DNA of 64,000 nt from Cucumis sativus (taxonomy: Eukaryota; Streptophyta; Magnoliopsida; Cucurbitales; Cucurbitaceae), in contig NC_026661.2 in assembly GCF_000004075.3 (NCBI RefSeq), forward strand, positions 5,602,058 through 5,666,057, in the 5' to 3' direction. Of this stretch, positions 1 through 64,000 are shown one piece after another; position 1 is the stretch's first letter; each line of letters begins with the position of its first letter. Made by a program: the position numbers and the translations under genes. A model generated the notes under the pieces. That model saw only the letters and a program-made list of their open reading frames with translations. It was not told the origin of the DNA and did no database searches.

Positions 1-476
1 AGTTTTTGAGGATTAAGGTATGGAGTTTTCTCCCAGTAGTTTTCTCGGAGAGATGACCACAAGCTTTCAAGACACTGGGAATGATGTACTCGCTAGGTCT
101 TAATCCTCCTCTCTGCAGCTCACAAAATACACTCAAAGCTTCTGGGTAATACCCACAACGAGAATAAGCCCCAATCAAAACAATCCACCGGCGAGGATTT
201 GTTCGGGGAATTTTGTCGAACAATATCCGTGCATCCTTGATTTTGCCACATGCGGCGTAGAAGGCTATGAACTTCGCAGCAAAATGTGTCAAACGGGCTG
301 ATCCATCGATGATCAATCGAGCATGAAGTGACCTCCCGAAGTTCAAATCTCGATTGCGTCCACACGTCTCGATGAGTTCAATATATCCATCGGACGAGGA
401 ACAAAACCCACGAAGGATGGCCGGAAATCTGTTTGGAGCTCGAAGAAATACAGCGCCGCCGGTAAGAGAGAGCATC
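1..476 (-). CDS. PPR protein, 5' part (runs off the window)
   Basis: Pentatricopeptide-repeat protein; such proteins bind organellar RNA one base per repeat and act in editing, splicing or stability. An uninterrupted frame starts at the ATG at 476-474, with an in-frame stop upstream and no intervening ATG, and stays open to base 1 (about 158 residues). Visible PLS-class repeat text includes LIETCGRNRDLNFGRSLHAR, KIKDARILFDKIP, IVLIGAYSRCGYYPEALSVF and SEYIIPSVLKACGHL. The alternation of LHA, FDKIP and IGAYSR motifs is typical of plant PLS PPRs. From memory it resembles Arabidopsis At5g59600, and its neighbour is like At5g59610, so local order seems conserved. It is divergently transcribed from the DnaJ gene. 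The 3' part, any E/DYW domain and the target organelle cannot be judged here. Family call is firm; the ortholog call is inference. Confidence 0.88.
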
Positions 477-707
477 CCAAATTCCCGGTGGAAGAAGAAG
501 AAGTGGGATTTATGAAGTTACGGTAAATGAGTAATTTTGTATAGAAAAACTATTTAATCCAACGCAAAAAAGTGACACGGCATCGCATGAAGAGAAAGAA
601 AGACAAAACCAAATCCGAAAGCCAAATGCCTCAATAGGAACCTCAAAGTAAAATGAGAAGAGAAACAAACCGAGAGAGAGAATTGAGTCGCCGATTAGTT
701 CTCGAAC
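477..707. promoter_or_regulatory. Short bidirectional promoter between PPR and DnaJ genes
   Basis: Only 231 bp separate the two opposite-facing start codons, so both 5' UTRs and both promoters must lie here. A purine-rich stretch (agagaaagaaagac, gagaagagaaac, gagagagagaatt) occurs on the DnaJ-proximal side. I see no convincing TATA box for either direction, which is common for housekeeping head-to-head pairs. Confidence 0.55.
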
Positions 708-3690
708 ATGCTCGAATTGGCTATACCGCAAAATTTCCCTTACATTATCTCTGACGCCATTTCAAGATCTGTTTCTTATCCTTATATTTTCTTTTGTCGA
801 AATCAACTAAAATCTTCAATATCCAATCGCCGGTTCTTCAGTTACCCGCTGTTGGCACCTCAGAGCTTTGAATCAAGTTACTTGACGTATCGTAGGAAGA
901 GCTTTGTGACGCTTGTGAAAGCGAGTCGGAGAGAGTCACCGTACGAAGTGCTTGGTGTTTCTCCAACCGCAACTCCAAATGAAATCAAAAGGGCTTATCG
1001 GAAACTGGCTCTGAAGTATCATCCCGATGTTAATAAAGAGGTAATCGGGGAATTTCTGCCCTATTTCTTAATTTGCTTTTCTGGGTCTCTTTTGTAATCT
1101 GGTTGGAGTTTGGAAGTTAAGTTTCTTGATAAACTAATCTACGTAGGGAATTGCAGGAGAAAGTTTCAAGCTACTGAGATAGGGATTTCTGTTTTTTAAA
1201 AAAATGATCAATAAGTTGTGGAATCTGATCTACTATCTTTAGTTTGTGGGGAAAGTCTAATTAACTAAGATGATTCAATGATTTTTTTTACCTCGCATTT
1301 AGCGAACTCAGTTCTTGTTATTTTAGAACTTAAAGATACTGTTGTACAACCTGTAGAACATATCTGTTCAAGTATGGTCGTAACTCGGTTCTTTTTCCTC
1401 CATGCTTGTTATCTTAAAACGAGTGCAACTTCAAATTTTCTATTGTTTCCAAAAGATGGAAATTGGTCCACGAAGAGACTAATTAATAAAGTCTATAAAA
1501 GTACCCATTTAACTTGGAAGGAAGACAGACTCGGTGGTACAGATTCCAAGCTCGCACGTCTAGTCTAGTCGGGTTATGCTTCTGTTATATATATATATTT
1601 AATGTAGTGGATGTTTTAGCTTTGACAGACATCTCTATCTGATGAGTTCTTTTAGTAATTATTTTGAGGTTGCTTTTTAATGTTTTACCTGAAATTGGGT
1701 GAAATGTTCATTAACCAATCTCTTTGTTTTTTGGTTAATTTTGTAGCCTAATGCACAGGAGAAATTTATGCGTATTAAACATGCATACAACACATTGCTG
1801 AATTCTGAATCTCGAAGGAAATATGATTATGGGAATCATGGATCTGATTTTTCATATTCATCTGCCCAACGTAGCCAAGATGAAGAAACATTTTACGGAC
1901 TAGGTAATCTCTTTAGGCTCTTTTGCTATTCACTTTTATCATTTCTGTAATGATCGTTTTTATGTATGGTAGAGCATATTGTTGTCTGAACTCTGGAGTT
2001 TTCCGATTAAATTCTTCTCTACTTGCTAGACCATATTTATTGTCTGTAAATAAGTGACTAAAGAATGAAAAAAGTTCCTAAAATGGTGTCTATAAGGTGA
2101 GAGCTTTAGAGCTGGCACGGTGTTTTAAATAGTCCTTCCAGGCGCTACGGTGCAGGTCAGTGCCTCACATTGAAAGGCCAGACACACAGAAGAAGGCTCA
2201 CACCTTTGTAAAACCCTTAGCCATGGGCTTTTTTCAATTATTAAATTAAAGGGGGTGTTCTTTGTTATTAATTAAAAAGTTAAAATTTACTAACATTAAA
2301 TGTATTTTTAAAAAACAATTCATGTTCCGACTTCATTTTAAAGTATGCTTTTAAAATATTATGAGAAAAAAAAAGACCACTCACTTCAAGTTTGCTTTCT
2401 CTTCTTTGGAAGGCTATTGTACTGATTGTGACTAAGCTTGTAGTTTCAGACTGTCTCTAAAATACTAACCAGCCGATCATTTTAATTCTTGGGCGCTGAG
2501 TATAGGTGGAACGCTTGTTTCTTGTGTAACTAGAAAAGATCTTGAATTGGGGCGTATTTGTGCACCAAATTTTATCTTGAAGTATTTGTGCATAAAATTT
2601 TGCTTGCTGGGTGAAATTTTTTAATTTCTTCGTTAATGTGAAATTCAACTTAACAAAATGCTATTCATCTATTCTGCTCATTACTAATTTGGATGATACT
2701 TTTTAGTTTCTACACTCTTTCACAAGATTTTAGAATTCTCAGTTACCTTTATCAAAGCTTCCTTTTCTACGGAATACACTATGGAAAGCTCTTCCTTGAG
2801 CATGTTAATCTATTGAATGGATTTAGTCCCATTTTTCTGTTGTTGATCTCTCTTTTAGTCTTGTTCATTTCTTCTATTTAAGACCGCTTCCGTTATGCTG
2901 CAGGTAATTTTTTCAAGGATGTTCAAATAGCAGTAGGTAGATTTGTTCTCTCTGACATGATTAATGCAGACGCTAGTTATCAATCTGCTTGATTTAAGAA
3001 CTGGCTAAACATCTTTTATTTTCTCCTTTGTATTGCTTGTAAAATAAGTTGGAATTTGTAGCTAAAAGCTGTTTTTTTTTTTTTCTTAACAGGGGACTTC
3101 TTTAAGGATCTTCAAGAGGAATTTCGAAATTGGGAGGCCAGTGTTTCTTCACAAGGGACGCCGAAGAGCCTTTGGGAAGAACTGGGGGTGAGACATTGAT
3201 TTAGTTAGAAATTTAAATAACATATCAAAAGAATGGGTTTAATCATTTAGATACTCGGTTCCTGTACTCTTGGCTGTGGTTCACTTTGTTTGTCGCACTT
3301 TCAAAATGTCTACTTTGGTTTATATTGATAATTTTACTTTGGAATGTTCATTTTAGTCTATTTAATTGTAGAAAGGGATCATTCGGTCTGAATTTTGAAT
3401 TGCAAAATGAAGCCTTTGCATGAGTTGTTTAAATGTGTATTTACGTATTTCAGGAAATTGGAGAGGAATTTGTGGAATTTCTTGAGAAAGAACTCAACAT
3501 AATCGATGATTCAGAAGCTGAATCAAATAACAACAAAGCATCAGATAAGACAGATTCTTTTAGAACTTCCAATGCTGATAGCATGAGAAACGATGGTCGA
3601 AGTCAAACCAGCAAGGGAAGTAGTATCGAGGATGATATCGACGAGATAGAAGCCACACTTTTGAAGTTGAAGAGGGAATTGGGGTTGTAG
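708..3690 (+). CDS. Chloroplast-type DnaJ (J-domain) protein
   Basis: Hsp40-class co-chaperone; the J domain stimulates Hsp70 ATPase through its HPD motif. Exons read as 708-1040, 1747-1903, 2904-2936, 3093-3187 and 3454-3690; all junctions are GT-AG and phases fit, giving 284 residues. The first 70 residues are Ser/Arg-rich and look like a transit peptide. The J domain starts near [14 protein letters not shown] (residue 78), with YHPDVNKE placing HPD at 105-107 and helix IV ending near [10 protein letters not shown]. There is no G/F region or zinc finger, so this is a type III J protein. The C-terminal part contains [29 protein letters not shown] and a closing coiled coil [19 protein letters not shown]. 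The 33-nt third exon is symmetric and could be constitutive or skipped (273 residues without it). It resembles Arabidopsis At5g59610 from memory. Confidence 0.85.
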
Positions 3691-4349
3691 CATGGAAATG
3701 CAATGCAGAATGGCTGCCTTTCAACCATATTTTTCTGTCAAGAGAACATTAAATTGGGTCTGATTCTGAAAGCTCATCTTAGTGGACCTGGGAGGAGGTA
3801 ACTCTCGACAAAGTATATATGGCCTTTTCCAATTCTCCTATGATGCCATTGGAATCTCATATAATTTGGTTGAAATTGGCAAATGTTTGGCCATAAACTC
3901 TCTTTTAATGCTGCTACTGCTCATAGAGGTGTTAAAATGAGTATGAACTTTCTGGTTGTAGGTATCATTTTGTTGTGTAACATATTTGAAATTCTATTTT
4001 TTAGTCCATAACATTACAGTAAGAACAAAAAAAAATTGGATCTACATTTTACTCTTGATCAAAAGTTTCTTCATTGCCTTGTTAACCTTCCTTAGACCTA
4101 GAAATTTGTTTAAATTTCATCCTTAGCCTTCCTTTTTACTAAATACAATTTGTTCTTAATTCTTGTTCTAAATCTAACAACGCTACCTCAGGAACCTGTT
4201 TTTTCAATTTAATTACAAACATAAAGTATACATAAATTCTATATAGTCTGAAATCCCAACATATCAAAATTTGTGTATATCACAATACATAAACCCTAGA
4301 GTAAAAAATATTTCCACTTATATCAAATAAATGAACATATATATACGAG
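3691..4349. other. 3' UTR and spacer after DnaJ gene
   Basis: AT-rich sequence following the DnaJ stop. The first few hundred bases presumably hold the 3' UTR. No open frame with family resemblance was found on either strand. Confidence 0.4.
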
Positions 4350-4545
4350 GGATTAAGGGGTTGGGGTGTAGTGAGCATACTTTGTCCAGGGCGATATTTG
4401 CCTATGGTTGTATGTTCAAATACTCAGACTTATCTTATCTTTATGTCTTATGTTTAGTTTACGTAATTGCTTTCCTTTTCATGTAATAAATCTATAGTGT
4501 GATGTTTCGGTTTTTTCATATTCAAACCTAGTCGAGCCCTATGTA
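4350..4545 (+). repeat. SINE-like dispersed repeat, copy A
   Basis: About 175-195 bp that recurs at 9541-9715 at roughly 80-85% identity by eye. Shared landmarks in order are GAGCATACTT, CAGGGCGAT/TAGGGCGAT, CAAATAC, TTATGTCTTATGTTTAGTTT, TTCCTTTTCATGTAATAAAT and TATAGTGTGATGTTTCG. The 5' part carries GTAGTGAGCATAC and, about 45 bp later, GTTCAAATACTC, which resemble pol III box A and box B, so a tRNA-derived SINE is the best guess. The dispersed repeat is seen directly; the SINE class is inference. Confidence 0.45.
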
Positions 4546-4868
4546 ATAAAATAAATAAAAGTTTTGTTTAAAATAAATGAAAACATTTCAAGTATTCATT
4601 TAAAATCAATAGTAAATAAAATGTGTGAAGAAAATAATAAATAAATATTAGGTAAAATACTAGTCGGGCCGGGCCCTATTTAAAATAAAAGAAATTTCTA
4701 GGAGAAAACTTGAGTTTTGAAATAATCTTATGAAAATTGAATACTGAAAACAGTACATGCGGAATAAAATAATATATTGTCCCTCTATGGTGAACCACGG
4801 TCTCTTCCACGGTCTCTTCTTGTCATTCGTCAACTTAGCCGGTAAAACTAAATATAGAGAAATGGTGA

Positions 4869-7800
4869 CACTACTACTATGACAGTTGTATACATCCCAA
4901 ATTAAAAGGAGAAAAGAAAAAACTGTCACAAAAGCTAAAAAACCGTATTTTTGACGGAAAAAGACGAAATTTTTCGAATTTCACTTTCCGGGACAGTTAT
5001 TTGATGTCATAAAAGATACAAAAATAGTTTATTTAATTTATTAAAATAAAATATATTTTAAATCCAAAGTTTATTAAAATCAGATTTTTTTCCTAATTCT
5101 AAAAACATTAAACAATTTATTTATTAAAATAAAACATCTCCAAAACCCTTTCTCTACCTCCTCCTCCTCCTCTTCTCTTCTTCTTCATCTCTTCTTCATC
5201 TTTTTTTCTTCTTCTTAGTGGAAGATCCATGAGTCGCCCCTCCTTTTGGATTTTTCCTCCCTTTCGGTAACCATCTCTCCTTCTCTCACGCACGCTGGAA
5301 ACAACGAGACTTTTCGTCAATGACTCGCCTGAAATCCCCCTCTTTCTCTCCTTCAGCCGACGCCACCACCCAACACCCCTTGCACGGGTGAATCTCAGCT
5401 ATTATTTCTATTTTTTGTATTTATATAATATATTAACTTCAAATGCTTTTATTTTACCCACAATATGATATATTGATGGTTCTTTTTATGAAAAACATCC
5501 TCATAGTTTTGCTTTTATAGAAGATATGTTTTTGTTTTGTCTACCATCATATTCAATATTGTTGTTTACGTTCATTTTTCTAATTTGAATCTACATTTTT
5601 TCTTTATGGTTGGCTATGTGATGAACATTTTGGTAGCTTACAATGTGTTTGATGAAATGCCTCAATGAAGCATTTGGTTGATTTTTAATTGATTTTTGTT
5701 TGTTCTAATTAGGAAATCAAGGTCAAGGGAGATTTCATGGCTATGGGCTGAAGCTTTGAGAAAAAAGAATGAAAAATGAAATGTGAGATTTTAACTTTGA
5801 TGGTGTGTAAGGTCTTTTTGTTTGTCTATGAATTTTCCAAGTGAATTTGAGTACACTTGATTTTTCTATTGATCTTTTGTTTATGGTTGCTATTGAGTTC
5901 TATCGTAATGGCATGATATTTATAGCATAAACAAACTATATATATAAACTTGAACACAAGTACTTTTTTCTAACTCATTACTAAATTATTGTAATTTGGT
6001 TACTCTTAATTTACTAATGATTGAAAGATTAAAAAAAGTTATGAACGTTTTCACTATGACAAAGAATTTTCACTATGAGGAAGAAATGAACTCTTTATGT
6101 TACTAATGAACTTATCTTGATTTATAGGAAGCTCTAATAAACCATCAATTTAAGCAATTGTGAATTCTATTTCTTTTTATTGGTGTTGGAAGTCGGTATG
6201 CAATAATGGTCCTACTCCTCTTAGAAAGTGGATAAGTTTCATTATTATGTTATTGAACTCCATGACCATCGAATGTTGTTAGACTTATATTGGAAAGTTT
6301 CAAAACTTTATTTTTCTTTTTTTCATCGGCTTGCAACCCTTAATATGTAAATTTGGAAATACATTTTACAGGTAGTTTTTCTTCATATTTTCATGATTGG
6401 GAAGGTTTGACTGATAGTGTAGACTATGCTTGTAGAATAAAATTTATGTTGTATATAACTCTTTGGTCATATATATATAGAGATAGATAGATATTACTAT
6501 ATGATTGAATTTATTTATACTTACCATCTGTTCTCATGTTAATATGAATTTATGCATGTAACACTTAAAATTCTTATTCATATGCATGCTCTTTCATTTT
6601 TTCTAACTTTTCATTGGTTGGTGACAAGAAAGAAAAATAATGTTCAATGATAGAATCTCTGAAAGGGGACAAAATAAGTAAAACACCCAAAGAAACAATA
6701 GAACAAAAAAAATACAAGAGCCTAAGAAATAAATAGAGGAACCAAAAACAGCAAACCAAACTGTCCAAGCTACAAAAAAAAAAAAATCAAGACTTTGAAA
6801 ATTCAAAGACAACAATGAAGACAAAAGCTTATTTATTTATTTATTTTTATTTTTATAATAAGAGCAATGTCATTAATAGATGAATGGAATAAGGGAGAAC
6901 AAACCCATTCGATTGTTTCAAGCTTAGTTAGGTTACATACTTGCCACAGTATGATTTTTGAGTGCAAAGCAAAATGAGAAAGTTAACATGATAGCAACAA
7001 GGCCACAAAACCAACCCTATGGTGAGTGACTTTTACAACAAGATCTTGGTGGGTGACTTCATCAAGATTGGAAATCTTTTTCATAGAAACACCAACATTA
7101 TAAGAGATAGATTACACTAAAAAATAATTCTTATATATGTGATACTAAGGTAGCTCTTTTGTAACCTTGTCATGCATGTAGTGTTATTGATGCATGTAGT
7201 GATAGTTAAGGCTCAATGTTGAAATTTTCTATAAGAGTAGTGATAGTTAAACCAACCCAGAGGTTCAAAGTCTACAACTTCAAGAGTTTCCTTTCAAAGA
7301 AAATTTTCAAAGATGAAGGCTTACCGGTTGGTCGTTTATGCTTTTGAGAAAATCTTGTTATATGTATTTTTATGCTCTTTACAATGGTTTTGATTAAGGG
7401 CTGAAATTATTATGTACTTGTAAATTGTAAAAACTTGATTGAAAATGTATGAATATTACAAAGTGTATTATAACGTACATATGTCGTCAATAGCGAAACA
7501 ATGACATTTAAATTTTCAGAAAAACTGTCATGATTGCACTATATTTGACTGAAAATAATTGTCATCAATATTAAAACAATGACATTTTCATAAGAAAAAC
7601 TGTCACAATTGCCCTGCAGGAAAAAAATGTCGTCAATAGCAAAACAATGACATTTAATTTCTAAAAAAAATGTCACAATTGACATATCCTTGAAATTTAA
7701 AAAATGTCATAATATAAAATATGACAGATATTTGTTGTCATAAAATAGTAATTAACGACATTTATTTTTCTGTCATGCAAAAACTTATTGCAACCGTTTT

Positions 7801-7881
7801 AGAAAACTATCATGGAATGACTTTCCATGACTCCCGCTTCTATGATTGTAAATAACGATGTAGACCACTTTTCTTGTAGTA
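4869..7881. mobile_element. CACTA-like DNA transposon, non-autonomous
   Basis: The left end reads CACTACTACTATGACAG and the right end reads CTTTTCTTGTAGTA, so both ends carry the CACTA/TAGTG-type terminus, with the last base A instead of G on the right. Each end is flanked by the 3-bp direct repeat TGA (4866-4868 and 7882-7884), the size expected for CACTA elements. Sub-terminal repeats built on TGTCA/TGACA occur just inside both ends: sparse at 4920-5010 and dense at 7480-7790, for example GACATTT and CTGTCA. No transposase reading frame is visible. A pyrimidine-rich stretch near 5140-5220 followed by a mixed-composition block may be captured host 5' UTR. Terminal inverted repeat similarity beyond about 6 bp is weak, so boundaries are tentative. 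Confidence 0.5.
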
Positions 7882-7884
7882 TGA

Positions 7885-9540
7885 GTATAATTTATAGTCA
7901 ATAAGGAACCCACTATTATTCCCGCTAAATATTTGTTAAATTTCTGTTAGAGTCTTGTAGGAAGGTACTGTCTAAACATTTTGCTCCCGATAAACCTAAC
8001 ATAATATTATAGTCTATATAAATATGTCACATCATAAATACTGTAACTTAGTCAAACATAACTCTATCATATCATGTTTAATCATAGCATACCTCAAATA
8101 CAATGTATCATGTAATTTTAATGTAAGCAATCTATCATAACATCTCAATCATACATGTTTTCCCTTAACTACATTAATACATGATACAAAATATACATGC
8201 AATTTTAACATGGGGATCCAATAGAAAAATCTCTTACCTAGATATTAGCTACACAAAATTTAATCATGGCTGCGGTCAAACTTTCCAATAAGCCAATCCA
8301 ACGAATGAGGTTGAAATCCAATTCGACCTTAGTTCGGAGAATTTCACAACTCAAATTCCCAATTAAAATTTACCAAACGTTCAAGCAAAATATCTCATCT
8401 TAAAATCCACAACTTAACTTGGTTGGGACAAAATAGATAAATACTGGAAGTACCATATCCAATCAAAAGTAAGCAATTCTCACCAAGTAGTGTCTCAAAA
8501 CAGGGAACGACTCGACAAAGGCAGTCGACTCGGGCGCACGGCTCGCGAAAAGGAACCGGCTCGAACACTTGCACTCGCGCAGCTTGGAGACGTGCGACTT
8601 GATGGGGGGAACGACTATGTGAAGGTTGTAGCAGCTCGGGTCTAAAACGCGGCTGACGCGTGCAACTTGAAGAGGGGCTCGGCTGCGTGGGTTATGTGCG
8701 GCTGTCGAGATGGGGAACGATCAGCGTCGTGGACTTCTGTACAAAGAGAGACGATCGACGACGGAGGAGAAGTGCACGGAGGAAGACAAAGGTCGTTCGA
8801 CGGTCTAAACGCAACAACAAGTCGACGCGGCTGGAGGGAATCGAATGGTTGGCTACGCGATCGTGACACTTCGACTTTGGGACGAACTGAGACGCTCTCA
8901 CCGAAATGCTGCACGCGACGAAGGCTAGAGGAGTGGGGCGACGGCGTCTGCTCCTAGGGATTCTTTGTAGAGAGGAAATGTGAATGGTAAAGGCACGTGA
9001 GAACCTCTATTAAATATATACAATAATAATATTATCTATTTTCCCCAAATAACTCCTCTTTTCCTTTTTCTCTTTCCAATCCAATTAATTTCTCTCTCTC
9101 TTTGATAAGGCAATCAAATTATCTCCTCTAAATTCTCAAAATACAATATCTTTTCAAAATAATTATTTTTCTTTTCCTCAAAATACTAATTATTTACGAT
9201 TATTTCTCTTTAATAATTATATTATCTTCGTAATATAATTATTTCTCTTTAATAATTATATTATGGGGATAATATAATTATTTCAACATTTCCTAAACAA
9301 CCAATATCCTTAAATCTCACCAAATTTAATTATCTACATCATTCAACTTTTATCAAAGTATAACTAAATTTCAAAATATAACAATTACTCAAATATTCTT
9401 TCCATAAATATTTAATTAATCCTAATCTCCCGAGACATATAATTCTCACCAAAACTCAATTCACTCCAAAATATTTCTATCATTAATAATTTAACCAAGA
9501 TAATCCAATTTAAAAATTGTCTTATTTTTGGAGCGTTACA
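7885..9540 (-). repeat. Possible solo-LTR or LTR remnant with GC-rich core
   Basis: An AT-rich block with a sharply bounded GC-rich core at about 8500-8960 that contains repeated GCGCAC, CTCGG and CGACTCG text. The right edge ends TTTGGAGCGTTACA, which on the minus strand begins TGTAACGCTCC, an LTR-like 5' terminus. The left boundary and a matching target duplication could not be found, so this may be a truncated LTR. The four overlapping open frames at 8640-8960 are a consequence of GC-rich, stop-poor sequence and show no family resemblance. Confidence 0.3.
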
Positions 9541-9715
9541 GTAACGAGCATACTTGTCTAGGGCGATGTTTGTCTATAGTCATATGCTCAAATACCCCAA
9601 ATTTATCTTATCCTTATGTCTTATGTTTAGTTTAGCTAGTTAGTTTCCTTTTCATGTAATAAATATATAGTGTGATGTTTCGATTTTTTCATATGCAAGT
9701 CTACTAGAGCGCTTA
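9541..9715 (+). repeat. SINE-like dispersed repeat, copy B
   Basis: Second copy of the repeat at 4350-4545, same orientation, beginning at GTAACGAGCATACTT and ending near CTACTAGAGCGCTT. It abuts the LTR-like terminus on its left. Confidence 0.45.
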
Positions 9716-11267
9716 AAAAGTTCAAAATGCACTATAGGGGAGGTATAGTAGTTGAAACCCTACCCAAGCCTTATTGCACTATTTGCAATTTAAGTTTTTC
9801 GTTGCAATTGACAGATTTCAATTCTTGTTTTAACAACGATTTCAATGAAATTATTTTTTTTCACTATTTCTAAACCATTTTCTAAAAAAAAAAAAACGTG
9901 ACGGGAGGTTGAATCGTATCATGAGTTTGTCCGCGATTTTTCGAATTTTGATTGACTAACTTGTTGACTAGGTCGAACAAGTGCCGCACAATCGCTCGTC
10001 CTGAGGTTAAAAGGTTGCGATCGTGACAGAGACATGTGTCCCCTTCACATTCTCGATTTTTGTATTTTAATATTAATTTTGAAATGTTAGATTACAATAT
10101 ATATTAAATAATGCTTTCTTTTTACTAAATTATGGTTCTGTAGTGGTTGTGCCCCCAATTATTTTTATAAAATAATTTTTATTCCAAATATCAATAATTT
10201 TTTCTTCAAATGACTTTTTAAAATGAAGATAATTTGAATTTTCTTCCTAAATATGAATAATTTTCTTCTCAAGATGATTTCCTAGGACGAAGATAATTTG
10301 ATTTTTCTTCCTAAATTTCAATGATTTCCTAAAAGAATATAATTTGATTTTCTAAAAAGAATATAATTTGATTTCTTAAATGAAATATAGTTTTAAGAAA
10401 ACTTATCTAAGATAAAAGAAAAACCTGCTTTGTTTCCTATCTCTCATTTGTTATCTTAGAAAAAAAATCGATGATCCAAACTTTCACTCTCTCGAAAATA
10501 TTCCATGAAAAATGAATCATTTTTTAATGTAATTTTTAAATTCACATATTTACATTACTTATGCATATACTTACTTTATACTATTTCAAAATTAAAGGTT
10601 ACAAGATAATTTTAATACTCCATATATCAATTTTATTAAAAATTTCAATAATGTCATAAAAATAATTTTTTAAAAAGAAGAACAAAACTTAACTAAAATA
10701 AAACCTTAACTTATATTTTTCTAACCATCATTTGCTATCTAATAAATATTTAGAAAAAAATGGGATTTAAATTTTCACTCTTCCAACAACATTAAAAATG
10801 TATTATTTTCTTATGCAATTTTTAAATTTATATTTACATTACAAAAAAATCATATGAAAATTACTAAACTTTTTTTGTCTTATAGGATCAGCCAAACCTC
10901 GAGATAATTTTTAAATATTTTTGTGTGTTTATTACCATATAAAATTTATGATCCTTCATTTCAAATATCGAGTTTCATTCATCCATCTAGTCCCACGTGG
11001 TCGACGGTTTGGTTGCTGGTGATCGGTCACCGATTTGGTTGTGTTTAGGGTTGGTATGAAGGTGGAAAGACGAAGGTTAGAGAGAAAGAAGAGGTGGTGG
11101 GATGAAAAGGATTGGGTTAGCGGGTGAATTAATTGGGGTTTTGGAAATTAATTTTATGTAAAACGAAAATGACACAACTAAAATTTCTCCCAGTGAAGCC
11201 TTCATCTTGAGAGATTGGGCTCTCTCTCCTGCCACAGCCAAAGCTTCGATTAAAGAAGCATGCGGCC
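9716..11267. other. AT-rich intergenic spacer and PPR promoter
   Basis: Includes a small GC-rich patch near 9900-10040 and long AT runs around 10100-10960. The final 150 bp precede the PPR start and must hold its 5' UTR. No gene or clear repeat is supported. Confidence 0.35.
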
Positions 11268-13117
11268 ATGTACTGTTTCATTCGTCCTTTTCACAGCGCT
11301 GTTCATCTTCTCAAGCCCTCTTCCATATTAAATTCTAACCACAGACCTTTAATTTCTTGTCATTACACTCACTCTGAAGATGTTTCCATCAAACCCCTCC
11401 TTCAAACACACAATGTTGTTGACATCCAATTTCTTGTTCAATTACTGCGACATGGGTCTCCCCCTACTCCTCCCATTCTCACTAAAACCATATCCATCTG
11501 CACAAAATCCACCCTTCTGGACTTTGGAATTCAAGTCCATTCAACCATTATCAAGCTGGGTTTCTCTCTCAATCCTTATATTTTTACTGCTCTTGTTGAT
11601 ATGTATGGTAAATGTTGGTCTATCTCGGATGCCCACAAGGTGTTTGATGAAATGAGTTGTCCAAGTGTGGTCACTTGGAATTCTTTGGTTACTGGTTATT
11701 TGCAAGCTGGCTACCCTTTGATGGCAGTTTCTTTGTTTTTAGAGATGCTAAAGAAAGGGATTGAACCCACCCCTTCAGTTTATCTGGTGGTCTTGTGGGC
11801 TGTTCTCAGTTACAAAAGGGAGATCTTGGAAGTCAACTTCATGCTATGAGTTTGAAACTAAGGTTTTCGTCTAATGTTGTTGTGGGTACAGGATTAATTG
11901 ATATGTACTCTAAGTGTTGCAACCTTCAGGATTCGAGGAGAGTGTTCGATATAATGCTGAACAAGAATGTGTTTACTTGGACTTCGATGATCTCTGGTTA
12001 TGCTCGGAATCAGTTGCCTCATGAGGCAATGATTTTGATGAGAGAAATGCTGCATTTGAATCTTAAACCAAATGGTATGACTTATAATAGCTTGCTAAGT
12101 TCATTTTCATGTCCTCGTCATTTTGATAAATGTAAGCAAATCCATTGTCGCATAATAACGGAAGGGTACGAGAGTAATAACTATATAGCTGTTACACTTG
12201 TTACTGCATATTCAGAATGTTGCGGTAGCTTGGAAGACTATAGGAAGGTTTGCTCAAACATTAGAATGTCAGACCAGATTTCGTGGAATGCAGTCATAGC
12301 TGGTTTTACGAACTTGGGAATTGGTGAGGAAGCTTTGGAATGTTTCATTCAAATGAGGAGGGAAAAATTTGATGTGGACTTCTTCACATTTACAAGCATT
12401 TTTAAGGCTATAGGTATGACTTCAGCTCTAGAAGAAGGAAAGCAAATTCATGGTCTAGTTTATAAAACTGGATATACTCTAAATTTATCTGTCCAAAATG
12501 GTCTTGTGTCTATGTATGCTAGATCTGGTGCTATCAGGGATTCAAAAATGGTCTTCTCGATGATGAATGAACACGACTTAATATCCTGGAATTCATTGCT
12601 TTCAGGATGTGCTTACCATGGATGTGGTGAAGAGGCTATAGACTTATTTGAGAAAATGAGAAGAACGTGTATCAAACCAGATAATACCTCATTCCTTGCT
12701 GTTCTCACTGCTTGTAGTCATGTTGGCTTGCTGGACAAGGGACTTGAATATTTCAAGTTGATGAGAAATAGTGAATTGGTCGAACCTCCAAAGCTGGAGC
12801 ATTATGCTACCTTGGTTGACCTTTTCGGTCGAGCAGGAAAGCTTTATGAAGCTGAAGCTTTCATTGAAAGCATCCCGATAGAACCAGGGATTTCAATTTA
12901 CAAAGCTTTGTTGAGTGCTTGCCTAATCCATGGAAATAAAGATATTGCCATTCGTACTGCGAAAAAGCTTTTGGAACTATATCCATATGATCCAGCAACT
13001 TACATCATGTTGTCGAATGCGCTGGGGAGAGATGGTTATTGGGATGATGCTGCTAGCATAAGGAGGCTAATGTCCAACAGAGGAGTCAAGAAAGAACCTG
13101 GTTTCAGCTGGATGTGA
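11268..13117 (+). pseudogene. PPR gene split by one frameshift
   Basis: Intronless PLS/E-type PPR gene in two overlapping frames. Frame one runs from the ATG at 11268 to the stop at 11847-11849; the PPR text is lost after KKGIEPTP. Frame two carries PPR text in register from about 11771 (FSLSGGLVGCSQLQKGDLG) to the TGA at 13115-13117. One extra base in the C run at 11770-11773 would join them into about 616 residues, so this looks like a one-base loss. Repeat text includes LVDMYGKCWSISDAHKVFDE, VTWNSLVTGYLQAGYPLMAV, WTSMISGYARNQLPHEAM, ISWNAVIAGFTNLGIGEEAL and, in the E-like end, LEHYATLVDLFGRAGKLYEA and KKEPGFSWM. It ends there without E+ or DYW. Downstream codons are otherwise undisturbed, so either the mutation is very young or it is a sequence error. 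It probably targets a plastid or mitochondrion. Confidence 0.8.
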
Positions 13118-14086
13118 CTTCATTAAAGGGGAATTTTCAGGATAAATTATGATCCTACAAGGCAAATGGTTGACAGATAAACACTTTTAATGGGTTCATA
13201 GCTAAACTTCCTCAAAGATCATTTTATAATTATCCTTTGGGTTTATTCTCTGGGACGAGGTTCATTCGATACCTGTGGTTGATACTTACTTTGTGATCCT
13301 TGGGTTTGTCCCTTTTCTGGTGAAGAATTTGACAAATACATGATTCCTAGCTCTGTATTTATTCAAAACTAACTTATTTGTGGTAGATCAACTGCATATC
13401 TGGGTCTCTTTACCACAAATTTGATGCTCTATGTACATCATTTGGACCGAGTAAATGAGGCTATGCTATTGCAGGAGAAACTCTTAAGTTATGGGGCGTG
13501 AGAAGGGGGATTTGAAATTGGGTAAGACCAAACAAATCAGTAGGAGAAGACAAATAATTGAACCAAAATTTCAAAATTTCCTCTCCAAGGATATAGATAA
13601 ATTAGTGATTAGGAGATTATGCATCGATGACAGAGGTGCCACACCAATCAATATACGTAGTTGCTTCATTGCTTGTAATTTAGAGGGAGAACCAGCGATG
13701 TATTTATGTCTGTCATGACTGAAAAGAGCATAGCCCTCAAAGAGCACCCTTCGAATTTCCTCAAACTGAGAAAGGAACATTTGGAGCTGAAGCTTGTTGA
13801 AAATTCCCAGAGAAAATTGTTCCTTCCTCCAGATTAGTATTGCTGAACAAGAAATGCAGGAAGTTACACAGCTGAAATTGCCTGCACTGGAAGATTAAGT
13901 TTGGTCTTCCTTCATTCAGTTTAGATGTAAATGCTAGAAATCTGTTTGTAAAAGTTACTGATTGGAAATACATTGGGTATTGTTAATGACTAGCAATTTT
14001 GTTTATCGTTTAATGATACTAAGCTTTTAATGAAGTTTTATTACAGTAACAATTTACATTACTGGAGGCAAAGCTGTAGAAAATTC
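13118..14086. other. Spacer between convergent PPR and RCA genes
   Basis: Holds the 3' ends of both convergent genes. Short open frames at 13491-13780 show no family resemblance. A ttgcag acceptor-like site near 13470 could belong to a 3' UTR intron of the PPR transcript, but this is not supported further. Confidence 0.35.
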
Positions 14087-14093
14087 CTAAGAG

Positions 14094-17000
14094 TCAATGC
14101 TGGAAGCTTTTGTCGTCGAATCTGGCTGTTGGGACATAGTTTTTAGTAGATGAATCTGCACAGCCTTCAGGAACAATGATATTAACTTGTTGCGTTCCTC
14201 TTCCCCCATTGATTCTTTAAAATTGCAAAAAATGAACGATTAATGTGAATTAAATCCCAAAAACAAATGATAGACAGACTAGAATTGAAAACTTTCCCTA
14301 CCATAAGAAGTTCCCGACTGTACAACAACATCCTCATTTGCATCTACAGTAGCAGCTTCTTTAAAAATGAAAAAAAGAAAACCTAATTAGGCTTTATTTA
14401 AAAAATAAAAACAAATTATCAAAGACTACTTTGAACGTAAGAGTTGCTTACCAGAACTTCCTGACTGAACGACATCCTCATTTGCACCCATAAGAGCCGG
14501 TTCTTCTAAATTTTATAAAACTGACCATTAATGGTTTGACTTGCATATAACAAATAGTCTTCAAATGTAAAATTTGCCTACCAGAAATTTCCGACTGAAC
14601 AACATCCTCAGTTGCATCTTCGACAGCAACTTCTTTAAAATTGAAAAATGAATTATTGTCTTAGATCAAATTTCTTAATGTAAATGATCAAGGAGCAACT
14701 TTAGATGTAAATGTTAATTACCATAAGAAGTTTTTGACTGAACAGCATCCTCATTTGCAATTCCAAGTGGGACTTCTAAGATTGCAAGGAAGAATTATTA
14801 GTGTAAACTAAATTTTAGAAAACAAATGATCAAGACATGATTTTAAATGTAGAAGCTGCCTACCATGAGAAGTTTCTAACTGAACGACATCCTCATTTGT
14901 ATCGATAAGAGCCTCAACTGTTTCTTCGATGGCGTTTTCAAGAGCTGTTTCTTTAGCATTGGAAAAAAAAAAGAGATTAAATTTAAGAACACAAATAATC
15001 AAGACATGAATTTGAATGTGAAAGTTAACTACCGTTCGAACTTCCTGACTCAACATCCTCATTTGCATCTTCAAGAGCAACTTCTTTAAAGTGAAAAGAG
15101 AATGATAAGTTTAGATTAAATTTCATAAACCAAATGATCCACACACAACTTTGGATTTAAAAGTTACTTACCTTCAGAAGTTTCTGACTGAACAACATCT
15201 TCATTTGCAACATCGAGGGCAGCTTCTTTAAAATTGTAAAAGAAAAACAAAACAATCAATACAGATTAATTTTATAAAAAACAAATTATGGAGAAACGAC
15301 TTTGAACGTAAAAGTTGTTTACCCTGAGAAGTCTTAAACTGAACATCATCCTCGTTTGCATCTCCAAGAGCAGCTTCGTTCAGATACTTGTCAGCCAATT
15401 TAACTCTCTTCACATTCTCCTGTTCCATGACGAGCATGTTGCCATATTCAAGAAGCTTTTCTATTGTCATCTTCGGTTGGTCAAAAGTTGGGGGACTTTC
15501 CTTGGAGTTAACAAGATTTCTTCCAATGCGCTCAACGCCAACGCCTACAGCCCACTTTCTCACTTCATCGTCATAAACTCGAGCTCTCAAAGCACCAAAG
15601 AAGTCTGCAAAACAGTTATATAACTTATAATAAGAGATGCTAAACGTCTGTAAGAGATGATCATTTACAATTAATTAGCTCAACTGGAACATCCCTATAC
15701 AGAAATTATACAACTTACCTATTGACTGTCCTGGGAAGGTGTCGACAAGTTTGACAATATCCTCGAAAGGCACGCCATCAGTCCTAAATATTCCAGTGCA
15801 AATACCAATACGATCTTCACGAGTTGGAGCCCAGTAGAATTTATCCATCCGACCATCACGAATGAGAGGTGCATATAACGTTGAGAAGTCGTTACCAGTT
15901 ACTATGATGGGAACTCTGGGATTTTCTTCCTTGTTATACATGCCTGGTAGCTGCACATTGGTTGGGTTGTCAGCAATGTTCATAAGAGTAGCATTTACCA
16001 TCTGGTTATTCACTGTGTACTGGGTAGTCCCACCAAGCCTTCCAGCTCCAGCATCAAGATCGTTGATAAATAGACAACACATTTTCCCTTTCTTGATGAT
16101 ATCAGCTGCCTCTCTGTATCTTTGCCTGATCAATTTTGCTGGCTCTCCTGCATTCCCACTTTCTAATTCCCCAGCACTCATCATAATAGGGCTGAAAATT
16201 CATCATAACTAAAAAAAATTAAGACCAACAATATATCAGGGAGACGTAGAAGCCTGTATGATGAACTTAAACCCTCCAAACAACTTCCTCAGAACTAGAT
16301 GGTTTTTAACTTACTTGATTCCCATCTTAGCAAATACAAGTTCACACTGGAAAGACTTTCCTTGACCTTTACCTCCCCAAACACCCAGAATGAGAGGAAC
16401 CTAAAATAAATGCATCCAAGAAGGTTGGCAAGTTAGCACTGAAAGACAAACAAGAACTTATTGTCAAATTGTCGCGTCATATTTTTAACCTTAATGTTCG
16501 GGAGGGTCAAGAAGTTCTTAACAATGTGAACCGTAAGTTTGTCCATGAAAGCTGGAGCTATGTAAAACCCATCCACATTATTGTCGTAGCTGTAACTGAA
16601 ACATTGTCACACTTTAAGTACACTAGCATAAAAATGTTCAAACCTACTGCAGAGTTCCATATTAAAACTTACTCTCGAAGTCCAGCACTAATGTATTCAT
16701 ATGAACTCAATACAGCATTGTGAGTTCCTGTCCCCATGGGAGCTTGGAAAAGAGGATCCGCCAAACCCTTCCCTCTGGTAATGTCTTGTTGGTCATCAGA
16801 AGTATCGAAAGCAAGGCCACGCCATTTGTCCTTCTCGGTCTGCTTCTCCTCATCCTGCTCAGCAACAATCTTGAAGTTTCCAGTCACCATTTTTGAGGTG
16901 GTGAATCTAGAACTGACCTTTAACCTGCTGCCCAAAAACGCAGAGTTTGGAACTAAACCTCCATAGTTACTGTTGTTTAGCTGCATAGTGTTAATTTTAG

Positions 17001-17249
17001 AATCGTCAGGCTCTCTTATTTTCAAGCTTATACAAGTCATTACATTACAGATGAAATTCCCCATTCTTTGCTACACCTAAAGCTGTAAATAAAATGACCT
17101 TTCAAGATTGAATGATGAAACCCAGATAGAAAAGATGAAATTATTTTAATATATTGGTATTCTCCATCAAATTACCCAAAAGATTAGGCAGGAAGAAACA
17201 GTACCGTTGTTCTATTAACAGCTCCAATGGTTGAAACCGTGGCAGCCAT
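14094..17249 (-). CDS. RCA: Rubisco activase with tandem C-terminal mini-exons
   Basis: AAA+ chaperone of the chloroplast stroma that removes inhibitory sugar phosphates from Rubisco. Exons on the minus strand: 17249-17205, 16980-16673, 16595-16490, 16400-16315, 16191-15719, 15604-15323, seven mini-exons, then 14197-14094. All introns are GT-AG and phases fit (602 residues; usual length about 430-475). Residues 1-55 are a transit peptide ([15 protein letters not shown]). Walker A GGKGQGKS is at 162-169, Walker [11 protein letters not shown] near 222-231, followed by [20 protein letters not shown] and [13 protein letters not shown]; the AAA+ core looks intact. The C-terminus is abnormal: after [14 protein letters not shown] come seven in-phase repeat exons, then a tail resembling the redox alpha extension (VPEGCADSS) but lacking its second Cys. 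It is convergent with the PPR gene. Core identity is certain; use of all mini-exons is inferred from splice sites. Confidence 0.93.
14302..15225 (-). repeat. RCA: Seven tandem exon-intron duplications in RCA
   Basis: Mini-exons A-G in transcript order: 15225-15172 (54 nt), 15083-15033 (51), 14950-14864 (87), 14775-14722 (54), 14632-14582 (51), 14502-14452 (51) and 14358-14302 (57). Each starts after an AAAG or TTAG acceptor, ends in G before GTAAG/GTAGG/GTAATT-type donors, and is phase 1-1, so each adds a whole number of residues. Consensus peptide is [19 protein letters not shown], matching the end of exon 6 ([19 protein letters not shown]), the evident parent. Introns of 79-97 nt are also alike (TGATCATTTG and AATTTAATCT recur), so the duplicated unit is exon plus intron, about 130-170 bp. 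Exon C is 33 nt longer through an internal duplication ([20 protein letters not shown]). Exon F has a tandem acceptor (TAGAAG) that could add one Glu. Confidence 0.88.
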
Positions 17250-17429
17250 GGATTAAGGATTAAGGAGGGTCTGAACCAGTGAAAATTCTAGTTGCAACCT
17301 TGCACCATCCCTCCTCTCAAAATAGATGAACAATCGAGTGAATCATCTTGAGCTTTCTGAAATTGGCTGTTCAGCCTCTTCACTGCGTCCAATGAACTCT
17401 TGAGAGACTTGCTAGTATTCACAACCACA

Positions 17430-17435
17430 CACGTG
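17430..17435. promoter_or_regulatory. G-box (CACGTG) upstream of RCA
   Basis: Palindromic CACGTG in the context CCACGTGTG on the RCA strand, about 180 bp upstream of the RCA start codon. G-boxes bound by bZIP/bHLH factors are typical of light-regulated photosynthesis genes. Confidence 0.5.
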
Positions 17436-17787
17436 GCAAACTAAGGCACCCATTCAGTAAAATTACTAACAAAACATGATTCTCAAATCTGCTTAATCTA
17501 AAGCGACCGTTGAGGTTAGGATTTAAGTCCCCCTCTGCACCACGTAAAAAGTGGATGTGAAAGACAAACGAAAACAGAGCTCTCATATTTTTTACATAAT
17601 ACTGAAACCACAAACTTTCTCCATTCCATACAGTATGGCCCGTACCCAGGAAGGTAAAACCCAAGCATAATTCAAGAGGTATCCAAAACGATCCGTGCAA
17701 AATAAAACAAAAAACTTGCTTTCTATCCAATCCCAAATATACAAAAACAGAAATCGGGAGACTTTGATGTGCCATATTCAATCACGC

Positions 17788-17793
17788 CTTATC
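17788..17793 (-). promoter_or_regulatory. I-box (GATAAG) upstream of RCA
   Basis: GATAAGG on the RCA strand, about 540 bp upstream of its ATG. The G-box plus I-box pair is a known light-responsive combination; function here is inference. Confidence 0.35.
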
Positions 17794-19370
17794 TCTTCGA
17801 GATACTTCTAATGGATTAACATCCAACACATAGGAAGAAAATAGTAACAGTTGTACGAAGGAAACATGAGTTATTTGAGTTTGTTTAATTAATTTAGCTC
17901 AAATGTGAATTTTATTTAATTACTTTGTTAACTAGTAATAAAAATTTAACTGTATTTTACACTATGCTTGTAAGGTTATAATAGTCACATTCAAAATGTG
18001 TCAGAGAACTCTTTGGAACTTCCCATAATTGAAATTATGAGTGTCTTCTCTTGATTGTGAGTTTACTGGTGTTCCTAGGATGGATTTCTTTACGACTTTG
18101 CAGGGAGTTGTGTTTTTGGACAATCCTTTGTGGATTCATTTCCATACACCTAAAACGACAGACATGCAGTCTAAAGTAATTGCTCCAAGCAATTCTCAAT
18201 TCCTGCAGAATTTGCTCTTGTTTTCATACAGATTACAGTTCAATAACTAGAAACGGGTAAGAACAAAGAACCCCAGCTAAGTTCTTGACCCCCTCAACAG
18301 ATAAGTAACAAACAACAGAAATGAGGAAATGAGGATGAACTGAAGGAAGATTACTTGGAAAATCCAAAGGCTACGATATGGCATTTGAACCGATGGTTGT
18401 GGCAATGAATGATCACAATCTTTCATCCACTTGTACAACAAAGTGGGGCATGAGAGGAATGAAACCACAATTCAGGCTGATCATCGACCCATAATTTTGT
18501 ACATACCTGTTGGATCACCGACGCCAACGGCCAATACACCACCATGATCATAGGAATTATGAGGTCTTATGATTTGGGCAGTAAGTTTGAAAAATTGTCT
18601 ATGTCACTTCACTATCTACCTCAAAAATCCTCACAATAATCGAGGTGAGCGTAATTTAACAATAATCAACATTTATCCCATATCTTGTAAAACTAATAAT
18701 ATATACTACTCAGAAAATATATGTATTATACAGCACAATTTTAAATCCAGTCCAAGTTCAACTAACATAGAATTTATACTATAACTTTGAAATCAAGAGG
18801 TTTCACTCACCATCCAACCCCACCTATCATAAAAATAATAATTATTATTGTTATTATAAATTTGAAAAGTTAGAAAGAAAAACCAGCATCTACCAACCTT
18901 AGAATAATGTATTTAAAGTCATTGATTTTGTCATAGGAATGCATTAGTGCATAAGTATGAGTGAGATGGATATAGTGCATTATTTAGAATGTATACAGAC
19001 AGGAGATTTTGAAAGGAAAAAAGCATCATATTTCCCAAATTTGTTTAGCATAGATTGGGTTGTCACCATAATGAAGTAACTGATTCTAAAAAAATATAGA
19101 TAAAAGAAGAAAATGGGAATATAATACAGTTTGTGATTTATTATCTAAAAATTAAAAAGAAAGTAAGAAAGATGTTTGAGTTCCAAGGCCAGCATTGAAG
19201 GCCTTAAACTTACCAATCCTCTTCTTCAGGAATGGAAAAACAAATTAGTTGAAAAACCTAAAAATGTTTAAGAAGATTTGCTAAATAAAGACGGTAGAAG
19301 GTTATGGCAGAAGACGTTAAAGAACAATTCACCCTCTTCTTTCATTTGTTTGCCTTATATTTCTCCTCCA

Positions 19371-19793
19371 ATGAGTGCAAATCAAACTGTCGTCGTTGAT
19401 TTTCTCAGAGGATCAATGGAGAACGAATACAAACCCAGATTGCCTAAACCTCCAACCAGGTTGCAGAAGCAGGCGCCGGCCAGTCTTCATCTCGATCAAC
19501 TTTCAAGCGTCTCAATGTCTTCTGCTAGTAACGACATTTGTTCCAAGGCGATTCTTCCTCTCCTATCGCCACTTCCTCTATCGCCACAGCCCTTGCCTGA
19601 AATCGACGGAAATAGAATATCTGCAAACGGAAATGCCGTAGACGGCGGCGGTGGTAATGGGGATCAAAGAGGAATAGGTTTTGTAGCTCCTGGTGGTTGG
19701 CAACATCCGGCAGTGGCAGCGACATTTCCTGATCCTTCTACGCTGTTTACTTTCTTTCAATCGCAATGCATGGTAAGCAGTAACACACCGTAA
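19371..19793 (+). CDS. Small conserved plant protein, unknown function
   Basis: Intronless open frame of 140 residues from the ATG at 19371; a second in-frame ATG at 19416 (MENEYKPRLPKPPTRLQKQA) is an equally good start, because the recognisable block begins there. The frame is open further upstream to 19278, but without an ATG. Blocks visible are RLPKPPTRLQKQAPASLHLD, AILPLLSPLPLSPQPLPE, a Gly/Asn-rich linker, VAPGGWQHPAVAATFPDPST and the end LFTFFQSQCMVSSNTP. The PTRLQKQAPASL, LLSPL-PQPLPE, GGWQHPA and TLFTFFQSQC blocks look like a small plant-specific family of unknown role. No signal peptide, membrane segment or catalytic motif is evident; it is probably largely disordered. Coding status rests on this block pattern, so moderate confidence. 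Confidence 0.65.
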   Translation: MSANQTVVVDFLRGSMENEYKPRLPKPPTRLQKQAPASLHLDQLSSVSMSSASNDICSKAILPLLSPLPLSPQPLPEIDGNRISANGNAVDGGGGNGDQRGIGFVAPGGWQHPAVAATFPDPSTLFTFFQSQCMVSSNTP

Positions 19794-21448
19794 GAAGAAG
19801 ATGGAGATTGTGGATCGATTCTCGCGTCTGATTATCTACGTAAATCCACCAATGTACATTATGATGTATGTGCGTGTGTGCGCGTGTGTGTTTGTTCATC
19901 AATTCCGTTAAGATCTCCATGAATACTTCCTCTGGTTTTAAGATTTCACACACTTCATCTTACTCATAATTTAACACCCTGCTTCTTCTTCTTCGTTTTC
20001 AATTTCTTCTCTATTCATTCATTCAATCAATTCAATTCATTTGTTGTAATTTGTTATCCATGTTCAAGTCTGAATCACGAATCTTATTTCGCCATTAATC
20101 ATGCTCAACATACGCAAATCAGATCTGATAATGAGATGACAAGAACAAGTTGAATTTTCTTTAACGTTATATGTGCGATAGCAAGCAATGCCGTTTTTAA
20201 CGCTTGGAGAAAGGAGAGAGTGGTAGCACGACTTACAGTTTCATTATTCATTTAGTACATATGGGTTTAGGAAATTTGAACAATACATCTCTTCCTTCTT
20301 AGATCACTAGATGTCAATTATGTTTTTAGAATTACAGCAGAAACCATGAACCTCTCGTGAGGCTATTTTACTTAATCATAAAATAACCATAATTAGGATT
20401 AGATAATTGCAAAACAACACCAAACAAATCCCTTCTTCTCAAGCTCATTTTTCGATCAGTGGTTTATAAGTCCTTCTAAATTTTTTAAACATGTTATTAA
20501 GATTTTTTTCAAACCAACACCGTTCAAATCTCTTAACTATCTTTAGTTCAACTCAAATTTTCAATCTATTATGTTCATCCCACCTATAATAGCTCATTTA
20601 ATTGTATTGTAATTAATCCAATAATAACACTTCTAATTGCACCTATAATTAGTTCAAATGAATGCAGTGTGAAGCTTTAGCCACGAAGAAAGTAAAATTA
20701 TGCTCAAATAATACTCTAATCAAATCAAATTAGACTCTTCTGAAGGAATTTACAACAATTGCAATAACACTATATTTTTATTTCTATTTTACCACTTATA
20801 AGAGATAGAGTTGATAACCAATAGAAAGCCATAAAAATGTCGTTCCAAGTATGTAGTAGATTTGACTACAGAAAAGCAAAAGATGAAAGATACATTTAGA
20901 ATGAACACTTTTAAGTGCTTGACAAATGTTCGTTTTTTATCACTTAAAAAGTCATTATAAAGAGAATGGATTGTCAAGACGTAATCACTTTGGGATAGAA
21001 GAGCCCATGCATCGAGATTTGAACCACTAAGATATTTGTTCAGTTTCATTACACATTACAAGGAGCCCTAATTGGGGATTAGTGTGAAGAATTAAAGCAA
21101 AGAAAATTTGAATTAACAAAACAATGATTGATTAGAGGGGGAAGAATCAAAGAGCATAAGAAATTGAAGTTACAAATATATTCCATTAGAGCAATAATAA
21201 ATTTTTACTCGAAAATCCTCAAGTTGCCATTCATTGAAGGCGGAAAGAGCTCTCATTCGTTATATACAAAACGCTAATAACATTCATCAAAATGAACATA
21301 AGGAAGAATCATCAACATGTCCTTTTCCTCTCGTGCGTTCACAAAACAAATATTAACTGAAGACAACTTAAACACCCAATGAACTTTCCCATCACTGCTG
21401 CTGCTACCAATATAACCAACCTCCCAATGAAGATGCCTCCATTAAAAA
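19794..21448. other. Spacer and TFIIA 3' UTR
   Basis: AT-rich spacer between the convergent small-protein gene and TFIIA. A short (GT)n tract with GC interruptions lies at 19866-19892. The last 100-200 bp next to 21449 should be the TFIIA 3' UTR. The frame at 20789-21049 shows no family match. Confidence 0.35.
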
Positions 21449-24400
21449 TCAGAAGTCGAATTCCCCAGTTGCCTGACAAACCAAATAAACCAAGCTTCCA
21501 TGAAAACCGGACTCGGTTTAATATTTCTAACCTGTTAGTTTTGGAGGGAAAAATTCACCTTGTTGAAGAGAATGTCCTTGTTGTTAATATGCATAATTCC
21601 ATCTTTTAGTGTACATTTCCACCTACTCTTGGTACGAGTAACCTATTACATGAAAAGTAATGATGATATATATTTAATGGCATGGTAGATTCTAAAAATG
21701 CTCTAGGATATGCTGCACAACTGGACCTAAAAAAACAGGAGGCAAAGTACCTTGTCAAACTGAGCTAAAACTAGATGTTGTGTGCTCAATTCTTCTCCTT
21801 GATCCACATCATCCAAATCGTCATCGTCGTCGTCTTCGTTCAATGAAGGCTCGCTATCCTCCTCCTCTTCATTAACATCATCCTGGGTGACAACCGCAGG
21901 AGTTCCAGCTGGTGGATCTGTAAAGAAAAGATAAACAATTAGAGACAAATTTTGTTACTGCTTTAAATTCTCTTGGGAACCTTAGTTTTCACCCTTGTTC
22001 CTTGCTGTTTTTTGTCCTCCCAAACGTTCTATTCTGATTATTGAATTACATAAAAACAATTGCTTTTGTTGGTAAGATTTTACATTATACCCAGCAGCAA
22101 GTTTGTGCTTTAAACCGCACACAGCATTTATGTAATAATTGTTTGTGTTTTATGTTTAAAAGGGCCACTTAAAATTCCTATTAAATGCAATGTAAAATAT
22201 TTAACGTGGAAGACAAACAAACTTCGATATGAAAGTTAAAAACCAATTTTTAATTTAAAACCTTCTTTCCGGATCGTTCTCTAACAGAAAACCAAATTTC
22301 AATACTTGTCATAGAATAGTCACAATCATGAAGACACTTCATAACATTTACCATTAGGTGCTGGTGTATTTGCTATGTTGTAATCTTCATTGAAGACACC
22401 CTGGTAATTGTATATCTGCAGGGGATGTCAGAAATGTGAATAACAGAAACACAACTCAGTGAACAGAGAGCAATGAGAAAACCATTTCCATTAATTATGA
22501 TACGAAGAATTCTAATCATCAAGAAGTAGGATGAACAAAAATGCAACCCAGATAACGCATAGGATGGACACAATAAAAACCAGAAGAATCAAGCAATTAT
22601 TTTAATGCCTAACATGTTCAGTCCAATATTAATTAGTTGTGACTAGAAAATAAGTTATTTGACCACAGACAGGAGCAAAGAGTTGAAAAAACCATATAAA
22701 ATGTGCAGATCCAGGAAAACCCGTCATCAATCATGGAAGAGAGTAGGCAGTAGGCAGTTCCAAAATACCAAAAAGTACAGACTGATTACGGTTTAATCTA
22801 CAGGTGCTAAAATTTTGCATCCTTTACTTGATAACCAACTAGAGAGGACATTTGTTAGCACCTTTAAGAAAAAGCAACATAGTGATTTGTTGCTGTCTAT
22901 TGGCAAATACTTAAATAAGCATCTTTCATGTAGCTATGATGGTGTCGGTATCATTTTTTATATTACAGAGAGGACTGTTGTGTTAGTGAGCATGTGGTGT
23001 TCGTATCGGATTGGAGCATGATATTCATGGGTTGCTTGGTTGAGGGATTGTGAGTCCTGAAAGAAATTGAGATATTACAAAGAGGGAGGACACTGACATA
23101 TGCTTGTTATTTTAGCCAACACAGAATCTTGCGACTTATTCAAATGATCTTCTGTCTTCCATCAAAAACAAAAGCCAAACACCTCATGAGCTCTAGTATT
23201 AACCATTAGAAGGAAGCCAGGAAATCACATACAAAAATTCTTGGTTAAACACATTTGTATCGTACAGCTGACATTTTAAACATTATTTTGTGTGTGCCTA
23301 ATTGTTTCTACGATACTGTGTAACTCGATAGTGATAATTTTTTTCATTGAGGAAGGTTCTAATTTTTCCGAGCAAACAATCCCTGCTTTCATGACGTCCA
23401 TGATAAGTTTGTGCCTTGTACCTAGCTCCACGAGGCTTTGTCTATCAAACAACATTCTATGACTACGGACATCCTTATAAGAAGACATGGAACGGATGCC
23501 TGACTTCTACAAAAAGATGAAAGGATAATCAAAAAACAGTGGCAGACAAGTAACCTTCTGAAGAATAGGCACCCACCTTGCAAAACCAAAACAAGTAAAA
23601 AGATGGGTGAAAAGTATAAAATTTCTATTACTATTACATAAATATTCCTTGTATTAACAATAGCAGATTCTATAACTTTAAGGGAAGAAAAGAGAGAGAG
23701 CTAACGTTAGGTGTAGAAAGCACATCATCATAAGGATCAGGCATTGGTCCATCAAGTTGTGGAATCTTCAATAATGATCTTTCAATATGTGATGACGTTG
23801 CACTCTTTGCAGAAGTGATAGCGCCTGGCCTTCCATCAGAAGAATTGCATCCACTAATCTGCAAAAGCACACCACTAAGGAGTGTCAAAGACTGATCACA
23901 ATAAACTGAAAGCATTCGGTAAAATGTAATCCCATGAATTCTATTTAGTCATAAACCACCAATAGAAAGCTCAAGCGAATATTTGCAACCTAAGAAGTGT
24001 CAGCAGCAAATATAGGAAATAAATACAATTAGCATGAATGAAAACAGAAAAATAAATGCATCGTGACAAATAAGAAAAGTATTAATCAAGGCCTAAGCAT
24101 TATTTGACTTCAAATTTACTTTTTCTTTTAAGATGATCAATCATTTAAAATTTTGATAAAAGTTCGGTCTTTGCACAGAATTCAAACATTTGTGAGGCAT
24201 TAGAACAGGCTGTTGTGTATCCCCATTCCAGGTGAGGGATTCCTTGGCAGCGAATTTTGGTTATTTTGTGCTTCACCAAGCTGGAAAGGAAAAGAAAGTG
24301 TTCCTCAAAAGAGAGAGTTCTTGAGAGGGTATTTAGGACGTGACTTTTTGGTTACATGAATTTTGGAGCACCTTGTGTTGCCAGTTTCCCCTTGCTTCAA

Positions 24401-27400
24401 TTGAACCCATTGTATTTTGATTTTTCATCTTCTTAATGGAAGTTTTTTAAAAAGAAGCCAAACTTTAATTTCATTAAATCATATGAAATGCTCTTAAAAA
24501 TAATAACGATAATTAATAATTTATTTATTTATTTTAAAAAAAAGTTCCACTAACTATCATGAATCCAAAAGAACAACAATAAAATGGTAACGACAAAACA
24601 AACAAACTCCTTAGAGACAAACCTATAAAGGGCTATTGAGCCTAATGGTATTCCAAATCTCCTCCTCAGGACATCATCTTATTAAAAGTTGGTTTCTAGA
24701 AAGATCGATTAGTTGGTTGATGTATTAAGCATAACCATAATAAATTAAAACAAATTTTTAGTATGAGTTCACAAATAAATAAATAAATATATATATATAT
24801 ATATATAAACCTGTTCCTTGCCGTCCCATCCTAGATTTTTAGAAACTAATCTGTGTCCATGCTACTCATAACTTCTGGTTGAAGGGGTAGGGAATGGAGG
24901 TCTCATGCAAGAAAGATAGACAACCTCGTTTTGAATATGACTGAAGATCCAAATGCCCAGACAACCTCATTGTGAATATGACTGAAGATCCAAATACCAC
25001 CAACTATCAACAGTGTAGCCTTTAAAAAAAGGTTTCTCTAAAACAAACACCTAGGAGGAGTTGCTTGACCTCTAGCCAATCAAATGGCAACACTAATTGT
25101 TCTACTAGTAAATTACTATCAATCATATAACCATTTCTAGCTCAACCCATAATGCACATCCTTTGAACTTACCATTCCAGATTATCTTGTAGCCTCACAG
25201 AGCCAAGTCTAGCCACCTGAATTTACGGTCAAGAATATTACAGATCTAAAATTTCTATCTCTCTCTCTTATAGACATATACCAATCTTTCCAATTCCCAT
25301 TACACACGTGAGGCATCAGAAGCAAGCTGGTAATCAAAGGGTAGTCAATCTGTTGGCTAGATATGTGAAAATGAGTCGATGGCATGAAGTTTGTGCAGAG
25401 GAACCCCACACTGAGAATGAGTATAAACACATTTATTGGCAATTGTTGAGGGCACTGGACAAAATGAGCTGTAAACTAAAGACTAAGCTTCTCAAACAGT
25501 CTGGTATTTTTCAATCTACAAAGTGAGAGATGCATGTATAATTGAGCTTGAATGTGAAATGCCGCTCTCCAATTTCCCCTCCATTGTGGGATTCATTTTG
25601 AGATATCGTCCGGTTTCTTATAGCAATAAAAGAATATCTGAAGTTTCCATGTCAAATATTAATTTCATATTATGTACACTTAACCCATAAAATATTATGT
25701 GTTTAAATTGAGGGAAACTAGAACACTCCTTAGCTTGTTATGAGGTAGCATGGCTCCATGTGTAAGGTCGTGTGTTGTTACATCTTTCTATATCATGTAC
25801 ATGAGAATCATCCAGGTAAAACAATTATGAGCATCCACCCCTTGGGAACATGACGCTTTTACTACCATCCAGGAAAAACAATTGTGTACATGACACTTTT
25901 ACTATTGATTCTATAACTAATTCCACAACTTGCAGTCAAACAAGACTATGGAACTGAAATTTGACCTCTCAAGGGGTTCCACCGTCCTCTATCTGAGAAG
26001 AAAACTAGAGGACAACAACGGAATCATTGCCTTTCTTTCTCTGATTGTGAAGTTCAGTTGAATCTTGGGGAGAAGGGATGTTCATATTTGGAGTCCTCTA
26101 CTCCATCCAAAGGTATGTCTTACAAAAAATTTCCTTTGTTTGGTCAATCCTCACCCTCAAGTGGCCATGAATTAAGTCATTGTCTTGTAGTAGAAGATGA
26201 AAATACCGAATAAAGTCATTGTCTTGTGGCAGAGAATTTTGATCATATCAAAATTGTGATCTAGGTCATGTAATTTGGAGTTGTTTCTTTGAAGAGTTCC
26301 AGATTATGCTTGGTTAGACATAGGGTTGCAGAGAGATGATCAAGGAGTTCCCTCTCATCTTTCATGAGAATATAAGGTTTTGTAACAAACCAGGGTGTGC
26401 ATTATTGTGTAGGTCCTTCAAGGAGAGAGAAACAACAAAAAATTTTAAGGCCTTGAGAGGTCTCATAGTGACATTTGGGCCCTTGTTAGGTACAATATCT
26501 CTCAGTTGGCTTCAGCGGAGAAGCCTTTTTTGTAATTACTCTTTAACCCTTGCTTTACTTGGAATGAGAGACAAAATAATAAAAATTATATGCTATGACG
26601 TGAAATTATGTGCAAGAAAATTGACAAGAGAGTCCAAGGCTCAAAGGACAGGTAAGAAAACCAAACCTCAATCTCAAAAACACTGTTGGCAGCATCTCCA
26701 GCTCCATCTTGCTGTGGTATAAACCCATTAGCTTGGTACTGGGAAGCAAAATCATCACGCTTACGCTTCCCGAGTTCATCATGAAAAAGTCCTGAGAATT
26801 GTTTCCAAAATTTAAAACATCATAATGAAGTTACCAAAGTTTTTGCGCAAATAGATACATAGCAGAGAGGAGTAGAGTAATTCAAAATCAGAAGCAGATG
26901 AAATTCATGTTGCAGTTTTGGTGTTGCATCAAGCCTCCAAGAACAAATTTTTTCATGATGAAAGCATGAATTAAGAAAGAGATTACCTGTGTAAGGGATG
27001 GATGAGCGCCAGCAGCTCCCCTGTCTGCTGCTTCCTCACGCCCCTCCACGTAGGCTACAAAATACAATCAATATAAATTACTACAGAATTATTGTTGTGA
27101 AGCTTTCCACTACTTCAACACTAGACTCACCAATATTAACGTCTACAGGAGTTCTTTGACCCATCCAAGAGGGTGGTTGCTGAAAGAAGAATGTAGACGT
27201 CTATCAAAACCCCAGATAATGGAATGTTCAACTATCTACAACATACTTCAGAATTTTTATGGTAAAAACCATATCAATGCCACTAATCCACTTTAAATCA
27301 AATTAAAAACCAACACTCCCTCTTTATCAAAGGAACAAAATGTGAAAAAAAAAATGATGCAATCACGACAGTATGAAGTGGGTAAACGGCAGGGAATAAG

Positions 27401-28234
27401 ACAAATGTAAAAGATTAGAAGTGACGTCAAAGTCAAACAACAATTACCATATATGGGGTTGGCCTTCCAGATCTGACCTCAACATTATTATTACCGCTAC
27501 CCCCAGGAGTGGTGGCAGCTGGAGAAGCATCAGTTCCAGATGCAGAGTGGTCGCTGGGTCCAGTAGGAACATTATACATCGCGTTGTCAGCAGTTCCCGG
27601 TAAAGGGTTTGAATTGGAGTCTGTAGTGGCGTCTACAATTTACCAAAATCCCTTCAATTATTAATTACGAACTTCGGAAAACAATTAGTAGATGGGACAG
27701 AGAAGTAATCACCGGTGGAAAGAGTAAATCAGCCGTGGGAGTTTCGTACTCTTCAGTACCCTCATACGGAACATTAAGATCGTGAACCGGAGTTATCGGA
27801 CCTCCGGGTGTAGGCTTAGATGGTGCAGACCTCTCTATAGGACCAGTCACAGCACCCGCTTGCATCATCTTCGCCTCCCACATCTAAAAAGTTCCGACAA
27901 AGAAGACAATCAGCCCAACCACACAGCTTAAATTAGCTTCAAAGCCTCAAAACCCTAGAAAGAATCGGATCAAACCCAGAAAGTAATCACCGAAAAAATT
28001 CAATCGAATCCTTCAAACAGATTAAAAAAAGAAAACATTTGAATTCACTAGAGAAGATAATAGTATAAACGAAACAAAAGAAACAAAAAAATTTCAAGAT
28101 TGGGGATCAAGAATTACTCCTTGAAGCTCCTTGAGAACATCTTCTCCAGGACCATTATCAACAAACTCGTCACGAAGCTTGTTGATAACATCTTCGATGA
28201 CATTGATGTAGATAGAGCTTGTGGAAGTCGCCAT
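21449..28234 (-). CDS. TFIIA large subunit (alpha/beta), two apparent frameshifts
   Basis: General RNA polymerase II factor that binds TBP and stabilises it on the TATA box; nuclear. Exons: 28234-28118, 27883-27713, 27632-27448, 27179-27131, 27054-26987, 26791-26667, 23858-23706, 22415-22352, 21917-21751, 21642-21559 and 21472-21449. The N-terminal helical domain shows IYINVIEDVINKLRDEFVDN and MWEAKMMQAGAVTGPIER. Then come LNVPYEGTEEYETPTADLLF, a basic GKRKRDD segment, IPQLDGPMPDPYDDVLSTPN, an acidic run (EDDDDDDLDD) and the conserved beta domain QHLVLAQFDK, RWKCTLKDGIMHIN and the end ATGEFDF. Exons 3 (185 nt) and 6 (125 nt) are each one base short of the length that keeps frame, at a CCC run (27605-27607 on the plus strand) and at the CTTTTT run (26784-26789). 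With those bases it would be 402 residues, normal for the family. The other nine exons fit perfectly. Confidence 0.9.
23859..26666. other. Large sixth intron of TFIIA
   Basis: 2.8 kb intron, ten times larger than most others in the gene, probably enlarged by old insertions. It contains an (AT)n microsatellite near 24785-24808 and a near-duplicated pair at about 24921-25000 (ACAACCTC...TGAATATGACTGAAGATCC, twice). Short open frames on the plus strand (25308-25526, 26336-26722) show no recognisable domain. Confidence 0.5.
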
Positions 28235-28377
28235 AACGGATCCGCCTCGCGCTCTGTCTACCTCGGATTCCTTCCACAAGCCTAAACCCAGAAAGAATTT
28301 AGTGTTGGGAGAAAACTGGAGAGAAAATTCAAGGGAGAAGATCCATGGAATCCGTATAAGGTTCTTGGATTGGTAGA

Positions 28378-28510
28378 GTTGTGTGAAGTAAAAGGAAAGA
28401 GGAGGGCGATGGAGAAGGGAGAAGGGAGAAGAGGAAGAGAGAGAGAAGAGAGGGAAAGAAGGGGGAGAGAGAGAGAATGGGGAAAGAGGAGAGAGGCGGA
28501 CAAGAAAGGG
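28378..28510. promoter_or_regulatory. GA/CT-rich tract in TFIIA 5' UTR or promoter
   Basis: About 130 bp that is almost purely purine on the plus strand (GGAGAAGGGAGAAGGGAGAA, GAGAGAGAAG and so on), pyrimidine on the TFIIA strand, 145-275 bp upstream of its ATG. Such CT/GA tracts are frequent around plant transcription start sites and can bind BPC/GAGA factors. Confidence 0.45.
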
Positions 28511-28619
28511 AGAATAAAGAGTGGAATATAAATAGGTTTGCATCCGATTATAATGCATAGATCCACATGGCGAAATCTGCTTGAAGCCTGATTTTTCCCG
28601 TTTTTTTCATTTCCGGTCT

Positions 28620-30433
28620 GGTCTGGCTCAATCATGTCTCCGTTTTGTGCAACGAAATTGATTATATTAGAGATCATTTGTAAATATTATAAAATTGAAC
28701 TAAAATGTAAATTTAAATCTGAAATACATAAATTAAACTTCTTTATTCTTACCATCTTTATTTTCATTTTTTCTTAATGTTTGTATTCGTCTTTCAATTT
28801 TAAATTTTTGTGTTCAGTTCTTCTTTTGGTTTTTAGATATTTTTTGTTTTAAAATTAATTTTAAATTGTAGTTTAAAAGTTGTGATGGGTAAAAAAAATA
28901 TTTTTAATTTCATTGATTTGGAGCACGATCAAATATGTTTTCTTTTCTTTACAAATACAGTTTTAAAGGAAAATTTCTCAATTGATTAACTTAAAAAAAA
29001 AAAAAAAAGATATTCATTATAAAGTGTAAAATTGGATAGATATTTTTTTATAAAAAATTGTGTTTATAAAAATACTGTGGTTTTAAAAATATTTACAACA
29101 ATATTGTGGTCTTAAAATTATTTATAAAAATACTGCAGTTCAAAAGACGCTATAGTAGTATATATTTCTTTTATTTAGTCGATTTATAGACAATCCTCTT
29201 TCTTAGACAAGCATGTTTTTTTATTAAAAAAAATTGATTAAGAATTTTAAAAATATTGTTTATAAAATTGCAAAATTAAATAGATAATTTTTATTTAAAA
29301 CTATTTATATAGTTTTAAAATTATTTATAAAAACATTGTAGTTTAAAAATGCTAAGAGTAAGAACATATTTTAATTTAGTCGATTTGTTTTTATGTCTTT
29401 TTCCTCTTTCTTTACAGTTTAAAAATAATAATTATAGCCTAAAAATATTATTTTTATAAAGTGCAAAATTAGATAGATATATTTTATTTTAAAAATATTT
29501 ATACAAATACTGTGGTTTTAAAAAAATGATAAAATATGCTTTTATTCTTTTGTTTTCTCTTTCTTTCTTTAATGTTGTTAAGATGAACACTTTGGTTTTA
29601 AAAAAACCGATTAAGGTTTAAATTATTTATACAAATATCGTGGTTTTAAAATTATTTATTGAGAATTTGTTAAAAGAAAATAGATAGAAAAAACAACCAA
29701 CTATCAGCTTAATAAATTAGTTTTTTTTGTATGAAATTTAAATAGTTTTTTCTTTAAATGTTTCATTTATAAAAAATATTGTAGTTTGAAATATAAGGTA
29801 AAAGAATATTTTTTAATTTAGTTCGAAACATGATTATTTTCTCATTTTCTGTGGTGAGACAAACACATTTTCCAAAATTTGATAGATATTTTTTGGATGC
29901 TGACTAAAAGGTGCACGTGTTCATCTTTTATTTAATGTAATTTTGATTTTTTGTTTATTTTTTTATTCGATAATTACCTATTTTACGATAAAAACTTTAG
30001 TTTAAATGACATTTGTATTCTTTAAGAATAAATAATTATTTTAAGAAGGAGGATTAAATGGCTGAGTATTCTCAAACATAACAAAATAATAAAACTATTT
30101 ATAAAATTTATAGAATTTATTTAAGTTCTTTTATTTTATTTTATAAATACTTTCAATATTTTCCTATCCATAATAATCATTTTATAGAATTTATTTAAGT
30201 TGTTTTGTTTTATTTTATAAATACTTTCAATATTTTTCTATCAATAATAGTTCCATTTAAATCCTTAAATGAATTATTATATTTGATTTAAGTTATTGTT
30301 TTTATGACTTTTTATAATTAGTTTTAGATTTTTTTTTCAAACTCTCACATGGAAGGTGTATTTTTAAACTTTATAATTTAGTTATCTTTTAAAACTTCTT
30401 ATAACACGTGCAAAGCACATAGCAACAAACTAG
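28620..30433 (+). mobile_element. Non-autonomous Helitron, 3' end recognised
   Basis: The 3' end has the Helitron signature: an imperfect hairpin ACGTGC-AAA-GCACAT (30406-30420, one mismatch) followed after 9 bases by CTAG (30430-30433), with T as the next genomic base, as expected for insertion between A and T. The 5' end (TC after A) could not be placed; the stated start is only where the AT-rich block begins after the TFIIA promoter. No Rep/helicase sequence is visible, so it is non-autonomous if real. Confidence 0.45.
28990..29860. repeat. Degenerate ~200-bp tandem repeats
   Basis: Recurring ordered motifs: AAAATTGGATAGATATTTTT-type text, then TTTATAAAAATACTGTGG, then TTTTAAAAATATTTA, then TTTAGTCGATTT and CTCTTTCTT. 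Versions start near 29010, 29265 and 29455, with decayed pieces to 29860. The units are diverged, giving old tandem copies inside the candidate Helitron. Confidence 0.5.
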
Positions 30434-32250
30434 TATTTACAAAATGTGTCGATGAACCTGAACAATTATAAAAGTGTACTGATGTTTATTATTGATGGAA
30501 TTTGAAATTTTAGGAGTTTCTCTTCAATTAAAATCTTTGGTATTTTGAAACACATTGACATTGTAAGAAATTGTTCAATTATACATATTTAATCTAACAA
30601 TTATTAAATACGGCTAATAAAATTTTGAGACCAATCACAAATTGCCACATCATTTATTAAATTAACCATGAAAAATGCAAATAATTGAATTTAGAACTAA
30701 TTAAAATTGACATGTGTCCCAAACTAAAAATTAAAAACATAAATTGGTCTGATCCAACATGTTTTCATCATAACCATTGGATCAAACTAATTATCTTGGT
30801 TACTTGGACTAAGTTCAACTGAGTCCAAAAATAAACCTAATTGAGCGCAAAAGGTAAATATGACTCAAATCCATGTGATTGAACTATGGGTCTGGTTCAT
30901 GGACCAAACAGGTTTAAGCTCATAAAGCCCACTATATAACTCTATAAATATAAGAGTTCTCCTCTTTGGTAAAGGTTGGAGATTTTTTACTTCAGAAGGT
31001 CTAGAGAATCCTTCCAAGAACTAAAAAACCCTCTAATTATTGAAATCGACCATCCTCGAAGATTGAAGCTTATTTGAAGATATAAGTTTTCTTCCAAAAC
31101 TCAAACTTGTGTTCAGCTTCCTCCAAATCAAACTCCTTTGAATATAGAAACCTTATTCCAAGACTCCAACTTCAAGACATGTTTCACTTTCTCCAAATCA
31201 AATGTAAGCATCCAATCGAGAGAGAATAAGATGATCAAATTATAGTAATTGAATCACATCGCATCAAATCACAAAAATACAACATCAACTCAAGTTCAAC
31301 ACTACGAATCAAATTTCTCTGGAAATCTTGTACGAACAGATACAGTATAAGCTTAATTCTATACTTTTTTTATCTTTTACAAAAATCAACTTTTAAAAAA
31401 ATTAGAGAAAATATTGTCGATTGCTTGACATGTAAAAATTCTTTTAAATTATCTTATTCATGGCTTTCTCATCTTTAGTTGTGGCTAATTTTTAGTTTTA
31501 TACATCCGGAATATTACTTTCCAATTTTTAGTTTTATCAATTAAAGGTTGCTACAAAGTAAATACTAACTCTATTTATTATTGTATTCTTTGCCAATACA
31601 TTAAATAATTTATTAATCTTTAATAGTCGTTTAAGTGCTACCCATAAATGGAGGTAATATAGAATTTTTTTCACTAAATTTTTTATCAATGTTTATTATG
31701 TTTTAAAATAATTATGAGAATAAAATTTGGGAGTTTTTTTTTTTATATTAAAACTCTAAAATATTATTTTAAATAAAAAATCAAAATAATAGTTATATCG
31801 AACTAAATACTATAGCCTATTACAAGTGAACCATCAATTGAGAATGTTGGTGATTTAAAATACGTTAAAAAACATTTAAACATAAATTATTTTTCTCCTA
31901 AAGTTTCTCACAATATCAATAATAATCATTGTATAGTTTTTATTTCTAAACAAGTAAAGAAAGAAAATAGAATAAAATGTGATGAAGCTCAAAAAATACT
32001 CACATATTTTTTTATATAGTAAAATAAATAAAAATATTTATAAATTATAGTAAAATTTTACATTTTATCTATGATAGCTACAAACATATATATTTTTGTC
32101 ACTGTCTATCAATATTACTTATAAAAGCATATCATTGACTATCAATATCTACCATTAATATAATCTGAAAATTTGTTATATGTCAGTAAATATTTTGTCA
32201 TATTTAGTATTTTCTGACAATTATATTAACTTACTCATTAATAAGTTAAA
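30434..32250. other. AT-rich spacer with LTR-like segment
   Basis: From about 30840 to 31360 the composition changes and resembles a plant LTR: CTATATAACTCTATAAATAT (TATA-like) at about 30930 followed by AAGAGTTCTCCTC. No TG/CA ends or target duplication could be fixed. No gene seen. Confidence 0.3.
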
Positions 32251-32482
32251 ATTTCTTATATCATTAATTTTGTGTGTAATTAGTGATATTTTGTTTATGT
32301 TTTTTTAATACTTTTTCAATTTATGCTAATTTCTTATATCATCAATTTTGCATGTAATTAGTGATATTTTGTTTATGTTTTTTTAATACTTTTTTCAAAT
32401 TATGCTAATTTCTTATATCATCAATTTTGTATGTAATTGGTGATATTTTGTTTATGATTTTTTAATACTTTTTCAATTTATA
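32251..32482. repeat. Three tandem copies of a 78-79 bp unit
   Basis: Units start at 32251, 32329 and 32408, each beginning ATTTCTTATATCAT, with TGTAATTAGTGATATTTTG (TTGG in the third) in the middle and TTTAATACTTTTTCAA near the end. Copies are about 93-95% alike by eye, so the array is fairly young. Confidence 0.85.
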
Positions 32483-35202
32483 TACAACATAAGAAATGTT
32501 TATTTCACCCTATATAAATGTCAAGCCTAGTATATGATAGTATTAATTAAAAAAATTATGAGAATTTAAGATTTGTTAATAGGTTGTTGAGTAAATCTAT
32601 AGAATAAATGTGAGTAAATCAATACTATTTAGTAATTATGTATACTTAATTTACAATATCAATAATATGAATGGTAGATTTGTTTTCTTAAGTAATAATA
32701 ATAAAGAAAAAATGGTGTTTTAGATTTGTATTGAAAAAATAATGATAGTATTGCAGAAGTCAAATAATAATAATAATTGTAGATTGATTGACATATTCTA
32801 AATGCACAATACAAATATTTCAAAATGAAAAAAAAACATTTTTTTGCTTTTAAGTAATTATAATTTTTAATATGGTAGTTATACTGTCATAACTAAATAG
32901 CTTGAAAATCTATAAAAAAAAGTATTTATATAATTTTTAAACTTTCGACATTTGAAGAAAAAATGTTATGTCAATATCATAAAAACAAGCTTCCAATGAC
33001 TTCTTATTTTACCTGTATATATACGCTAATCGTCAATATGCATTTCAGACGATGTCATACATGTATTCGTACCTACATTAATTAGGTGTGTTTGCGGCAT
33101 GCGTGGAGGATGGCAAAAAATACACTTAAAGAAGTAAAAGGTTGATTATATATCACTAACACCTCACTTGTGGACTTAAATATGTGACATATCCAATAAA
33201 TGAAAATGAATTAATTAATCATGTCAGAAATAACATTGCATGGACTTGAACCCAAGATATCATGAAGTAGTCTCCTCTAATATCATCTATAAACTCAAAA
33301 GCTTAAGCTAATAGATGGAGAAAATTTTAACATAATATTTGACATTCTTCGTCTCTTGTGGGCTCGAAATATTGAAAAAAACCAACAAGTAGAAAAATAT
33401 ATTAATGCATAGTCTTGAATATAGGATATCCTAAATCAGACAATATTACGATATAGTCTTAAATCACCAATCAACCCAAAAGCTTAAACTCGTGAGTAAG
33501 ATTATATCATTTTTTATTAGATAATAATTTAATATTTATAGTGTATAAATAAATTTAATTTTCAATCGATTTATCTTTCTACACATGTAATAAATAATTA
33601 ATCTACTAATATTTTGTTAGATAAAATGATTAAATTACTGTTTATTAAAGTTTATGGACTGAATCGTTCAAAATTTCAAATCACGAAGGCTAAATTATTA
33701 CTTTAATCAAAATTTTGGGATAAAAAGTATAATATATACACACAAAAATTGGTTGAAACTATAAATTATAATACAAAGGATTTTGGCTAATTAGATTTTC
33801 CGAAGAATGTGTTTCATGGAGTTGAACTTGTGTTGATGTTCATTTTGATACGATGTAGTTCTATTTTTAGAACTTGATCATCTGATTCCCTCTTGATTGA
33901 AAGTGTATGTTTAATGAATGAAAGCAGAACACTTGAAGTTCTTGAAGTTAAAGTCTTGGAAAAATATTTGTTTCTTTTCAAAAGAGTTGAGTTTTAGATG
34001 TGGGTCGGTCTTGAACAGATAAAAGAATCTCTTGATCGTTGGGAGAATCCTCTCTGGACTCTATTAAGTAATATTTATAAATACCTACCAAAGAACTCTT
34101 CTATTTGCTCAATGGACTTTGTGGATTTGGGCTTGGTTAATTCATGGACCTACGTGTCCAACTATAATGAATTTGAGTCTTATATAGCATTTTGGCTAAA
34201 TTAAACAAGTTGAACTTTAACCCAAAATTTAATATTAGTTAAAGATAACATTCACTTAAGAGATAGATAATAGTAAATAAAATGTAGACACCAAAAACGT
34301 TTTTTTTAAAAAAGAACAACAAATGATTATACAAATTTATAATAATTTATAATAATAAATATATTACATAATAATCGAAATTAATCTCAATCGTAAAAAT
34401 TTTATTTTTTGTTAATTTAAATTAAAATTCATACTTTAAAAAAAATCATAACCTCTCTATTTTTTTAATAAAATTTGAAAATAATTATTTATAAGTTATT
34501 TGAATGGTTTGTTTAAAAATATTTGCAATGACATATATATATATATTATTCCAAATCTTATTTTAAACAAAATGTTGCTTTTTTATTAAGATGAAAATAT
34601 GTGAAGTATTCTCATTTGCTTTAAGCAAAAACACACATGAATAAATGTGTCTTTACAATAAAATTGAGAAAATGAAAAAGAAGTAAAATCATTAAACTAA
34701 ATTCATTGGAAAATGAAAAAAAAAGAAGATAAAAACTACTAAATAGCTCTAAGCTCCATCCACCATCCTCAATATGAACACTTAGTTGTGATCTTTTCTT
34801 CCTTCTTCAATGGGTGAGAATGAGTAGCTACAATAATACTAGTTATGAAAAGGGAGGAGAAAAACATTATATAATTAATCTGCCTTACATGAGCATTAAA
34901 ACAAATAATATGGATCTTTATAAGAAAAGTTAATAATATAATTAATTATATATAGTTATTTAAATAAGCAATATATGTAAAAAAAATCTTTACAAATCAA
35001 ACCACCAATAACAAAATTAACAATAACAACGAGAGTATAAAAACATAAACGTGTACTATCAATCTTAAAGTCAAAGGTTTGCTCCATCGGTCTATTTGTC
35101 AAAAATAAAAAAGAAAATACAAACAAACAAATTCAATAATTAAAAAATTACCAAAAGAAAAAAAAACTACTTCACATTTTCATATCCCTACAAATTTTCC
35201 TA
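32483..35202. other. AT-rich intergenic desert
   Basis: No gene or well-bounded repeat seen. An (AT)n run lies at about 34530-34545. The stretch 33830-34200 is less AT-rich and contains the open frame 33998-34204 on the plus strand; its minus strand has TATTTATAAATATT, so it may be another LTR fragment. Confidence 0.35.
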
Positions 35203-35446
35203 GTTCATCTTATCATAATACTACATTCATAGTTCTTCTCCTAAACACATGTTATAATAGTACTACAATTATAAATATTTTCCCAAACGCATATTATCAT
35301 AATATTACAACAATAATCTTTCCTCCAAACACATATTATTATAACATTATCATTCATATTCCTTCCCTCAAACACATATTACCATAACACTACCAATAAT
35401 AACCCTAACCTCTACATATTATCGTAACACTAGGATTATTATAGTC
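35203..35446. repeat. Minisatellite, ~40-43 bp units, 5-6 copies
   Basis: Repeated text CAAACACATATTATCATAA followed by an ACTACNATT-like segment and a TTCCTC-like segment. Clear unit starts are near 35239, 35281, 35321 and 35363, with decayed units at each side. The block ends shortly before CCTCCAAACGCACCCTAA, which resembles a DNA-transposon terminus in reverse. Confidence 0.65.
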
Positions 35447-36553
35447 CTAAAATTATCATAATCTTTTTCCACATAACTCATTCCCTCCTCCAAACGCACC
35501 CTAAAGATCTAAGATATAGAATTTCAACCTTAAGCAAATCCCAATATAGCCCTAAAAATCAACACAAACACATATTTGATAGTATGAAGATGAAGAGAAT
35601 CAAATATGTATCTAACTTTGAGGTTGATAGTACAACACTATGTCGGTTGAGTAAAGCTCATTTTAGTATACTGTCACATATATTTATAGAATAGCATCTT
35701 AACCAATAAAATGTATTTATCGAATCATTATAACGTCTATTCACAAAGAAAATGGTTGACTTAATATTTTTTTCTAATTTGAGAAAAACTTGAAAGGAGT
35801 ATAACTCAACAATAATTTTCAGGTATTGAATTGAAGGTTGATGGTTTAAATCTTGTACTCCACCTGTTTTTATTAAAAATAAAATTTATATTAAGGATTA
35901 TCGAATTATAAGATGGAAAATCTAATGAAATTAGGATACAAGCTACAAACAAAGACAATAGAGTTCTACTATATAAAACAAGACTTGCATAATTTATTGC
36001 TTATAGTGGAAAAAAATTATGGAGAACTCTCTATTTTGTGTCATAATTAAATTGAGGTGATGAAAGATGTAAACAATATTAAAGAAAGAAAAAAAAAGAG
36101 TAGAATATAATTTGAAAGAAGAAGAAAAAAAGGTTTATTTGATTGATTGATTTATTTAGGTGAGATAAAAAATAAGAGGAATGGAATGAATGTGAAATGG
36201 ATAAACAAAAAAGCAAGAGGAAACCATATTTTTGAATATTTGTGAAGAAAGAAAGGTCAATCTTAGAATCTCTAGTGTTCTTTAGTTTTTTTTTTATTGA
36301 GTGGATAAAGTAATACACGTGGCATTATTTTATTTGCTAAGGTTTTATTTCCCCGGATAATATTTCCAAATAATCTCGAAATTTTGGATGGCGTTTGGCT
36401 ACGGATTTTTTAGTATGTGGGGACTGTTTGTTTACGATTCCAATCAAATTCCCAGCCATGGATATCAGAATAACCTGAAGAGGACCAACGGAGACCACCA
36501 CCACTGACTGATCACCGACTCCGTTTCTTCTCTCTACTCTCCTCCTTCCTTCA
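35447..36553. promoter_or_regulatory. Upstream region of the pTAC16-like gene
   Basis: About 1.1 kb before the ATG at 36554, AT-rich until 36360 and then moderately GC, which probably marks the transcription start region and 5' UTR. ACACGTGGC at 36313-36321 contains a G-box core, about 240 bp upstream of the ATG, consistent with a light-regulated plastid gene; this is inference. Confidence 0.4.
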
Positions 36554-39500
36554 ATGGCCGCGATCATTAACTCCAATTCCTTTATCTTAACCACTACCCC
36601 AAACACCCGCCGAAGCTTCAAGAGTCACCGGAGGCAGGTTGCCGTCTTTGCCAAAAACTCTGGATCATTCTCTTCCTTTCGCTTGGGGAAATCTAGCAAT
36701 GAATCGCCGTCTTCTGATGACGCTCCGGTTGAAGATTCTGGTAATTCAAATCCGTTTCGTTTTTCTTTTGGAAAGGTACCGGATGTGAAGTCTTTGATTC
36801 CAGTGGTTAGTGAGCCTTCCTCCGGTTTGTCGTTCGGGAGTTCGAGGCGGAAGGATTCCAATACGGTGTTTGTTGCCGGTGCTACTGGTCAGGCTGGGAT
36901 TCGGTTAGCGCAGACTCTGTTGCGAGAAGGTTTTAGTGTTCGTGCTGGTGTGCCGGAGCTTGGTGCTGCGCAAGAATTGGCCCGTCTTGCTGCTAAGTAT
37001 AAGGTCAGTTTTGTATGGATTTGGTTGTTCTTTTAATTTATACTTCTACTATTGAATCTAGTCGTTAAGTATTTGGTTAGAACGAATTTCGTATCTGAGA
37101 ATGGAAGGTGTGGGGATTCCATTGTTTTTTGAAATGATAACTCTACACATGCATCTAATTGTTGCTAGATCAGAACGAATTCTGTATTTGAGAATGGTTG
37201 TTGTAAGGATTCATTGTATTTCTATTATTAATTGATGATTCTACTCTTGCGTCCGGTTCTGTACTTCGTTTTGACGAATAACATTGTGATTTGTGCATTT
37301 TATTTATCGAACACTGAAGGTCATCTCGAATGAAGAATCAAAGCGGCTCAACGCCGTCGAATCCTCCTTTCAAGACGCAGAAGCGATTGCCAAGGCGATC
37401 GGAAACGCCAGTAAAGTAGTTGTCACTATTGGTGTCGGGGAGAACGGTCCGACCTCTGAAGTTACCACATCAGACGCATTGCAAGTAATTCAGGCAGCGC
37501 AGCTCGCCGGAGTAAGCCATGTGGCAGTCGTATACGACGGCAATGCATCAAGCTCCTCCACTTACAATGTACTCGACGGCCTTTCATCGTTCTTCAACAA
37601 TCTTTTCTCCCGATCTCAGCCATTGTCCGTGGTGGAGCTCTTGCAGAAAATAGTTGAAACCGACATCGGCTATACGTTCATCAAAACGAATTTGGTCGAA
37701 GACTTTGCACCTGAGCGTGCGTATAATGTCGTCGTCCAAGCTGAAGGAAGCGCTAGTTCAAACGACTACAAAGTAATGTAATGTATGCGATAGTTATCAA
37801 ATAATGTTAACAGTTATTTTCCATTTCTCTGATTTCTTCAAGAGAGGTTCATGTTCGTTATGACGGTATGCTGATCTTCGACTTGAACATTGTTTATCAG
37901 GTGGCGCAGTCACAAATAGCTTCGTTGGTGGCCGGAGTTTTCTCGAACACGGCGGTGGCCGAGAACAAGGTGACCTGCAATTTTACTGCTCCGACGATTA
38001 TGCCCAAAAAACTTTCACAGCTCTTAAGCTTTTAGCCACTCGACTATTTTTATGAAATTGTTTAGACTATTGATTGGGATTTCACATCTAAATTCTTAAG
38101 GTCGTGGAAGTGTATTCAAGTCCATCTGCACCCTCAAGTTCTGTGGATCAACTTTTCAGGTAAGATTTTCCCTCTTGGATTAATTGTTTATTAAATAGAC
38201 CGCCTCCTATCTCCCAATATTAAGTATATCACACAGTTCAAATCTCTCACTAGTGGTCTTTGATTAGGTTTCATTGGTTTCAAAAGCTGCTTGTAATTAT
38301 TTATGGCAATATCATACTTGGAAACTCTTTCTTTAGTGAGTTTTCTTGGTGGGTTCGGTTTTTTATGGCACTTGTGTTCTTTCTTTCTTTTTTTTTTCCC
38401 TCTGCAGTTGTTTTAATTTTTTTTTTTTTTTTAAATCTCACTGGTAACTTTTGAAGATGATAAAATTTGAAATTTGTTCAATTTTAACTCTTATACTCTG
38501 GTTTGTCTAATTTTACAATAAACCCTAAAGTTAGTTTTGAATGCTAGTTATTGTTCATTTGTTTGAAAAACTTTTTGTAATATATAGCACTTTTATCGTA
38601 AATTTTGCCGCTTTATTTCTTTGTATGAAAATTATTGTCATTATTGTTTAATCAATTTTGATAACAATTAATTACGAAACGTTAAATTTAAGATTTATTA
38701 AAATGATGGAAACTAAAATTATACAATTGAAATTAATAAACTTCAAAATTAATAGTATTTAACTTAAAACTTTTCTTTGTTTGAAATGTTTATTATTTAT
38801 TGTCTTAAACTACAAAATTAATAATAATAAAAAATTAATTAAAAGAAGTCTCTATTTAAAAAATACCCATATCAAAAAGTTGCAATATTATCTCTTTCTT
38901 TCACAAAAATTTGATAACTTCTCTGTTTTAACACCAATGTACATGGGTGTGAAAGGAACCTAAAGATGTAAAATTGTAAAGTAAAATGAATTTACTTCAT
39001 TTTCAAACCAAAGGTGGCAATTGTTTAATGGAGCATTATGATTGGAAGATTAACTAACTGCTTTGTTATAAATTTATATCAGTGTCATTCCCACGGATGG
39101 TAGAAGACAAGCATATGCAGAAGCAAAAGCAAAAGCAAAAGCAGAGGAAGAGGCCATAAGAATTGCTGAAAATGCTCGTGAAGAGGCCGAAGCCACAAAG
39201 AAACAAGAAGTAGAAGCTGCTAAATCCAAACGACTCTCAGAAAAGGCAGCCACCCAACCATCATCATCATCATCATCTTCTTCTTCTTCTTCTTCTCCTC
39301 CCGCCGAAGAATCAGATCAAATCGCTTTCTTTAATTCCTTCTTGAACAAAGCCAAGGACTTCAGTTCAGAACAATCCCAAAAGCTCAAAAAGCTGTCAGA
39401 AAAGGAACCTCAGGAAACCGAAGAAGAAAGCCCCGACACTGCAGGCAATTTAGTGAACAACTTTTTCAATAAAGCGAAGGGGTTTGGCTCGGCACAGCCA

Positions 39501-39791
39501 TGGGAAAAGCTATCTTTTCAACTACAAAAACCATCTGAGGAATCAAATGCTCAGATAGCCACAGTTAGAGGACAAGCCAAAGCTCGAGCATTGCCACCAA
39601 AGAAAGCATCGATAAGACAAACACAAAAGACCAATTCAAAGCCTTCATTTGGTTTGAAGCAGAAAGAAAATTCAAAGCCTAAAGCAGCAGCAACAGCAGC
39701 AGCAGCAGCCAAAGAGGAGACAAAAGCAGAGGTAAGGAAAGTTTTTGGTGGTCTCTTTAAGCAAGAAACCATATATGTTGATGATGAATGA
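36554..39791 (+). CDS. PTAC16: pTAC16-like plastid nucleoid protein
   Basis: NAD(P)-binding Rossmann-fold protein related to Arabidopsis pTAC16, found in the plastid transcriptionally active chromosome and thylakoid membrane fractions; biochemical activity not established. Exons 36554-37003, 37320-37772, 37901-37969, 38101-38159 and 39083-39791; all GT-AG, phases fit, 579 residues. Residues 1-35 (MAAIINSNSFILTTTPNTRR) are a transit peptide. The dinucleotide loop is VFVAGATGQAGIRLAQTL (Gly motif at 109-115), followed by QVIQAAQLAGVSHVAVVYDG, YTFIKTNLVEDFAPERAYNV, FSNTAVAENKVVEV and LFSVIPTDGRRQAYAEA. The tail is Lys/Glu/Ala-rich with a poly-Ser run coded by a TCA/TCT microsatellite at 39259-39297. 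It ends with VRGQAKARALPPKKA and VRKVFGGLFKQETIYVDDE, hallmarks of the family. Slightly longer than Arabidopsis because of the low-complexity insert. Confidence 0.93.
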
Positions 39792-41107
39792 TTAGGAAGA
39801 AATATAATCGTTTCCTTTAACATTTTATGGCAATGTGGGTGCTGATATAACTCTTTGAAGAAGCGTATTTTAATTTGTGTATTTAAATTGTAATCTATGT
39901 ATGTAATCTGTGTGTTATGGGGTTGGTTGTTTACTTGGTTTTACAAGTTTCTGCGAAGAATAAGTGAGCTTTTTGATAATTATTTTTTTTGCAGTTAGAG
40001 AAGCAAATTGTCCAACTCTAATTCATTAAATATTGTTTTTGCTTTATGGCATCTTTTGATGTGCGATTTCTTTGGTTATTATTTCTGGCTTTATGCTTTG
40101 AAGAATGGATTCTTTTGAATACTTTAGATTAAATTAATTAAAATGGATTCTTGAATACTTTAGATTAAATTACATGGTGTATGTTTATCGAATACGAGCT
40201 AATGTTGTCAGATTTTATGATCTAATGGTATCGAAATATTTTAAAATGCAACATTTTGTATACTTTAGATTAAAAATGCAATATTTTGTATATAGTTTCA
40301 ATTTATTTTTGCTATCGATCTGAATTTCTCATTGATTTTTTATGCATTATAAATTATGTAAATATTACAAAATAATAATTAAAGAATTCTTTTACTTTCT
40401 TTAGAAAACACTATGCTCAATCCATGTTTTGTTTAATAAGTATGTTTTACTTATACAATATGGTGAGGAATCAAACCTCTGATTTTAATAATAATAATAA
40501 TACAAGCAGCTTTACTCAATTTGATCATTTAATAACTACTTGGCTGGCAGCTTTACCTAGAAAATAGTATGACGACGATCTAGTTGTTCAATTTGTGTTG
40601 ATCTCTTAGATACATATTTTGTAACCTAGATGTCGAACTTTGCTCCCTTATACCTAGGAGCACTTGCCCTCGCTCCAAGATCGAGATTTAAGAGAGATCC
40701 TTGCCTGAACATTCAAACTTTTTTATTGAAAACGAGACTTTCAATTTCAATTTCAATGATGGGCATAAATTTAAATATCCTTGGCATTCCTTTTTATTCA
40801 CTCAAAACTAAAATCAACTTAAATGTGCCCTTGAATTCCTTGCGAAGCAATGAGTTAAAGAAAAGTTCAAAGCAGAGTTGAGTACAGCCACCATTACAAG
40901 ATGTACAAAGTTTCCTATATGTATATATATATTATAGCGTAGAAGAAATTCAAACCCAAATGCTCATAATCATATAATGTAATTCAAGCAAAGATAAAAT
41001 TCCCACACATCAACCAGAATTCAGCAAAGAACCATCAGAAGGGAATCACCAAACAGATGCAATCAGAAAAGGCAAAGAATAAATAAGAACTCCAATCCTC
41101 CAATTTC
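39792..41107. other. Spacer between convergent genes
   Basis: AT-rich; a short ATTAAAAATGCAATATTTTGTATA-like motif occurs twice near 40250-40290. The frame 40630-40881 has no recognisable domain. The last portion should hold the 3' UTR of the minus-strand gene at 41108. Confidence 0.35.
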
Positions 41108-41419
41108 CTAGTCTCCACCAGCCCCGCTGCCTCCCTCACCACCGTGGACATGGGTACTGCCACCATCATCGTCAAGTGCATCCATGGTCACGGCTGTGAC
41201 CGCAACAGCAGCCACGGCAGTGGCACTGGCTGCACATTCTTCACCTGCGTTTCCATTTCCACTGCTATCACTGCTAGAGGAATGCTTACCTTCTTTTGAG
41301 TCTCGATGAGATTTGCGACGAGAAGGCTTAGATTTGGAAGATTTCTCCGATCCTCCATCAGCTTTGTGGCCATTTTTGTGGCGAGGAATACAGAAACAAA
41401 TCTTTGATGAGGACTCCAT
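41108..41419 (-). CDS. Small Ser/Lys- then Gly-rich plant protein
   Basis: Intronless frame of 103 residues. Beginning MESSSKICFCIPRHKNGHKA with a Cys pair (CFC) and basic residues, then a Ser/Lys/His-rich stretch (SSKSKPSRRKSHRDSKEGKH), an Ala/Val-rich stretch and a Gly-rich end (GGEGGSGAGGD). It resembles small plant proteins starting with an ICFCIPR-type block, function unknown. The frame is open upstream to an acceptor-like CAG near 41499, so it could alternatively be a terminal exon of the coiled-coil gene upstream, but the better-phased join does not enter this frame, so I treat it as its own gene. Modest confidence. Confidence 0.5.
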   Translation of the reverse strand: MESSSKICFCIPRHKNGHKADGGSEKSSKSKPSRRKSHRDSKEGKHSSSSDSSGNGNAGEECAASATAVAAVAVTAVTMDALDDDGGSTHVHGGEGGSGAGGD

Positions 41420-42408
41420 AGTTGAGCTTCTTTCCCTGCTTATGTCTTCCTCATTGAATCTATAATTATAGTAAGAGTTCCTTTCGCCAACCTGTACAAA
41501 GCTTTGTTAATAAGTATCAATAAATATCAAAACAGGAGGATTTTGAGCCATTCTATCAACCTTTTTTGTGTTGCTGTCTTCTCTCCTTTCTTTTCCCCCT
41601 CTTTACTCTAAAGTGATTTGTAGGGGAAATTTGCCCAATTGGTGCAATCCAGCTAAGCTTTAATAGACAAAATAATAGCTGAGAACAACTTTTATGATTG
41701 TCCAAATATTTTGATGATTGAGAACTTGAGATCAGTATAATCCTTGCTAAAATCATAATTTAAAAGAGAAATTAATGAATAAGTAATAGATTTGTCTATA
41801 GATAAGATTAGATTGATGAAAATGGCATGTAAGGCCTTCAATTGGGCCTGTCATTTTCTACAATAATTTGATCCGCTACTGTGATCAAATGGTAAAGTTG
41901 ATTATGGCTCCTCTATCAAATAAATCATCTTCAAGATTCCATAAATTAAAAGCAAAAAATCTCATGGAATAGAACATGTAAATCGTTAAAAGAATGATCT
42001 ATTGACTTCAATAAACAAAATGAATATGATTGTACTATAGCTTTGGTTTGGAATCTACCAAAAAGCTGAAAAGGACATTCCCAAAAGGGCCTGTTGGTTG
42101 GTGTGGGTATAAATTTTCTTACAAAATGAAACAATGTGTGGTATATGATAATCCTTACATCGAACCTCTTCCACGCTATGCTTGTTCAACTTCAGACACC
42201 CTGGTTTTTACCAAAGAGTTTCTATGCAAATTTCCAAGAGCATACAGGTGTATTCAGCGTACAACAACAGATCCATCTTGCTTCATTTTAAAAGACTGCT
42301 TTCAATATTCCGCAGTACCGGCTTATAGCTACAATACAAGAAGCAACGGTTCAGGAAAAAGTCTTCAAAATAAAATGCAATTATACTCTGTACGAGAGAG
42401 AGAGGATC
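41420..42408. other. Spacer / 5' region of small gene and 3' UTR of coiled-coil gene
   Basis: Carries the small gene's promoter and the coiled-coil gene's 3' UTR. The frame on the plus strand at 42030-42422 overlaps the coiled-coil gene end and shows no domain. I searched the minus strand for an extra coiled-coil exon and found none. Confidence 0.35.
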
Positions 42409-45400
42409 TTACAGGCGTGTAAGCCCGTTGTATGCTTGTGTAGCCTGCTGGAGTCTCGTTGATAGCTCCAATACTTCTGCTGATAGTGACTCTGCTCTGC
42501 TCTGTTCTTTTGCAAGTTGACCCTTCAAAGAAATTATGGGAAGATCAAATTATTAGCATAATGAATACTTAGACGACCACCCTAAAGTATGAAGAAAGAA
42601 ACCAAGGTAACAGTCTAACAAAGTACAGCTGAAAGATTCTATAGAAGAGATAATATTTCCTCCATAATCAGTGATCACTTGACTAACATACGGCTAAGTA
42701 TTCAACTTCCTGAAATGACTTCCAACTTCATTGTGACATATAAGTGAAAAGGGCAGAAAAATGCATCCTAAGCCAGAGACTAACCTTGAGAGAGAGAAGT
42801 TCAGCTGCTAATGGAGGACTCTGGGTCTCAACTGCCCCATCTCTATATGACATCGGCAGACTCCTTGCTTGTTCTGTTCTCAACTCGTCTAGAACTCTGC
42901 GGAGTGCTTCATTTTGTTTTAGACAGTCTTTCACCTACAGAAAGGCCAATCAGCTGTAATTTAAAATGAAGTCTAAAGAGCATCACTGATTAGATCACTA
43001 ACCAAAACGACAGAGATAAGAAATGTTTTGGAAAACAAGTTACGTATGTCAGGTTCCCCTTATTCAGCAGCACTTAGCATGCATACAGCATACACAATTC
43101 CAAACCCGATTCTAGTCCCCAAATCCAAACACGAGGTAGCATTCATTTAGGAAAACAGAGAAATTCTATTGTAGCAATAAAAAATGGGTGGAGAGGATGG
43201 GGGAAATCTTTTTGAAGCTCTTGTAGTTCATAAAGGATGCAAACAATCATGAAAAGTTGGCAACTATAAGCACCTGATTCTCCCAGTGTGCTCCTATGCC
43301 CACAGCCTCATGGTAAGAGTTGGATAGAGTAGAATTTTCCTCAAAAAGCCTCTCTATTTCAGAAGATTGCGAATCAATCTGCCAAAAACATAAGAAAAGT
43401 CTCTCATAAAAAAGGCAAATTCACAAATGCTTTAGTGTGATTAAATGAGAAGAAAACGTAAAGAACTTTACTTCCATCAGAAGCTTCTGCCTACTACTCT
43501 CCAACCTCTCGATCACAACAGCCATGTCATGCAACTGCTTCTCAAGCTTGTTCTTCTCTTCCTGCAAAGAACATTGTCATGCTATAACTAGGGGGAAAAA
43601 TGAGTAATTAACATTTAAACTTTGAAAAACAACTACGAGGTACAGGTCAGTGACGTACTATGCAGTTACCAAAAAAAAAACTCTCTTACAACCCTTTTTT
43701 AGGGAAAAAAATACCAACAAAAAATCACTTACAACTGAGAATGTCTTCTCCACGGCCTTCTCTGAGATCTCTGTAGGAAGAAAACACATACAAAAAAGGT
43801 ACTTTTAAAGATCCGAAATTATTGCCAGATTTTAAGCAAACGAACTCTTAAAAGTTGCAAAAGTGCATCAGGCTTGACAAGGTATTCATGGAAATCTTTG
43901 TACCTGAGGCCTTTCTGGACGTACTTGCAAGCTTTTCTTCAAGTTCCTGCTTTTCAGAAAGCAGGGTTGAAATACGAGATTGCTCCTCCGATAATTTTTG
44001 AAGATCTTGCTGCCTCAAGATTGACATTTTCTGTACAGCACCAAATACTGCAAGTCACGAACAAGTAACAACGACAAGAAAATGAAAGAAGTTTGTCCAC
44101 AACAGCCATACCTGCAACTCAGAATTTAGTTTAGTTATTTCCTTTTCTAAATCCTGCATCCGATCAAAAGGATTAGCAGTTGGTGTGGTTCCAGCAAAAG
44201 AGCCACTCATTGCTTGTTGTTGTACTGAGTTTAATTCGGCTCTCAAGGCTGCAGCATCTTCTTCCGCCTAATGGAAAAAGGTTATTTAATACCAAAAAAT
44301 TACTTTATCGAGTGATTTGAAACTAATTACATACTCGATATTGTTCCTCCTCTGCTTCCTTCAGTTGTTTCCGTACAGTGCGAAGCTGGGCCAACAGATC
44401 CTCCTATTCTTATGCATCACACCATCATTAATGCTCAGGAGTAACAAAATGAGAGGGGGAAATAAAATAATATCTAGGCTGCATATACCCGGGCAACAAC
44501 AGCTGCGTCTTTCTCCATGGCTACATCTTTCAGAGCTTTCCTTAAGGAAGGGACAGTGCTCGTCTCCTACCAAATTCGGGTAATGTTGTTATCAGATTGA
44601 AATATTAAACTAAATCTAAAAATAACCTTATTCAAGATTAGTGGAAAAGCCAAAGACCGCATGAAACATAGGTTAAGAAAAGCTCTTCACCACCAAATTA
44701 AACGGGAAAATGGGGTTTAAGTGCAGATTAATACATAGCAAAACCTTTAGTATTTCCAAATAATAAATTTCATTTCAACACATAAATTGGAGGTATGTAA
44801 TTATGTTAGATTTAGTGGGCTTGGCCAAAAGGAAGATTTGACCTAATATTCTTCCTTTTTTATCTAACAATGGGTTCTATTTATTTCTCCCACTGTATCA
44901 TTTGTGATTATGAGAAATTAATAAGAAAAGTAAATCGTAGTTTTTCTCCCGGTACTCAAGTTTCCACGTAACTCGGTGTTTCTTTACTTTATTGCTTTTA
45001 AGATGGTATCAAAGTGAGGTAAAGACAACCCTAAACACAGGTATAGGTGAAACCCAAACAGAGATAGAGGCCGCCACCGCTGGGATTGCCACCGCCATGG
45101 AGAAGCTACCCCACCAGCTTCAAGAGACATCGGCAGTCACAATGGACCCACCCTTGAAGTCAGCCTTGCAGCTAAGCACCAGAAACCAGCTGCACGCGCT
45201 CCATCTTACCACTCACGCACCGCCACTGAACACATCCACGAACCAACCAATTTTCTCCCATCTGTCAGCCCAAGTCCAGCTACAATACCCTTCTGGCACA
45301 CCACCCTCGATTTATGGACTACCATTCATTCACGCGCTGCTGTCCTTTGACTCTTTCCAGTTGCCGCCTATCTATGGTACCGGGATCAATCGAGGGGATA

Positions 45401-48400
45401 ATAAATCTGGATTTGAAGTTGGTAAATCCTTGGCGCAATCCATATCAACCGACTTACCGATGTATTCCAAGTACTTGGTAACTTCACTTCCTAACTTATC
45501 TTCAAATTGTATAATTGGTTCTCTGGCACCATCTATGGGGACTTTTCCAGAAGAAAAGCTTAATGACAATTATTTTTCCTGATCCCAATTGATCAAGATG
45601 TTTATTGAGAGTCGCCACCAATTTGGTTTTTTGTCAAGGGAAACTATCTGTCCCCCACCAGGTGATGCCTTGGAACGCTTCTGGAAAGGAAAAAACTCCT
45701 TTATTCTATGCTGATTAATAGTATGGAACTACATATAGGCAAGCCTCTACTTTATGCAGCTACTGCAAAGGATCTACGAGACACGACAAAAAACTTTATT
45801 CGAAGCATCAGAATGCTTCTCGGTTGTATACGTTGAGGAAACAAGTCCATTATTGCAAGCTAGGAACCCTGGATGTAACCTTCTACTTCAATAAGCTTTC
45901 TCTTCTCTAGCAAGAGATGACCTATGCAGAGAAACAATATGGGATACTCCAAATGACGGTATACAGTATGCTATACTTGAAGAAGCTGACCGTATTTATG
46001 ACTTCCTTGAAGGACTTAACCCCAAGTTTGACATTGTCTGCGGTTGTATACTTGAACAGAGACCTCTTCCCTCTTTAATGGAAGTGTGTTATGAAGTCCG
46101 CCTTGAAGAAGACTGAACAAATGCCATGAGTGTACTGACTACTTCTGCCACTGACTCAGCTGCTTTCAGTGCTAGATCTCCGACCCATGATAGTGAGAAG
46201 AAAAACGAGAAACCAATCCATGTTTGTGAGCATTGCAAGAAACAGTGGCATACTAAGGATCAGTGTTGGAAACTCCACGGTCATCCCCTAGGAGGTAAGA
46301 AACAATCCCCTAACGATAAACAAAACTTAGGGCGTGTTTATGTAAGTGAGTCTACCAGCACTTCTCAACCATCTGGCCCTACTGTAAACCAGAACAGTCC
46401 ACCCTCCAGTCTAAGAGCTATTGCTCAATCAGTTATGTCTTAGTGCCTTAGTCTTATCAGTGTTGATGGAAAAATCCTTGGATCCTAGACTCGGGGGATA
46501 TAGATCACTTGACAGGTTCCTTTGAGAACTTTGTCTCTTATATCCCATGTGCTAGTAATGGAAAAATCCAAATAGCTTATGGTTCCTTAGCCCCAATTGC
46601 TAGGAAGGGACAAATCTTTCCCTTCGAAGGGCTCTCTTTCCATCATGTTTTGCATGCGCCTAAGATTTCCTATAATTTGCTATCTATCAACAAGATCACT
46701 CGTGAGTTGAACTGTAGAGCTACTTTCTTACATAAATCTATTTCTTTTCAGAACTTGAGCTCAAGAAGGACAATTGGCATTGCTTGACATAGCAGGAGAC
46801 TCTACATGCTTGACAATAATACCTACAGTAGTAGTAACTTTAGGACTAGTTTATTGTCATCATATTCTACCATTTACGAACAAGATTGTACATTGTGGAA
46901 TTTCCGATTAGGCCACCCAAACTTTAAATATATGAAGTATTTATTTCCTCGTTTTATTCTAAAATTGATGTCTCCTCTTTATCCTGTGACGTGTGCATTC
47001 AAGCCAAACAACATTGAGTATCCTTCCCTTCACAACCATATAAACCCACACAACCATTTACCCTTATCCATAGTGACTTTTGGGGTGCATCCAAGGTCAC
47101 TACCTCTTTTGAGAAATGGTGGTTATGACTTTCATTGATGATCATACTCGTCTTACCTTGGTCTTCCTTATCACTGATAAATCTAAGACTTCTTCTGTTT
47201 TCAAAAACTTCTATCAAACCATTGAAACGCAGTTCAATACAAAAATTGCAACTCTTCGAAGTGATAATGGTCAGGAGTTCCAAAACCTTAATCTTAGTAA
47301 GTTCCTAACCTCCAATGGGATTGTTCACCAAAGCTCGGATACCTACACTCCTCAACAAAATGGGGTTGCCGAGTAGAAAAACCAACTTTTGGACGTAGCT
47401 CGTTCCCTTATGCTATCTACTTCCCTTCCTTCATGTCTATGAGAAGATGTCATTCTTACTACAGCTTGTCTCATTAATACAATGTCTTCTCAAGTCCTCC
47501 ACCTTCAAACTCCCTTAGATTGCCTCAAGGAGTCTTATCCCTCACCTGCCTAATTTCTGAGGTACCCCTTTGTGTGTATGGGTGTATAGTCTATGTCCAA
47601 ATTTTCCCCTCAAACTTAGACATGTGTGTTTGTTGGGTATCCTCTTCATCAGCGAGGGTATAAACGTTTCCATCCTCCTTTCCATAAATACTTTGTCACT
47701 ATGGATGTTACCTTTTGTGTAGATCAACATTTTTTTCCCATTAGCCATCTTCAGGGGGAGAGTGTGAGTGAAGAGTCTAACTGTACCTTAAAGCCTATTG
47801 AACCTACTCCTAGTACCTTACCTGAATCTGATCCTCATCCCATAGTTCTACCCACAAACCAAGTCCCCTAGAAAACTAACTATAGGAGAACTCGCAGAAA
47901 AGAAATTGAGTCCCCTACTGATCAGCCAGCTCCAATCCAAGATTCTGAACCTCCTCAAGATCAAGGTATGACGAATCCGATTGAATCATGTGTTGATAAT
48001 AAAATGAGCGAGAATGATAGGTCTGATGTTCCTATTCTTGAATATATGAGAGAAAGGGCCGGTGGTAATGAGACTGAGGTCAGAGCAGAAACTACTGGTA
48101 ATGAGGCTGAACATGGTCACCCAAGGAACTTTGATGAGTATGATCCTTCTCTAGATATTCCCATTGCATTGAGAAAAGGTACTAGGTCTTGCACAAAATA
48201 CCCTATTTGTAACTATGTTTTCTATGATAGTCTATCTCTACAGTTCAGAGCCTTCACAGCTAGCCTTGACTCTACCGTGATATCAAAAAACATCCACATT
48301 GCTTTAGAGTGTTCTGAGTGGAAAAATGCTTTCATGAAAGAGATGAGAGCTCTTGAAAAGAATTCGACTTGGGAGATTTGCGCTCTAACCAAGGGACATA

Positions 48401-51038
48401 AAACTATGGAATGCAAATGGGTGTTCACTCTCAAATACAAGCCAGATGGAACCCTCGACAGACACAAGATGAGGTTAGTTGCAAAAGGGTAAACTCAAAC
48501 CTATGGTGTTGATTATTCAGAAACTTTTTCCCCAGGTGCCAAACTGAATCCAGTTAGAGTCCTGCTATTTGTTGTTGTGAACAATTGACCTCTATATCAG
48601 CTGGATGTTAAGAATGCATTCCTAAATGGGGGCCTAAAGGAGGAAATTTACATGAGCCCCCTCCAGGATTTGAAGCCCAATTTAGTCATAAGGTATGTAA
48701 ACTTCATAAATCTTTATATGGTTTGAAATAGTCACCTAGAGCATGGTTTGATAGGTTTACTACCGTTGTCACGTCCCAAGGGTACAAGGGCACTTCGACC
48801 ATACTTTGTTTACAAAGGTCTTCAAGACCGAAAAGATCGCAGTCCTAATTGTTTATGTCGATGACATTGTTTTATCTGAGGATCATCATGCTGAAATCAT
48901 CCAACTAAAAAAGAGGATGGGTGATGAATTTGAAATCAAAGACTTGGGAAATCTGAAATATTTCCTTGGAATGGAAGTAGCAAGATCTAAAGAAGGTATC
49001 TTCATATCTTAGAGGAAGTATACCCTTGATTTGTTGATCGAGATAGGTATGTTGGGATGTCGTCCTGCTGACACCCTTATTGAATTCAACTGTAAAGGGA
49101 AATTCAGATGATAAAATTCCAGCTGATAAAGAACAATATCAGTACTTGTGAGTAAGTTGATTTACTTGTCCCATACTCAACCAAATATTTCCTATGTTGT
49201 GAGTGTTGTGAGTCAATTCATGCAGGCTCTCTATGAGGAACACATGGAAGTCGTCAACAGAATCCTGAGATACTTAAAAACAATTCCTTGTAAAGAGTTG
49301 ATGTTTAGAAAGACAAATAGGAAAACTATTGAGGCCTCTACTGATTCTGACTGCGCAGAGTCTGTTATTGACAGGAAATCGACCTCCGGTTATTGTACAT
49401 TTGTATGAGACAATCTTGTAACTTGGAGGAGTAAGAAGCAATGGGTCGTGGCCAAGAGAAGTGTTGAGGCCGAGTGTAGGGCTATGAGTTTGGGGAAATG
49501 TGAGGAAATTTGACTCTAGAAAGTTGTCTGATCTTCATCAGGATTGTGGAATACTAATGAAATTATTCTATGATAACAAGGCAGCTATTAGCATTGCCAA
49601 CAATCTAGTTCAACATGATAAAACTAAACATGATATGATTGATCAATACTCATCAAAGAAAGGTTGGGCAATGGGAGCATATGTATTCCGTACATTCTTT
49701 TGAGCCAACCGGTTGTTGATGTCATCACCAAGGGACTTCTCAAGCAGAACTTTGACTTTTGTGTTAGCAAGTTGGATCACATTGATATCTACCTCCCAAC
49801 ATGAGGGGGAGTGTTAGATTTAGTGGGCTTGGCCCAAAGGAAAATTTCTCCCTTGTATCATTTGTGATGATGAGAAATTAATAAGAAAAGTAAATCGTGG
49901 TTTTTCTTCCTGTATTTGGGATTCCACGTAACTCGATGTCTCTTTACTTTATCGCTTTTAACAAATTACTTGCCTTACACTACAACTGCATCAAATATAT
50001 TATAAGACGTGCTATACATGGGAGATATATCTAAACAGAGGAAATGGCATCAAAAGATGAACAACTCGTATGACCTACCCTAAGGAACAGAGAAAATTCA
50101 GTTTGGAAGAGCATTAATTACCAGTTCATTCAATCGCTTTTGAAGCATGCCATTCTCAGCCTCCTTGGATTGAAGCTGAAACAAGGTAATAATTACAAAA
50201 TTCAAATAAACGATCAACTCATGATGCTTTCTACGGCATATTCTGCACAAATGGGGGAAATTAAACAGAACGAAACCTTTGAGCTTATGACAGTCCTTTG
50301 TTCTTCTAATTCTGCATTCTTCTTCTGCATATCTTGTATCTGAGATACTAAACTACCCACATCGATCTGCATAAAGGAACCTACCAATCTCAGAAGTCCA
50401 TTAAAAGAAGGGAAAAAAGGAATTCTAAAAGATCCTGTTTCATAAATATATTCGCCATTGTATGAAATTGATTAGCAAATTAACAATTACAACAATAGGC
50501 TATTGGTCCAATAAGTTCCATTACATTCATGCTACATTTTCGCCAACAACAGTTGAATTTTATCAAAAACATGTGCCCTAGTAAAAAGATATAAGAAATC
50601 ATTCAAAACGAAACCTAAAAATTAATATCAATATTTCAAAATACAAGAGCATGGCGGAGAAAACTAATAAAATAAAAGTTAATAATCCTACCTCTGAGAT
50701 TCGACTTCCGCTCTCTGATTTTCTAATACCAGAGACTTCTGTTCCAATAAAACCAAATTACATCAGCAACCAATAATCTGAACAGTAATTCCACACGAAT
50801 AAACAATAACAAACCATTTGATTTGGAGGCTGTACTCAGATCTGGTCCAGAAGAAACTTTGCTCAATCTCTCGGCCGCTCTTTTTTGCCGAATCTCTTCC
50901 AGCTGCCGAAGTAAGTACAAAATCAAACGTATGCATATTAATTCAAAAACACGTTGAAGGCGTTATGGAGCACAAGAATGCGAACATGCAAAACGTTCTT
51001 ACCGTTCGTCGACCTAACGATGCGTGGTGAGCATCCAT
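42409..51038 (-). CDS. Coiled-coil protein of At1g24560 type
   Basis: Plant coiled-coil protein of unknown biochemical role, recalled as resembling Arabidopsis At1g24560. Fourteen exons: 51038-51003, 50902-50815, 50738-50692, 50366-50277, 50175-50122, 44566-44489, 44403-44335, 44267-44112, 44030-43904, 43770-43733, 43561-43472, 43378-43274, 42934-42785 and 42522-42409; every junction keeps phase (413 residues). Starts MDAHHASLGRRTLEEIRQKR, then SSGPDLS and IRKSESGSRISE, followed by near-continuous heptads: VPSLRKALKDVAMEKDAAVV, EEEQYRAEEDAAALRAELNS, KLEKQLHDMAVVIERLESSR and AKEQSRAESLSAEVLELSTR. Intron 5 (5.55 kb) holds a copia element in antisense. The protein ends QATQAYNGLTRL at a TAA that overlaps a GTAAG donor. 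Relatives, from memory, continue with a YKPVL-type block, so the true end may be missing or spliced further. Confidence 0.85.
44804..45003 (+). repeat. 5' LTR of intronic copia element
   Basis: 200 bp, starting TGTTAG and ending TTTTAAGA next to the primer binding site. Contains a block at roughly 44839-44887 absent from the 3' LTR. Confidence 0.88.
45004..49703 (+). pseudogene. copia gag-pol remnant
   Basis: Broken by many stops and frameshifts. In order: gag region from about 45090; zinc knuckle CEHCKKQWHTKDQC (CX2CX4HX4C) near 46226; protease start WILDSG near 46480; GAG-pre-integrase LWNFRLGHPNFKYM near 46895; integrase core TFIDDHTRLTLVFLITDKSK, LRSDNGQEF and TPQQNGVAE at 47120-47376; RT text MECKWVFTLKYKPDGTLDRH near 48407, YVDDIVLSEDHH near 48857 and LGNLKYFLGMEVARS near 48945; RNase H text STDSDCAESVIDRKSTSGYC and YDNKAAISIANN at 49330-49610. 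The domain order INT before RT-RH defines copia. It cannot encode functional enzymes as read. Confidence 0.9.
49812..49963 (+). repeat. 3' LTR of intronic copia element
   Basis: 152 bp, starting TGTTAG after the polypurine tract and ending AACA before the target duplication AATTA. Confidence 0.88.
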
Positions 51039-51156
51039 GGCGAATTGCGAAAAATGAAAAGAAAATGTTCTCTTGATTCTCAAACGAATCAATTCAATGA
51101 AATTGTAACAATAATTTTTTATGATTAACAACTTGAGGCACTGATTTTCAACAATG

Positions 51157-51229
51157 GTCTGGGTGGTGTAGTTGGTTATCACGCTAGTCTCACACACTAG
51201 AGGTCCCGGTTCGAACCCGGGCTCAGACA
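51157..51229 (+). tRNA. tRNA-Val(CAC)
   Basis: Decodes GUG. Acceptor arms GTCTGGG and CTCAGAC pair over 7 bp (one G-T), with discriminator A. Anticodon arm CTAGT-CTCACAC-ACTAG is a perfect 5-bp stem with anticodon CAC. The D arm contains the A box TGGTGTAGTTGG. T arm CCCGG-TTCGAAC-CCGGG contains the B box GGTTCGAAC. A TTTTT terminator follows at about 51236. The variable loop is 4 nt (AGGT), one shorter than the AGGTC usual for plant tRNA-Val, so the gene is 73 nt instead of 74. It lies 118 bp upstream of the coiled-coil gene start, divergent. Confidence 0.95.
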
Positions 51230-52822
51230 CTTCTACATTTTTAATGGGCCTTCTTTATTATTATTATTATATAAAACCTTTTTTCCCCAATTCTTTTTAA
51301 AATCACAGCATTTTTCCCAATCACCCTATATATATATATATGTAAGATTGTTAATTTGAGGTTGATTATGTTATTTTAGTTCTTTTTAATTGGTTCAATA
51401 ATTTGTGGAGTAAATTTGAATCATCATTTAATTAAGGATATTGGCTTCAATTAGTGGACCTATTCCTGAGTTTATTTCTTTAACTTAATTTCTAAATCTA
51501 CCAAATTTGATACATTGCCATATTTATAATTACTTTTAAAAAGAAATATTTTGATAATTCCAATGAAAAAATCATATTCAAGTATATTTTTAAAACAAAT
51601 GTTACCTCTTAGAGTTGAAGTTCCTAATAAGTAATGGCAAGTCGTGAGAATAAGATAACTGTGTAACAAGTATGAACTAATCATACATTAATTACGAAAG
51701 GTAGTGATCACGAGCATATAAGTGTAGATAACTATCGACAAAGTTACAAGTGTGTACGTCTAAAGTGAACAGTATCATACCATTGTTTAGGTTTGATTAT
51801 ACAAGTTTAATGATTCAATTTTAATTATTTATGGTTTCAATTTTTAAAATTTAGGAACCAAATTGTTATTATTTAAAGTTTTAGAGTACAAGTCCAACTA
51901 GATTTTTTCGATATATCCAAAAAAAAAATTGCAAAAATAATATAAATAATAATAGGAGTAGAAAGAGGCTCTCTTGAAATATAATATTGCATAGTTACTC
52001 AACATCCTCCTTTTGAACTTTTCTACAAGCTTCTTAACTTTGGCGTCGCAATTAATAAATAGATTTTCATCTCACCATACTACTTTTAAATATAATGAAT
52101 TAAAACACATAAAATTATGAAGCAAAAGATTGGACCACCGGAGGACTAAAAAGTCTCAAGTTCAAATCGTCTTTCCGAATTTGTACTAAAATAGCATCAA
52201 ATTAAAAGCCCTTACATTAAATTAAATTAAGCTACTACCTTACTAACGTAACCTTTGCTTCTCCCCCACAGATTGTGGAGGAACAATGTTTGGTTGTTTT
52301 GCTCCCCTTTTTATGTAAGGAGTGAGTCCCTAAATTGAGGGGTTATTCTCCAACATTCACCAATTTTTAAATGAGTCCAGAGTCAAAAGAGAGAAAAATT
52401 CAGTTCTATTTAGTACAAAATAAGCCAGTAAGTGACAACTAGCAAATCCCAACTGTATCATATCTGTTTAATTGATAACTGAAAAATGTAAGAATTTCTG
52501 AATAAGAGTTGGCAAATGGAGAACAAATACAAATCAAATTCCTCAAGTAATTTTTGTCATATGAATGGGGTAAGTAAAGGAACAAGAAAGAAATTTGGAA
52601 ATTGCTCAAAATAACTAACACTTGCTAATGAGATAAACCACATGATCGAGAGGGGTCGAGTAAGATAATCATTCTACATGCCCGCTATGAATTCGCTACA
52701 CTTTCCTAGTTTCTCCAAATCCAGGAAGATCAAAAACAACAGATCAATTATGAATATAAAGGAAAGAGAGACACAAGAGAAACCTTTGATGTGAACTATC
52801 AGTTCTATCTTTCTGTATCTGC
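51230..52822. other. Spacer with RABA2 3' UTR
   Basis: AT-rich; short (AT)n run near 51328. No gene seen. The final 200 bp before 52823 should contain the Rab 3' UTR. A short TATTATTATTATTAT run lies just after the tRNA. Confidence 0.35.
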
Positions 52823-54602
52823 TCAAGAAGAACAACAACCCCTTCTGTTTGAGTCACCAGAAGTATCGGAAACGTTGATGGTCGTTCCTTGTCCGGGATG
52901 GGTGATGCTGGCAGCTGCTTCCTGGGCTGCCAATGCCTTCTTGCTGATGATATGGTAGATCTCTGTCAAGATGGTTTGGAATGCCTTGTCGATGTTGGTG
53001 GCATCTAAGGCCGATGTCTCGATAAATGAAAGACCTTCCTTCTCTGCCATGGTCTGCCCATCATCCTCTGAGACAGATCTAAGATGACTTAGGTCAGATT
53101 TGTTTCCAATCATCACAATCACAATGTTAGAATCTGCATGATCTCTCAACTCCCGAAGCCACCTTTGAACGTTCTCGAAAGTCTGTCTCTTTGTCAGATC
53201 ATAGACAAGGAGAGCACCAACGGCTCCTCTATAATAAGCACTAGTAATAGCACGGTATCGCTCCTGACCTGCTGTGTCCCAGATCTGTGCCTTGACTGTC
53301 TTTCCTTCTACCTGTATGTCAACAATATTGATTAAAATGAGATGGCTAACACTTCAACTACTAAAAGTACAGAACTCTGAAATGGAAAGTAATCCCAAAC
53401 TGAATAATACGGCCCAATTTAGTGATATTGTCCAATGAAGGCAACTCTCCATCTCGTTAACCTTCCATGTATAATTTCTTTTGAACGTAATTTTGGTTTT
53501 AGGACAAACAACTAACAAGAAACAGAGGGAATGGATTCAGAGTGTATATGCTTCCATACATAATTGGATAGTTTTAGTTGGAAACCTCTATTATCTCCCT
53601 TCTCAATCTTTTGCTCCATTGACTAATAACTTTTCACAAAAAAAGAAAAATAGCCATCACTCAGCCAATATCAATCGGTTTGGTCATAGTAGGATGGGCA
53701 TACCCAAAATTTTCTTCCTTTTTCTATACAATAAATGTGGGATACAGTGATTTGAACATCCAACATCAAAAGAAATAGTATATGTCAATTATTGTTGAGT
53801 TGGGTTCACATTATTCCATACCCTAATTTTTCATAAGCACCTTTTTGTTTTATCTACATTTAAATCAGTTAATAGAGAACAATCATTTATAATACTTAAC
53901 TTTTCATTAGTGAAAACACTCGAAATTTTAAGAACATGAGCACTTGCAAAATTTCAAGAGTGTTCTATATTTTGGTAAGAAAATAAGAGTAATCTAGAAA
54001 CAAGAGAAAAGGACTGCCAATTTCCTACTGCTTTAACAACTCACAACTATATTTCAGAATAATTCTCTCAGTCTTTCGTTAAACATAGCCAGGAAAGCCG
54101 GATCGTTTGCTTGTTAGATCAGCAACATATTATTTAAATTCCATAAATCCTGTTCCTATTCATTCAATCCTAAACGTTGGTAGCCTCAACTTCAAGCAAT
54201 GACGCAACTACTTCAAACCTTTACTCAAACCCTACATGCAATAAATCCACTGCACTTTAACGATCGAAAGTAAAAAACATAAAAAAACTAAAAAGCAAGG
54301 CGGAACCCACAATTTCAAAACCATCGGAACCTAGATTCATGAAGTCCATCAATCACAGACGGCAAATAACACGATCAATCAATAAACTGAAAAATACTAA
54401 TTTAATCGCGGAGAGTTCAAACGATTAAGCTTTCTACCTGGAGAGTCTTGGTCGAGAACTCAACACCAATGGTAGATTTGGACTCCAAGCAGAACTCGTT
54501 TCTAGTAAATCTCGAAAGAATGTTGGACTTCCCAACGCCAGAATCCCCAATCAGAACAATCTTGAACAAATAGTCATACTCGTGGTCTACCTTATGAGCC
54601 AT
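52823..54602 (-). CDS. RABA2-type Rab11 small GTPase
   Basis: Rab11/RABA-class GTPase of the trans-Golgi/early endosome that directs secretory traffic to the plasma membrane and cell plate. Two exons, 54602-54438 and 53311-52823, GT-AG, phase 0, 217 residues, the usual length. ATG chosen at 54602 ([20 protein letters not shown]), the conserved start; the open frame upstream lacks an ATG. Nucleotide motifs: GDSGVGKS (P-loop, 19-26), effector STIGVEF, WDTAGQE (66-72), GNKSDL and ETSAL. RabF text [20 protein letters not shown] is intact. It ends RRGCCSS, a CCXX di-geranylgeranylation signal. The intron after TKTLQ is at the conserved RABA position. [15 protein letters not shown] and the end [13 protein letters not shown] favour subgroup A2 over A1; the exact paralog is not assigned. 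Confidence 0.95.
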
Positions 54603-55010
54603 AGCAGTCTCCGCCCCAGATTTCTCGAACAAACCTGATCCAAAAACATCAAATTCAGCAATTCAGTAAACAAAATTGAAAGAATCGGAATCATCTACAG
54701 TAGCGGAAACAGAAACGTTTGAGGAGGAAGAGAATCCCCAAATTGAGAAATGAGAGGGGAGAATTGAGACCTGTAGGCGAAGAAATGGGAGGATGAGTTT
54801 GAGATTGGCTTGGTGGGGAAAGAAAGTTGACTACGGCGGCGACGGCGGCGGAAGAATCGAAGGATTGAATTAAGCAGAGAGAATTAAAGAGGGAAGTTAG
54901 GGAGAGAACAGAGAGAGGATTGGTGGAGTTGTCGTCTGAGGCGAGTTTGACGTTGCTTGTTTACACGGCTGAATGGAAAGTGCGAGCGAAAAAGGTGGTG
55001 GAGGATAAAA
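54603..55010 (-). promoter_or_regulatory. RABA2 5' UTR and promoter
   Basis: GC-richer block upstream of the Rab ATG, with a (GGC)n-like stretch (CTACGGCGGCGACGGCGG) at about 54830-54850 and purine-rich segments, then a sharp fall to AT-rich sequence near 55005. It probably contains the transcription start. Confidence 0.4.
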
Positions 55011-58000
55011 AATAATAATAATTGAAATTTTTAATAAATACGGAGATTCTTTTTATTTTGTGTGAAATTACAGCTTAGTCCTTACGCTTTTTAGATCTTT
55101 TTTCATTTTTCCTTTTAAGGAAGCTTTTTAAATTATGTTTTTGTTCTAAATAAATTCTCATGTAACTTACAAAAACTAACCGCTCGTGGTTACAAACTCA
55201 CACTCAATCTTTGATGGGTAAATTTTACTATTTTTCTTGACGTTGGGGCTTTGATTTTCATCTCATTTACTGTGAGAAAAAAGAAAAGGACGAGGCTATG
55301 CACTCACAAACAACGGTAAATTCAAAACCCATTCATTTGTTATTATAAATGCTTGTTACAATATGATTGTGACCCTTTTATACTTCTAAACTAATAAATT
55401 TACTTTATATACTTTCATTCAATTATTTTAAGTGATATATAATTTAATTTATATAGTAAAATATGAAGTTAGAAGTTTAATTTTTCATTCTTGTATTATA
55501 GGAATTTAGTGACTGATTTTTTTAAATAACAGTCTATTTTACTCATTCTTAAATAACTTTTGAAAACATTTTAGGTTCCTATTTATCTAAATGTTCAAAT
55601 ACCGCACCAATAAAATATTGAAAATATTTTATACTAAAATGTTGACCGCTCAATCATTATATATTTTTTAAATTTTCGTTTAATGTAAAACTCAATTCAA
55701 GTGGAATATTCCAAGTCGGAAGGTTAAAAAAAATATATAAATTTATTACACAATCATTAATTACATCCATTCCTTTAGAATCTACAATATTACCCTGGTT
55801 TAGAATTTTAGACAAAACCCACACTTGAAAAACATTATATCAGTTTAAATTTACTACCTTGAAACTGCAGTAAAAAGTAATTAATGGAAATTTTAACCTT
55901 TTAACCTACAAAATAAAAATAGCAATACACATAATTTACTGTGAAGCTATGGTAACAAAAAAAGTGGAGGAGAAATTGTTGTAATTTATTTATTTATATT
56001 AGGTTATGTCATTGTTATTGTTATTGTTATGAAAATTGGAGAATAAATATTGGATGGGAAACGACGACGTGGTGCGGGGCTGGAGGAATCTTTTATGTTG
56101 TCGTGAGTGGAAGGGAGTTGAGATTTTGCGCTTGGAGAAGCCAGCGCATTTGGGCTGCCTCCTCCCCAATGCTTATGTGGCCCGTTCGCGTCGACATCCA
56201 ACCGACGCCGTTTCGGATTTCATATTCATTTCCAATATCAATAATCCCATTTAATAGAAGCATCGCCTAAATTTTTCCCCAATTTTCAAGATTTTAAAGG
56301 TTCGATTTTTTTTTTATTTGGAGAAATTTCGTTTTTTCTCCACTTTAACAAACTTTTAAAATTTTAATTTACTATGATAGTGGAGTTTAAATTTTTTAAT
56401 TTCGTAATTCTTATTACATGCAATTCTATAAATTTTCACCCAAACTTCATTTTTCAATTTCGACTCAATTAAACTTTCTCATATGTTATATTTTGTTATT
56501 TTTTAGTTTTACTTTCAAACCAAAACTTTTCACTCTAAAATATTGATTTTGCTAAAGAAAATACGACAAATAGCTTATATTTATTTTTAACACCATTCAA
56601 AAATTTTAATGATATTCTTGCATCATTTCATACCAAAATAATCTTAAATTTATATTGTTTTGTAATTATTTTTTCATTTCATATAAAAAGTTTTGCTCTT
56701 GTATTTATATTTACTCATACAATTACAGTATACACTTAAATATTGTTTTATTTTATAAAAATTGTGATTAGTAAATTATAGTTTAATCAAGTCACCATCG
56801 AGTTTCACTAACATTATTATAACATTATTTTTTTAGAATTTTCATATTTTCATAAAATTTGAACATCAATATCGATTTTTCTATAAATTTATTGTTATAT
56901 ACTTATTGTTTTTATCTCTAACCTATAATTTAAGTAAATTAAATTCCAGTAGTTTTTTTATATGTCTTTTTTTAAAAAAAGATTGTGATATAAGTATTTA
57001 ATTAGAACTTCATGGTTAAAATCCAACGTCCTTTTATGAACTTCCACAATTAAATATTGAGTGTTTGATGTTATTAAAAGACATAATTAAAAAATTTAAT
57101 GTTATTAAAACACAAAATTCATATTTACATTTACTAAATTAGTTTACTTTTTAAAATTTAAAATTTGTTGAGCTTTATTACGTATACACAAACACAAACA
57201 CATAAACTTGGATTTATTTTCTAAATAACATGTAAATTGGAAATTTTTGTTAGTGTATGGATCTCATTGCTGGACTTGGAGTTGACTTGCACGAACCATT
57301 CTTACATAGATGTGGTACTAAGTTTACCACACTACTGTTAGTACATTGAATGTATAGTTTGTCAAGTCTGAAAAAGAATGACAATTTTGTTATTTGAAGA
57401 TTACTCAATTTCGGCCAAGGAAATCGCGGTATTTTTATAGGATATTTGAGCTATAACCCCACTAGCTAGATTATGATATGAATAATTTACTATCAAATTC
57501 AACAATGTTTTTTTTTTTTTTTTGTAACTGTATCGTAATAAATGCAGGGGTGACGATTTGAATCTGAAATTTTTTGTTCACAAGTACATACAAGTGTCAG
57601 TTGAGTTAAGCTCATTATGACAATTGATTCATGTTTATACATAAACTAAACTATAAGTTTACTTTTTAAAAATACAAAAGAAAAAGGTTAGACATTTTAA
57701 AAAGTTGAAACCAAACAAATGTATAATTTATAATTTAAGGAATAATAGAAGATGTAATATATTCCCACGCCTTTGGGCAATGAGAGGAGAAAGATGGGTA
57801 ATATGGGAAATTTGCATGTTTGGTTTACTAAGCTAATATAATTATATATATATAAATGGAATGGCATGCTGAGTTGAAATTGAAAGGAGAATATTATTAA
57901 AAAAGTAGGAGAAAACGACAGGTCGTTCGGGAGACCATTTCAACGAAGCATTTCTTGATTGCCAGCCGACGACGACAGTGTCGAATCATGGATTGGCACT

Positions 58001-58885
58001 ACGGTCAATCCTTTTTTTTAAAAAAAAGAAAATTATTGTTTCTTTGTGTAGATAAAAGGCTGGTAAATTGCAAAGTTAGACGTAAAACTATGTGATAATT
58101 GTAACTTTATCCTCTTAGGATTTTGGAGTGTTTGGGTGAGATTTTGAAAAACAATTCATTAATTTTATCCTCAAAATCATTAATTTTGTAAAAAAAAATG
58201 TATTTTAAAAAAAAATGTACTGCATTTTTTTAGAAATTGATTTATAAAATAATTAACTTTAGAACATATTTTAAGAAAATGAACTCGAGAGTGATTGATT
58301 GGAAATTTGCAAATGTTTTTCATCTTATATTAAAATTACGAAAATGTATTCTCTATACTATTTGTTGCGATATGTGTTTTCCAATGTTCTTTACTCTTAC
58401 AACCTGATCGGATAGTCTATAGTTGACTGGATTGTTCGAATTTGACTCAACAAGTTGTATTCATTTATTTCAAAACAAAAATATTTAATTCTCCATTTGT
58501 AGCTTATTATAATACTAATCAAGTTAGTGAAATTTAAAAAGAAAAAATGGAGTTCATTAGTTGATGATTATTGACTAAAATAAATAATAGCTAGAAAATA
58601 AATATAGTTTCTTTTGGTATATTATTACAAATACTTTTTTTTTCGTTTTTAGATTTTAAAATGTTATATTTCACCCTTTAATTTTGAATTTAAATTCTAT
58701 TTGACTTTAGGTTTCAAAATCTTACACTTTGATCGTTGAGCTTTACGTTTTGTCTCATTTGGTTCTTTAGGTTTCAAATTTTATTTCACAAGATACTATT
58801 TTTTTTTTGTTTTTATAATGATAATATTTATTAATTAAAGACTACTTGAAAATTAGATCCAAAACTTAAAAACCAATACTATAAT
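55011..58885. other. AT-rich spacer
   Basis: Mostly very AT-rich without genes. Two less AT-rich islands, 56030-56260 and 57760-58010, have no frame with recognisable domains; the first contains GCATTTGGGCTGCCTCC and might be an old gene fragment. A 17-base T run sits near 57507-57523. Confidence 0.35.
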
Positions 58886-60815
58886 TGTTGGAATTTTTTG
58901 TCATAAAACTCGTAGTTTGTAAATCATATTCTATTCAATAAAGTTGTTATTGAGAAATTAAAATATTATAATCTTAAATCCAATAAATCAAAGTTCCAAG
59001 GCTATTTTTTGAATAAACTTGAACTTTATGTGTAAACATAAACGTGGATCAAGTTCGAGTATATAGCCTAAATAGTCTATAGTATATGAAATAAAGGTTG
59101 GGCGCCTTATTTTGAGAGACTATGGATGCGGCCCACTTTGTAGTACAAACGATGTGATCCTAATCGTTCATGTAGAGACATGAAAATGGGGGCATCCTAT
59201 GTAAAATGTTTACATAAGACTGAACCATGAATTAGTCATTTTTACGTTATAACACCGTTTACTGTTTAAAACTGACTATCTCAATTATTGATGACTAAGT
59301 AACTTAGTCTTAATCCTGAGTTAACTATGAACTCCTGTTCATACGAGATTATCCTTAGATCTGCATAGGTGAGGGCAGCTCATCAGCGTTGGCCCAATAA
59401 GCCTCCCATTTCAGGGGTAAGATCGGGTGGATAGCTGGGAACATAGGGTACAAGATGGAATTCACTCCTACCCGCTTTAGGGTTAGTAGATAGGTTGCTC
59501 TCTTAAGCACTGAATCCAAGTCTTGAACAAGGGGCCCCACCCTCTCATTGGCCCGAGAGGGATTAAGTTTATAGGTTGAACCTTAAACCAATTGTTCAAT
59601 AGTGGATTAGTGGGACTTAAGGAGCAAGATGTAATCTTGGGGGTAAAACGGTATTTTGACCCAGCCAAGGTTACGAGCAACCTGTGAAGGATTAACTTAC
59701 TGATTATGGTTTTATCAAATGGACACAAATATATCTATAGTGAGGGGAGTGCAACTACGGGACTTTAGTGGAATGACCCGTTAGTTAACGAATGTTGATT
59801 AACTCGGTTTAAAAGAGTTTAGCTAGTTAATCTTGAATCGTTGGAGCCCATGATCTATAGGTCCATTAGGTTCCTCTGCTAGCTCATATAGATTAAACTT
59901 AGAACAGTGTGATGAAATAAGTCGAATTGTTCGAATAGGGAGAAGAAAGGAAAACCGACATATACAGTGATATAATCGTCGGTCTTCTAATTAGAAATAG
60001 AGCTTTATGTTTTACATACTATAAGTATGAATGCGGATTCATACTAAGAAGCTCGGAATTGGTCAAAAATAGTAAAAAGTCAAAATGTTGACTTTTGACT
60101 TTGAAAAGTCAAACTTTGACCGGCCTTATATTCAAATGTGATTTGAATTTTGGAAAAATGAATGCGGATTCATGCTCGGGAGGTTGGAATTAGTCAAGAC
60201 GGACAAAATGGTAAAAAGTCAAAATATTGACTTTTGACTTAGAAAAGTCAAAGTTTGACTTTTGACTAGAAAAATCTAATGACCATTTTACCCTTGGACT
60301 AAGTTAGTGGGAAAATCCAACATTTTGTTGGATAATCCCACTAACTCTTAGTGGGATATGTGGCTATATGAGATATAGACACCTAGCCCACTAAGTTCCA
60401 CTAATTGTTAGTGGAATATTAGGTGTTGAGATTTGGCAATTGAATTGCATGCATTTTTGCATGTAATTAGGCTATAAATAGAGATGTTTTCAAATGTTGA
60501 AGGACTTTTGCCTCTTTTATCATTTTCATAATCTCAACAAAAGAAAAAAAAAAGAAAGCTTCCAATCTCATTTTATCTCCACTACTTTCTACACCAAAAT
60601 TGGGTCCCACAACCCGGTTCTTTGTCTAGAGGATAGCAGTTGAGTACTAGTGGTGGTCTCGGGTAGAATTGGTAAGAAGACATCAAACCTTTTGAAAGCT
60701 TCAAAGGTAATACTTCTTAAAACCCTAATTTGATTAGTTTATGGTTACATGTTAATTGTGGCAATTAGGGTAGAAATTCGATTCTTTTTCCGCTGTGCAT
60801 GACTTAGTTCTATCA
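58886..60815 (+). repeat. 5' LTR with TATA box and inverted repeats
   Basis: Starts TGTTGGAATTTTTTGTC and ends CTATCA two bases before the primer binding site. TATAAATA at 60473-60480 is the probable promoter, marking U3/R. Upstream, a ~130-bp segment is duplicated (60028-60121 and 60159-60262), each copy with the perfect inverted repeat AAAAGTCAA-4 nt-TTGACTTTT (60075-60096 and 60214-60235). A 45-bp imperfect palindrome lies at 60302-60346. Open minus-strand frames at 59355-59728 carry no recognisable domain. Confidence 0.8.
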
Positions 60816-61114
60816 TGTGGTATCAGAGCATGCTTCATTTTTACCCAATTGCATGTGGTGGGTTCATATTTATTAGATAAATTTTGGTTTGAACTAAAAT
60901 GGATATATTATGATTTTGGCTCTAGATTAAGTGTTTTTGTTCTAATTATTGTAATTAGCCTTGTTAATGGCTTATTTTTATTGTTGCAAAGTGTTTGTAA
61001 TTTTTTAAAAAATAAAAAAAGTCATTAGAGTTGAAGCTAGGCTGTAATTGGTTCAACCGGGTGAGAGAATTGAAAAAAATGAAGAAAAGAAGGTCACAGA
61101 CCCGAAAACCGGTT

Positions 61115-61400
61115 TTGACCCGCTTCGCGACCCGCACGCGCCCGCATGCCCGCGCGCCTCCTGCGTCCGCGCCCGCGCGGCCCGCGCGCCTCCTGCGCCG
61201 CGCGCCTCCTGCGCGCCGCGCCGCGCGCCCTCCTGCGCCCGCGCGCCTCCTGCGCCCGCGCGCCCCTGCGCCCGGCGCCCCCTGCGCCCGCGCGCCTCCT
61301 GCGCTTGCGCGCCCGCGCACGCGCCCGCATTGTCCGCCGCGCCGCGTGCGCGGCCGCCTTGCCCGCGCGCCTGCCTTCGCACGACCCGTGTGCGCCTGGG
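61115..61400. repeat. GC-rich CGCGCGCCTCCTGCG repeat island
   Basis: About 285 bp, close to 85% G+C by eye, abruptly set in an AT-rich leader. It consists of imperfect repeats of CGCGCGCCTCCTGCGCC (roughly eight copies) with variants such as GCGCCCCTGCGCCCGG. All frames are open because the sequence almost lacks T-A-starting codons; none encodes a recognisable protein. Confidence 0.85.
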
Positions 61401-62423
61401 CCGGTTCAAGCCAATAAATTTGGTTTTTGGGCGGTTCAAGCGGTTTCGGTTGGTTTTTTAGCCGGTTCGAAATTTTTGGGAGTGGTTCTGTACTACACCA
61501 AATTAATTATGTAATAATTTAGCACTTAGCTTAATTTAGGAGCCAAAAATCAGTCCATTTTAGGGTGTTTTTTTTTATTTATGCATGTGATGTATGATTA
61601 AATTACTTTAAATTTGTATGTGCATTTTGAATGTCATATAGATTTAAAATCCCACCATAGGTTAACATGTTCATGCATTAAAATGTATGATATAAAGGTT
61701 ATATTGTATTGTATGCATGTTAATTGATTAATATGGAAATTAATTAATATGATTAATTAATTATTTAATTAATTAAGTTATTCTTGATTAAATATGATTT
61801 AATCAAATTAATTAATTATTGTTTGATTTAATTTAATTAAATATGATTTAATTAAAGTTAAATAAATTAAAATCCATATTAATTGATTGTTTTTATTATA
61901 TATTGATAAAATGATTGATTAAGTTTAAAAGTTTTTATAAGTGTTATAAAATAAATTAGACTTTTAAAATCAATAACAAAGATTAAATGCATGCTCACTT
62001 AGGTTAAACATATCTTCCATTTTTCATAGAAATAGGTCGATATCTTGTAAAACTGGTTACAAAAGGCTCACCTGGTTCAATCTTGTCAACAAGTCAGATA
62101 AGATGACTAAGGTTGGAGGTTCTTAAGTTGACGGTTTACGGAACACCTCCTACCTGGAGATCGTAATCAGTTCTTGAGCCTAGTTAACCTAGTTTTATGA
62201 GCATTCGTGAGAGGTGTGAGGTAATAAAAATGGTTTTTCACCTAGACATCATAGGTTAAAATCCTGTATAATGGTTATACTTGGATGTTTTATCTAGACT
62301 TAAGATTTGTTTAAGTTAGCCTAAATATAAATCTTGAAGTTTGGATTACCCTATTTTTTTTCTTTTAGAACACTTCAACTAGAGAAAAATAATGTATTTT
62401 AGCTCTAGTGTCCCTAAGAGTTC

Positions 62424-62921
62424 ACACCGTGAGGTCCATGCAGGGCTTTGTGCCGTGCATAGGAGCGGCCTCCCTTCGGAGAGTGTTTGCATGGATCAAA
62501 ATCAAGGTGAATAGGGGAAGTAGTTCATAGTAAGTGGGTGAGGGATTTGTGGCAGCACATCCCACGGTCTCTTCCATTAGGTCGCACCGTGAGATTTCTA
62601 TAATATGCCTGCTTGTCTGCCCTGGAGCGACGTTCCCTTCGGAGGGTTGTATTATAGGATTCGGAACACCGCGAACTCCAAAACTGGATAGGATTTCTTA
62701 GATTAGTTTTCATAAATGATTCTAATCTATAAAATCTGAAAATGGTGGGTAACACTTACAAGAATTACTAAGTTGTTAGTATATTCTTGACTAAAGTAGC
62801 GATAACTAAGTGCTATAAAGAATAAAGAGTTATTCTTGAGATAGCATCTAGTCAAGATTGTCTTGGTTCAAAGGAGGAATAATCAACTACCCTTCGGAGA
62901 AGGTTGTTCTAAACCTTTGAA
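62424..62921 (+). promoter_or_regulatory. Three-hairpin structured leader of copia RNA
   Basis: Three modules share the core CCCTTCGGAG (62472-62481, 62635-62644, 62890-62899). Each is closed by a different perfect 8-bp stem: TCCATGCA/TGCATGGA (62435-62442, 62488-62495), CTATAATA/TATTATAG (62598-62605, 62650-62657) and TTCAAAGG/CCTTTGAA (62867-62874, 62914-62921). Modules 1 and 2 also share CACCGTGAG upstream and GGAGCG before the core. Structure kept while stem sequence changes argues for RNA function, perhaps packaging or translation. Confidence 0.6.
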
Positions 62922-63035
62922 ATATTGTTGCAAAATACAAATAATGAAAGGGTACATTATTAGTAATTGCTAAATTAGATTGGATATTTTTTATGATTAT
63001 AGTTTTTTCTAAAAAGAATATGTTTGTTTTTCAGC

Positions 63036-63997
63036 ATGAATAGCTCAATAGTTCAACTTTTAGCTTCCGAAAAACTTAATGGCGATAATTATGCGGCTTG
63101 GAAATCAAATCTTAACACAATACTAGTGGTTGTGATTTAAGATTTGTCTTAACTGAGGAATGTCCTCAAAACCCTGCCTCTAATGATAACCGAACTAGTC
63201 GGGATGCATATGATCGATGGATAAAAGCTAATGAAAAAGCACGTGTCTACATTCTTGCCAGCATGTCTGATGTATTGGCAAAGAAACATGAATCCTTAGC
63301 CACGGCTAAAGAGATTATGAATTCATTAAGGGGAATGTTTGGGCAACCAGAATTGTCCTTAAGACACGAGGCAGTCAAATACATTTACACTAAGCGTATG
63401 AAGGAAGGGACCTCTGTTAGAGAACATGTTCTGGACATGATGATGCACTTCAACATCGCTGAAGTGAATGGTGGTCCCATCGAAGAGGTTAATCAAGTTA
63501 GTTTTATCTTAGAGTCTCTTCCGAAGAGCTTCATTCCATTCCAAACGAATGCGTCTTTGAACAAGATAGAATTTAACTTGACAACCCTTCTGAATGAACT
63601 CCAGCGATTCCAAAACCTTACTATGGGTAAAGGAAAACAAGTGGAAGCAAATGTTGCTACCACAAAAAGAAAATTTATAAGAGGATCGTCCTCTAAAACC
63701 AAAGCTGGACCCTCAAAACCTAATGCTCAAATAAAAAAGAAGGGAAAGGGAAAGACTCCCAAACAGAACAAGGGTAAGAAAGGTGCAGAAAAAGGTAAGT
63801 GTTACCATTGTGGCCAAAACGGGCACTGGTTAAGAAACTGCCCAAAATACCTTGCAGAAAAAAAGGCAGAGAAGGAAACACAAGGTAAATATGATTTACT
63901 AGTTGTAGAAACATGTTTAGTGGAATATGAAAATTGTACCTGGATACTAGATTCAGGAGCCACTAAACCATATTTGCTTCTCATTTCAGGAAAATAG
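63036..63997 (+). pseudogene. copia gag (and protease start) with a frameshift
   Basis: Capsid polyprotein of the element. ATG at 63036 opens MNSSIVQLLASEKLNGDNYA, the usual gag N-terminus; the frame hits TAA near 63138 after NTILVV. One extra base there would restore the next frame, which reads DLRFVLTEECPQNPA and stays open to the window edge. Onward text: YDRWIKANEKARVYILASMS, HEAVKYIYTKRMKEGTSVRE, ESLPKSFIPFQTN (UBN2/gag_2 family), a Lys-rich linker, the zinc knuckle CYHCGQNGHWLRNC and the protease start WILDSGAT. Apart from the one-base loss it is well preserved. Confidence 0.85.
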
Positions 63998-64000
63998 TTC

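Follow-up and report, generated by a model that had tools for sequence, protein, structure and literature searches.

A cucumber Rubisco activase gene with seven in-frame mini-exons encoding a candidate splice-adjustable acidic C-terminal tail

An intact Rubisco activase (RCA) gene of cucumber carries seven short, tandemly duplicated exons between its conserved core and its terminal exon. The gene lies on the minus strand of the stretch of DNA analyzed here, a window of 64,000 nucleotides (nt) of Cucumis sativus (NC_026661.2, contig C7 of the genome), to which our coordinates refer unless a contig is named. Six exons (17249-15323) encode a complete core and are followed by seven mini-exons, m1 to m7, and then by the terminal exon. 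We read the gene as an alpha-derived RCA with a splice-adjustable acidic regulator at its C terminus, an explanation that, taken as a whole, we regard as evenly balanced between right and wrong. That the array is truly coding is quite probable, and a regulatory role of the array, considered on its own, is a tentative proposal.

In the gene model, exon 1 (17205-17249) holds the start codon and the beginning of a putative transit peptide and ends at a GT donor. Exons 2 (16673-16980) and 3 (16490-16595) lead to exon 4 (16315-16400), which encodes the Walker A motif GGKGQGKS, to exon 5 (15719-16191), which encodes the AAA+ core matched by Pfam PF00004, and to exon 6 (15323-15604), matched by PF21228. 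Both profiles scored above their cut-offs (63.7 bits against 21.2 for PF00004 and 134 bits against 27 for PF21228), and Torsin remained below its own. Among the 31 distinct sequences recovered in a PDB search, the best four were RCA chains (4w5w, 3t15, 6z1d, and 3thg) and the other 27 were other ATPases. The solved plant RCAs 4w5w and 3t15 matched with E values of 1.7e-218 (residues 4-373 aligned to 58-427 of the product) and 7.9e-179 (residues 2-293 aligned to 121-412), respectively.

We searched 226.6 Mb of the genome in 88 contigs with DNA and with the PF21228 profile, an approach that yields lower bounds. At least four RCA places were found: the array locus, its duplicate on contig C6, an alpha-type gene (L006; C6 850500-860400, at about 855 kb), and a beta-type gene (L007, on C5). 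One further, distant RCA-like gene was found in exon pieces at 20.05 Mb on C7 (L023; 20053500-20056000), where a stretch of 69 residues shares 67-68% identity with the three RCAs. L006 shares with the array gene the exon plan through exon 6, the AAA+ core, and the PEGC...PTAR tail, but it has a single copy of the segment that is repeated in the array and both redox cysteines, whereas the array gene has seven extra units and the first cysteine only. L007 likewise has the AAA+ core and no two-cysteine tail but, unlike the array gene, ends right after one segment (ITRGAF). The array was absent from both paralogs, and a DNA search of the genome with the array region gave no matches beyond the array locus, its C6 duplicate, and a single stretch of 40 nt. 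The alpha tail exon of L006, with both its cysteines, differs from a statement in PMC4436894, made there with reference to Portis 2003, that beta RCA appears to be the only form encoded by cucumber genes.

The core of the array gene was 88.7% identical in amino acids to that of L006 over 355 core codons (dN 0.078, pS 0.706) and 84.5% identical to that of L007. Such identity to L006 at near-saturated synonymous sites points to strong purifying selection on the core, for at least most of its history. We take the array gene to be a true third RCA gene of this genome, alpha-type by descent and predicted to activate Rubisco and hydrolyze ATP. Upstream of the gene, promoter comparison picked out two overlapping motifs on the minus strand, GCCACGTG and TGTGTGGTTGT, about 188 to 172 nt before the ATG (17421-17437); CCACGT and TGTGTGGT also occur 170-207 nt before the ATG in both paralogs, as short and weak matches (best E 0.14).

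The seven mini-exons are m1 (15172-15225, 54 nt, 18 residues), m2 (15033-15083, 51 nt, 17 residues), m3 (14864-14950, 87 nt), m4 (14722-14775, 54 nt, 18 residues), m5 (14582-14632, 51 nt, 17 residues), m6 (14452-14502, 51 nt, 17 residues), and m7 (14302-14358, 57 nt, 19 residues), all on the minus strand and delimited by the gene model and by comparison of the units. Every length is a multiple of 3, all seven exons are phase 1-1, and none contains a stop. A GT donor follows exon 6 and each mini-exon (8/8), and AG precedes all seven mini-exons and the terminal exon. These features bear out the original prediction of seven phase 1-1 exons of 51-87 nt at this place, and the strand can now be given as minus. 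The eight introns downstream of exon 6 measure 97, 88, 82, 88, 89, 79, 93, and 87 nt, and the array introns are 57-77% identical in pairwise comparison (28 pairs), which supports the earlier view that exon and intron, the latter of 79-97 nt and mutually similar, were duplicated together as one unit. The GC content is 42.5% in the mini-exons and 24.9% in the array introns. As had been proposed, the copies resemble the end of exon 6, whose last 54 nt are like an array unit.

At the protein level, the array codes for 135 residues, the number of additional acidic-tail residues originally estimated, with 37 Asp or Glu, a single Lys, and no Arg (net charge, -36). Acidic residues occur in each of the seven copies, and a charge/hydropathy rule places the array on the disordered side. 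When the units are aligned with the end of exon 6, Glu9, Asp10, and Ser18 are invariant in 8/8 (for m3, the second part only), Ala7, Asn8, and Gln14 are kept in 7/8, Val12 is kept in 7/7, and several other positions vary freely. The extra length of m3 seems to come from an internal partial repeat, for which 14 of 33 positions match in one register, a value equaled by 1.4% of shuffles. Tandem Repeats Finder did not detect the array at its default threshold, as is usual for units this diverged. The Jukes-Cantor divergence between units was 0.43 at synonymous sites and 0.47 in intron interiors; set against a plant substitution rate, it suggests an array age of tens of millions of years, in which case melon would be expected to have the array too.

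The gene continues past 14302 into a terminal exon (14197-14094, minus strand), which opens at an acceptor that we call t_b and encodes a diverged alpha-type RCA tail of 34 residues followed by a stop. The array is real, the protein need not end with it, and the tail exon had been missed in the first reading. The full model product with t_b has 602 residues, and its precursor has a computed mass of 65.8 kDa, with a mature protein predicted to run near 60 kDa. In alignment with the alpha paralog, the t_b tail showed 47% amino acid identity and kept the first redox cysteine; the second is replaced by Phe. The tail hence has one cysteine, compared with two in the alpha paralog and in alpha isoforms generally, and the gene does not end soon after a single segment as a beta isoform does, for the array and the tail exon follow. 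A second acceptor, t_a (TTTTAAAG), at 14214 would open an alternative terminal exon (14087-14214, minus strand) in another frame, giving a 610-residue product with an unrelated tail of 42 residues ending in SIDS. The two acceptors thereby open two different frames, both closed by nearby stops within 14087-14214. An alignment of the tails with the alpha paralog, made by eye, suggests that the ancestral terminal acceptor lay between t_a and t_b and has been lost.

Because the second redox cysteine is replaced by Phe, we do not expect the product of the array gene to undergo the classical redox switching of alpha RCA. In alpha RCA, the negatively charged two-cysteine extension is believed to sit close to the nucleotide site in its oxidized state, and replacement of one cysteine sufficed to abolish light regulation (PMC9951593, PMC4436894); models of the alpha tail are also given in PMC5385338. 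In the array gene, the repeated segment begins two residues after Tyr413, which itself comes immediately after the last residue aligned to 3t15. We take the 3t15 chain to end at residue 360 and hence equate Tyr413 with tobacco Tyr361. With that numbering, the counterpart of tobacco Tyr361 appears to be kept just before the repeated segment. Mutation of Tyr361 in tobacco was reported to abolish both ATPase and activase function (PMC5385338).

We then considered how the array has evolved, using a codon alignment of the exon 6 end and the seven copies in which m3 entered without its first 11 codons and gapped positions were skipped pairwise. The mean difference at codon positions 1, 2, and 3 was 0.176, 0.279, and 0.281, respectively, and the even values at positions 2 and 3 count against strong constraint. 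Pooled over pairs, pS was 0.325 and pN was 0.221, compared with a difference of 0.331 between the array introns. This yields an omega of about 0.61 (0.615 pooled) with a codon bootstrap range of 0.35-1.06 and 4.0% of replicates at or above 1. As the range includes 1, amino acid constraint on the array is mild and not certain. In the comparison of exons with introns that had been called for, pN falls below both pS and the introns, and the bootstrap range of omega reaches 1.06.

Evidence for constraint on the reading frame was clearer. Only 2 of 15 intron indels were multiples of 3, compared with 7/7 mini-exon lengths. Under a star-tree null, copies were jointly stop-free and in frame in 0.00025 of 20,000 runs. 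As the units share history, we also simulated neutral evolution along the intron tree, with substitution and indel rates taken from the introns. Among 4,000 runs, 61 had no stop, 7 had all copies in frame, and 1 kept every GT and AG, while the three together were obtained in none (0/4000). These figures are rough, given a weakly to moderately supported tree (support values, 31-74), a consensus ancestor, and indel sizes drawn from 15 events, but the direction of the result is clear. Since neutral runs almost never kept frame, open codons, and splice sites, and since pS was close to the intron value and above pN, selection on the reading frame of the array is likely. The earlier argument, that seven copies without a stop or broken frame suggest selection, is thereby strengthened, with retention beyond neutral expectation.

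The main rival to our explanation accepts that the mini-exons are spliced in but holds that the long disordered tail has no job and stays in frame only because a frame break would damage the protein or trigger decay of the mRNA. Retention of frame, open codons, and splice dinucleotides beyond neutral expectation, joined to a mild amino acid constraint with an omega range that runs past 1, fits a jobless tail, as do the freely varying unit positions and the diverged tail beyond the array. The rival fits less well with the unit positions kept in all or all but one of the copies compared and with the acidic residues of all seven, and we consider it somewhat unlikely.

Inclusion of the mini-exons in the mRNA is what we infer from this retention, and the splice sites themselves give a mixed picture. 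Our splice-site model was built from 16 introns of three RCA gene models, a small set, and its leave-one-out scores served as the reference. The eight donors scored 4.2 to 10.7, compared with 0.3 to 11.0 in the reference, and ranked 1st to 14th of the 79 GTs in the region. In contrast, the acceptors into m1 to m7 and t_a scored -6.7 to -0.1, below all 16 reference acceptors (1.5 to 11.4); t_b scored -3.8, and the nine array and terminal acceptors ranked 34th to 71st of the 79 AGs in the region. Weak acceptors count against smooth inclusion of every unit, and mini-exons may often be skipped, or splicing may use other sites. For several units, we considered the second AG of AAAGAAG as the true acceptor, which would remove one Glu from each and preserve the frame. 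As all cassettes are symmetric, partial inclusion would be harmless to the frame; 128 combinations of mini-exons are possible, with products of 467 to 602 residues when the alpha-type tail (t_b) is used.

The same observations allow for an array that is mostly skipped, with exon 6 either spliced directly to the terminal exon or extended by read-through of intron 6, and with the mini-exons as splicing noise. The weak acceptors fit such a gene, and so do its alternative products, since direct joining of exon 6 to t_b keeps the frame and gives 467 residues, and read-through into intron 6 gives a 31-residue tail. There would then be no evident reason for seven diverged copies to have kept frame, open codons, GT, and AG, a combination seen in 0/4000 neutral runs, and we judge that a mostly skipped array is decidedly unlikely.

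Published isoform lists are relevant to the reading in which the mini-exons are used. Table 1 of PMC9951593 has 42 RCA rows, 8 of them from cucumber, including X5 to X8 under close accessions as well as X1 and X2; Selaginella also has several RCA isoform rows there (X3 to X5). Going by that table, a large set of isoforms seems to be predicted for one or more of the cucumber RCA genes. The table names no gene, and we think that the array gene is the source of this set; isoforms numbered up to X8 would fit cassette splicing, although the table does not tie them to the array locus. In the open literature, we found the accessions of the table only in PMC9951593.

The locus has been assembled twice. 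The window and the 4.8 kb to its left (C7 from 5597251) match C6 12394676-12463506 with 99.84% identity over 68.9 kb, and the C7 copy begins directly after a gap of 500 Ns. The copies differ by 84 indel blocks, 78 of them single-base and 63 of these beside an identical base, and by 16 substituted bases (17 mismatches according to BLAST); in the first 40 kb of the comparison, 28 of 29 differences were one-base indels. The pair is probably one locus assembled twice, a false duplication, and a very recent real duplication is conceivable. Double assembly next to a gap could raise the suspicion that the array is itself an assembly artefact. The unit introns, however, differ by 23-43%, a divergence that assembly errors do not make, and everything from exon 6 through the stop codon, array included, is identical in both copies. 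An artefactual array is therefore highly improbable, and the artefact bears on how often the locus is counted, leaving the array untouched.

Elsewhere in the window, a PPR gene with an E motif (11211-13117, plus strand) is split over two overlapping frames of 212 and 450 residues; the split is the same in the C6 and C7 copies, indicating a pseudogene or a shared sequence error. At 32250-32481, about three copies of a short direct repeat recur every 78 bases or so.

Tandem exon duplication that yields in-frame cassette exons is a general phenomenon, and the array resembles known cases in that symmetric exons were copied with their adjoining intron. What sets it apart is the number of copies, seven, their very small size (51-87 nt), and their position at the C terminus of a photosynthesis protein. 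Among the open-licence matches listed, we found no description of an RCA with duplicated exons or with such an array, in agreement with the original statement that no such RCA was known. Searches for exon duplication in RCA gave no open-licence paper, and no title on RCA stood among the matches listed for the general literature on tandem exon duplication. The v3 gene numbers of the chromosome combined with "activase" gave no paper, and the v2 numbers gave only an unrelated match. Neither "rubisco" nor "activase" occurs in the main text of the manual cucumber genome re-annotation published in 2024. Protein models of the array gene may already be in public databases, unremarked.

In our preferred explanation, the end of exon 6 and the following intron would have been duplicated in tandem several times, and each copy would have become a symmetric phase 1-1 cassette, so that inclusion of any subset would leave the frame intact. 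The resulting acidic, probably disordered tail beside the AAA+ core would act as an adjustable electrostatic regulator, the simplest functional reading of the sequence. Where ordinary alpha RCA has a short acidic tail that a disulphide holds in place and that is believed to block the nucleotide site, the array gene has lost the disulphide partner, and bulk negative charge, with a length set by splicing, would tune the response to ATP and ADP. Alternatively, the charge could act on subunit contacts in mixed hexamers. Against this explanation stand the weak acceptors, an omega range that includes 1, the diverged tail, and the competing frame-shifting acceptor. A further elaboration, speculative and rather unlikely, is that leaves include a variable number of acidic mini-exons and so adjust how long and how charged the RCA tail is, providing a graded electrostatic switch in place of the lost disulphide and possibly allowing the tail to bind Rubisco or adjacent RCA subunits in a multivalent manner.

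In heat and under changing light, RCA is a limiting factor for photosynthesis, and control is known to act on its C-terminal tail. An RCA tail lengthened in short in-frame increments by a total of 135 acidic residues would offer a ready-made series for relating tail length and charge to the ADP and redox response, and the array would be a clean case for how symmetric cassette exons arise and persist in a plant gene.
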